DNA from: Neelides folsomi
Taxonomy: Eukaryota > Arthropoda > Collembola > Neelipleona > Neelidae
Direction: 5' to 3'
DNA length: 64,000 nt
Assembly: GCA_034687125.1 (NCBI GenBank)
Contig: JAQGBZ010000116.1
Span: 62,001-126,000, forward strand
Shown: one piece after another, positions 1 through 64,000 of the stretch
Position numbering within the stretch: position 1 is the stretch's first letter
Layout: each line of letters begins with the position of its first letter
The notes under the pieces: generated by a model
Told to the model about the DNA's origin: nothing
The model's input: only the letters and a program-made list of their open reading frames with translations
Databases searched by the model: none
Made by a program: the position numbers and the translations under genes

Positions 1-3000
1 GGTGTTTTAGCATTTAAGTCATAGTCTATTAAAGTAATTATTCTAACATTGACAAAGGAGTAAAGGAGCATAAGACAATAGAGAATTGTTAGAATCTATA
101 ATTAATTTTAATTTCTTTATAGGTGGCTAATTGAATGGCAAATTCTAGGAATTCTTCACGCCTGCTTTCTCATCTCTTTCGCAATCAATACTTGGTTCGC
201 GATTATCAAGTCATGTTCTATCTCTGAACCTTTTCTTTGTACCGACAAACTTCTGCCTTCCTCCTTACGTCACTCCTTGGGATTCTTCAAATTTCAATTA
301 TTGATTTACTAACCAAAATGGTGAAAAGACGAACCAATATTTGTTTTACTTGATATCTATTTATTCAGATTGAAAAATTTTCGACCACGCCCACAGCTCC
401 ATGTTTTCTCATAAAGAAAGTTTCTTTTTATGTTCTCAATATAATGCATTTGTTTGAGAATGCCTTTTATTCTTATTATTATGTAAATTGTAATAGATTT
501 AATGTAATTTTAGTATAATCTATTTAGGTTATCGAACCCAAGTGAAATTCACGGGTTGATGAATAATCCGAGTGGAATCATTAATTATTTAAATACAAAT
601 CAAATCTAATGTATTTCTACTTACAATTAGTATATTAAGAGTACAACATAGAGGTACATAAAATATGTATTATTTACCTATAGTATATCAATAGAATATA
701 GTATAATACCTACAATATTTGTAATTATTATAGTGACTATTATATTGATTATTATTATATTAATTATTAAATTGTTGAGGTGTATGAGTAATTAAGATAA
801 TTCTATATACCATAAGTACATAGTAGTTATATCCTCAATTTGGGGGTTCCGGGACGTTGAATTGAAGATGCCAGTTCTCGAAATGTCGGAGAGACGAGGT
901 GAGTTCATTAATTCATTATCAAAATCGTGAACGAGATGAACAACCCGTGAAACTTCGATTGTGCCATACTTATAACTCTGTAACATTTACTGGTACATTT
1001 AGTAAATACGTCTTTAATATACAAAGATAATTGTCAATAAGATAGAATATGTAATAAACTTACCTATACATGTACCAACTATTGGTATTATTATAATATG
1101 TATATGGAACTCAAAAACTGTTTTTTGAATTGCTGGATGAATTTCGATCAACTTTAACAATCCTCAACACAACCCATGCACTGTATGTATTCATTCATGA
1201 AATTGAACAACGATCCGTTGAAAATATAAAAATGCTTTAAAATGTTAACAATTTTCTAATCAATTCGCAATTATGCGGGATGATTGACAACGTTTGCATG
1301 CAATCAATACAATCTTGTTAATGTTCACTAGAAAAATTACAAGCACTTATTGTGAATGAGTACAAATAATGGAGTTGAAACAAAGAGCACTTTCTGAAGT
1401 CTCATTTTTATAGGATTTTTCCTTGAGCACTCTCCGTTATTACATCTTATAAATGCTTGATGAATAATTTACCTAATTGTGTCAGTGTGCAAATGTGCCT
1501 CTATGGTATATGCTCTTTTTAAAAATCAGAGTAAAAATAAATTAAGAAAATTCCTCTACTAAAGTTAAAATCTCAACTTTTGTAAATGTCACAAAATGTA
1601 TTAAAGTGTGTAATAATTGAAATAATTTTAAGATCATCGTAATCAACTTTTCAAGTTAGAGAGCGAGTTGCAGCACAAACCAAAGAATTTGTACAATAAA
1701 TGTAATGTTAATCTAATCACTAAATGTAAATTCTTGTAAGAAGAATATTATTTGTAATTAACTTAATTATATTTAGTAGCTCAATGATATCCTACGTTAA
1801 ATAATTCAGTCATTTGTAAGAATTTGTACAATCAATAAGATTCGTATAATACACTTGACGATATTATAAATGGGTTTATTACCGATTTCAACTACCCTTA
1901 TAAAACAGGAGCAATGTTATTTATTAGTTGTTTACTAATTACAATGTAACTCTATGTATTTGGTTAAACCAACGAGGTAATCAATTATGTATATTTAAAT
2001 ACATTGTTACTTACTACTGTAATTATGTAATTCAGCTATTAGGGTATAATACGCCTATTAATAAGTTAGAATAACTGTACACCTGTACACAAAATTTCCA
2101 GAGATCTCAAGTCCGAGCAGATCTTTAAAAGAAATCAAAGCCTTATAAAATTCGGTATTGAGCCAAATAAGCGAAATTGTCCATTTAAAAAGTCAGTATA
2201 CTACATTAAATGCGTTTGCATTTAACCCTTAATTTAAACTTATAATTTTTATATATATAAATTTTTACGAATGTGTATATGACTTGAAATATATACAATT
2301 GGCACCGTTCCGATCCTTTAAAGATTGATTATGAGAAACTTAAGTAAATTATTAAAAAAATGTATTTGGACTGAAACAAAGAATGAATTTTAAGTGTCCG
2401 TGCCGGAACGTTGGAACGTTTCTTCTTTTTAAAAAAATAACAAAGGATAATAAAACACTACACTGATGTTATATGACTTTACAGGGAAAGTTATGTATTT
2501 ATTGAAGTGCCTTGAGAAGCACAATTAAGGTCTTATTAAAGAAATTGCAACATTATACGGCATGCTCGGTAACTTAAATTAGGTATTTAAATTAAGGTTA
2601 ATTGTACTTAAACTTTTAAGATATCGTTAATTATGATACCTACTAATTGTCAATTTAAGATTCTTTACTATACTCACTACCTCGATGGTTAGTTCGGAAA
2701 GTACATTTACTTAATTAGATTCTAAATGGAACCCAATTGGTAGAAAGTCGGCCCAATTCCTGGCATAAATCGGATTACACAATACATAGAATGTAAACAA
2801 GGATTAAGTAAAATACTTCTTAGTTAAACTAACTATACCTCGAGTACTTTTTATACTTAACTCAAAATGAAGAAATAATCTGAAGGATTATGAATTGTCT
2901 CATCAAAGCAGGGGCGTGATATTCATAATGCTAGAATATACATGCTCGAGTCAAATTCGTCTCCGATTTCTTTCTATAATACTATTATCAATAAGATTTC

Positions 3001-4505
3001 ATTTTTATTATGACTCATGGTTTTATTTTCACTCTTACTTTATCCTTCGTAATAATTAAGCTTTTTACTTAATGTTAAATTAGATCAAGAATGTACTCGC
3101 GCTATATCTGTGCAAGAACAAGAATAATGCTACCGTTGTGGTTCTAGTCATTTACTAAAAATTATGTCTGATATTTATTAATTAAATCATGTAAAATTAA
3201 TAGTTTTGTTAATTTAATGTTAGAGGCAAAAATAGTATAAATTACCAGTGTACTGAATTTATTAATCTTTTCATATAAAAATATTATAATTATAACGTAT
3301 AATTATTAACAATATTCGAAAACAGATTAAATTAGTGCTAGCTTGAGTGCTATATGAAAAAAGAGAATTAGAATTTATTCATGTCCTTACTTTAACTACA
3401 ATTATATTAGGATGTGTAATTTACATCTGTAAGAACATGGATGTATTTAGTAACGACGTCACAATTTTATGCTCTTTTAATAAACAATTTTAAAGCTAAG
3501 AGATTTGTACAATCTCTAGCTCATTGCGGTCACAAAACTTAATATTTCCTAAGTCAAATGTTACTAATTTTAAGATAAACGGTGTTAATTTCATACCAAT
3601 TAACAGCATTTAGCTAATTGTAAGTGTGGTAAAATACTGAAAAAGCATTTATTATACTTAAAGTTATAAGCTCATATGAATACTTATGATAAAATGTTTG
3701 TAATATTTAACAATATTATAAGCTTTTTTATTTTGAATAGTTACTTTTTACTTTTTACACTAGAGTGATGTAGGATCTATTTGTTTAAATTACAATGTTC
3801 AACAATGGAATTCAAAATATTGATTACAAATAAAAAATTTTGTTAAGGAATTTGCTATTGTTTTCTGATTGGAACTTCTTAAGGTTAAATTGTGTAACAA
3901 TTAGTAAATTATTATAATACATAATGCAGATGTCTGCTTTATCTCCGTTTAAATGTTAATTAAACACGAGTAGAGTCTCAAATGTTATCACATCTTTAAA
4001 TCTTACTATCTAATGTAACAAGTAGGATAGGGTCATTGAATCAATAAATCATATCAAAAAATTAACAATCCATGATTTATTTTAAAAAAAATCATCAATA
4101 GAGAATGAACATTAATTGGTCAAATAATGAAAATATCAATTGTTTTTAATTATTTTTATTTTGTCAAAAAGATGAGATGAGCATTCAATTTATAGATATT
4201 ATAAACTACTAAATATTTAATAATATGGTGCTTTTCTATCATAGAACATAAATTCATATTGATACTGATACGTTCTACAAATACTACAGGTATATAATTA
4301 TTCAAATATCTAAACATTAAAATAATTCTAGAATATGAATTAACATGGCTAATTAAGGTTAAATACAAATACTGTAAGTTCGATTATCATTGTATATAAA
4401 TCAATTGTTAGGAACTCAAAATAATAAAGCCCTTGAGGTAATCTTATAGATTATTTTTGGTTAATATTATATGGTAAATTAATCCAATCTGGACAATTCG
4501 CATCA
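1..4505. other. AT-rich intergenic region, no gene recognised
   Basis: About 4.5 kb of very AT-rich DNA. Both strands were read for long frames, splice-flanked conserved blocks, tandem repeats and hairpins. Only short frames of AT-rich codon content occur (for example at 792-986 and 4156-4368, both minus), with no family resemblance. The right end holds the 3' flank of the minus-strand CASD1-like gene. Nothing else can be supported. Confidence 0.6.
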
Positions 4506-7500
4506 TTAGAACATTCCATCGTGAATTCCTATAGGTACAAGGATAAGAACAAAGACGAACATATTTCTCAAACATTTCCTCCAGTCTTCCGGCACAAGAT
4601 AAGGTAAAAGAACTTCCGTACATTTATGAATTTCATGTGCTGTGCAAGCAAATACAAATGCTGTCAGCAAAACATTTCCAACCTAACATTAAGTAAAAAA
4701 TTAAAAATTAATGAAAATTAAATGAATGAGAATATTCAATATTTATAAAGTAATTATCGTGATATTTGATATATTACTGGATAAGCAGGTACTAAGACAA
4801 GAACACCGTGACCATCAGCTCCCATCCATACATGATGTTGACCCACAAGTAATTCAACCCAGAATTGGCCAAACCAGGCAAAGAATCCGGAAACTCTTGT
4901 TCTCAACATCCCAGAAACATTTCGCAATAAGATATAGCTCGTTATCTAAAAACACAATTAAAAAAGTAATGAAATTATCAAATTATCAATATATTATTAA
5001 TAAAGATATTTTATATTGCAAATAAGTATTTATATATATATATGTTGTTCAATAATTACGGGAATGGCAACAATGTAAGAGTGAATTTCAATGCACTCGA
5101 GTTGATTTCTACAGAGAAAGGAGAAGATGGAATATCCAGCAACTCCACAGAGAGATAAGAAAACTGTTGAGAGAGAAATCCGCATCGAGAATAAATTCCC
5201 GTGGTTGTCATCTTCCAAAACCTTGTACTTTCTCATAACGTGGTATCCCAATGCCAAAAGCATCCCACATGGCAAGCTATATCTATCAATCTTCCATCGA
5301 GTCCACCATTCATGAATATCATCGTCGGTCGTTACAAATAATGCCTTCCACGGTCTGGTCACAAATACTTTTTCGAAAAATACCTGCGAATTTATAAAAT
5401 CGGTATCTTATGCCTTTTTAGCAATGAAGAAATCACGATATAAATTTGTATTGATCATTCAAATTGTCAAACCTCAGAAATGTATAGAATTGTTACAAAG
5501 CTGAGAATTCCAACAATCTTTAAAATTAAATAAAGATAGTTGAGCGAACTCGCTTCGCAAGTTGTCCATGTTATCCTTGGTGGAAGAGAAAGTGCTACGT
5601 AGACCACAAACGTCCAAAATGACATCAAGGGAATCTTAAATCAAAATCATCTTTTAATCATCTTATAATATTAATAAATAGTAAAATTAAGTAATGGTAT
5701 TTAAGTTTGCTTACAAAGTCATAAAACTGATATGGTCTGTTCATACAAAGACATAAAAGAACAGTCATCAGATTGAGTCGAACTAAGTCAGAGAAGAAGC
5801 GCACAAGAGAATAATCTCCCCTTTGGAGATAGCTAATGAACTCATTCCAACCATGGAGAAAGAGAAATGCTGAGTAGAGAATTTTGACAAACATGAAGAT
5901 TGGGAGAACTTGACTTGCTCCCATCATATTGTAAACTAGGATTAGTAATACCATCCAACCTGTAAAATTAAATAATGAATTTTTAAAACAATTAAACTTG
6001 AAACTATATGTTTTAAAATAAGAATTATTTACCTTTCGTTTCGTTATCTTGATCAAAATGGAGAACTTTGGTGTAAGCGGAATCTTCAGTGAAGAAAATT
6101 CCCAAGACTAGAATGTACACAACAGGTAACCAAAAATTGGTCTGAGTGAAGTATTTATTTTCTTTCATAAACATCGTAGTTCTAAATAAAAAAATAATCG
6201 TCAAGAACAAGAAATAATATAAATTAAAGTACTTAAATATTTATTGAAATTCAATATTTTTAATTACCTATCACATAAGAAAAAGAAAGCCATGATAAGT
6301 GCCAGTTTCGATAAAGCCAGAATGAGGTTGTAAAGAGGATGGGGGTCATAAGTTATGGCTTGGCCCTCTGGATTATTCGTAGAATATCCATTAAACTTTA
6401 AACTATTATATGCGTACTCCTGTTTACCACTGAAAAATCGTTTTTTGATTATAACCGCAATCGCAAGGGCCATACTAAAGACAAAATAGAGACAAAAATT
6501 AACAAATTTAAATTATTAAAACTATTAATGATTAGATTCTTAAAAATTGTTGTTAATTACCAAATGGCGAGAAACGCAAATGTGAACATTTGTAATGAAC
6601 TTATTGGCTCTGAGCTACTACAACATGTAGCGTCATTGTAATTCATGTTATCATTACAATACATGTTCAATAATATCTGGAATAAAATAATATGATGATA
6701 AAGTATAAATTCATCTTTACAGTGTGTTAACGATAATTCAAAATTTAAGAAAATTTATTACCTGAGAATCATGGAATAAAGTTTTGGGTCCTAAATGATA
6801 TCCATCAGGCGTCTCATCAATATTCTCATGTGCTACTAATTTTCCACTTGACCAAATGTCTGCTCGTGAATAACGTAAAACCTAAATTATCAATACAAAT
6901 TAAAAAGTCTTGAAGTTAAAAGACATTTTTTATTAATTAGAAAAAATACTGTAAGGAATAAAGTACCTTAAGTGAATGGTAATTGTAAAAATCAATTTGT
7001 TCATTTGTTAAAGGTGTCCATTCATCATTAAGTTTCTCTGGAGCAACTGGTTCTTGAAGTGCCCAAAGAACCCTCGTTCCCAACTCTGCAAGTCTATCAA
7101 TGTTTACGACCAGATGTGTCAAGCTGGCTGTATAATCCTCCAGAGAAGTTGGATCTAGCGGATCGGATGTTTTAATTGGATGCCCACCACTTGCAATAAC
7201 AGCAACACTGGGCTTATCAGCCGAATTCTAAATAATGATTTTGTAATGATTTAAATCAAATAAACAATTTAACATTTGGATATATTTAATATAATCATTC
7301 AATAAAATATCCATCATACTTTCCATTGTTGTAATGTTGATATCATCGTTTTATTTGGAAATGGTAGCCAAAAGAATTGAACCGTAAGCCCCAATTGACT
7401 CTCATTATAAGAAAGATCCGAGCGTGAAAGATGCTGAGGAGAAATGAAAAACTCCGTAATTTCCGAGTAGGATTTTGGCGAACTTAAATCATTTCTTTTT

Positions 7501-8083
7501 GGCCCTTCATATCCGGGAGATATTTGATGAATGAAAGAATGGTACAATTGTTCGATTCGACTGTCACCGAGAAAAACAAAATAGTTTTTCCCTCCGAGAT
7601 ATTCATTATAGCGCAGGCATCTCCTCGAATCCCTATTAAATCGATACAATAAATTAACGTTTTTTGTAGAAATTTTTGATAAATAGCTAAAATTATAATT
7701 TTTATTCTGGTCATACACAGGTGAGTAGTGATGCATCATACAGCCATAAGGCTGCCAAACTTGGTCGCGGAAATTTCCATCAGAGAGGAGCCATTTACAA
7801 GAATCGATGCCTATTAAAATTAATATGATTATTAATTCGTTAGTTTGTTAAATTCAGATCTTAAAATTAAATATAGGAATCACTCACAGCTTTGAATTAC
7901 ATAATGTTCTATTTAATATTAAAATTAAATACCATGTGCTAGTCTGAGGATGGAGTGATAGAGAACAAAACCACAGACGATGAAAAGGGCAAGGAATTTT
8001 GCATTCTTAGAATTGAATTGTTGAACAAATTCACTTTTAGAACTTCCTCGTTGAATCGTCGGACTCGGTGGTGTTGAAATCAT
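4506..8083 (-). CDS. CASD1: CASD1-like sialate O-acetyltransferase, 12 coding exons
   Basis: Predicted Golgi multipass enzyme related to CASD1, which transfers acetyl from acetyl-CoA to sialic acid (9-O-acetylation). Exons: 7933-8083, 7320-7810, 6967-7227, 6762-6881, 6561-6676, 6268-6474, 6033-6181, 5715-5959, 5473-5634, 5060-5383, 4778-4945 and 4506-4682; they sum to 856 aa, slightly longer than the roughly 800 aa of human CASD1. The N-terminus has a short cytoplasmic part and one membrane anchor (FLALFIVCGFVLY). A lumenal SGNH/PC-esterase domain follows with FVFLGDSRIEQLYHSF (nucleophile Ser near residue 134) and DGYH (Asp/His pair near 327-330), the catalytic triad expected for this family. 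The C-terminal half has many hydrophobic segments and the conserved stretches YILLRNVSGMLRTR and HVWMGADGHGVLVLVP. Start ATG at 8083 is the first in frame. The family is recognised with confidence; the acceptor in this organism is inferred, since sialic acids are scarce in arthropods. Confidence 0.92.
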
Positions 8084-11000
8084 TTTATGTTTTGATAATT
8101 ATTCATGTGACGGATGTCCAATTAATATTTTTGAAAATTTTATTTGAATAAGTACTCCAGCGGTCAAAATGCAACAAATGACTAAAGAGCATCGCTGCTT
8201 TTCAAGCAAGTCTAAAATCAATTAAAAGGCATTGTACAGTTTATAAAATTATAAATAATTTGATAATATCATTTAAGATAACAATGAATGATTAATAATT
8301 GCAAACAAGGATAACAATTAAAGATTGTTATAAACATACTTACCTTTATATTATACTTATCATGCGTAGATATTATATCCAATTATTAAATTTAATAGAA
8401 AAACTCAAGAAGAAAAGCTTAATGATTACTCATCTAAAGTTAAATTATCTCAACGAAATGTTTGGTGGATATTTTGTTAAAGATTAAAGAAGGAAGTGGC
8501 AAAAGTTCATTGATTGATAAGTATAGAATCAAAACTTTTAAATTGCTTATTATAAAGTAACGTTCTTAGATTTGAAAAATTTATAGTCATAATGTATGGA
8601 ATATATGAATTAATTAATATCAATTTAAAAAACTAATTGAAGAAAATGATAATGATGGAAGAAATCAGAAGAATGAAGAATTTGAGAGAAATCAGAGAAA
8701 TGTTGAAGAATAAAAATTGAAGATTTTGTGGAAATACGTTTTCGAATATTGGAAGGTTTGAGATTCTCAAGAACTAGAATCGACAACTTTGTTGAATCAA
8801 AATGAGTCAAAAGTGAGTTTGATCCTCAATAGCCCGAACTGCTTTATAAAATAATTAAAGTTCTAAAAAAAATTTACTAACATTAATTAAAATTTAGCAT
8901 TTACCATATTGGAAATTATGATACTGAATTATTTTATAATTTGTTATGTTTAAATTCTTTTATATCATACTCTTGTTTTCAAATATTAATAAGATGACGC
9001 CAAAGCCAAAATTGAACGTTTTTTTTCAAAACGAAATTTTTTTATAGTTCTAAGACAAATCTAAAGCTTAATCATTGTGAGTAATGATCATGGTCCATTT
9101 CCATTTGGGTTGGTGCTTAAACTCAATAATAATAAAAAAAAAAGAGTTTTCATACTCTTTCTGCCTATACTGTACACAATATCTTTCCATATAATACTTA
9201 TTTCGTATTGTAAAATTAAATGTTAAATTCTTATAGTAGAGGTCATGATTCTAGTCGGATAGCCGGATAGTAAATATCACCAAGTGGTCTTTATTTTCAA
9301 TCTCCACATCAATGTAATACTCAATTCCAATTTCCGTCTCGTATTTTATGGATTGGTGAGCAACGAGCTTTCATCCTATACTTATTACTTTATTACTGTT
9401 ATTCCCCGTTCATATTGCTTTACTCTAATTTATAATTTCAATTCGGGTTACTTATTTTAGAGTATGCGTAGTTTCTCTTTATAACCCTCGTATTACTCTC
9501 CTTTCTTTTATTGTAGGTATTACATAAGGATAGGGTCCATAGCATAGGGTATTACATACATAGTTCTTTCTTTCGTCTCTTTTCTACAGCTTTTCTCTCA
9601 CCAGCGAGAATTGCGTAACTGCCCTCATAAGCTCAAGGTAAGAGAGTCGGGAGTTTAAGAAATTAATTAAATTAATGAAACTGGGGTAGAAGTCACACGG
9701 TTGGGTGAAAGTATTAATGAAGTTTCTTCCAACGACTCTCATTCGCCTCAACTCATCATCAAAAGTTTTCCATGCGTAGGTTTGGGTATCAGATATTCAC
9801 TGAATGAGCCTATGTAATCAAGGTAGACACAACTATGATTTAAAACATCATTGAGATACAAATTATTTAGTCTAGAATAAATTGAGTATACAATACTCTA
9901 TTTATATAATATCGATATAGTAATCATATAGACTGATATCATACTTGTATAAACTTTAGTTACAGATATAATATGTTTACAAAATGTAGATACAACTACC
10001 ATAATATTTATATTAATATTAATGTGAAAAGTTTGCAGAAATGTTCGAAATTGTACAATTTGACCATACGTGTTATAATTGTAGACATTCGGATATGAGG
10101 CTATATTTATAGGAAATTTTAACTGTTTGGTATATAGGTAAGCATTAAAAGTGAAGAATTTAATTGTGATGTCTTCTTTTGGCCTAAAGCTCAAACTCGA
10201 CATTTCTCTCTCCAGAGTGCCATAAAGAGAAACGAATCTCGGAGTTGGCTTTTTCGCGAATCAGAGTTGAGAATTTTTCCTTCCTTCAGTTTCATTTCTC
10301 ATTTCATTACTTCTCGTTCTCTCTCCTTCTCTTTCTCTCTCACGATTGGAATCATATTATTTATTTGTGCGGAATTCTCTCATTCTTTACCTGATTTATA
10401 ATAATTTCAAACATCTGAAACATCTACTAGAATACGTTGAAAACAAGTAAGAATCCTAAGAATTTTCATTATAAAATACTTTACATAACAGAATAAAATA
10501 ACACTACATTGTGCACCCGCAACCAAGTGCCACTATCTCTGCCACCATTATACAATGCGTTTATTTATCAATACAAAATCCTACATTTAGTATGAGATCG
10601 CTATTTAAATCCTTAGATCTTTTAAAATTATATAAAATAATGTAGTTCTACATAAGTTTAAAATCTTCATCCATATCAGTATTATACAAGGATTTTGTAC
10701 TTTAAGATTGTCTTTAACTAGGAAAACCAATTTAATAATTCCATGCAATAATTAACTCCATTTTAACCTATACTGAACATCAATTTCTAATATATACTTA
10801 TTTCTAAAATACAAATCTCATAATCGCATTAAATACTAAACATTTTGCTGTCTTTCGCAGTTTACGATAAGAGTAGAAAATCTATTGTAATTTCCCATTA
10901 AATAATGTTGAATATATTTATTTCTGTAATACGGGATTAAAGATGAGATCACAGGTAGATATTTGAATAGGCAAGAAAGCTTATTTTATTAGTGTGAGCT

Positions 11001-11297
11001 AAATGTAAGAGAAAATCAATTATTACGCTCGTACATTTCACAAAACTCTTATAAATCCTATCCAAGTCTGTATACATTTCATTACATGGATACGGAAAAC
11101 GACACTGTTTGGGCGATATGGGATTTGGGATAGGGCGAAAGTGAACGTGGAGTTTCATGAGAGCGATCGAAAGGAGTAGGAAACTAAAAATTAACTTCGT
11201 TTTGCTCTCATCATTCCATCATTCAAATCCATTACACTTCTGTCGGTTTAACCACCAATTAACTTCTTTTTTCCTCAATTAAAGACCATTGTTAAAC
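8084..11297. other. Intergenic region between divergent CASD1-like and thioesterase genes
   Basis: About 3.2 kb separating two genes transcribed outward, so it must hold both promoters. A pyrimidine-rich tract (CT repeats) lies near 10310-10340. Short frames (8299-8487, 9898-10203, 10949-11158) have no recognisable protein content. No TATA box of convincing position was found for either gene. Confidence 0.5.
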
Positions 11298-12609
<1,312 letters not shown>

Positions 12610-13969
12610 AATGAATCATTCAAATCAAAATTATGATTAAAAAACTAAAATACTGTAAAATTAGCCATTATTGCTCGTAGATTACAAAATAGGAAATAGA
12701 TCATCAAATCAAAAGTTTATACCTAACTGTTAATTAAAATATCAATTGTCAATATATATTAATAGAATATTGGTGTTAAAATCTATGTAAAATCTTTGTG
12801 AATAACCTTTGAACAAATACTATCTTTAAGTTGGCTTATAATATTAATGTTGAAGGGATAATTTAAAACAATAATTACACAGCGAAGCTTTTAATAACTT
12901 AATCGTCTGCATTCTGCCTTTGTAACTAATGTTGAATTTGTAAAATAATAATTATGATGAGTCAACTTTAATGTTAATTGCACAGATATATTATTTAATT
13001 GGCTGAATTTTGGCCAAGATCCTTCCGAATTTAAAATATATGTATCAGGTCTCAAATAAATCATAATACTCTTCAATAAATTTGACGTCTACTAAAATAT
13101 TAATTGTCATTGAGATAAAATGCCAATGTTCGTTATATCACTTAAAATGTACTACCTCTATTCTGATGTTTTTAATTTAAACATTAAACTAATTTAACGA
13201 ATTTGTTTCTAGTTTGTTGAGATTTGCGGATTATCATTTAAATATGACAAAATAAACGGCTATGCTTTCACTGATAATTATCAAATTCTGATAAATTCTT
13301 GAAAAATAATGTAACGTTCTTTGCTTCTGGCGTCCATTATTTTTTATTTTAAAAGGAAAATACAAATTGCCTTTGGAAATATTGCAATCGATAGTTTGAA
13401 ATATTTGTTCCAATTGGTATTTTATTAAATTGGTATACAATATACAATAATTATAAACAAACTAGAAAAATTCGTAAATTAATTTAAGAATATAGTGAAA
13501 GTATGACAGCTTTAAGCATACAATAGAGGTAATTATTTCTATTTATTATTTGATAAAATAGTTAATAAATGATGATCTATTCACGAATAAAAAATGGAAC
13601 GATTATAATAAATTAAGCTTGGATAATTTTTATTAATTTTATTAGATTTCTATATCTAAATTAATGATCTATGGTCTACCTAATTATTTATTTTTATTCA
13701 TGCTTATATTTACAAAATTAGATTAATATTGCACATCAATTTAAATTGCATGCAAATAATTAATATTACATAATACATCAAGATACAAAATATCACAAAG
13801 TAAAGAGAATTTAAGGTTTTATTATGGATAACTACATATTAACTTACTTAATTGTCAGTTGATTAATAAAAAAATAAATGTGTACATTTTAATTTTGTTA
13901 AATTTTAAGAAATATCTCACTAAATTTTGTATTATTATAAAATATTTAATTTTTGTTTTGGTCGACAAG
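12610..13969. other. Convergent intergenic region
   Basis: AT-rich 1.36 kb between the 3' ends of the thioesterase gene (+) and the AT-hook protein gene (-). It should hold both 3' UTRs and polyadenylation signals. No additional coding signal was seen. Confidence 0.5.
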
Positions 13970-15279
13970 CTAAAATTTTTTCTTTTTCATATTCAATAGG
14001 AGCTTTTGCTTCAACGCGAAATTCGACTTGGGTGCTGTATTTTTTTTCATGAGTTGTTGTTTTAATTCTTGTTTCAAATATTCAATTCTAGTTTCATATC
14101 CCGTTTTAACTTGGGAAAGCTCTTTTTCTATAAAACCATTGCCAAATTATTTTTTATCCTTTGTAGTATTCTAAAATCAAAAGAGTTAACAAATTCCTTA
14201 CCCAATTGAAATATTCTTTTTTTGCACATGAAATGAGGATCATCTGGGTCCAAGAAGTCCATAACCGAGGGCCTTGTTTCATTCGGGTTTCTCCAATTTG
14301 GAGAAGTGTTCTGGTTGAAATGATATGTCCCCACGTCTTCTTCGTTAATAACTAAATTGGAGGAATCGTCTTCAGAACTTTCTTCTTTTTTTAAAATACA
14401 TTCGACTGGTATTGGAACGGCGGGCGGAAGAGGTTCAAACAATTTCTTTGCGGCATTTTTCTTCTCGACTTTTTCTTCAGGTGGAACTTTAGTTGGGCTC
14501 TTGGGCTGCGTTGATCTTGGACTTACTCGAATTGATCTCACATTTTTTACTACCGATCCTTTAGACTTTTTATTTGTCTTTTTAGTTGGAACTGGAGATG
14601 TATTTTTCTTGGGTCTTCCTCTTCCTCTCTTTTTTACTGGAGATCTTTTAGTTGGTGAAGGTTTCCCTTTAAGAGAAGATCCACCTTGTTTAATACTTTT
14701 AATTGGCATTTCAACTTCCTCAATGAAAAATGGAAGTTTACCTAAAAAATGAAAACGAATTTGTATGAATTAACGTCGTAAAATAATATAAAGCAAAAAC
14801 ATTGCAGACAAAATACAATGCTTATTAAAATATTATGCTTACTTTGATTAATATTTTGAGGCAAAAATTCTGGTTCTTCAATCCCTTCAAATACTATATT
14901 CTTATCTTCGTCACTTTCGCTTCCGCTATCGATATCAAAATTCAAAGTGATTGGAATATCTGGAACAAATCAAATAATATTTATTAATTAATGATTGTAA
15001 TAATTCTCCCGAGGTCTAGCAAAGAATCAATATATCTGTATTTCAATGTTTTTTTACGATTTGGGATATTTTACTTTCAGTGATAAATATTTTTAAATGA
15101 TTAATCAATGATTATTAATTACCAGGTCGTTCTTCCTTAATGTTAAATGTTCGACTCTCATGATTAAAAGTCGTATTATGTACTGGTTCCAATGAAGATT
15201 TATTGTTTTGAAGTTTTGATTTTTTGTCACTTTTCACCTGCTTGGATGTTGCTTTCGAAGCTGAAGCATTTTTCCTCAT
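13970..15279 (-). CDS. Unknown basic/acidic protein with AT-hook motif, 4 exons
   Basis: Not recognised as a named family. Exons 15123-15279, 14843-14959, 14202-14741 and 13970-14127 join in frame to 323 aa. The first 55 residues are Lys/Ser/Asn-rich. An acidic patch (SGSESDEDKN) follows. The centre is strongly basic and Ser/Pro-rich with an AT-hook core, RGRPKK (in KKRGRGRPKKNTS), and repeated (S/T)P sites (SPTKRSPVKK, SPRSTQPKSPTKVPPEE). The C-terminal part holds PSVMDFLDPDDPHFMCKKR, then a predicted coiled coil (KELSQVKTGYETRIEYLKQE) and a Lys-rich tail. Composition suggests a nuclear, DNA- or chromatin-associated protein, possibly phosphorylated at TP/SP sites. That role is inferred from composition only. 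The intron before the last exon (14128-14201) is only 74 nt and lacks an in-frame stop for much of its length. Confidence 0.75.
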
Positions 15280-17532
15280 TTTATAAATGAAATTATTACT
15301 AGTAAAATAATTATGAATTATATACAATGCTAAAAAATTAAAGCAAGCTTGAATTCAATTAAAACAAAGATGCCAAGCTAAAAGGTTTAGGGAAAACAAA
15401 TTGCCCTTCTATATGAATACGAAAGCCTCTATATACGTAATGCATTGTAAAGTCTCGAGCATATTTTAGGTTGTAACGACCAAAATGAAAATCATTGGCC
15501 TCGAGACAGAAATGCTTACCTGTGAAACACCTTCACTTTAACATACACCTTTCATTTAATCTTTTACATTCGCCTACGGCCAAATGTCAATTAATTGTTT
15601 TATAATGTGTAAACTAAATGCATTGCATTATTTATTTTTGAATCGTAACTTGAACAGATTTAGTTAATAAACTCTAGTAAAAAGGCACCCGTTGATTTAC
15701 TACACTAATACTGTGCTTAAATGATATGTTAATTATTAATTGAATGATTAAATAAATAGATCGAAATAAGTTTATTCTGGAGGTACAAAGGAAGTATAAA
15801 GGTCAATTTTTAATTACTAATACAAACTTAATTTACTATATTTGTCTTTTGCAATTTACAATTTGAGGTAGAATATTTTCAAAATTGCATGTTTTTGAAT
15901 GAAGACTAAAATTAAGATTTCCTTGCAGTGTCTTCTAAAGTGTTAAAGGTACATTTCACAAAGAATTTCAGCCTTTAAAGTAAATTTAATTCAAAATTGT
16001 CTCAATAATCAATAATGAAATAAAATACACAAATCAAACACAAAAATGTGAGAATGAGCAATTGATTATCAAAGCGTAATAACATGTAGTGAATTCTAGA
16101 AATATTATACAAATACTTACTTATAAACAATTATTAAGATAAAAGTTGAATTTTACTATATATTTTACTATATCTTTAGCTTAAATGAGAAATATGATAA
16201 TTGGCCTGACATAAAATATAAAAAAAAACTCTTTTCCATTTATGTACACATTTGGAATTATTGTAAGTCTTTTCAGTTCATGTTTAACCTTTGCTATCAT
16301 CCTTACATTAGAAAAATCAAAATAAAGTATGTAAATACCTATACATAAATGTATCTTATACCTAATACGATAAAATATATAGTATGGTATATAATAATAA
16401 AATGTCTCTTAATATATTATGAACAAAAACGTATTAAAATTAGATATATAAGTAAATGGAACTTAATTCCACCATATTTGGTGTATCGGTGTATGACATA
16501 CTCACTCTTTATAAATAAGAACGTTTCTCTACAAAATAAGAATAATTTTATATATATATATATAAGAATAATAAGTAATTTAAATAACAAATAAAATGAA
16601 TTAAATAAAATAATTAATTATCAGGAATGTCATAATGAAAGAACCTATAAAAATAGTTTATAAATTGTAACTTAAATACAAGGCATACAATTATAAAATT
16701 CAATTCTATTAATAGAAAATAGATAAATATTTATTTATTCTATAATTAATAATATTATGTAATATAAATTGATAAAGATGTGAGGCAGAGTAATCAAAAT
16801 ATTTAGTTACATTAATTGTGAAATTTGAAGTTATAAGCTTTGGGCTTTGGGATTTAAAGTTTTTGGAATTATGAATTAATTAACATTTTTCAATATTATT
16901 TAATATTAACTAAATATGCAGTTCTACCTGTAGGCAATCCTTATAATTACATTCTTTATCAGTCTTTTGTTAATTACATAAATCAGTCCATTTTTATTTT
17001 ACGTATATGTAAATTGAATTCTTTGTGATTTATTTGAGTTACAAAATACCTTTGTTCAAAATAATAGATGCAATCCATTGAACAAAAAGTTGTACAAAGT
17101 CCGGACTATATATTTCAAATATCGTTTAAAATTTTGAAAACAAGTTTTTTTTAATTGCATGGGGTGTTGAATGTGAATGGTACAAGTGATATGTTGTGAC
17201 ACGTATCAATATTTAGGCAATTTTTTGTATATGTATTACGATATTAACGTATTTTAACTTAAATAATTAGATACACATTGGTAATTATATTATAATAAAT
17301 AGTAATTCATATATAAAGTACCTATTTACGTGTTTTTATATTTATTTATAAAAACCCAGTTTAAATTATGGATCAGTCCATGTGTTTCAAGCTTCAGTCT
17401 TATTCTTCTTAAATTGCATATATAATATTTATTACATAAATCTTGTATCTATGTATATTTAGACGGTTTAAACTCTATATTTATGGAGGGAATTAAACAT
17501 CGAGTAGGAATTTCCACTTCGCCGTATTAATC
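15280..17532. other. AT-rich intergenic region
   Basis: About 2.2 kb between the AT-hook gene start and the 3' end of the Brinker-like gene, both minus strand. It contains a short TA dinucleotide run near 16549-16563. A possible terminal 3' UTR exon of the Brinker-like gene begins at 17533 on the minus strand (polypyrimidine-AG acceptor there, with a GTAAGT donor just after the stop codon at about 17694-17699). The frame at 16349-16594 looks random. Confidence 0.45.
16549..16563. repeat. Short TA dinucleotide microsatellite
   Basis: Alternating TA run in AT-rich intergenic DNA. Similar short runs occur near 5031-5042 and 29263-29278. No function inferred. Confidence 0.7.
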
Positions 17533-17700
17533 CTGAAATTAAAAAGATTATTATATTAATTATTATTAAAGAGATTGAATGTTTATCAATGAATCAAATT
17601 CACAATGTTGTAATAAATATTACGTGTATACAAACTGATGCAAATATAACAGTATTTTATAAATTTCTATTTGATTGTATATAAATGAAGACTTACTTTT

Positions 17701-20700
17701 TCACATGCTTGGGTTTGAGAATCTTCTTTTTTTAATAGGAACAACCATGTCGAGAGGGCCATTAGCCATCATAATCGCCTCCTCATCTTGGCCAGTTGGG
17801 AAGTCGGAGTAATCACAGATTTGATTCGGGTTGGGGTTCTTTCTCTTATTGACTCCAGTCGAGTTCTTCGGAATCAAATCTCCGCCGTTTCCATTGAACA
17901 GAAGCGAGTCTCCATTCTTGGGCTTGGCTCCTTCCTTCAACCATTTCATAACGACCCGGACATTGAGTCCGAATTTCCTGGCAACTCCTCTCGCATCTCC
18001 GGCCACTTCCGGATCATACGTGAAAGCGTCGAGCACAGCGTTCTTTTCCCCTTCTTGTGGGCTGATCTTCCCTCCTGCTTGACTCCCACGCCAATCATCA
18101 TGACCATTCTCAACCAAGAGTGGCGGGCTTTCAATGAATCCGTTTTTCTTCTTGCTCAGGTCCATTCCAGAATCCATCATTTCCTCATGCATGGACGGAA
18201 TTTCATGGAGGGACGAAGAATTGGAATTCACATGATTTGAGTTTGAGTGGTTGGAATAATCTAATTCTTGGTCTTCAATGGGCCGCGTGATTGTTGCCGT
18301 TCTATTGCCACCGTTCATTCCATTATTAGGATGTGTAATGCCATTGGATCCTTTGGGTTGTCTTTGTTTTCTCACGGCTCCTTTCTTCGTTCGCGGAATT
18401 GCGTCAAGCCTTGAAGCTGCCAGAGCTGCAGCGACTGTTTTGGCCGCTTTCCCATTACCGTTCTTTGGCGGAAGAACAAAGAGACTGTTTTGCCCCGAGT
18501 GATTGTTATTTGCTTTCTTCTTTCCTCCACCAGTTTGAATCCCAGCTGCAGCCATTGCATGATGAAGGGGATGAATCCACCCAGAATTACCGCCAAACTT
18601 CCCACCGCCTGAATTCTCCAAATTGAGGTCTGGAGCAAACAAGGAAAGATTTGTGGGGATGTTGAGGCCCGAATGATTCAATCCGCCTTGAAATAATTGT
18701 TGAAAAGTTTCATTTTGCTTTTTTAGCATTTCAAGCGTTTGGTGAGCAGTGAAGATTTCTGAATGGCGCGGAGTGTCTGTTGAATTCGATGAATTATTGG
18801 TGTTAAAACTGAAATTCCGACCATTGACCTTTTTTGGTGAGAGCTTCGTAAATGTGACTTCATTTTTTAGGATTGCCTTCCGAAGGAGTGAGAAGTCAGA
18901 GTTGGGATAAATGTACGAAAGCTCATCGACAATGTCCACAGGAAACGAGGAATATGAAGTAAAGTTGTTGCTGCTGTGATTGCTCCCGTTCCCAGGACTC
19001 GGGCTCGAGTTTTGTGAATGAAGGGATGGACCATTTAAGTATCCATTCGTGTTGTTGACGTTCGGTCCCGGTGGAGACATTAAAAGAGAAGAGGAGGCCT
19101 TTGGAGGCGAGGAATGAAGCGGTGAGGAACGTTCAGGGTTCTTGTGTAAGTTGAGTGCCAAGAGAATCGAGTAATCACGAGTGTAGTCATTGAGAGAATC
19201 ATCGGCCCTCTTTGACCCAATGAGCTGTGGGGGTGGAAGATGATGAACGACCGATTTCCCAGCTATAGGCATCGTACTCGGTGATGTTGAAGGCGAAGAG
19301 ATCAAATTCTCGCACCCATCACTTGGCTCTTCCTCTCCTTTCCCAGGACTCTGAAAAAATGAAAAATAATTAATACTAAATAATTAATTGGTATTAATCG
19401 TTTTAACAAAATAACTACAATACAAGGGGAATTCATTTAAATGAATTTGCCAAAGATGCAATAAGATACATTGTGTTGAAGACATTGTAGGAATTTTTTG
19501 TTTGATAGTTGAAAACAATAAAATGCGTCTTCAATTGACCGGGTGGTATTAGATTATTTTAGCAAATAATTAAGGAATTGCTAAAGCTTAAGGCTTATTA
19601 TAATTTAACTCTATCTTTAAACAAGAAAGTTTCATACTTTGGGTATTAATGTATTGGGTAAATATGGCTAAATATAAGATTTTATCAGGGTCGAGCAGAT
19701 TAACTAAAATTTCCATTATGACTAAACCTTCTTCATGAACTTCCATGTGCCTTTAAAACGCAAAAGTTGAAGTTGTGAAAACAAAAATAAAGCAGTGTAT
19801 GTAAACTTTTTCTTGATCATAAGAATGACTCACCAACAACTTTTCGTTTATAGATAATTTTGATAATGTTCAGCCAATAAGAGCTATTGATTTGACAGTT
19901 GACTATAATAAACTCGATTGGTTTTTATGAAACTTGTGACACATTCAAAGAAATAATATCATATAATGAAATCTTACATGAAACACGATGTTCTCGAAAA
20001 TGATTTCAAGTTCGGACTGTTCGAATTCGGACATTAAAAATGTTGGCAATTCAAAATAAGTGGGTTATCAAAATAATGTTGAGGATGAATGTTTCAATTG
20101 TATCACTTAAAATTAAGCTTCGTTCTATAATTAAGTTAATATCAATGATAAGCATTTTACGACAATCAAAATTTTGTCAAATTAAAAAATTAAACTGATG
20201 GTGAAATACTGACATTCTGACATTGAATAAAAAAATAAAAAAGAGAAGTGGTAACGAATATTTAAATATTACAATCATAACAGGATCTATCTTCAAATAA
20301 AATATTTGTCTCATAATTAACCTCTATTATAATTTGTCTGATATTCGATCTTGTTTTACCATAAGTTTTATATTTATATAAAAGAGTAATAGTAAATATA
20401 TTTAAATAAGTATTTGTATAATATGTACTTTATCCATAAATCCGATAATTAGGGAGGACGCAAATCGCATTCAAATACTAATAAATACATAGCAAGGTGA
20501 TTTCTTCGCTAGTTAAATTCAATTCAATTTTTCAAAATTCTATCCGAATAGCATGAAAGTGAAAGTATGTATCTTTACAATCTCAATCTCAATGCAGAAC
20601 ATATCTATTTAACATAGGGTTTGTATGTGTTTACGAATGCGAATGTGACAGGTAAATTGTAAATTTAATTTAATTAGTATATAACAATCCTGAATAATTT

Positions 20701-23163
20701 ATGATTCCAATGTTTTTCTTTATTTTGATTGAGTTTTTGGATGATTTAATATTCCAAATTAATCCAACTTTAGCAAAAAAAATCAAACCTTTGATGTGTG
20801 AAATAGGAGAAAGCACTTGAAGTGGCTTAAATCTTGAATTTCTCAGTGAATCTCCATTGTCACAAGGTGAATGGCGAGGAAATGAGAAGGACGGCTTTTT
20901 TATAATATGTGAAGTAGGAAGAGATTTGGTAAAACAACTAACGCTCTCCCGAAAATGAAAACACGGCGTAGGTAAGGGGGAGAGAAATTTGATGTGTGTA
21001 TGTTCGTAATGTATCTGCGTGTTTGAGAAAGGCGGAGGGTGAATAAGTTGCGTGTGTGTGAGCGAGTGTGTGGAGGGTTCCTTATTCACTTTTATCAGAT
21101 CTCCGAGACCTTGACTCACATCATGTGGGAGCGAAGTTGGTTCTCCCTGGTTATTCCTCACCCGCCTTCCTCAACAATCGAACCCGGGGAGGAGAAGGGG
21201 GTAAATGGTCTCCTGAGGAGGAGCAGGAGGAGAAGGAGCGGGGAGAAGAGGTCCGGAGATTCCTCGAATGGCGGAAGGCACTTGTTTAGGGAAGAGGAGT
21301 CTCCTCCATTGTTGGGGTGGGCGGGTGAAGGTGAGATTATGCAATCGACTTGTGTTAGGTCATGCAGCTCCCCTCTCAGACCCCTTAAAGGACTCTGAAG
21401 AGACTCTGAAGACTTACCTTCCCTAATGTACCCTCCTCACCGCGACGAAAGTCAAAAAAACGGACCCCTCATCTCATACAGCCAAACTTCTTCATAAACA
21501 TTGAGCGAGAAGTAAAAAAAGAGGAGCAAGAAGTTGGGCCAACGCTAATGGTTATATCCATTCCGTCCAAGTACCTCCAACTGCATCTCTACACACTTGT
21601 GCATTTTTATGCGTGGATGTGGCAGGGAAGGAAAAATACAGAAAGATGCTATATTTATTTATATGCCTCCGAGACTTGACTCCTTCAGCATCAATAGGCG
21701 AAGGAAACCCTATTGTTATCCCTTTGCTGCATAAATTACAAGAACGGAGTTGAGCATAAATATTAATAGATTTATGTCTCTAGTTAGAACTCAAGAAACA
21801 TTCACATTGAAAAATATTAACTTGATCCTTTGAATGAAAAATCACGAGTTTCCGTTTACCATAAAAATGGGTTCTTGGCTTATTCATGAAAGGCATTGCA
21901 ATTACCATTTAAGATTATTAATTATTAATATCGTATTTAGTATGAAACTTTGCACATTGCCCTATCTTAATAGGGAGCAAAGCTAATGATACCCATAACT
22001 GTAATATATGTATAATGTAGCGCCTATACTATAGTCATAATCTAACACAAGTGTCATTCTACAAGTAAATGTTAAAAGAAATGTTGCTTCGCCTTTTTGA
22101 ATATAAAGTAAATGGTGTTGGTAAAGTTAGATAAAGTGTAAAGCCATGAGTGTATCATTTCAATTTTTCAATGTGTTACATATTGCAAGAGCAATAATCT
22201 TCGTACGTGAAGGTTTTAAGATTTCTATTATCAGACACAATTCATATCTAGTTTTGTTTTCCATTCTTTCATTGGTTCAACTTCCGATTCTGTAAAATCC
22301 CTCTTTGGCTCTCCTTCCACAAGTTGTGATCCCAAGGATGAGTCCATGGTACATCCATGGATCCTTTTACCCTCTTTAAGCGCATAGGCTTCTTCCAACG
22401 GGTATCTAGTATCCATTCGTACACGTTCCTCTTTTTAATACTTCTTTCTACGTCTTTCTACCCTCATGGCTCGTTTTTCGTCCCTAAACAACTTAAGATA
22501 TCTCTACCTGATAAGACGAACTAAGGGATGGAGAGGGGATGTAGCCAATTTTCATATTTTACCAAATATCTGGCATGCTTATGTTTCCTATTACTTAAAA
22601 CTTAAAAGCCTACTTTGGAAATTCCTATCCATATGGGATATAATTGAAATTAACATATTCCTCAGGTTTAGTAGATACTAAACTCTTTTCTTTAATAGAT
22701 ACGTATATTGTAAATTACTTTTATCATATTTACACTTTTAAATAATAATAGCGAAAGAGGAAATGAATTAAAAAGATTTGTATTGATAATAAATAATATT
22801 TTTACTGTATGGATTTTAATATACCTTGAGCATTGAATCTCCAGTTTTTATTTCATTTTCATCCTCATTATTGTCAAGTGGTGTGTCCGATTGCTGAAGC
22901 CATTTTTGTACTTGTCTTCGATGAATGTTGAACTTCCTGGCTGTCGCTCGCTGGTTTCCAACACAGTCCGGGTCGGATGTGAAGGCTTCGAGGACAGCGG
23001 CTTTGAATTGGGGAGTGAAGATTCGCCTACTGGTCATATTGTGACTTCGACCTTGATCCTCCCTCTTTTCTTCGCTCTCACTCGACGTCTTCTTTGGGCG
23101 ATTGGAAGACCGAGTTTTTCTTTTTCCTTCCCCACCCGAACCAACGTTCGCTTCTTCACTCAT
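17701..23163 (-). CDS. brk: Brinker-like transcriptional regulator with two BrkDBD domains, 2 coding exons
   Basis: In flies Brinker is the repressor of Dpp/BMP target genes and binds DNA through a small helix-turn-helix BrkDBD. Exon 1 (22825-23163, 113 codons) starts at the first in-frame ATG. It carries a near-canonical BrkDBD at residues about 45-91, with TSRRIFTPQFKAAVLEAF, GNQRATARKFNIHRRQVQKW and surrounding NLS-like basic stretches. Exon 2 (17701-19350, 549 codons plus stop) joins in phase 0 across a 3474-bp GT-AG intron, giving about 662 aa. Most of exon 2 is low-complexity Ser/Asn/Gly/Pro. It contains an MDLSKKK segment resembling the PxDLS CtBP-binding motif, and a second, diverged BrkDBD at about residues 541-587 (AVLDAFTYDPEVAGDARGVA, RKFGLNVRVVMKWLKEG). 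A C-terminal PIKKRRF looks like an NLS. Two BrkDBDs in one protein is unlike fly Brinker. The alternative is two overlapping transcription units. Confidence 0.85.
17930..18075 (-). other. Second, diverged Brinker-type DNA-binding domain (BrkDBD2)
   Basis: Sub-feature of the Brinker-like CDS. It aligns with the N-terminal domain as VLxAFxxDPxxxGxxRxxARKFxxxxRxVxKWL. The Arg-rich turn IHRRQVQ of domain 1 is replaced by LNVRVVM, so several likely DNA-contacting side chains differ. Approximate limits. Confidence 0.75.
19351..22824 (-). other. Large intron of the Brinker-like gene with GC-richer segments
   Basis: The 3.47 kb intron is bounded by a GTATAT donor after exon 1 and a polypyrimidine CAG acceptor before exon 2. 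Most is AT-rich. A GC-richer, purine-skewed block at about 21000-21600 (plus strand AGGAGGAGCAGGAGGAGAAG-type sequence) stands out, and another frame-bearing stretch lies at 22231-22416 (minus). No family-recognisable exon was found, though a good minus-strand donor (GTAAGT) sits at 21412-21417. Confidence 0.5.
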
Positions 23164-24700
23164 CTTCTCATTTCAAATTATCTACCCATATTCATCATGA
23201 GCTTTAATTTTTTGTCTCTTAATTTGACTTCGATTGGTCGATTAATTAATTTCACATTAAATAAATTTCCAATTAATTATTAATTAATTAAGTTTATTTA
23301 TAGAAGATTGAAAGAATTATACTCACCGTTTAGCGAATCGAAAATGGAGCATTTCATGACAATGTCATTTATTTGTCTAACAATAACGACAATTAATGAA
23401 TAATGAGGATTATAGTTGACAGGTCGCCGAATTGCGTTTTGTACTTTATTGTTGACGTAAACACTTTATTTGGATTATTCAAATAGAAGAGGTTGAAGTT
23501 CAAACACTAAATTGGAAGAGCGATAATTTGGAATTGGAATTGGAAATCGTCTGTTTAAAGATACACTTTCTTGCGCAAATTGATATGTAGCTATAATTTG
23601 AAAGTTATTTTAACTATACGGAATATAAGCCGCTTTATGAAATGAAGAATTGAAGAATTCTTTATTTATGTTAAGTTTGGTTCACAGGCTAATGGCTAAT
23701 CCCCATTTGGATACTTTTTAGACTTTTAACGCCCACAAGGAAAAAATGTTTATCTTATTGAGGGAAGCAAAAAGTGGAACCCTGACTTCCTTGTAAAAAA
23801 TTGAACGATCCACTTTAGGGAATCTATACTTGCTAGATATTCATGGTAAAAATGCACAAATGAGTCAAAGCACTTTGGCCCTCTTCTGCTTTGCGTAGAT
23901 ATTTTCCACGACGCACAAGTATTGAGTTTATCCGCTTCACTTTGTAATTTTAAACACAAAAGTCACAAAAACAGAAATTGTATGATGAGCAAAGTCACCC
24001 AGAATGAATGTTTCTCATCAGAGGAACTTGTGAAAGGGGATTGGAAGTGTTAAACAAAGTAAACAGACCACAAGATGTAATCCAGTATGGGAAAGAGTTG
24101 AAAAATAATGTCTTGGGTGTGAATTGACGATGTTGTCGTAGGTTCATCTGCCTATAATGCCACAGACCGTACTGTTGGGAGAGTCAAGCGCGAAACGGGA
24201 ATGAGGTAGGTACTTGATGAAAGATGAGCGAAATTCATGCGGGGTCTCCCAGTGAAGGGACAGAGACGAAAACCTTAACTCAATAGGTTTATACCAATTG
24301 TATATATTTAATATGGTTTACTTCCTTCCAGTCCCGACCTATAGAATTTTGTTCATCCATATTGAGCCATCCTGTGAATACTTGTTGGCCCCTGGAGAAC
24401 TCATATAGTTAATACCATAGAAGTATTAGCAGAAGAGCCATAGAAGTGGATGTGTTGAGGAGGAGGAGGAATATGCATGTAAAAGGAAGACCCTTTTGCC
24501 TTTACTGGAGCAGTGGCAGTTGACGAAGGGAAACAGGGTGAAATCCAGTTACTTACTAACATACAAATGCCCCCATGCATTTCAATATGCTGAACATGGT
24601 GAATTGGCTCTCTCTCCCGATCCATGTGATATAGCTCGTGAAGGGGCTCTTGAGATATCAAGGCTGCATTAGGTACTTTTATAGATATGGGCCTTCAAGG
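23164..24700 (-). promoter_or_regulatory. Probable 5' region of the Brinker-like gene (leader exons, TATA box)
   Basis: Upstream of the start codon, a strong minus-strand donor (AAACG then GTGAGTATAA) lies at 23321-23328, followed by candidate acceptors before the ATG, which fits a spliced 5' UTR. Farther upstream, TATAAAAG on the minus strand (24676-24683) is followed by a second consensus donor GTAAGT at 24551-24556. These fit a transcript starting around 24650. No coding content of this leader is claimed; transcript evidence is absent. Confidence 0.35.
24676..24683 (-). promoter_or_regulatory. Candidate TATA box
   Basis: TATAAAAG read on the minus strand, inside a locally GC-richer block, about 1.5 kb upstream of the Brinker-like start codon and about 120 bp upstream of a consensus splice donor. 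Placement is consistent with a leader-exon promoter, but a TATA match alone is weak in this AT-rich genome. Confidence 0.3.
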
Positions 24701-27700
24701 CCTTGAATATGGCGGGGATGTGGGGGCCCTTGGAGCTGAACATCTGCAGTTGGTCAAATGTGAAAACCGGAGCGCCACGGCGAAAAAAAATCCCCTTCCT
24801 TCCATTTCTCTCCTCCTTAACTGCAGAGCGAAGAAGAATGTGTGGACTCTCATACGTGTAAGGGGTCGTCCCCTCGAAAACCCGCTGGCTCTCATGCTCC
24901 TCGTGTGGAATTTAAGAGAGAGGATTTGTGCAAGGGCCCTGCGGGTGTATTGAAACGACCCTTCGATTCTCATCCCTCCAAGCTTCTCCCTTCTTCAATG
25001 TCAAAATGTCAGAATGAGGACGAAGCCCCTCATTGTTATCCAGCAATTATTCACGACCATTTCCTATGCATCTTCGAGAACAACCCTTCCACTTAACTCG
25101 CTGCATTTCCCCTCTCACCCCATCATGGCAACGAGTCACAACATGGAGAGAGTTGGCCAAATTCAAATCCTTTATTTACCTCAAATTCATCCCCAATTCA
25201 TCCAAAATCATATTAAAAGAAATCATATTTTATACCAAGAGTTTACTTAGAATTTTGCATTTGTCATAATAAGGGTTATTCAAGCGTCTACACTATCTAG
25301 TTAGCATTTTTTAAAAGTGTTCGTTTTCATTGACATTTGAATTTATAATTATGCGATTATACTAGATTATTTGATTATTATTGTAGAATGAAGATTTTAA
25401 TATAAATTGCTGAATTCATTTAGTTTTAACATTTAAAAGATCAAAGGTAACTGGAGGAATTCTATGATAAAAGAAGTTTGTGAATGTTTGGAAATGAAGA
25501 AGGTGCGAGGAAGGGGTAGACCAAGTGAAGAATGCTTCGTTTGCCAATGGTTCGAGTGGGGGATGAAGGTTTAGCCCTTAGCAAAGAAGAAAAGGATTTT
25601 GGGCGAAGGAGATTTGAGGACGCGGCCAAAATCTTCTACCAGGTAACCTTTCAACATCACACGTTCTTCTACTTACCAAGTCCCCTTCTCCGAAATCCAG
25701 TTTCCTTCCGAGGGTTCTTAAATGAGGAAATCAGGTTTTGCTCCACTCGGCCCCTTCGCATTCGACTCAACTTCTTATTTACAATCACGAAGGGCTCGCT
25801 CACTCAACTTCCTTATATAAACCCCCACTCACCTTACCTCAATAATTCAACTCCCTTTACATCCAATGTAACTATAATCATGCTATGAATACATTGTGGA
25901 GATTCTACCAGTCTGCAAGTTAAACCTGTCCCTTATAAAGAGGAAAATTCACCATGCTTTGCTCGTTCTAAAAAACTACAAACTGTATACATAAATAGAG
26001 TTCTTCGTAGACATTTTTTATCTTACATGGCTTGTTCTGGTCCTCGTAGCTTTGGATTTATATTAAAGATTGTGAATATTGATGCTTAGTTTTATTTAAC
26101 TCTTAAATTAGGTATGTAATGAATACAATAAGTTATAAATATGTTTGGTAATGGTAAGTGAACGAGTCCGTTTATAGTATATCCAAGAACAAAGATTCTC
26201 AAATCTTTTAAACAAACCCCGTTGACCCTTCATGAATATTAATCGGTTATTTTCATAAGAAGAATGTGAAAAACCGTTTGAATTTTTGTGAAAAAAGTCT
26301 TGGCATAACTTTTATTCGTGCGTAACTGTTTAATAAAATTACATAAAAATACTCTATGAGGGGACTCCAAGATGTAAAAGGACTTCGATATAAAAATACA
26401 GTCTCCGGTTTAGTTTTCTATTACTTATATAGTATTTGTAAGGGTCGGTCGGGGTCCCTCATACGAACTCTGAACTCCTCATTAACATCATTAACATAAG
26501 AGGGTGTCTAGGGTAGGAGAGAATTAAAGGGTTTTCTTGAGTTGAAAAGAAAAGCAGCTCATAGGCTAGGATCAAATGATTCATTGAGAACCGATTTAGA
26601 TAACCGATCTTACTCTACATTTCTTACCACTCACAAGAAATTTTCTTAATTGCCACTCCATTGCTTCATTCATTAGCCTAATGAAGACGTATTATGTAAC
26701 TATTATAAGTATTAGGGTAGACCTTTTATACTTTTTTTTAGTAAACGATCTTGATAAATATAAAGGGATTAAGATAGTAAATATACTCGTAAGATCCATA
26801 TAATAAATTTTGAATCTTCACCATTAGAGAATACGTATAAAATAAAAGTAATATTGCCTTGTATCATATTGACGTTCTTTTTTTTGTATTGGTTGCATAG
26901 TAAAAGTATGCACAAATTTAGAACTTCGTTATGATACAACCTAATAGCAATAGTTATAGTAATTTATAATTTAGGTGTAAGATGTTTCCACAGTTATTGA
27001 TCAATTTTAGTTATTGAACAATATTTATTTTATTTGGACACTGCCTGTCTCTCTCCATTTGGGGAGTTTGAGACATTGGAGAAAGTTCTTTGCTCGTTGT
27101 TTCTTCGTAGCTTGTGCAATATAAATGTATGTAAATAAAAATATAAGAAATAAATGTAATGTAAAATCTAATAGACGAACTTTTGTGCGATTTCTAGGAA
27201 AACATGAAAGAAGATTTACTTGTCAATCTTAAAGTACGTAAGAGTCTTTACGATTCCAATCAAGGCTTCCTCCTCACGAAGAATAAAATTGAGATTTCCA
27301 ACAACGGGAACACAGCGATATTTGTAGGGAACCAAGAGTCTACACCACGGCCAGGCAAACCTCGATCTTTCAATAAATCTTTTTGTACAATTATGTAACC
27401 GGCATAATCGGAATTCTAAAAAATTCCGGGTTTTTGGAATCGGATTATCGCCAATCGACTTCTGAACATCCTTCTAATCAAATTATCAACACAATCATTC
27501 AAGTCAATAATAATTTAAGATTCTATGTGAGATACGTCACTCAAAAGCTCATCGACTGATTAGTCTTTTCCTACAAACTTGTATGTTGTATTTTTAAATA
27601 TTATATAATTTATTTATAAATTATATTGTTAGACAATAATTAAGTTAATGAATTGCTTTATATTTTATTATATCTACAAAAGATAATATAGAGAGTCTTG

Positions 27701-29439
27701 ATATTAATAACAGTTTGCAATTGCATAGGAAAATGTTAAGAAAATGATTTAATTATTATAAATTAATATTGGCTGAATAAAGTTCACACTTTAAGAAACT
27801 ACTTACATATTTAAGAGAAACTCACTGGTTAGAATGAACTCGTTATTAGACGAAACGGGTCTCAGTCTCAAGTCTAAAGTACGGATTGGAATCATTGGAA
27901 TAATCTCTGGTTCGCTGGTCTGTCTCGTCTTCCTTTATTTCTCTATTCAGTTTACAATGAGAAATATTATATACCTCTACTAAAGTTCTTTAGATACTCT
28001 TTACTCTTTATATAAGTGCATACATGTAGCATACTTTTAATTACTGTCTAAGGATTTATAATTAAAGGGTCAGTCGGACAATTATAAAATTTCAATCAAC
28101 TCTCACATTTTATTTTAAAATTAAAAAGCATATAAATATTATGATGAAGATAGATCATCTTATTGACCTTATAGGACCTTTAACTTTCAACTCGCGAATC
28201 TCATTAAATTGATGTAAATAATTTAGCATGTAATAAAGCCAAAATCTTCCGTCAAGTTTAGACATCAACGTTAGCATTAGTATTGTATGATTGAAAGTTC
28301 AGTGGAAAAATTTATTTACAGTCAAATACGTTTTTTTAATAATTAAAGTTGGAGCCAATTATTACATTGAGATTTAGACATTTACTATCATTCTCTCATA
28401 CATTTATTAAAGTTTTTTTACAAATATGGTATAATATTTATATAGTGTATTTAACCAAAGATAATCCATAATATATTATGGACAATTAGATTGTATATAC
28501 ATACATAATATTTCCATAAATATGTAGAAAGTGATTTGGCATAAAATGGGTCCTTCTTATATCTATTTACCAGTGTAGTATTTCACTTTATTATAATATT
28601 TATGCGAAAATAGTTTTCTCCTCTTTTATTCCTATCTTAAATGCTAATGCTAACCGATTTTTATATAAATGGTCTTCCTAAGAGTAAATGAGAATTTATT
28701 TTTAAAACCTTTCTCAACAGATTACTTATCGATTCTCAAAACTAGGTATTAAAATGATTATTTCTTTGAACCATTTTATTAAAGTAAGTACTTACTAAAT
28801 AGTACGTACTCGCAACTATCAGTTAGTCAGTACTTATAAGATATTTTACGCCTTCGCTTTATAATCCTATTTTAAATAATAATGCGACCTTTTTGAGATA
28901 ATAAATAAATATGATATGCCTGTATGTGTATGAGTATTTACAATTGATTTGAAAGTACCTTTTTGTTAGTTGTTTTGCTAGCACTTAATACATACATATT
29001 GGTATTATTACTCTATGTAGGTTTACAATAAAATATTGAGTTGTGTGATTGTTTTTACGAAGAAGTTTCCTCTAATATATATAGTGTAAACTGCAGTATA
29101 CCAATTTACCAATAGTTCATGCAAACTTTATTTCAAAGTGTCATTTATATTTTAATTCCTAGACATGGATATTTAAGGCTTTTTGTTTTTATGTTTGTAC
29201 TTTGTAGGCGTATTTAAAAAAGGTACTGATATATAAATTCGAACCTATTGCTAAGCTATATATTATATATATATATATGGTGTACCCAACTTAGCCACTT
29301 ATGACTAGTGGCTAGATATCAAGCTTCATAACTAAGTAAGTGTGAGCTCCACAACGGTATGAGTTGAATGAGGATAAGGATGGTTAATATTAAATTAAAA
29401 ATATAATAATGAGTCTATCCTATGTTTGTTTATTGCACA
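24700..29439. other. Large intergenic region between divergent Brinker-like and MRRF genes
   Basis: About 4.7 kb. The first 1.2 kb (to about 25900) is GC-richer, with overlapping frames on both strands (for example 24695-24973 minus and 25532-25888 plus) but no recognisable protein. The rest is AT-rich. An imperfect inverted repeat with two arms related to ATAATCGGAATTC lies near 27402-27455, and a TA run lies near 29263-29278. No RNA gene or mobile element could be identified by eye. Confidence 0.45.
27402..27455. repeat. Imperfect inverted repeat / hairpin
   Basis: On the plus strand GCATAATCGGAATTC is followed after a short spacer by GAATCGGATTATCGCC, and an inner GGAATTCTAAAAAATTCC can also pair. 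The whole could fold into a short interrupted hairpin. It may be a remnant of a small mobile element or a transcript-end structure; no coding feature explains it. Confidence 0.35.
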
Positions 29440-29454
29440 GACGTATAAGAAAGG

Positions 29455-30807
29455 ATGTCATCCCGTCTCCTCCAGTGTCTACCACGTCGGAATCTCCTCG
29501 TCAGTTCTCCTCAAAACAACGACAGTCTTATCACACCCTTGAAAGGCAAAGGAGTGAATCCACCCTTAGCTCGTCTCATTCTCAAGAGAAGGTTCCATTG
29601 TCAAGCATTCTTCCTCAAGAGAGCAATGCCAGTGATTCCAGCAGTCGTGGCCAACCGGCACAATTTGTGCCTTCATACACCTTTAACTCTTGGGAATTAT
29701 TGTGGAAGTTATGGATTTTATAGCGGTGCTCACGGTTGTGGTGCTCCCATGTCCTCATACTCAGCCTTGTCCACTCCGTCCAAGTCTCCTTTTTTCGAAT
29801 CGAAGAACGGACTTTTGGTGGGGACGGCGAGAAGAAATGGAATTTTACCAGACAAGAGATATTACGCCAAGGGGAAAGATAAACCCAAAGGGAAAAAGGC
29901 CCAAGTGTCTGTAAACATGAATGAGATGAATGAAGTTGTGGACGCAGAGGCTTTGAAGGTTGCTCTTATTAAGCAAGTTGACCTCATGAAAGAAGATTTC
30001 ACCAAGAATTTGAGCGTTCGAGGATCTTCTGGTAAAATAGTTAATTTCATAATTATTATTATTTGTTTAACTATAAGCTTACCTATATTTTATTAAATAA
30101 AATTTTATGAGATTTAAAATAAATTTTGAACGTTTTTTAGGAATAGAACAATTGAAGGTCGAATTTGAAGGAGAGATTTATCCACTTCAAGAGCTTGCTC
30201 AGGTTGGAAGGAAAAATCCTCAATTGGCCGTTCTTTCTCTCGCTTCCCTTCCAGATGCAATTCCAGCAGTTCTGAAAGCAATTACGGATTCTGGTATGAA
30301 TTTAAATCCGCAACAAGAAGGGACAACAATTTACCTTCCTCTACCCAAGTAATGGCACTTTTACGTTTAATCGCTTATTCAATAGAATTTTGTTGTAAAC
30401 AAATGATTTCAAAATTTCAATACTTATTTATCATTTTATCAATAGAGTCACTCGAGAGCACAGAGAAACGATGGCTAAGAACGCGAAGGCCATTTACATT
30501 AAATACAAAACAAATCTCCAAGCTGTTCAGAACAAGTTTATAAAGCAGTGTAAAGGCCAAAAAGATGTGTCTGAAGATGTCAGCTATAGTGTTCAACAAC
30601 AGGTACTATTGTTTACATTTTACAATAATTACAAAATACACTGTACATATCATACATAATATCCTCTTTGAATATCTGACTACTATTCAATGGCTCGTGA
30701 TAACCAATGTTTTTAATCTATAGATAATGAAGCTGACCGAACGGTACATTGCCGAGTTAGAAGGAATTCTAGATTCAAAACAAAAAGAGCTTTTAGAAAC
30801 GCTCTAA
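29455..30807 (+). CDS. MRRF: Mitochondrial ribosome recycling factor, 4 coding exons
   Basis: Releases mRNA and tRNA from mitochondrial ribosomes after termination, splitting the 55S particle together with the GTPase mtEFG2. Exons: 29455-30031, 30141-30348, 30446-30602 and 30724-30807, total 341 aa. The first 140 or so residues are Arg/Ser-rich, consistent with an extended mitochondrial targeting region. The RRF domain follows: KRYYAKGKDKPKGKK just before the core, KEDFTKNLSVRGSSG, LPLPKVTREHRETMAKNAK (the hallmark PKVTREHRE) and the C-terminal helix IMKLTERYIAELEGILDSKQ. An acceptor (GCACAG) at 29435-29440 lies 14 nt before the ATG, so the 5' UTR is probably spliced. The N-terminal extension is longer than in human MRRF (262 aa total), so the real start could be a downstream ATG; the RRF core itself is secure. 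Confidence 0.93.
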
Positions 30808-31534
30808 ACTCAACTCACTTTACAAAAGTTACTACAAAATAGATAATTTAAGTATGTTGTGATTGTTAATTATAAATATAATTAATTACTTAAATAAGTT
30901 AGTTTAAAAATTGAGAAATTATTTGTAATTAGTTATAATTACATGCAAATTCAATTCCGAAGTGTTGTAAAATTATTGTAATATTGTAAAAAAAGATTGA
31001 TAGTTTATATTTAAAAAGATTTTGTATCTCCTATATTAAAATTGAATCCTGCCTTTAGTCGTGTCATCATTTATAAAGAAGCGTTTATCAAAAAAGTATT
31101 GTGCTTAACCAATGTTAATCAATTGATGAGTTACATGAAGACAACATGTATTAAATAAACAAATACATATACTTATTAAATTTACAATAATTTATCACTT
31201 TTCATATATAACATTAACCATCTTCAATAATTAAAATAATTATTAGGCCAGGCCTATATGCTTGTATCATAAAGGGGTGAAATGAGAATTTTGTCAATTA
31301 GGATGCTAAATTTTGAAATTCGTGGATCATAGGATGAGGAATTGGAAGCATGTAAAAGCATTGGAAGCATGCTTTATTCTGATTCAGAACAGAACTCGAC
31401 TCTTGCAGATCTTATTAAAAAAATTAACTAAAATCAAAGAATCCAATTAAAAAATAACATTAAAAAATTATATATTAATACACAAATATTATTTACACTT
31501 ATTAACATCCGGACAATTGGTCAATTTTATAACA
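30808..31534. other. Intergenic region between MRRF and PPAN
   Basis: AT-rich 0.7 kb between two genes on the plus strand, holding the MRRF 3' UTR and the PPAN promoter. Nothing else seen. Confidence 0.5.
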
Positions 31535-33767
31535 ATGGGGAAAGCCGTGAGGAAGAAAAAACCCGTGAGTATTAATTATTTTGGCATTATCACATCTCAT
31601 TTTTAATAAACTTTCGATAAGCTTATTATATTTTATTATAAATATCCAACATTAATTTTCAAAATAAAATATTATAAATTATAACAATTTTATTCATCTG
31701 TATTGATCCCATTTTTTGATTGTAGACGAAAGCTCAGAAACGGATCCGAACTTTGAAGCAACAAGATCCTTTCCATGTTGTGGTTGACAATGATGAATGG
31801 GCAAAGCACGAGCCTGAGGAATATAAAGGAGCTCCCCATACTTTTGTCATTTACCGTGGTAAGGTGGGAAGATACTTGAAGGAACTTATGAAAGATATTA
31901 GAAATATCATGGAACCATACACAGCATCAAAATTACAGGCACGTCATTAAATCTTAATTGATGTTAATTTTATTTTGGGTTAAAAATTATTAAAATATTG
32001 ATTAATAGTCATTGAATAGCTGAATTTAATTTCATTGTTTCGTTTCAGATGAGAAAAGGGAATGTGCTCAAAGATTATATTTCCATTGCAAGTTACTTTC
32101 ATGTAACACATCTTTGTATGCTAAGCAGATCTAAAGTGAGCCCTTACCTCAAATTATGCCGAATGCCTCGTGGCCCTTCATTGTCTTTTCGAATTGTCAA
32201 TTACACAATTGCTCGAGATGTTCTTTCATCGATAAGAAAGAAGGTAATTTATTTTAAAAAATAGTGTAATTTAATTCATAATCAGTATAATGCAAACCAT
32301 AATAATATATATTTTTATTTTCAGGTTACATTTAAACAACAGTTTCAACATCACCCATTGCTCATAATGAACAATTTTGAAAGAGAAGAAATTCATTTGA
32401 AACTTGTTGCAAAAACTTTTCAAAACATGTTTCCTCCAATCAACCTTAACACTGTTAAACTGAAGGAAATTAGAAGAGTTCTTTTGATTAACTACGACGA
32501 AGATGACGATACCATCGATATTCGTCATTATGCTTTGACTGTAAAAACATAATTTTTTATATAAATAACGGAAATTATCAAAAATGTTATATTTCTATAT
32601 TTTTCAATCTGTAGCATCGGCCTGTTGGAGTAAATAAGAGTGTCAAAAAAATTCTTATCGGAAATAAAAGTAAAATTCCAAATCTTGGAAATTGCCATGA
32701 TATAGCCGATTTTCTTAAAAAGTAAATTTACAACTACTCATTAAATTACATTTTTTGAATTTGGGTCAATGCTTTAACCGTTACAAAAATTAACAGAGAA
32801 GAAGTATCGGAGAGTGAAGGAGAAGACTTGACCGAAACCGCGTCTCTTCCTCAAAAACTTTCTCATAAAGTAAATAAAGGAGGCGACGAGATTGGAATCA
32901 AACTCGTTGAACTCGGACCTCGAATGAAATTACAGGTGACCAATCGCTTAATTTTGAGTTTAAGAATTATAAATATTGTGCGTTTTGACTACAAATGGAG
33001 CTTAATTTATACAATTATGTAAAGCTATTTACTGTAAATGGGCTATTATTATAATTCTAAGTTTCGAACGGTATTTTGAATACATCAATGATCCAGTATC
33101 TTGCGTTTTATTGCTGACATTGAGTAGCAGTTTTCCTTTTAAAGTACAATTGGGAAGTGAGTATTTTTTTAGAATGAAAATAAGAAATTTTCTTTTTTAT
33201 TCCTTATTTCTTTTTTATATAACAAAGATAAAATCTTTTGAAATTAAAAATGGGGAGATTGGTAGTTCAGAAAAGTCATTAAGTTTAGGCAGTACTGTTA
33301 TGCAAAATTCGACAGGAAAAGCTGCGATATTTCCGGATGGTTTCAAAGTGTCAAAATATTTTCCCCTCTATATAATATTAGCGATAGTTTATCCACTTGT
33401 AATTCCAATCGGAGTCCTCATTTATCTAATTATATCTTCTCCTGTAATCTAAAATGTACATGAAATTCAATAATATCCCAAACATAGCGGTATGTGATAA
33501 ACTCATAAATATAGTTTATTTCATTTAAAAATCGATTTAATAAAAATGCGAAACCATTACATTAACAATATACCATTTAAGCTTTGAGTTAATTACCTAT
33601 TGAATTAGATCTAATTATCGTCAATATTTATATTAGTTAAAGTTTAAGCAATTATTTTTGTTAAATTTTAGTTAATGAAAGTTGAAGCTGGCATCCTGAG
33701 TGGCGAACCTTTGTATCATAAATTTAAAAAAACTGATTCCGATGCGGTTAAAATGGAGGAAGATTAA
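31535..33767 (+). CDS. PPAN: Peter Pan / SSF1 Brix-domain ribosome biogenesis protein, 7 exons
   Basis: Nucleolar factor needed for 27S/32S pre-rRNA processing and 60S subunit assembly. Exons: 31535-31564, 31726-31938, 32049-32243, 32325-32540, 32615-32721, 32797-32935 and 33672-33767, total 331 aa. The N-terminus is Lys-rich (MGKAVRKKKPTKAQKR). The Brix domain follows with PHTFVIYRGKVG, LKELMKDIRNIMEPYTASKL, GNVLKDYISIASYFHVTHL, RMPRGPSLSFRI, NFEREEIHLKLVAKTFQNMF and IRRVLLINYDEDDDTIDIRH. The segment KLVELGPRMKLQ-LMKVEAGI (around the last intron) marks the end of the conserved core. The C-terminal tail is shorter than in human PPAN. Intron 2 uses a GC donor (CAG then GCACGT) if the frame is to match the family. 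The 736-bp last intron hosts a separate small ORF. Confidence 0.95.
33174..33452 (+). CDS. Possible nested small secreted/membrane protein gene in PPAN intron 6
   Basis: Single-frame ORF of 92 aa entirely inside the last PPAN intron and on the same strand. It starts MKIRNFLFYSLFLFYITKIK, which looks like a signal peptide, followed by a hydrophilic lumenal/extracellular part with an N-glycosylation site (NST), and ends with a strongly hydrophobic segment (PLYIILAIVYPLVIPIGVLI) close to the C-terminus. This is a plausible type I or tail-anchored small membrane protein. A polypyrimidine-AG (TTTTTTTAG) sits one base before the ATG, so the ORF could be reached by splicing. No family recognised. 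It may be chance in an AT-rich intron, since Phe/Ile/Leu codons are AT-rich. Confidence 0.35.
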   Translation: MKIRNFLFYSLFLFYITKIKSFEIKNGEIGSSEKSLSLGSTVMQNSTGKAAIFPDGFKVSKYFPLYIILAIVYPLVIPIGVLIYLIISSPVI

Positions 33768-34369
33768 AACAATTTATTTTAAAATTAATATTAAAAATAT
33801 AATAAATATTATATTGTTCCACATTTATAATTTAAAGTTGTTTAAAAAAAGGTTAGGTAAATACTATTTTTAAGGATAAAGAATTAATAATCATAATAAA
33901 TAATTAAAACACCTTAAAAAACTTCGGGGCAATTAATGTCATTCTAAATGGTCAATTTATATTTTCGTTATTTTGCATTGAATTAATGATCAATTAAAAC
34001 TTAAATGTTCAATTATCATCCACTTATCTTTTGATTATATCTTTTGAATAAATGTTAGATACTTTTTGAATTGTACAAATAATTTTTTAATACTTATTCT
34101 TATTTAAACTGACGAATTACCGGCATGTTGATTTTTAGTATTTGAAATTTTACTTCATCATACATAAGACGAGATATAATAAGAATGTGTGACTTCAGTT
34201 CTGAAACCGATATTTTAATAAGAGGGGAAAGTGAAGGGAGTGTGAATAAGATTTGAGTGCGATGGAGGACAACGACCAAGTTTAGGCTCCATGGCCTCCT
34301 GCCAAATCCCTCCTAAATTCCTCAGGAGTCAATAATGATGATGATGGGGAGAGTTCCCGTAATTGGGGT
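33768..34369. other. Convergent intergenic region
   Basis: 0.6 kb between the 3' ends of PPAN (+) and the TSP1-trypsin gene (-). AT-rich until about 34200, then GC-richer where it meets the protease 3' UTR. No extra gene seen. Confidence 0.5.
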
Positions 34370-37300
34370 TCAGAGAAACTCATTCGCCTCCATCACTTTT
34401 CGAATCCAACCCACGTAGTTGGGGACTTTGGCATAAATCCCATACTTCCCTTTACGGCCGCAACCATCGCCAAAGCTGGTGACTCCAAATACAGTCCATC
34501 TAAACATTATTCATTTAAACACCTTTCCCACCAATAATAATTAAATAATTATTAATCATTCAATTTTATTAAATATTCAAAATTGAAAATACCTATTATC
34601 AATAGAGCACAGTAATGGACCACCCGAGTCACCCGCACAAGAATCGACATTTCCGCTCCGAAACCCGGCACAGAACATATTCCGGGTTATCCCATGTCTC
34701 CCATAAACATGTTTACATTCTGATGTGCTCACAAGAGGAACCTTCCATAAAACATTATAGTTAAAGAATATTGTTTATAATCCATGCCATAGCTTTTTGA
34801 AATTGATGGATTAATAAAAATAATTAAATTAAAAATTAACCATTCCTTCGTGGAGAACTGTTGTTCCAAACACATCATGTGGATGTTCTTTTCCCCATCC
34901 AAGAATAGCACAAAGTGTCTGAGGAGCCGGGAGTGGTTGATTTTCCCATGGGAGACAAGCGAGTCCAGCTTCCACATCAACAGGTTTGGGAAGGAGGAGG
35001 AGGGCGATGTCATTGTCGACTGTCACAGGGTCAAAGTCTGGGTGAATGAATGCTGCTTCGATCTACGAATTTCATTTTCAGTCATACATAACTGCAGCAC
35101 ATAATACTAAACACTAATGTTGGCCCCTGATCAAAAAGTTCTTTTCAATTCACCGAAAGAGACAAATTAACAGTTTTTCGCTATTTGGCAATATAGCAGA
35201 AGATCTTAAATAAAGTAGTAATACGAGAACGATATATAGGGAAAAGAATGAGGATAGATGATGGTGCATTTTTACTTTCTCGTGCATTTGAGTGTTTCTC
35301 TTCCGACATCTCAACATCCTTTGTTGTTGTTTACGAACTCATTTATCCTAACTTAACCATTTATTATCCACAAGCAAACTAACACACATCAAGAACTATC
35401 CGATAAACATAAACGTCTGAAAATATTTTGTAAAAGCAAATCTGTCTGTTTACGTCTGTTTTTCAATTTGGAAAATAGACAAAAGTAATTTACAAAAAAT
35501 GTACCTTGTATTGTCTTTCTGTTCCTTCTTCTTCGTGCAAATGATGTTCACCGATGATGACTGTGATTCTTCTCCGAACACAATGAGCGGCTATCATGTA
35601 TCATATTTTTAAAATACATATGGAGGTTTTAATCGAAAAAGCCAGTATCTCGGAAAATTATTATTATTTTTGTGTAACTAATGAAATAAAAACAACTTTT
35701 CATGGAGAATATTCCTACGTTAAATATAGTCATAATAGCATGACAAATTGAAGACATTTGAGAAAAGGTTTCAATGTAAAACTTTCTGGTTTAATCCCTC
35801 ACAACAATTATTTTGGAAACATTTGGACCCTCAATTAAATAACGCGTTTAATGATTAATTAACTTAAATTCGAATTAATATAATGTTGAGTACATATAAA
35901 TTTGACTGACTATTCTTATAACATTGCATTTTATTAATATTGTGAAAATTATTTAATAAACCGTTACAAACGCTTAAATTTAAAATGAATTTTCCGAGAT
36001 AATGACTTTTTAGATTAAAACCTCCATATATTACTGACATTGAGTGAGATTTTTAATACACGAACCTGTTAGAATCCATCTGAAATAAATATGAAATATT
36101 ATCATTTAACCATTCTAACAATATTATTAGTTTGCAAAGAATCCCGGATTAGGATATAATCTTAGAATAAATATAACAATTAAATATATTTAACATGCCT
36201 AATATTAATTACAAACAAGGAATAAAACTAACCGAGGAGAAAGCAGCGTTCCTCCGCAGAAAGATTCCTAAATATTTTATAAAATAGATTATTTAATTGG
36301 AAAACCTATCGTATAAATGTGTTTAAATTGGGTGTGATTAGCATATTTATAATACATTGTAAAAATGTAATTTTATGTAAATATTTTACGTGTGGACTAT
36401 GGGGCCTATAGCCGTAATCGTTATACCTGTCCTACCTGAAGTCTGTTTATGATCGCAACTTGCCACGGCCAACGGCCTTTTCTCGACTCTCGACCTCCAA
36501 GGATTCTTAGGGCGATTCCTCTGGAGTCTCTTTCTCTCATTTTTGCCACTCCGCATTGAGGAAAATAAGTTGGGTCTCTTCTTCGATCTTCTGGATTAAC
36601 CCAAGAATCAACTCCGTTTTCAAACCCTTGTCCTGCATTATGATTTTGATGGTTTGGTCTCCGACGATTTCTTGCTGAATTGAAATCCCAGTTTTCTTCA
36701 TTGTGATTTTGTTGTTGAAAATTTCCATTATTCTGATTATTGTCGTTCCATTTTTCTCCTTCAAATAGCTGTTGGTTATTTGGGTTCAATTGATCCCAAA
36801 ATTCTTCATTGTTAAATCTTCCCTCGTTGTGATTATCATTGTGATTTTGATTATTGAGATTTTGATTATTGTGATTTTGATTGTTGTGATTTTGATTATT
36901 GTGATTGACTTGGGTCCCTTCATCCCAAACAGGTTCAATTCGTTCTGGAGTTCTTCTCCGATTATGATTTTCCCATTCTGTCCTTCTTGGGGGATTTCTG
37001 AAATTGCTATTCCAACTTTCAGTTCTATTAGGAGAAATGTTTGAAACTTCATGTTGAACCCTATTTGGCTTAGGAGTTGACTTTTGTCTTCGCCTGCCTG
37101 GTTTTTTCCCAAGAATTAAATTATTTTCTGTCGATTCTTCCGTAGATTCTGCCAAAAATATAAGCAATTACATTACATAAATTAGGTAATAATTAATGAG
37201 TTTGTATTTAAATTCAATAATTAAGAAAGATAAGTTGAAGAGAAAAGAAAGGTTTTAAATACGCGAAATACTGTGAGGATTGAGAAAGTTATTGTTATTA

Positions 37301-37896
37301 TTGAAGCTCGTCTGGGCCGGGAGTTGATTATGGGCAAAGTCATCTTCTTCAGTTTCATCGTAAAGGAAAAAGTTTCGCCGGTTGTTGAGAAATATCTTTT
37401 CGCAATGGGTATTCCTCAAGTAGCAAAAAGCCTCTTCATGAACGATCTTATTCCCGCATATAATTGGGAACTTGCACGCCCTGCTCCGCATACACGTTAT
37501 TAGAAAATTCTTCAAATAATTTTGGGGTGTGGGTTTGAATAATTGACCTTGTTCGGGTTGTGAGGCAGTTTCTGGAGCACGAAGACCACCTTGACCACCG
37601 AGAAAAGAGGAAGGGATCCATTTGAAAAAGAGTGTCAGGAGACTCGGAGGATCGCACAATTTGACACCGAACCCCGTGGCAAACCTGAGATTCATCCATT
37701 AACGCATCACTCAACATTAACGTTACGTGGAGAGTACTATATAGTGCGTATGCATAAATTGAAATGCGTGGAGGTATAATTTTTAATTAATTGCTCTTAC
37801 CTTGAATCTCCTAACGCCTTTCGGGAGTCCATTACAAGGGAGGAACATATTTGGCACGGACACAAATATGAGAAGAAGCCACACGGGTAAATGCAT
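34370..37896 (-). CDS. Secreted trypsin-like serine protease with N-terminal TSP1-like domain, 10 exons
   Basis: Exons: 37801-37896, 37548-37684, 37272-37480, 36436-37148, 36233-36267, 36066-36079 (14 nt), 35505-35590, 34841-35062, 34593-34741 and 34370-34499; total 596 aa in frame. Signal peptide [21 protein letters not shown] thrombospondin type-1-like module lies at about residues 58-108, with [19 protein letters not shown] and two further Cys before EKI. A 200-residue linker rich in Asn/His/Arg carries the repeat NHNNQ. The protease domain begins at RILGG (Ile near 363 after activation cleavage). It has [24 protein letters not shown] (His 404), DNDIALL (Asp 448) and [10 protein letters not shown] (Ser 543), so the triad is complete. 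Asp at about 537 occupies the position of chymotrypsin Asp189, predicting Lys/Arg specificity. The linker-plus-TSP1 layout suggests a matrix-bound or regulatory cascade protease; that role is inferred. Confidence 0.92.
36838..36906 (-). repeat. Coding tandem repeat of 15-nt units (NHNNQ pentapeptide)
   Basis: Within the protease linker exon about four to five 15-nt units encode HNNQN repeats ([19 protein letters not shown]), then degenerate to NHNDNHNEG. In-frame copy-number change by slippage is likely, so this is a candidate length polymorphism. Confidence 0.8.
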
Positions 37897-39724
37897 CCTA
37901 CACATCCTCCTACACGTCCACACTCAAATCTTATTTACTACGCTATTAACGCCTATTTATTTAAAACACTCACTTTCAGAACCCTTACACATTCCCTATA
38001 TATATATTCCATATGCTTTTACATATTTTGAGAAAATCCTATTATTCTATGAATTTAATGTGTTCATTAAATAATAAATCGTTGTCACTTTTGAATTTAA
38101 ACACACTTGGTGAAATACAAAATGTATTACCAAATGGTATTTAGTATTTTGTATTAACTATTATTAACACTCTGTCACCTTAAATGGTTAAACATTAATT
38201 AATTAATTCTCGCTTAACTTTTATTTATAAACAATGATAAACGCAATTAATAATATTAATGAAATGATTTTTTCTATATGTGCCTAGTGAAATAAATAGG
38301 CAAATTGAAAATTAACATAAATTCCTGAAACATGGTCTTTCTTGGATATTTTCTTTTTATTGTTGAAATTGAAATGATCTTTTTTAAAATTGTATAGAAT
38401 GAGACAAGTTCTTACTTTTAAGATTTAAGAGATCTTTTGAATTTTACCGATCATCTCCTGTATGTCTACAAATTATTTTTTGTACTTGCTCTAACTTGTA
38501 CTTCCAGATAGGCAGTGTATAATTGATATCTTCATTTTACTGAATGGACTCGTCGGTTAAATGTATTCGTAAACGATAAGAGAACTACACTTTGGATATT
38601 AATTTCCTCTCCCTTCACGTTTAATCAATGTATGTATGAAGATGAATGTTAAGGACGAGAAGTTGGTGGAGATTCCGGTGAAGAAATCGGGAGAGAATGT
38701 TTGCCTGTCTCCCGAAGCTCCAGACGCCGGGCAGACGAAGGAGGTTCGGAGGAGGAGAGAGAAGATGCAGAAAATCACAATTTTTCATTCATTCCCCTCA
38801 CGCTAGTCATCAACCTCTAAAGATACACACAGAGAGAGAGAGATGAACTTACATCTCTATATTATCTGCATATCATCATATATCAATATTTTAAATTCCT
38901 CGTTACATTCGTAAGTTTCATATATCAAATTCTCCCAATCCTCACTCATCATCTCTCAATAAGTCAATCTTTCAATGCTCCCTAAAAAACTATAAAGTAT
39001 AACGCTATTATGCTATCTCTTTTATGTAGCCCATTTCCTTCAACATTTGTTATATAAAATAAAAATTTGTATAAATACAGATTTGAGGCTTTCGCTCCTT
39101 TTTCTATTTAATTCCAACTTGATAAATTATATGAAAGTATAGTAAACGAAAGTGGTAATTAAGAGTGAATTTTTTTTGCAAGATATCATGTTTCGTCGAG
39201 TCAATAAATCCTTTCAATGTTTTCCTCATCTAAATTCATCACCCAACTTCCTCTCTGTTGAGACTTGAGAAATTCAATTTTAACATCTATATAATTATTT
39301 AGTTGGTATTTTGCTATAAAATAGGAATTCTCCCAAAAATCTAACTGTCAATTTATCATGTTGGATCAATGTACCTACTGTAAGTAATTATTTATTATCG
39401 GCTATTCGACATTATTGGATATTTAATCTTAGATAGACAAAATCAAAATGCTTGGACCATCGTGAATTCGTGAATAATCTGAAAAACTTAAGCGATTTTT
39501 TAACCCTTAATCTTAACCTTTGTGAACCTTATCATTTAGTTAATTTCATTTCTGCTCCAGACGAACTTTATTAAGGAATAAGTTGGAAAAATGAGTCAGC
39601 AAAATGCACGAATCTTGATAATTCCATTGCAGACTTTTCTTTATTAAATAATTTGATTATATGAGTAATACATAAATATATTTATTATATAATGTATAAG
39701 TATGATGAAATAAGTAAAGTGTCA
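37897..39724. other. Intergenic region upstream of the TSP1-trypsin gene
   Basis: 1.8 kb containing the protease promoter and the 3' UTR of the synaptotagmin-like gene. A locally GC-rich island at about 38640-38790 contains a 56-codon plus-strand ORF reported separately. A short GA run (ACAGAGAGAGAGAGATG) lies near 38829-38845. Confidence 0.5.
38636..38806 (+). CDS. Possible 56-aa basic micro-ORF in a GC-rich island
   Basis: Frame from ATG at 38636 to TAG at about 38806, too short for usual gene calls. It begins MKMNVKDEKLVEIPVKKSGE and continues with SPEAPDAGQTKEVRRRREKM. Codon composition (GAG, AAG, GTG, CCG, GCC) is much more GC-rich than the flanks and resembles that of the genes here. 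It could be a real short protein, a first coding exon of an unrecognised gene, or a CpG-rich regulatory island read by chance. No homologue recognised. Confidence 0.25.
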   Translation: MKMNVKDEKLVEIPVKKSGENVCLSPEAPDAGQTKEVRRRREKMQKITIFHSFPSR

Positions 39725-42455
39725 TTATTGGAGAGGAATAGACCTCCACAATTCGTTGTTCGGTTGATGAGACAAATCTTCCCAAAATTCCGTTCCAGCT
39801 GTGCTTACAAGATGAGCATATGGAACCGGACCAATTGAGATTTTTCCCAAGCAAATCTTGGATCCTAAATAACGATAAATTGAATCTAATATTAACTAGA
39901 TTTTCAATATTTTGTTTTGTTTATTTTAAAACGAGACTGATTACTCATAACATGTGAATTCATTAAAAATTGAAACCCATCATATAACTATCATTTGGTG
40001 ATCAAAAATTTAGTTATTACCAAGTCTTCCCCTAGCCATAAGCACGAGATGGAAAGAGACTTGAGAGAGGAGATGGTGTGGGAGAGTGACGACGAACGTC
40101 TCATTATAATTTGGCAAACTCCCCCATCGGATAAGTCGAGTCTTGCGGGATTTGATGTGGCGGCCTTGTTCTTGCAGTGACACTTTCACATACGTCGAAA
40201 CTAAAAAAATTCAAACACATTATTCAAACCAGGACTGGGGCTCTTACTCCATAGCTCATATACCCTAAAAATGTCAAGTTAAAATATGAGCAATTGAGAA
40301 CAAACTTTTATATTACTCAAACCTCTATTTCCATCTCCTAATTAATTTATTGAAATGTCAATGTCAATGAGCATTCTTAAATTGGAGAAAAATTCAATCA
40401 TAAACAGATTTAACTCCTAACCTTGAAGACATAATAAGGTAGTTAGGACATGTAATAATTATAAAAGTGAATTTCTCAGCATTTTTCCCTAACTCTTTTC
40501 AATGTGTGAGTTTTTCTAATTATACGAGTGAGAATCTGTACAGAGCTGCATGGATCAATTATAGTATATAAATAGAAGACAGTTCATTGAATGTTATTTT
40601 AGAAATGAGCTTGAAGCTTAACGAGGCGGAATATGAGAACTCACTGTGAGAGAAGTTGACTGAATAAATAAATGGTTGTAGGTGGGAAGAAAGAAATTCA
40701 TTCCCTGTCTTTTTTTCATACCCACAACACTATTTGGGGATTGAAAGAAGAGATTCATAAATATTTAGATACGAGAATCAACGGTTCACTGTTCTATATT
40801 ATTACTTAATAAAACCATATAAAACAATACGCCTCGGTTCATTCTACCTCATCCAAACACATCCGATATGTGTATTTATATTATATGCTTAAATACAAAA
40901 GAAATAAGGAACTGACTAAAAAGTAAAAGATACTTTTACTAACAGTTATTATCGCTTTCTGCATGACTCGATTTTTGTAAAGAAAAGTTATAGCGGGTTA
41001 GAATTTTAATATAGTAAAATGGTAATCCAAATAAAACAATCTTTATTTAGTATAACGAATAATGCTAATAGGTAATTAATAATTAATAGGACTATTCAAC
41101 TCTGCAACTATTGTTATTGAATGCAACATTTAATGAACAATAACCATATAGGAAAATTAATGAATTGAATAATTAGATATAAAGGAAGACATTGTTATAA
41201 ATTAAGTTATAACTCATCCTGAAAATCCGTTAAAATTACTTACTAAATTCGGAGTCGTAGTTCTCATGAAGCCCAGTAGCATCATGAACTTTGAGAGTCA
41301 AAAGACCCGGTTTGGGTTCATCCTCCCATTTGAGACTCAACGTCAGTTTGAGTCCTTCGGGAGCCGGCGGCGGAGCTTCAACTTTTCTCCACATGTGTCC
41401 ACTTCTGATGTCTTTGTCCACAAACTCCGTCCCCATCCCTTTGCAGTTCTTCAGGGGAAAGTCAAAAGACCCCAAGATGAATTTCCCTTCCAAAACACGA
41501 ACTTTCAACACTTTGGTGTGCAAAACATGTCTTCGGACGTGAAACTGAAATTCTTGGTTGAAAGCCGGCGATGAACCCTCAATCTCCCGACTCTTTTGCT
41601 TTCCTCCCCGTCCAGGATAAAGTTTAACTTGGACTGTATGAGCTAAATCCGCTGGGAAATTGGATCCAGAACTCAAATTAAATGACAAGAGTTGACCAGC
41701 ATTATTATAAAATAAATTAAATCCAATAATTGGATCTAAACATTCGTCTTGCTGGAATTGCGGATAAAATCTTTCTTCGTTCATTGGAACTTTCAATATC
41801 TCACTTCTAGAAACTCCTGAGCCAAACTCTCCTTCTTGATCTTGTTCTTGACAAGGCATTTGAATCTAATCAATATTTTATAAATAGTTCATTTAAATTC
41901 CTTTATGTTAATTAAGTAAAGTATTCAACTTACCGTTGGAACTACAAAAGTAATCGTTTTATCTGGAGTTATGATATTTTTATGAGGAACTAATTTATGA
42001 CTCATTTTTCTCCCTGACCCTGAAGATGAAGTCGGGAGCGAAGAACTTCCTAAACCCAGAAAATCTCCATTGAATCCTCTTAAACCCCTTTGTTCAACAT
42101 TTTCGCTTTTTTCACTATTGGCCGGCTGAATCATACGTTGTTCAGAAATTGGATTCAATTTTTTACATCGAATTGTCAAATAAATTAAAAAGCTGATAGT
42201 TAATAAAATTAAAACACTTAAACTGCTGACGAAAAAAGTTAGGTCATTTCTACTTAAAAGCTTCGAAATTACACTCAATTCACTTAACTCGTTTATGTCA
42301 TATGGATCAATTGCGTCACTGCTCACTTCCAGTAGTGGGGTTATTTGTTCAAAATTATTGGTTGTGGTTTCTTCTAGTATTTCACTTTCGTAATAGTCAT
42401 TTAACAAAGTTGTTAACTCTTTTATAAAGTCTTCATTCTTTTCGAAACTTTCCAT
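39725..42455 (-). CDS. Synaptotagmin-like membrane protein with two degenerate C2 domains, 4 exons
   Basis: Exons: 41934-42455, 41244-41865, 40021-40200 and 39725-39864, total 487 aa. The first 70 or so residues are acidic and would be lumenal/extracellular, followed by one membrane span (FFVSSLSVLILLTISFLIYL) ending in a cytoplasmic TIRCKKL. A Ser/Gly-rich linker leads to C2A (about residues 225-320; HTVQVKLYPGRGGKQKS, SPAFNQEFQFHV) and C2B (LLTLKVHDATGL, STYVKVSLQEQGRHIKSRKT, NYNETFVV). It closes with the synaptotagmin-type terminal helix region WEDLSHQPNNELWRSIPLQ. The acidic clusters of the calcium loops are missing: loop 3 reads VLEGKFILGSF in C2A and VLMARGRLGSKI in C2B. A calcium-independent vesicle-trafficking role is therefore likely (inference). 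Subfamily not determined. Confidence 0.87.
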
Positions 42456-44002
42456 TGTTTAAACTAAACTAAATTGTTTTAGCAGACTGTTTTTACATTA
42501 ATTATTGTATTTGAACTACAGATGTTTATTTCACTGTTACTTTTTTGTTAAAATATAATTTAACCTTAAAATGTCGAAAATTGTAATTAAATGATTTTTG
42601 TATATCATGTCCATTAGAAATAGATTTCACAATGTATTGTATCACAAAGAATTTAGGAAATAACTGTGAGTTAGATGAATAGATAAATGAATAAATAAAT
42701 AAGATCCATAAAAGTAGCAGATGTTCAATGATCCAAAAACTTATCCTCTTTGACATCCAAATACACATTTTCAAATATCAAATGGGGCATCGATCACCAT
42801 TCCCATATGTCAGACACTTTCATTGTGAAATCAACACACGATTAATTATACTTAGAAAGTATGAACTTATTAATATTGGAAGACTTTAATAACAAAATGT
42901 ATTATATATACCTGTATGTATCAAATATAGGTAAATGAATATAAACTAGGTATGTATGTAATATAAAATGTAAAATATTATATACATTTTGTGCCATATT
43001 AAAAGAACGTTTGTCTATACTTGTATAAATCCGCTACAACCATTAAAAGCTTCATCTTATAAATGGTACATAAGTCTATATGGTTTACTCTAATGTTTTT
43101 TTTCAGAGATTCTGATTTATTTCAATATAACTTTTTACAAGCCAATTTAATAATTGACATCAATTTCAAATAATTTCTAAAAAAATCGCATCCATTTATA
43201 TGTAGAATTTTAATCAAAATCAATAAAATAATACTGCATCCTATTTGAATCATAACATAAAAATATGATTTATAAACCACCGAATTTGTAAATAATTAAT
43301 TCTCATGATATAATAAATGTGTAGAATTGTAATAATTATAGGATATATTATATTGAGAATTTATATTGATTGATTCAAATAGAGAAGAAACCACTTGTGC
43401 AGGTGTACAATAAATAATCCTTTATTCATTGCTTGAACAAGCATAAAGATAATATCTTATATATTTTAATATTATGTCCAATTAATTTTTATTATTGGTA
43501 CTTATATGAGTATACCAAATAATACATAAAACTCAGATTTACATTTACCATTAGTTTAAATAAATAAGTATTTTTACATCTTTATAATTTTGATAATTTA
43601 TCGATAATTTCAATGTCAAATATATAGCTATAATTTTATTTGCTAATTGTTAAAGTAGGCCATTAACGTGCGGTTATCAATAAGTATTATAAATGTATAA
43701 TTCTATGATATAATAAGTAGACAATTAATTAAATTAATCATTTTAATACTGGATTATAAAATTAAGTAAATGTCTAAACATTTCCTTTTTCGTAATAAAT
43801 ATAAAATTGTAACTTGTATTTTATTCGATTTTACTAAAAGTCAATTTAAATAAATGTATGTACAGATTTGTATTTATGGCATAAACATGATGAGGAGAAA
43901 TTCGAATACCATTACATTAATTATAATTAATATTAAATATAAAATATTGAATTTATAAGCTACTTACGTATTTTTATAAATAATTACATAATATAACGTG
44001 GT
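42456..44002. other. AT-rich intergenic region
   Basis: 1.5 kb between two minus-strand genes, holding the synaptotagmin-like promoter and the K2P 3' UTR. Extremely AT-rich; no other coding or structured feature seen. Confidence 0.5.
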
Positions 44003-46777
44003 TTAAGTTTCCTCTTCGTCGATAATTCCAAGTCTCATTGCAAGTTGTTTAACGGAGTTGATGACTTGCTCTTGAACGAGGTTGAAGCTCATAGCAAGCA
44101 GAGCTATTCCGAATAAAAGGTAGAGAGAGCATAGCGCAATGCTTACCTGAAAGTAATTATTAAAAATTACGAGAGAAAAACAACATTGATATTTTCTTTA
44201 AATAATAAATTTACAAACTTCCGAGTCTCCTTGAGCTGGAACGAAATCTCCAAAACCAATGGTCGTAAGAGTGATAAAGCAAAAGTAAGCAGAATCAAGA
44301 AAATTCCATTTTTCCCAACTTGAGAATAAATAAGCACCCCCAATAATGTAACTCAATACGAGGAATGAGCTGTAAATTAAGACATTTTTATAAATTAATT
44401 TAAAATTGAATCAGAAGTTAATTGCATAAATCTATTTAAACAATCTGGATTTCACCATAGCCAAATAGGAACAGGACGATTCCCGACATCTTCTTCCTCG
44501 TAATCTGACTCGTCATAATCTTCATCTTCTTCGTCCCAAAGTTCAAGTTCTTCTTGACGCGGAATGAAACGTTCATGTGGCGAATGAGTTGGATGAGCTG
44601 AATGAGCTGAATGAACTGAATGGGATTGATGAGAAGGATGAGATGGATGCGGAGGAGCTGAATATAATCTGGATACACCAGGAGGACGAGTGATGACAAC
44701 TTCTTCGTCTTTGATCATTCCTTCTTCTGCATATTTGTTAAAAAGGACAGGAATAGCTGGATTCATCATTTCCCTTTCAGCAGATTTACTTGTCCTCTAA
44801 ATAAAAATATGGATTAATATTCTATTGATTATTTTCAAAATTGATATAAAGATAATAAATTGTACATGTCGTGCAGGAGTTGTCTGATGACTCTGATGAG
44901 AACTTTTCCCATAAGATCCTCTTGGAAGAGTTGTTGAAGGAACGAGGCTTTGTCGAACGAGAGAATCCACATACAATCTAATTAATCATTTTAATCATTA
45001 ATTTCCTCAAGTTTCGGAATTTTCATAATTTTCATGATAATATAATTTGAACAATTGAAAATTACAGCCCAGGATCAGAAACTGTAGACATGACTGAGTC
45101 AGACATTGCAGAATCAGCGGATCTTTGTGACACTCTTGCTGATCTCCTTATTGATCGTTTCATCTTCATGCTCCTATGCATTTACACAAACACTCATGTT
45201 ATATAAAATGTTTAAAAAAGTAAGTTATTTAAATGAAAGTTGAGAAAGTTGAATTAATTAAGTTATGATAGAAGATTATTATTAAAACCTCGAAGGAGGT
45301 CGAGATTCCCTCACTGTTCTTCCTCTTCGCATACCCCGTCGAGGTTTGGGCTTACGAGTACAAATGTAACAACACACCTTTTGAATAAATAAAAACTCGT
45401 TAAAGGAATTAAGATTCAAGACACTACATTGCTCACTGTAATATCTTTATTAGCATATTTAATATTGGAACATTTACCTTCCAGTAAATAAATCGAAAAG
45501 CATTTGCCATAAAATCCCCAATATGAGACCAACAAACGACCATAAGAGGAATTCCAATTATTGCATAAAAGATTGTCACTACTTTGCCCCAAAGAGTCTT
45601 CGGCGCAATGTGTCCATAACCTTATTACAATTCATAATACTTTAATCTCCAAATGTAAGTAATTAGTTTAAATTCATTTAATTGGTAAACTATGTATAAT
45701 TAAAATGTCAAATTATAACAAGTGCATTAATGAGAGTAATTGTATGTAATAAATACCAATTGTCGTAATGACAATTATTGAATAAAAAAGTGCTCCAGTG
45801 AAAGTCCAATTCCTCGTGTCTTCTCTTTCCGTTCCATCCCATCCTCCCTTTTTCATAGCTTTCATGAGCTCTGACTCGAACTCCTTGTAAGAAAAAAAGA
45901 TAATATTTAACTGCTGAAGACAGTCGTTAGAATCTTTTCATTCCCCCCAAACCTCAACCGTTGGAGTGTCAATAATAGGAACTGGACTAGTGTAGCTGAA
46001 GTGGTTCTAAGCATGGGAATACCTGTAGACGCTTCGATGCATTTTCTGCCCATCGGTCAGGGACAATAATATCGGCTGTCCGTGTCATAAGCCACAAGTC
46101 GTGGCTCACGGCTTCCCTCACTTTCGTCATATTTCGCTTCACCTGCGGATTCACCCTGAATTAAGCCCCAAACTACGAGCATGAACTTAATAAATATTAT
46201 TCATTACACGGAAGTAGTTAAGGGCAGTAAGGATAGTTAGCTTTTTAATTTATTGTTATTTACTAGTATTATTTACTGTCCTCATCAATGCCCTCTATAC
46301 GATATATATTAGTTATGTATATCCGGTCCTTTTTGGTTGTACTTATTTTGACATTAGACTCTAAAGTGTAATTCGTCAAATAATAAGAGGTGTTTTACTA
46401 CAGGATGTCTTAATTGGATTGTGTGCTTTTATTTAATTGGAATTTTACTGGACTTAAATATACTTTAAGTTTTTTTTATATCTTACTTGAATCTCATGCT
46501 TCCATTCAAGGGCTTCAAAAGTAAAGGCTCCGATGACACAATAGCCTAAAAATTAAATCATTTTTAATATATCGTACTTAATTGTAGGTAATATGATACA
46601 GTGATATTTGAATTATTAAATTTTCCATAAATGTTGTAAAATTGTAATTATAACAATGATTGTATTACCAACGACAAGGGATACGAGCCCAACATGGGAC
46701 AGGAGGAAAGTAGTGAGCGTTTTGCATCCAGAGAGACAAATTGAACAGCGGGATGGTGGTTCCGGTTCCTCGTCCAT
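44003..46777 (-). CDS. Two-pore-domain potassium channel (K2P), complete, 11 exons
   Basis: Background-type K+ channel subunit that dimerises in the plasma membrane and sets resting potential. Exons: 46669-46777, 46487-46545, 46023-46142, 45757-45883, 45478-45620, 45289-45377, 45066-45173, 44866-44977, 44456-44796, 44219-44369 and 44003-44147. My coordinates for the last exon give 145 nt where its translation needs 144, so one end is off by one; corrected, the model is 500 aa. M1 is [20 protein letters not shown]. Pore 1 has VITTIGYGHIAP, with M2 near [14 protein letters not shown] cytoplasmic loop of about 200 residues is Arg/Ser-rich, then His-rich ([16 protein letters not shown]), then acidic. 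M3 is [14 protein letters not shown], pore 2 has [14 protein letters not shown], and M4 is [18 protein letters not shown]. The filters GYG/GFG are intact, so it should conduct K+. A paralogue lies 15 kb away on the same strand. Subfamily unclear; the long M2-M3 loop is unusual. Confidence 0.95.
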
Positions 46778-49700
46778 TCCTCACTGATTTCTTCTTTAAT
46801 AATTAATTGCTCATTATTCCTGCTTCAATTTTAACTCCTTCCTCTTTTGGTCGTTCCCCGTTGGTCGGTTCGGCCAAGGACAAAGGAATGATTGAGTTTG
46901 AGAACAAACGCTCGACAAGAGTTCATTCTAAGGAAACTTCACTTCTTTAGATGGACAAAAGAGCTTTAATGTTAGTGTGTAAATAATGGAATCAACACGT
47001 TTTACTAAATTCCTTTTCAAGTTTCAATTCTTGCTGGTTTTCGGACTTAATTGTCATTTGCTCCCCATTTATTTACACAATGATAAAACAAAATGCTTCT
47101 TTTTATTTTGTCTGGAGATAAAGTGGAAATAAAGGGACTTGATGGGAATTGGAAGGAGTTTTTTTGCCAGATTTTGGTAAGGTTTAAAACCGCTGTTGGT
47201 TCTTTGTCTTTCAATTGAGTGAATTTAAAGTGCTAATGAACAATTTTAGATTTTAGTTAATTATTGCGATGAGAGATTTGAGTTGGTGGTTCTCCGTTTC
47301 CTTCTCCACTCCGACTGTCTCTCATCCCGTATTATTAGCATTCATTCCCTTCTTTGTAAATCCTCTGCTATGCGAACTATGCAAAATAAGAACATTAGCC
47401 CTTATAGCTCCTCTTTAATAATGAATCGCTCTTTTTATAAACTATACTTAACCACCCAATTCTTTATTTTTGCACACATACTTTCGAGTTTCGTATTTCG
47501 ACATTCTTATACATGAGATTTATTATTTCTTACTTTTAATCACCTCTGCCCAAATACAATGCAATCATTTAATATTATTCGACTGTGAGTTCATTTCACA
47601 TAAACAATTTAACAATTAAACTAACATTTTTTGGCATAATTATTCAAGATGCTTAGACTTTATATTATTTGTAGTGTTTTGAGCATAAAATCCTAAATAT
47701 AATTGTTTTTATTTTTTCATCATTTAGGGTTAAGAGAAAATCCAATTCTAACATTTACAAATGTGATACATTATCTCCATTTGTCCCGCTCAAGCATTCG
47801 TATGACAAACTGTATAATATTCAGATTTTATAGTAATATCATGTAGTTATGTCGTATATCAATTTAGTATCATATTTCATATAGCATATGAGAAAAGCTA
47901 AATCTGGGCACTTAAACAAATTAGTTCGCACTGTTCTTTGAGTTCATGCAAATGTCAAGTAATCTTGGTTGAATTTTTCTTTCTTTTGACTCTTCCCAGT
48001 CTACAACATATGCTCGTTAAAATTGAATTAATCATACTTTGTTAACAAATACACATCCTTATCTTCAATTTTGAATATTTATTTTCAATTAATTAATCAC
48101 ATTAATATTGTCCCATACAAATGTAAACAATTTCCATTTAGGTAATGAATGGCTTTCAATCCTTTCATATTACCCTGCAAAATATTATTTGAGGTACTTA
48201 AAAAATGAAAGATGATATTTGTCAAAAGTAGACGGAAACTGGCTAAAGAGGAAAATGTGCATATGCTTAAGGAATATAAATAATATTAAGTCTACAATCT
48301 ATTACATTCACAATAATAGATAATAGATATATCTGTACATATAGCTACAATATGAGAATGTTATAATGGGAGTAGTAAGAACGAAACAGAACACACACGT
48401 TGAAAAGAATCTTGTTCTTCATATTTTTAGAGTTGTCTATTGAAAAAAGTGTTTGAGTGGAGGTAAGACGTGATTTACAGTTACGTCAACTTGTAAAAAC
48501 CATTATTTTTCAGACTTTATGCAAATATGAGGATGTTGGATCACAACAGGTATAAGAAATGGTTGTTTAGAATCATTATATTAATTTACAATCCTTGGAG
48601 TTCTTGCAAAAAGAATTAGGGTGAGTAGGCTGACGGAATGAGGGAGCATTAAAAGTGTTTTAACAAGATGAATTCTTAACTATCCTCTCCAAACCTTTCT
48701 GGCGCGAGGAGAAAAATGGAGCGGAATTCGGCGGAGGAAGTTAAATTGACATTTGATATTCTTTTCCTTTGTCCGACGTCGGTGAATTGACACATTGACA
48801 TTTTCGGTGTCTTCACAAAGACCATCTCAACGTGACATTTTGGAACGGAGTCAAAGTTCGGATGCCTTTGTACATTGGAGAATGCGGTTACTGACTGTGT
48901 GAGGATCCTTATTGTAACTTCGTGAAACCCCGAAGGCTAAACTAAAAACTCCTTCCGAAGAAAACAAGATGAGGATTTATGGTGGAGAAGATGAGATGAA
49001 AAGATTAGAAATGAATTAGGACTCACATCACAAACATGCTGCATTGGCCGCTGAAGATAAACATACTTAAAATACACGTGTATTACGTTTCTTTTCAAGA
49101 CGCCTTTATTTTTCATTTTCACATAAGAGCCTTCGATCTATATTTAATTATGTTTTGATTTTCTGTTATAATTTATAGTCGAGCTGATTGAGAATTTTTA
49201 AAAAATTTTAGTTTTAAAGTTCCAACTTATGAAAATTCGAAAATTTTAATATGGCGTATAATAATATTTATGTGTTATGTGTAATAAATTTTTATCGTTT
49301 ATTTCCTAATTCATCCTGAGATTCTATATAAGAAAGAGATAGAGATGAAGATAAGAGATAAAAATAAAGGGAGGGTTCTACACTTCCCTTTCGGATTCAT
49401 CTCGACGGCTCCTCCCGGACTTTTATCTCAAGGCATAATAATAGTTTGCCCCTAAGAATAGAAGTGTCAACTAACCTCCCAACAACTTATAAACACTATT
49501 TAAAACGCTACTTGGATTTTTCCACACTGTATATAAATTATTGTAGATATATTAATATATGGGGAGGAATATGAAAGAAGTGATATATAACACATCATGA
49601 ATGTTATCTAACAATAAGTTATGCACAACTTTTGTATTTTTCAGAATATTTGGAATTCTATACTATTCATTTGCGCGCATTGTCATTATACCGAGCGAGA

Positions 49701-50905
49701 TGGTAAATCATATATTTTATATGTGCCCCAATGTATTAGAAGGAAAAATAAATGTACATATAGTCAATGCTAAAACAGTTGTTGGTACTTTTTGCACATT
49801 GTGAATTCGTCTTTCCAGTAGAATCATTTAAAAGAAATCCCACTTTCCGGCTCATCAAGTCCGAGACAACGGGGGAGACGCGTCGTTCTTTTCATTGTAA
49901 TTCCTTTTCTTCCTCCACTTTCTACCTAATTATAAACAGATTCATCCTCATGAGTGATTTCTTTTTACTCAACCTCATTATGCAACCTTTACACATGTGA
50001 ATTTATAAACAAGAAACATTTTAAAGTTAATTGTAATATTGTTACATAATTTAAATTGTACATAGGTATTTAAATGCACCTGTATTGTAAAATTCAATTA
50101 TTCATTTAGTAACTTTTTATACTTGTTTCAATTATTTTGTGCTGATCTCAAAACATGATTAAATGTATCTTGAATAATCAAATGAATAAAAATCCTATGT
50201 TTTGTATGTAGCACTATTAACTAAAATTTTAACAGTATCTCTGTATGAGAATGAAATGAAGTAACCGATGTGGAATGAATTGAAACTAGCAATAAAAATT
50301 ATATTTATTTCTCAGTCAGTCGTGTCTGCATAATACATTAATTTATAGTTAATCACTTTGGCGTTCATCTTCTAATGTCTCTTAACGGTTAATTATGACT
50401 CATTTAAATATAATAAAAAGGTAATTATGAACTATGAAATTTAATATACACTATTAAGTTCTAAATAATAAATACCTCGATGTATAAAATCATCCACACC
50501 ACGTTAAAAAATTGAAAAAATAAAATATTTCAAGTAATTAAAAATACTTACATTATAGCTGTCGTGTTCGTCCAAATATTGATATGATACGATAGTGCAC
50601 TTCCACTATACCTTACATAAATTTCTATATAACATACTTATGTAACAGCACCACTGCAGTATTCTTAAAGTTAATTCTTAACAATTAGTTAACATAAGAT
50701 AATAACATACAAATAGTATGTATAGTTTAATAGATAATTTAGCTGAATAATCTTCATAAATAAAATGAGTAATTTTTAATTGCGAATCCAAAATTAAAGA
50801 ATTGGAAAAGAATTTACCTAAGAAAATGTTGAATGCATTTGTTCAGAGTAAAAATTTCATAATTGTTGATTTGAGATGAGCATATTTAAATTTTAAAAAT
50901 TTAAA
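46778..50905. other. Large intergenic region upstream of the first K2P gene
   Basis: About 4.1 kb. The first few hundred bases upstream of the K2P start (to about 47350) and a block at about 48640-48990 are GC-richer. The latter contains the perfect palindrome CCGACGTCGG (about 48773-48782), which includes a CRE-like ACGTC core. The short frames at 47283-47516 and 49601-49804 do not resemble proteins. No RNA gene recognised. Confidence 0.45.
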
Positions 50906-52714
50906 TTATCTAAACCTTGGTCTTCGACTATTTGTTCTCCCAGAAGCCACTTCCTTAAGAGTTTCTGGCAAATTCACAGGTCTTAAAACAGGGAAAAAAT
51001 CATTTTGGATTGTCGGGGTCATAACAGAATATTTGACCTGACTCACGGACCCAATCCCATTTTTGCTATCCACGGCGTTTCTTGTGGTCACTGGAGCCTT
51101 CGTTGTCCAAAAGCTTCCTTTAAAATTCTGTCCAAATGAAAATCCAAGCGGGTCATCTTCATCGTCTGTGTTATTTTCTTCCTCAATTGGTTCAACTGTG
51201 GTTGTTCCTCTTATCGGAGCCTTCAAGAATTCATTGTAAATGCTCAATTCTTCAGGGTCAGGGCGGAATGTAATAAAGGGAATCGACGCAGCGTCTTTCC
51301 CACTCAATTTGTTCTTACTGATGGTGGAAACTGTGGAGAATAAAGGGGGGAATGGGAAGCCATAAGGCCGAACCGTTGTTCTCCTCTTCTTACTATTCTT
51401 ATTATTAAAATCAACTTCATCAGTAGGGATGTTATTCTTGAGGAATTGGGCCGTTGAGACTTGAGTCGTGCTTAAGTCTCCACTCAACAGATTTTCATCT
51501 TCACTATTTGACATACTTCCTTCTCCGAATTTTAATTCAGCGTCATTCGACACCCTTGTCGTCGTTGGAACAGTCGATTCAATCAAAGGAGTTGAAGCTG
51601 AAATGACTTTGACAGGAATCCGTGAAATCATCGTTGTTGGATTAATTGTCGAGATTCTTGATGTTGTCGTTTGGAAATGAGTAAATGTGGCGACAGTTCC
51701 TTCGCCATTCAAATTATCATTTTCTAATAAATTCTCACTCGTGGTTTGATTTTTATTGGAAAATTCTTCACTCATTATTGGCAATAAAGTCGTTGAGGAT
51801 TCAATGGGATAAATTGTCGTTGCAAATAAAGTGGCATTTTCCCTTTGCTCAATTCCTTGAATTAAACCTCCCAGAGTTAAAACTGATTTTTGAAGAGCAT
51901 TGGCCAAGGTTTGAATACTAGCTGCAAGAGTTTCAATTGTTGTTGCAAGAGACCTTAGAAGAATTCGAGGATTGTTTTCATGTTTAAGACTATTATTGTT
52001 GTTAAAATTAGTTGAGATGTAAATCGGTCTTGAAGTAACATTCCGATTAAAGAGATTTTCCTCAGCCCATGATGGAGTTCTTAATAATGGGTCTGGAAAG
52101 GGTTCGAGACTTTGCAAGGAAGTGTCTGGATCTTCGGATTTGATGATTTCTTCAGAAGAGAATGGCATATATGGGAATAGTTTGGGAGGTTGGGGCGGTT
52201 TTCTCGTTGTCGTGGACTTTCTCGCTATTGGGAAAACTGGTTTTGGGGCTGATTCAAATTGACACTTTTGAACGGCATTGTTAAAAATTGAATGTTTGGG
52301 GCAAGTGAAAGCATAAGCTATCCAAACACGATATGAGGAATTATATCGGCACAAATAGAATTTATCTCGACTGGTTGGATCTGGATAGATTTTATTTTCT
52401 TTGCAAATTTCCCCAGTGAACTGTTTGGATCCTCGGAATTCAGGCTCCGGGTATCCATCTCCATCTTCAAATATTGGAAGAAGGCCAAAAGATGATTTTG
52501 GTCGGAACACAGACTCAGAAACTCCGAATATTCCCACAAGGATCGCCAAAACCTACAAATTAAACACAAATTCATTAATTAAACCTCCAAGCTAGAATAA
52601 AATGATAAATCTCGCTCAAATACTAAAATTCTATAAATTAACAAAAATCAGTATGGCACAATTTTTGCGAATTTAAAAATTTTATACCTTTGGCCAACTG
52701 TGAATTATATTCAT
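50906..52714 (-). CDS. Secreted protein with one chitin-binding type-2 (CBM14) domain and long mucin-like tail
   Basis: Two exons, 52688-52714 (27 nt, nine codons) and 50906-52552, total 557 aa. The tiny first exon encodes MNIIHSWPK and joins in phase 0 to VLAILVGIFGVSESV, creating a signal peptide. A peritrophin-A/CBM14-type domain follows at about residues 45-105, with Cys residues in GEICKENK, YLCRYNSS, FTCPKHS and QKCQFES and the aromatic pattern typical of chitin binding. The remaining 450 residues are Thr/Ser/Pro/Asn-rich and probably O-glycosylated. A short amphipathic helical stretch (TIETLAASIQTLANALQKS) may be a coiled coil. Likely role: cuticle, peritrophic or other chitinous matrix (family inference). 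An unrelated-length neighbour with the same exon layout lies just upstream. Confidence 0.85.
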
Positions 52715-53519
52715 TCTTGATTGCATTTTATGATATGGGAGTTTATTCTTAGGAAGAAATACTTTGAAATGAAAGGTTCATTTATTGATAAATGAAAAGT
52801 GTAAAACTTGGAAAATATTGTCAAATGAAGAGGTTTTGAGGGACGATGTGATCTTGTGGACGTCTTCGAGTGAACTGCATCATCTTCCTCCAGATGAGGT
52901 TCCTTCGTTGAGGTGACAGTAACGACACAATGGTATATTGGATGATTCCCTCTATTCATCAGGATATAACGTTACCTTATGGTCCCATGCCTCTTCGAGA
53001 GACCGTAGAGAAGAATCTTTATTACCTTCAATCCACCTTCATGCACCTTGCATTTCCTTTCGTGAACATTCAGAAGGGATTGGGGTGCATTCACAGTGCA
53101 GTGACGTCTCAACCGTTTTATTTCTCTTATGCCCCATCGCAATTCCCCATCTTAATAAAGTCCTAATATATTTTATATATCCGGCATATGAAACCGTTTC
53201 CTATTAATCAAATTAATAATCGATTTCGGAGAATTATTCCACAGCTAATTAAATTAAAAGTACAGTAACTCATTCTTTGCATAGAATTATTAATTTTTAA
53301 ACCTACGTATTTTATGCACCGTTTATTCATTTCAAAATACGCCATAAATCATTTGCACAATTGTTAAATTAGTTCTTAATATTTTTAAAAAAATTCAATC
53401 ATTTTATAAGATAAATTAAGACTCTTGTTATGAGTAGATTTATTTTTAATACAAGAAAGATGATTCAATGAAATAAATTATTTTATACAAAATCTTAAAA
53501 TTAGAAAACATTTAATTAA
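52715..53519. other. Intergenic region between two chitin-binding type genes
   Basis: 0.8 kb of promoter for the 557-aa protein and 3' flank for the 128-aa protein. The part at 52840-53160 is GC-richer and has overlapping short frames on both strands with no recognisable content. Confidence 0.45.
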
Positions 53520-53963
53520 TTAAATATCAATATTATTACTAATATTTTCTGATTCTTTAATTGAAAATTCTCCTCCGCTGAGTCCACCAGGTGGAAGGGG
53601 AACACATCTTTGAAGTGGCTCACTGAACAGCCAGCAATTTCCAGATGGCATTGAATTATTCTTCGGGCAGTGGAAATACCCGTAGAAAAGCCAAGTACTG
53701 TAAGCCGCACTCCATTGGCAATAGTAAAAGAAGGGAGATCGACCAGGCGCTCCGATTGTTGGAACACATCCTCCAGCCTCTTCTTTCTCTACAACTCCCA
53801 ATGCTTCGTGGATTCCTTCACCTTTCTTCGCACAAGAATCAGCTCCTTCTCCTTTCTCGTATACAAATAATGATACGAGCAAAATTGTCAAGATTCTCTA
53901 TAATTAAAAGTAATGAGTTATAAAAGGAGTTATTTGATTGAACATTACTTTTACCTTGTGCAT
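53520..53963 (-). CDS. Small secreted six-cysteine protein, chitin-binding-like
   Basis: Two exons, 53955-53963 (nine nt, MHK) and 53520-53897, total 128 aa. The start lies in the tiny first exon; the second exon continues RILTILLVSLFVY, completing a signal peptide. The mature part has six Cys, in DSCAKKG, GGCVPTIG, YYCQWSAAY, FHCPKNNS, GNCWLF and LQRCVPL. Aromatic residues lie near the third Cys, resembling a CBM14/peritrophin module of about 65-70 residues. The spacing is not a textbook match, so chitin binding is inferred. Neighbouring position and the matching micro-first-exon structure suggest relationship to the larger chitin-binding gene downstream on the same strand. Confidence 0.75.
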
Positions 53964-54410
53964 TTTTGTACTTTGATTAATTGAAGATGAATAGAAGACT
54001 AAATGGCTCGGGAGCTTCCCAAATGCCATCAACAGTTGTTTTTATATGAAGGTTATGTGAAGGTGAGTCAGCATTTGCATACAAACAATAAAATCTGACG
54101 AGTTCATTTGAAATGTGCATTTTACCATTTTTATTATTCTCATTAATTATAACATTATAATTATACTGATATAATTGGCTAATGTGCATAGGATATATCC
54201 ATATTGGTTATTTATTCGAATCTTCATTTCATCATTAGTTAAATAACACCATTTTGATAAATTTGATTTTTTCTCACTATTGTATATCCTATTAAAATGA
54301 CAATTCATCTTAAAAGTAATAGTTATAAAACATGTAAGATTAATCCACAATCTAATTTTACACTAGATGCTAAATTCCTAATGAATATAAATGCAAGTTT
54401 TTATAATTAA
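53964..54410. other. Short AT-rich intergenic region
   Basis: About 450 bp separating the six-cysteine protein gene and the receptor gene. The frames here are AT-rich noise. Confidence 0.5.
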
Positions 54411-57400
54411 TTAATTAATGACTTCAGGGAGAACATATCCTCTTTTAAAAGCTTCAGCTTTCTTGCTACTCCCATAAAAATCCATTGGGCCGACAAACTT
54501 TGGTTTAATTGCTTTCTCTGCTTCGATCTTCGCCTTACGTCTTTTTCTTGCTGTGGAAAAGACTTCAATGGCCAATGAAATAAAGGCGATTCCAAGGCCA
54601 ATGATCGTAGCAATGAAAACACCTCCAAGACTTTCAAGAGAAATTCCATCACTTTCCCCTTCTCCCAGCGTTGGACAAGTCGGGGACCAATATTTTGCTG
54701 AAAGCGTTTCAAAAAACCGAGCTGTTTGAAGTTGAAGAATTGCCATTGAAATATTGTCCTGGATAGGATTTCCTTGTGCGACTGCAATTGCATATGGACT
54801 TTCAGCAAAAGGTTCTCCAATGAGAGTTAAATTGCAATTTTGATAAACTTCATATCTTGTTTGGGCAGCGTCGTGAATGAACGCAAAGTAATCACTCTGA
54901 GATGCCTATTAAATGAAATATGCAAAATTGTTATACTAATTTAGAGCTTTGAATTAAATTGCAATTATTTACATTTTCAAAGCCTTCTTCTTTAGTTGAA
55001 AGAAGCCCAGTTTTCTCAATAACAGCAAAAATATGAATATACATTTCTCGAATTGGATACTCCCAAACAATATATTTTTTCTCGGATGAAGGAGCTTTTA
55101 GTGTTAAATTTCGCCACATCCTATATAACGAATTTAAAAGAACTTTGAATGCGGAATATATTAACTTATTGTACATTAACTTTATGGTACTTTTCATTTT
55201 TAAGTTTTTTTTAAATACTGATATTTTGAATAATTATAAAGAACAAACTGATAAAGCGTTTCTTCAGCATTTGCCATATTCCTAAAAAAGTTAAATGCTG
55301 TTGAGTTTTTAACGACTGAGTATTTGACGCTTGATTGACTAGCAAGATGTTCCAAGTTCCTTATAGGGCTTTGCATCCTTTCGACCTAAATAAATAAATA
55401 TTTTATTGAGAACGATCCAAATTGAATTGGAATGAAAAATATTAAAATTTTAGTCATTCTGTCAAGAAAGCAGCAAGATTGGCTGTAAATGTGGCAAGCA
55501 TCAAAACGACAAAGATCCAATAAGCAGCAACAAGAGTCCGACCCGAAAAAGCTGTAATAATAATAAAAAACAGTTCTTTTTCAAGTTCCTCTCTTTACAA
55601 TTTTCAATGACTCTAATCACTCAAACAATCTTATTCCGATTACCCAATTATGTATTTTATCAATAGAATGAATTATACTTTCAACATTTAATAACCAAAT
55701 GGGGTGAATAAACGCAAGTCATAATTTGTATTCGATTAAAAATTAATATAATTTAATAATATACATAATGTGAATCACACAGTGCAGTTCTGCAAACCAC
55801 AGCATTGGAAAAGATTGTAATACTTTGGTGTTTACATTTAGGAAATAAATTCTCTGATTCATGATGACTTTCAAAATCTTGGCCATTGTTTGGATTTGTA
55901 AAGAGGAATATAAAGGGATTTAACAAGTTAAATGGAAATACACTTGGGAGATTAAGTGGATAATGAGATTTTGTAAATGAGATTAAAGATTGTATATTTT
56001 ATGTGTGTGTTTACCTTTTGGTGGTTCTCCACCACCTTGAGGAGTAAACGAAGTCAGGGCGAACCAAAAACTTTCTTTCAGCGTGAACTTCCTGTGGTCA
56101 ATTAAGCCTGAATTAAGACTTGGGAGGAATGAGTGATGTCGTGGAAATGAGGTGAGGGGTTTGAGGTTAAGGAGTTTAAAGAGGGAATCAAAAGTGTCTT
56201 CAGTCACCTAAATGATTTGTACTTGTGAGGATTATTCTGAGCACTGTATGGGCTGAACTTGTCCAAAAACCTTAAAAGTTTCATACAAACGAATGTCAGC
56301 CACAATCAAAAAAGTCAAGTAGAGATTTAACAATTAAGCTCTTTTTACCAAAGCATAAAACCGGTTGCAATTGTTGCACCTGCGATGCTAAACCAAACCT
56401 ACAATAATTTAGAATTTTACTTTCTTGCACCTACTTTTAATGAAGTTCGTATAAGTGAATTATAAAGTATTCCACATTGTTAATAAACTATAAATAATTC
56501 TCACCTCCGCTCGAAGCACAGTCATAAACTTGAACAGAGAATTCTTTTGAACGGGTCGTTTCATTGCTTAATTATAAATAATAATGATCACATATAATAT
56601 GTATATTTTTATGTATATTTTTTACTTTATGATCGCATATTTAAAAACTTAAATTAAAGCAACTTGAACTTACCAATAATTAATCCAGATTGTTCATAAT
56701 AAGGACTAACAAAATCAACAAATTCTTCTCTTTCAGATGTCATGATATATGGAGCTACAGCAATGTCGATTTTCTGAACCATGTAGAAAATATTATGAAT
56801 GAAGTTAATTGAGAATTAAATTGCTTATTTTTTTACCCCATGGACGAGATCTCCTGTCAAACCATCCCATCTTCCATAAATTGGATCTCTTCTGCCAAAT
56901 CCAACCTCATTTTCAATAAAGTCAAAAGTGAAGTTCATTTTGTCAGCAATTCCTTTAGCAAGTTCAATGCAATAGCCAGTCCATTCATTTGTCTTTTCAT
57001 CCCGAAATGTCCATGGTTTATTCTGTGTAAAAATGCTTATTACATTTATAGATTTTATATGTATTAAGATAAACTTATCATTAGTTAATTATTAGGTTTA
57101 AAATTTGTAAACTCACCTGCACAATTCCCACTCGATAATATGAAGTTTTGGGTCTAAAGAGATATGTAGGTGCTTGTGTAAATGTTAAGGCAGAAGAATC
57201 ATAATTTCCTACAGTGGATGTTCCATTTGGACCTCCAATATCTTCATATTTAAGTTTTGCTTTCAAAATTACACGATCTTCTTTAATTTCGTATATATCT
57301 CGACCTCCCTATTACAAATACGCACTTAATTACAAAACAAAGGAAATCGCTAATTTAAACAAAATTATAAAATTGTGAAAATGTGATTAACTAATTAATA

Positions 57401-58632
57401 AATTAAAATCAAAAAATTTCTTAATTTTAATCAAAGAACCTCGTTTAGTGTATTAGTAAGAGAGGTTTTAAAAGCTTCATCATTTGTGTCCGTTCCTTCA
57501 CAAGTAGCTTTCAAAGTGCTGGGATTCGCTCCATTGTTGGTAATATTTTGAATAGCAGTAGAAAGGAGATAAGCCAATTTTCGTAGATACATTTCCGAAG
57601 GAGGATTTCGACATTCTTCATAATTACAGGGAGAATTGTCTGTTCGGACTTCAAGTTTGCAACAGAGGCTTTGAGTATCGTCATAATATCCTTTTAAATG
57701 GGGGAATGAAATGTTGAGAGGTCGATGAGGTTCAAATGAGTCGTACATGAAAACCCATTCAGTACGATTCCTAACAACTTGGTTATTTGTTCGAATAAAT
57801 TCTTCAAAATTGGCTTGATTCCCATACAGGACAACAGCAGAGGGGACGCGATAATCGAATTTTTCAACGATCAATTTATTTTGTGCAACTCCGTTGAGAA
57901 AAGCATAGCGGATCAAAGTATTTCCAAGGATTAGATGCAATCCACGAGAGACGACTAGATTTTAATACATTTTATATAAATAATTTTTTTACATTCTTTT
58001 ACATTACATAACTAGCATGTAGTACTAAGGACTTACTATTGTTAGACTATAATTAAGAATTTGGTATAAATGTTCTAACCATTTTCTCCATAAAATATAA
58101 GGAATCCATTTGTAGCTTTTTTTGTTTCCAACAATGCATTTGATCCTCTTATAAGGACATCAATCGGAGCATCAACTTTGTAATATGGAACTGATTTTGA
58201 ATTAAAAAACACTCTCGGTTTTGATCCTTCCTCTTGTCTATAAGTTACATCAACGACTGCAGTAACTCCATTCACTAATTCTTGACAAACTTCAAAACAA
58301 ATAACATTTACTGTTTTATTAGTATTTGGTTTGATAACACGGAAAAAGACAACAAAGAGAGACAAAAACATAAGAGTTTGAAATCAATTAATACAAACTA
58401 CTATGAATATAGTTATTTGCATGTTTTTACCTTGATTCCAATTTGATTCATTTTTATACTGAACCATTCCAAAGTCCGGACTTTTCCCAAAAGCGTCATC
58501 ATAATCTTTTAGTCCATTTTGAAATGCGGATGACCAGGCCAAGTTTGTTTCATCAACGAGTAAGATAATTTTGGATATTACAATGTAATTGGACATTTTA
58601 ATCAAAAAGGGTACTAATTTTTCCAATTTCAT
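54411..58632 (-). CDS. Ionotropic receptor, IR8a-like chemosensory co-receptor, 14 exons
   Basis: Variant ionotropic glutamate receptor; IR8a and IR25a act as co-receptors with tuning IRs in chemosensory neurons. Exons: 58431-58632, 58080-58289, 57440-57954, 57117-57308, 56837-57022, 56674-56773, 56505-56566, 56349-56398, 56208-56270, 56015-56091, 55460-55551, 55249-55385, 54973-55120 and 54411-54905; total 842 aa. I read the third exon's upper edge as 57955, which breaks the frame; 57954 restores it. A full amino-terminal domain is present. S1 has KPWTFRDEKTNEWTGYCIEL and TSEREEFVDFVSPYYEQSG with the Arg that binds the ligand carboxylate in iGluRs. M1 starts VWFSIAGATIATGF. The pore motif PQGGGEPPK is the co-receptor signature. 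M3 is FVVLMLATFTANLAAFLT, and M4 lies in ESLGGVFIATIIGLGIAF. SGRTLVAAYW, VERMQ and LESLGGVFIAT favour IR8a over IR25a from memory of those families. One intron has a GA donor. The N-terminal signal peptide is not clear, so a further upstream exon may exist. Confidence 0.88.
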
Positions 58633-59924
58633 TATGAAAAATAATATTTTCTAAATTTTAGTTTTGGAATATTTTTACAATAGGCTTTGTGGGAATCTTT
58701 TCTGAGTTAGAGTATTCACACTGTGAAGGTGCAACGAATAAATTGTCCAATATTGGTCAAACCTCTCATTATTTATTTAATATGAAAAGATTTTAACAAA
58801 TTTACATGTCATTTCCTTATAATAAGTTATACTAAATGTATCTAATAGGGTGAATCCTTCAATATTCTACTGAATTCATTAAGGTGTTTACATATCTTGA
58901 AATATAATGAATAAACTCTTTCGCAATTTTATGATAAGGAGAATAAAAGTAAGTGAAGTAGACGAAAAGCATTCATCGTGTAAATAAAAAAAGTGACAGT
59001 TTCCTTTCATTCCTGACTAATGACGAGTAAACGACGGAGAAAAAAGAACTAAAAAGAGGAAAGGTGATGAAAGGAAAGAAAATTGCTTTCACAACCAATT
59101 CGCCCACCTTTGAATCCTCTTGGAAAATTGATAAATTTTGGTCGATTTATTTTTTATAGTATCAAATTAGATTTTATATACATTCAAATAAATGCTTAAT
59201 AATATTTACCTTGTTAGTTCTATAAGGTACTTGCTTTATAAAAATATATTTTGACGATTACATATACCGTCATATACCAATGCTTGATGTCAACAAAACT
59301 TTTAAATAATATTACGTCCTCAAGTTTGTATGACAAGAATTTATATAATATATTTTGGATTTATTCGATAATAGAAAATTTTACCGTTTTAACAAATTGA
59401 ATTGCGTTCATTTACATTAATTCATAAGATTATTGAATATTGATACTTACAATAAGTCAAAAGATATTTAAGATATGTTTAACAAAGTATAATCATACAT
59501 TTTTATACTTTTATACTAATATTAAATTCAAGCATGGTTTTCATTGGTTTGTCAGTTCTTTGCCTATTTAATGCATTTACAAAATACATGTGTATGAAAA
59601 ATTCATTCTATAATAGCGACCTACCATAAAGTAGATTTTTATATTATAAATCAAACATTATTTTTAACGCGTAATTATGTATTATACCTACCTACATTGA
59701 GTAGTAATTGTAAGCAATATACATATTTTATTAAGTGTATTTAGTATCATATTTAAAAAATTTATTATAAGTAATAATCAATGTTTAACCAAAATGGGCA
59801 TAGTAATACCTTACAGATGAATTAAAGTTCCTTTAATAAACACCAATTGTGAGACTGTAAATACATAATTTATCTATATAATTAATATAATGAAGTTTTT
59901 AATGTTATATAAAAATGTGTGATG
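58633..59924. other. Intergenic region, possible leader exon of the IR8a-like gene
   Basis: 1.3 kb. A minus-strand ATG at 58974-58976 opens MNAFRLLHLLLFSLS, signal-peptide-like, before a stop with no canonical donor in between. It could be the missing signal-peptide exon or coincidence. A possible acceptor (TTTAG) lies about 18 nt before the modelled ATG at 58632. The remainder is AT-rich. Confidence 0.35.
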
Positions 59925-62900
59925 TCATGTGTCTTCTTCTTTTATAATCCCGAGTCTCGCAGCGACTTGTTTAACGGAATTAATGACTTCTTCTTGCACC
60001 AGATTGAAACTCATTGCGAGGAGTGATATACCAAAAAGTAAATAGAGAGAACACAATGCAATACTAATCTGAAAAGCCATTAAAAAATTTACATAATAAA
60101 ATCAAGATTTTAATAGGCACTTTTAATAACTTGTCATAAATTACTAACCTATAATAATTTATGCCAATATTGTGAATATTACCTCAGGATCATTTTGTAC
60201 TCTTTGAGCAGGGACAAAATCCCCAAATCCAATCGTCGTAAGAGTGATGAAGCAAAAGTATGCCGAGTCAAGAAAATTCCAATGTTCCCATCCATTGAAT
60301 AAAAATGCACCAAATAGGATATAACTGCAGAACGAATAATCAAATTAAAGTTAATATGCATTTTTATGCATATTAACTTAACATATGCATAAAGCTGTAT
60401 TTAACATACTTATATTAATATATAGAATATAATATTAAATTTAAATGTACTTTGTCAAATAAATTTCATTCTTGAATATAAAATTTAAATAATTTTTATA
60501 TCCCACAAATATTTTTTAAATGTGTTAATAATAGTTTAAAGAATAAAAGAATGTTGACCTTAAAACTAAGAAAACGCATAACCAAATGGGAACAGGACGA
60601 CTCCCTGGATCTTCCTCATAATAATCATCTTCCTCGTCCCAATAATCGTCGTACGCCTATTTATATAATCATAATTTCAATTTCACATCCAATTGGTGGT
60701 GCATTCATGTAATGGAGATAACTTTTTAAAAGCATTCTTAATCAATATCTTCATTACATAAAATGACCTTATGATTTATAAACTCTTGAGTAGTAAAATG
60801 AACTCTTCTAATGCTTATAATAAAATGTAAATGGGGATAATAATATAGAGTTTTACAACGTAGTGTTCTTGAGGTCGAATTCGAGAGAGACGGAGAGATC
60901 TCCGAACTTCTGATTCATCTGTAACGACCATATGGGCGTCTTCAGCATATTTGTTGCATAAAATTGGCAAAGTTTGAAAGTTGGGTGGCCCTGTGAAGAA
61001 AGGATCTGCAGAGCGAGATGATCTCTAAATGAAATCGGAAAATAAGCATGAGTTATTATTTAAATGCATATCATTTATCAGGGATATAAAGTTAATTGAT
61101 AAATTCATTAAAGTTTAAACTGGACCTTTAAATTTCAATAATAGCCTCTTCCAAAATATACCTACTGGTTTACTATAGGTAATGTTAAATGAATGAAACA
61201 ATTCCGAGGTTTGGGTAAATTGGTTGAGTCAATTTGTATTTAATGTGAGGTGACATTGGAAAACATTATATGGAACTCTCTAAATATAACATTAATTTGT
61301 GCATATGATCATATTCAAACAATGTTTGCTCAAATTCTTCCTATCACCCCCTCATTATTGGCAGGGTGAGAATTTGGCGTATCTATTTCAATGTCTTTTG
61401 AAGACAATTTCATACAATACTACACGGTATATTACATTGCATGGTTGTTTTAAGTTGCTGGTGGGAGAAGCTATCTCAATATCAATGTGAACTAAATGTA
61501 AAGGAAGAGTCTATTTAGTGGCAAAGTAATATGAATTATATGAAGGTGAAGGTGAAGGCATTAAAAGTTTAAAAGTACAAGTTTCATCGACCCGGAAAAA
61601 GGCCATGTTGAGAATACCCTGGCCGCCTTCTTCGCGGTCAAAGCATTGAAGGTAGGAAGTGAAGGAGGGCAACCTCGAATGCAGGATAAGGACAAGGACA
61701 ATCCTTGGCCAACTTTGGGAAATCATACCGGAATTACTATCACACCCCTACATAATAAACTCCTCAGCCAGTGGAAACTACATTAGCCAATTAGTAAACA
61801 TAAATGATATTTGATATATATTAACTTTAATACAATTTATTTAAATATTTAAATTCGTAGAAAATACTTTCATAATACACCATGGAATATTTTATGCTTG
61901 TTTAATATGAACTTAAATGAAGTATATTGGCACTTTATAATACTAATAATTTTAACTGTTTTAAAAAGCATTTGGATCACTGCATCAACATATTACATTG
62001 TACTTTTTTCCCAATTTTGGAACAAGACATTATTTCATAAATTCATAATACTTGATTGGAGGAAGATTTAATAATTTGATTAATAATCCCACCTGTGTGC
62101 TTCTATTTGTCGTGAGTTGTGCTGATTGTTTAATCGTTCCCTGTGGGTTCCTTGGCAGTGTGGCATTTGGGCTCTTTAAGCTTCCATGACCGGTCCGACC
62201 AAGGAAGAGATTCTCTTCCGAATGGACTCTCCTGCCCAATACAAACCCAAGTCAACAACATGTTTATCTCCAAATGCCGGGGAGGAAATGGGTTAGAAGA
62301 AGCCTTGGCCGTGTTGTGGAGGCCTTCAGTCTACCGAAGATCCCTCGGCTTTCCACTTTAGACATTGAAGTACCTGAACACAGGGTCGGAGTTGGCTGAA
62401 AGAACCGAGTCAGTCAATGCTGAGTCGGCCGACCGTTGGCTCACACGTCCCGACCTACGAATTGACCTTCTCATCCCGCGGCTGCTCCTGAAAACAAAAT
62501 CTCTTTTCATATCCTTCCCTACTCGCCCATTTCTACAATTTGCTAACCTCCATAAATACTCATACGGATATTGTAAAGGCTTTATCATTCACATTGTTTT
62601 CCTCATTTTCAAACTTGTACTTGGATAGCATTTATCACCTTTACATTATTTAACCAATGTCAAATTAAATGATATTTGTTCCACTTGTGTGTGATTTACG
62701 TTACAAATGGTAATGAATTGATTACACACTGTTTTATCTTAAATATTTACAAATATTTTATAATTTATTATTTTTAATAAATACAATCATTCATTTGTAT
62801 TTGAGATTAAATTGACACAAATGTACAGACCTGTATAAAAAGATATTATGAAACAAAAAGCTTACCCAGAATGTTTTGATGAAGAAGACCTGTGACTTCG

Positions 62901-62966
62901 TCCCCTTTGTAAATTTCCCATCCTTCGGGAGGGTTTCGGCTTCCGTGTACAAAAGTAACAGCAACA
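59925..62966 (-). CDS. Second K2P potassium channel, 3' part only (5' end outside the window or unidentified)
   Basis: Seven exons recognised: 62866-62966, 62374-62487, 62093-62231, 60860-61024, 60559-60656, 60183-60324 and 59925-60068. They encode the M2-M3 loop ([52 protein letters not shown]) and an acidic stretch, then M3 (VFLVLSYILFGAFLF), pore 2 ([14 protein letters not shown]), M4 and the tail AARLGIIKEEDT. Every exon has a counterpart in the 44.0-46.8 kb K2P gene, with highest identity from M3 to the C-terminus. M1, pore 1 and M2 are not visible up to 64000, so they probably lie beyond the right edge. The His-rich repeat of the first paralogue is absent here. The last exon encodes 47 residues plus stop, exactly as in the other gene. 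Confidence 0.92.
61025..62092 (-). other. 1.07 kb intron of the second K2P gene
   Basis: Larger than the introns of the first paralogue. Contains a short hexanucleotide repeat (GAAGGT units, about 61540-61560) and a GC-richer stretch at 61580-61740 whose minus-strand frame has no recognisable content. No conserved exon seen. Confidence 0.5.
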
Positions 62967-64000
62967 CTGCAAACATAAGGAAATGGAGTCAATTTGAAGT
63001 GTGGGGAATTTAATGAGATCTAATGTGGATGGGAACCGTGAGAAAATAAATCAATTAATAATCTTAATGAACCGCATAACAAATGGGAGAAATAATTCAA
63101 TCGACTCTCCTTCGTGAGCTATAATCTATCCCGGGAGACCTATCATCCGTTCGGGTTGAGAAGCGGTGCGGAGTGAACGAGGAGAAAAAAATATTCTATT
63201 AACCCGATATGCCTATCTAATTTATAACATTTCCCTATATTCTTCCAGTTGGATAAGAAGGAAACAATTCGTATACGTCCAACATTATCATTTAAAATTC
63301 TCAAATTCCTATTTCTCAACCGTTAACTCGCCAAGGAAGAATCTTGTACAGAAGCCAAAAATGAAAATACCCTAAAAACTCACGAATACACAAATATGCG
63401 TTCACCGCTTAATTCGATAGACAAAATATAACTAAAGTACGAATTACGAATCAAATAACTATTCAAAGAATCTTTAAAGATTTTTGAAATCAAAAATATA
63501 ATACATATTTCCTTATATAAATATGTTTAGAGAAATTTATGTTCATACAAACTTTTCAAATTAAATATCAAATTATTATTAAAGATCAAGGCAATTAAAT
63601 ATTTTGTAAGAATTCAAGCTTGTAAATAAATCAATAATTTAGGTAAGCATTAAAATGAATTATTATTGAAATATTAGGCAATTTTTTGTTGGGATTTTGC
63701 AGAACGCATGAAAAATGGGAAAAATTGATAAATGCGTATTTAGAAAAAGTTTTTGGTTTTCGGCCCTTGCAAACGTTCATCATGTGTAGCAAATTCTTTT
63801 TTGTGTGCGTGGTATATAAACTTATCCATTGCATGAATTTAGAACTTTGAAGTGATTTATGTATCCTATTTTGGCAAAGACCCTACAGAGATTGTTATTA
63901 GTAAATTGAGAACAGAAAATTGCAAACAAGTTGCTCAAAGTTCGCATTCTCCTACCCATAAAGCCTTCCTTTACAAAATGGGGATTTTAGCATACTTAAA
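62967..64000. other. Right edge: presumed intron of the second K2P gene
   Basis: About 1 kb with no exon resembling the first-pore region of the paralogue (no TTIGYG-like or M1-like frame on the minus strand). Presumed large intron continuing past the window. The plus-strand frame at 63166-63375 looks random. Confidence 0.45.

Follow-up and report, generated by a model that had tools for sequence, protein, structure and literature searches.

A Brinker-type gene with a second, diverged copy of its DNA-binding domain in a probable hexapod

Gene structure and host lineage

The minus strand of the window (the whole 64-kb stretch of DNA that was analyzed) carries a gene for a predicted protein of 662 residues, encoded by exon 1 (23163–22825) and exon 2 (19350–17701) joined in phase 0. 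Its main parts are as follows.

22825–23163, minus strand: coding exon 1, 113 codons, 3' end in phase 0; contains domain 1
19351–22824, minus strand: intron of the GT...AG type, 3,474 nt; in-phase junction, with GC and codon-bias breaks at either end
20850–21600, minus strand: GC-rich island within the intron, 39–57% GC (150-nt steps) versus 21–31% on either side
17701–19350, minus strand: coding exon 2, 549 codons plus stop; low-complexity linker and domain 2
17722–17733, minus strand: KKRR, putative nuclear localization signal near the C-terminus (pattern only)

The reading frame opens with an ATG at 23163 and ends with the stop codon at 17703–17701; the donor AAG/GTATAT (the slash marks the exon boundary) lies directly past 22825 and the acceptor TTTTTTCAG directly ahead of 19350. 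Codon-bias scores are positive for both exons (+0.349 per codon for exon 1 overall and +0.34 for its last 20 codons; +0.303 per codon for exon 2 overall), and composition changes at both splice sites. At the donor, GC content drops from 38.5% over the final 78 nt of exon 1 to 19% over the 78 nt that follow. At the acceptor it is 51% on the exon 2 side versus 19% on the intron side, and the codon-bias score is +0.449 for the first 26 codons of exon 2, all of which precede any Met, versus −0.241 for the 11 codons before them. Since the 26 codons of exon 2 ahead of its first Met look coding, an upstream exon is suggested. One spliced gene fits these codon-bias and GC breaks together with the matching phase, and from them we infer that 22825 is spliced to 19350 in vivo. 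The first-pass annotation of this DNA, which had proposed two coding exons joining in phase, was correct in both its coordinates and its reading. The GC-rich island occurs at a single place in the genome, its open reading frames show weak codon bias (+0.09 to +0.21), and it may be an enhancer, an alternative promoter or an untranslated exon.

In the host, mitochondrial trnL2 sits between cox1 and cox2, the pancrustacean order, and Ubx has a QAQA-type tail, which leans to hexapods by comparison with the accessible part of PMC7616481, a text that does not itself say that crustaceans lack QAQA. Of the earlier assignment to a non-insect arthropod or “crustacean”, the second term seems the less likely: the Ubx tail and the trnL2 order suggest a hexapod, perhaps one outside the insects proper. 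COX1 may resemble that of springtails. Of the 18S gene, whose start lies at two contig ends, about 70 bases were recovered. A search for springtail-type oxygenase genes gave PF14226 matches at 8 places, and the two loci inspected by eye gave no clear isopenicillin-N-synthase.

Domain 1 is a canonical Brinker domain

Two domains, each followed by a similar tail motif, and a docking-type motif were located within the exons.

22894–23031, minus strand: domain 1, canonical Brinker DNA-binding domain, residues 45–90 (Pfam, PDB, AF2)
22828–22848, minus strand: KTGDSML tail motif at the end of exon 1, aligning with KNGDSLL behind domain 2
18148–18168, minus strand: GMDLSKK, weak CtBP-like motif ahead of domain 2, residues 508–514 (pattern match)
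17932–18069, minus strand: domain 2, diverged Brinker-type domain, residues ~541–586 (homology to domain 1)
17899–17919, minus strand: KNGDSLL tail motif behind domain 2, aligning with KTGDSML of exon 1

Fly Brinker has one DNA-binding domain, the structure of which was reportedly described by Cordier in 2006. Exon 1, scanned against Pfam, matches BrkDBD at 78.2 bits (E 4.3e-22), bearing out the proposal of a canonical domain near the N-terminus; the match of domain 1 to fly Brinker in PDB 2glo (the DNA-binding domain with the omb enhancer) has an E of 3.8e-18, and 35 of 46 residues are identical to the fly protein without a gap. The signature GNQRATARK...HRRQ.QKWLQ is present, and the AF2 model superposes on 2glo with an rmsd of 0.8 Å over 45 columns; DUX4 also occurs among its Foldseek matches. 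Domain 1 aligns to fly Brinker with a score of 193, versus at most 58 for three transposase-type domains from the same genome.

These three were identified in a BrkDBD search of the whole genome, which listed 6 places, 5 of them outside this gene at 25.6–38 bits; three of these five, L002, L004 and L005, were judged transposase-type by eye from their translations, L004 (also by eye) continuing into a transposase-like frame, and L002 and L005 take 5 gap positions when aligned to domain 1. Among the best candidates of a six-frame search of the assembly with the whole protein were only the two exons and one further place that scores no better than chance (E 0.45). Of the stretches that fitted a pattern, 14 in IMG/VR and 135 in GTDB contigs, none was confirmed, which is what an animal gene would lead one to expect.

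Domain 2 is a diverged copy of domain 1

Domain 2 matches domain 1 without a gap over residues 549–586, with 20 of 38 residues identical (blastp E 7e-14). Domain 1 scored 105 against exon 2 and at most 47 against 2000 shuffles of exon 2 (0/2000 as good), and the first match in a sequence search of the PDB was again 2glo (E 0.0052). Alignment to fly Brinker covers 37 columns without a gap and scores 71, and the three transposase-type domains reach no more than 39. Taken alone, domain 2 lies below the Pfam BrkDBD (PF09607) gathering cut-off of 23.4 bits, at 13.6 bits within exon 2 and 17.2 bits as a trimmed piece, and it is absent from the 6 places of the genome search; because the cut-off is not reached, its homology rests on the shuffles, the blastp match and the PDB match. 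The similarity also extends beyond the domain into the common K-x-G-D-S-x-L motif, which the first-pass annotation had missed. On this evidence domain 2 is a copy of domain 1. The diverged C-terminal domain proposed earlier thus stands as a homologue and not as a Pfam family member in its own right: the profile search recovers domain 1 and gives no significant C-terminal match at the strict cut-off, whereas direct comparison with domain 1 does give one.

The AF2 model of domain 2 has three helices, with pLDDT 82–92 in its core blocks. In Foldseek, 2glo was the first of 350,542 chains (probability 1.00, rmsd 2.1 Å, E 0.14); in VIA-align it ranked 8, not top. Residues of domain 1 are retained at 9 of 14 positions in the scaffold stretch, 6 of 10 in GNQRATARKF and 5 of 12 in the recognition stretch, where R has become V, Q has become V and Q has become M, with a lower net charge. 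By this count the recognition face has been altered more than the scaffold. The HRR of domain 1, described earlier as lost from the second copy, pairs with NVR, so that one Arg is kept within a changed recognition helix.

Third codon positions are equal in the two domains at only 16 of 38, and the duplication therefore looks old; dN is 0.43, dS is not obtainable by NG86, and among the 20 shared residues 10 codons are identical, where codon usage predicts 7.45. Domain 1 departs from the fly protein at 10 of 37 positions; domain 2 agrees with domain 1 at 7 of these and with the fly at 0. This pattern is consistent with either a duplication younger than the divergence from the fly lineage or a fly domain that is itself derived.

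Docking motifs and regulatory sites

Fly Brinker carries docking motifs for CtBP and Groucho, its corepressors reportedly having been treated by Hasson in 2001, and fly brk is repressed by Dpp via GRCGNC-N5-GTCTG silencers. In contrast to the fly protein, a motif scan of the 662-residue protein detected no strict PxDLS, FKPY or WRPW, and no eh1. The MDLS site noted earlier ahead of domain 2 is present as GMDLSKK and is a weak CtBP candidate: it has no Pro, and the relaxed CtBP pattern also arises in 85 of 5000 shuffles. Searched for in this one form, the fly-type silencer was not found either, with 0 matches in the 64-kb window at up to one mismatch (0.73 expected) and, of 56 exact matches in the genome (34 for the reversed control pattern), 0 on the contig of this gene. 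A search for TGGCGYY sites gave nothing.

Discussion

We consider the gene to be one spliced Brinker orthologue with an old, folded second domain whose recognition face has been rebuilt and which most likely serves as a second contact, a reading to which we assign a probability of roughly 0.6. As in Drosophila Brinker, an N-terminal domain stands in a long, largely low-complexity protein; unlike in Drosophila, a second domain lies near the C-terminus, so that the single-domain architecture is not matched. A source in pogo/Passer-type transposases for both domains was rejected and has next to no probability. In the available part of PMC7386202, Passer transposases contain BrkDBD, Passer/pogo transposases and POGK combining it with HTH_Tnp_Tc5 and DDE_1, and such frames exist in this genome. 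The Pfam family is held in common, but a scan of the 662-residue protein (to E 10, 7 rows) listed no DDE or HTH_Tnp_Tc5 family, and for domain 1 the alignment scores contradict a transposase source.

Whether the exons belong to one gene bears on an arrangement that we think improbable, in which there would be two transcription units, one for a 115-residue domain-1 protein and another, with its start in the intronic GC-rich island, for domain 2 as a gene or isoform of its own. The island could house a promoter, exon 1 read past its donor reaches a stop two codons on, and Met codons occur within exon 2; for that matter, an alternative promoter need not exclude the joined transcript. Against this, the exon phases match and exon 2 remains coding-like, and GC-rich, right up to its acceptor. 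Decay is similarly unlikely to explain domain 2, which would then be an old duplicate drifting in a tolerant low-complexity C-terminal region. Neutral simulations (n = 2000) do reach 20 of 38 identities in 86% of runs at 0.25 and in 46% at 0.33 substitutions per site, but in only 5% at 0.5, 0.2% at 0.65 and 0/2000 at 0.8, and the low agreement of third codon positions also speaks against decay. Moreover, the 38 columns are free of gaps, the sole Pro of domain 2 is common to domain 1, and codon bias reaches its maximum for the gene in a window on domain 2.

Better placed, if still the weaker option, is a domain 2 that is a folded helix-turn-helix without DNA binding, acting as a protein interface for dimerization or corepressor docking. 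The now hydrophobic recognition residues and the reduced net charge would suit such a role; the retention of one Arg in the recognition stretch, of Lys-Trp-Leu and of ARKF tells against it, and no partner is known for it. A further question is whether the two-domain form is ordinary in the host lineage (for example in all springtails, or in all non-insect hexapods) and merely unremarked in print, for which we see even odds. The duplication looks old, and relatives should therefore have the two-domain form too; the agreement of domain 2 with domain 1 at 7 of the 10 positions where the latter departs from the fly may weigh on the other side. Non-insect Brinker orthologues are scarcely mentioned in the accessible portions of the open-licence literature searched, where Brinker is described as specific to arthropods and unique in its binding site (PMC4362205, in part) and a BLAST search of a spider transcriptome found no match for it (PMC7128011, in part). 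In the same portions of that literature we found no description of a two-domain Brinker, and to that extent the gene may be called undescribed, as the first-pass annotation had it.

The sites of fly Brinker are of the GGCGYY type. In our preferred spliced orthologue, domain 1 would recognize Brinker sites in much the same way. Domain 2, as an old internal duplicate of the domain-1 module, K-x-G-D-S-x-L tail included, would keep the predicted helix-turn-helix fold with a remodelled recognition face, held apart from domain 1 by a mostly low-complexity linker of ~450 residues. It would most likely provide a second contact, weaker or differently specific, with a neighboring DNA site, a partner or a second Brinker molecule, and target choice would be set by paired contacts instead of a single site. 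Double homeodomain proteins, with two related helix-turn-helix domains per chain, offer an analogy for this mode of action; they belong to different families, and the domains here are far apart and strongly unequal. In this scheme the two-domain protein would act as a repressor in the nucleus, and domain 2 may contact DNA or protein.

The earlier description as a two-headed BMP-pathway repressor thus holds in so far as a single Brinker-type gene encodes a pair of related domains; the role in BMP signaling is presumed from homology alone. Its bolder form, a two-headed Brinker of a non-insect hexapod lineage in which domain 2 has a different DNA specificity and the targets are pairs of unlike sites, is a tentative proposal that we regard as less probable than not. 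If true, the very read-out of the BMP gradient would have changed its specificity. A clear orthologue that has duplicated its own DNA-binding domain within one chain would be a natural experiment in how a BMP-gradient repressor acquires a second contact.

Gene structure and intron

The Brinker-like gene lies on contig C116 (window, positions 62001-126000) of an assembly of 75.1 Mb in 840 contigs, and comprises the following features.

23163-22825, minus strand: exon 1, 339 nt
22434-22234, minus strand: 67-codon intronic frame with coding-like codon bias
20850-21600, minus strand: GC-rich island in the 3.5-kb intron, from the GC profile
19350-17701, minus strand: exon 2, stop included, 1,650 nt

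Joined translation of the two exons gives a 662-residue protein with a phase 0 junction, confirming the in-phase joining proposed in the first-pass annotation. Unspliced, the exon 1 frame reaches a stop two codons beyond the donor, and the exon 2 frame is open for only 11 codons upstream of the acceptor. In 78-nt flanks, GC content is 38.5% on the exon 1 side of the donor against 19% on the intron side; at the acceptor it is 19% on the intron side and 51% within exon 2. Codon scores were trained on ten other long frames in the window, chosen by length (seven of them or near equals were Pfam-scanned, two of the seven having a family at E 0.01). Exon 1 scored +0.349 per codon (last 20 codons, +0.34) and exon 2 +0.303. 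Because the 26 codons preceding the first Met of exon 2 scored +0.449, versus −0.241 for the 11 codons before the acceptor, the frame opening there looks like coding sequence in need of an upstream exon. Together with the GC shifts at both sites, the codon scores speak for splicing into one gene.

The intronic frame (codon score +0.21, reaching +0.45 in part) might be a cassette exon; the stretch around it (22200-22560) occurs at a single place in the genome. A genome search likewise placed the GC-rich island only once, and it is a possible alternative or second promoter, or an enhancer. By eye, a TATA-like stretch is seen close to the 3' side of the island.

Elsewhere in the window, 165 frames of at least 66 codons were found (99 after thinning overlaps), and the 80 of these 99 that were Pfam-scanned returned 11 families at E 0.001, including Cas1_AcylT, ion channel, glutamate-receptor ligand-binding, CBM_14, C2, Brix, RRF and Abhydrolase_2.

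Identity of domain 1

The N-terminal domain had been annotated as a canonical Brinker domain, and this is upheld: Pfam BrkDBD matches exon 1 at 78.2 bits (E 4.3e-22), domain 1 matches the solved fly Brinker domain (2glo) at E 3.8e-18, and 35 of 46 residues are identical to fly Brinker. An AlphaFold2 model of domain 1, run with domain 2 as the sole additional alignment row, superimposes on 2glo at 0.8 Å over 45 columns. BrkDBD is also reported in pogo/Passer transposases (PMC7386202). However, domain 1 aligns to fly Brinker with a score of 193, versus 58, 40 and 49 for three transposase-type domains found elsewhere in this assembly, and no transposase domain turned up when the 662-residue protein was scanned with Pfam; on these grounds a pogo/Passer-type identity was ruled out, and domain 1 is, as judged from sequence, a Brinker domain.

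BrkDBD-type domains also occur at transposase-like frames at three other loci, L002 (C594), L004 (C186) and L005 (C92), one of which continues, by eye, into a transposase-like region.

Divergence of domain 2

Relative to domain 1, the diverged C-terminal copy keeps 9 of 14 residues in the scaffold stretch, 6 of 10 in the GNQRATARKF stretch and only 5 of 12 in the recognition stretch (NIHRRQVQKWLQ, which reads GLNVRVVMKWLK in domain 2). The HRR piece of this stretch had been described as lost; one Arg of HRR is retained, so the loss is incomplete. The net charge is +6 in domain 1 (46 residues) and +2 in domain 2 (49 residues), and changes within the likely hydrophobic core appear mild by eye. 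With the core kept and the face swapped, domain 2 would most simply be a functional domain with another target, either DNA or protein.

The copy looks old, since third codon positions are equal at 16 of 38 sites, dN between the domains is 0.43 (the method gave no dS), and 10 of the 20 shared residues are encoded by identical codons, where codon usage predicts 7.45. Of 37 positions compared with fly, domain 1 departs at 10; there domain 2 matches domain 1 at seven and fly at none, suggesting either that the duplication came after divergence from the fly lineage or that fly has the derived state. Neutral drift of domain 2 is disfavored, although it would be plausible at the low end of divergence. 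In simulations starting from domain 1 (2000 runs per assumed number of substitutions per site on the domain-2 branch), at least 20 of 38 residues were kept in 86% of runs at 0.25 and 46% at 0.33, but in only 5% at 0.5 and 0.2% at 0.65; no run reached this level at 0.8.

Repression motifs and the BMP pathway

CtBP docks at PxDLS, and the Groucho-type motifs are FKPY, WRPW and eh1; none of these was found in the protein. The CtBP-like MDLS annotated before domain 2 is present, as GMDLSKK, but it departs from the strict motif, and the relaxed pattern also arose in 85 of 5000 shuffles. The fly silencer element, GRCGNC-N5-GTCTG, has no match in the window at up to one mismatch (0.73 expected); 56 exact matches occur genome-wide (34 for the reversed control pattern), none on C116. 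TGGCGYY sites are not enriched (4 found, 6.84 expected). We infer a BMP pathway role for the Brinker-like protein from orthology.

Other features of the assembly

The mitochondrial contig (C742; 15,157 bp) has trnL(taa) between cox1 and cox2 and follows the pancrustacean ground pattern of gene order. Within this otherwise ground-pattern order, ~380 bp without a gene, carrying a short direct repeat, occupy the nad1/trnS(tga) interval (L012/L013, ~9710-10092). The start of C282 and the end of C4 both break off at an identical point, within the opening bases of the 18S rRNA gene, and carry a similar spacer; the rDNA array is thus interrupted in the assembly. The Hox genes, named by eye, are arranged as follows.

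C20, 97-382 kb (~285 kb): lab, pb, Hox3, Dfd, Scr, ftz, Antp and Ubx, eight genes running in one direction from Ubx to lab; abd-A on a different contig, C93
C20, 97236-97412: Ubx (L019), tail QAQAAKVAAVVAAQQ

A QAQA domain is reported in insects, proturans, diplurans and springtails (PMC7616481); the same source describes crustaceans as having serine/threonine sites and springtails as lacking a poly-alanine stretch, though the passages concerned do not state that QAQA is absent from crustaceans. The Ubx here has a QAQAAK tail with the alanine stretch broken by valines (AAVVAAQQ), seemingly intermediate between the springtail and insect forms of that source. On this basis the animal may be a hexapod that falls outside the true insects, with springtails as the first candidate group; its COX1 also resembles that of springtails.

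Significance of the two-domain gene

The two-domain observation proved correct, and the interpretation given with it correct in its core: by sequence, the gene is orthologous to Brinker and carries a second domain that looks old. The weight of this finding would hinge on the occurrence of the second domain in relatives and on DNA binding by domain 2.
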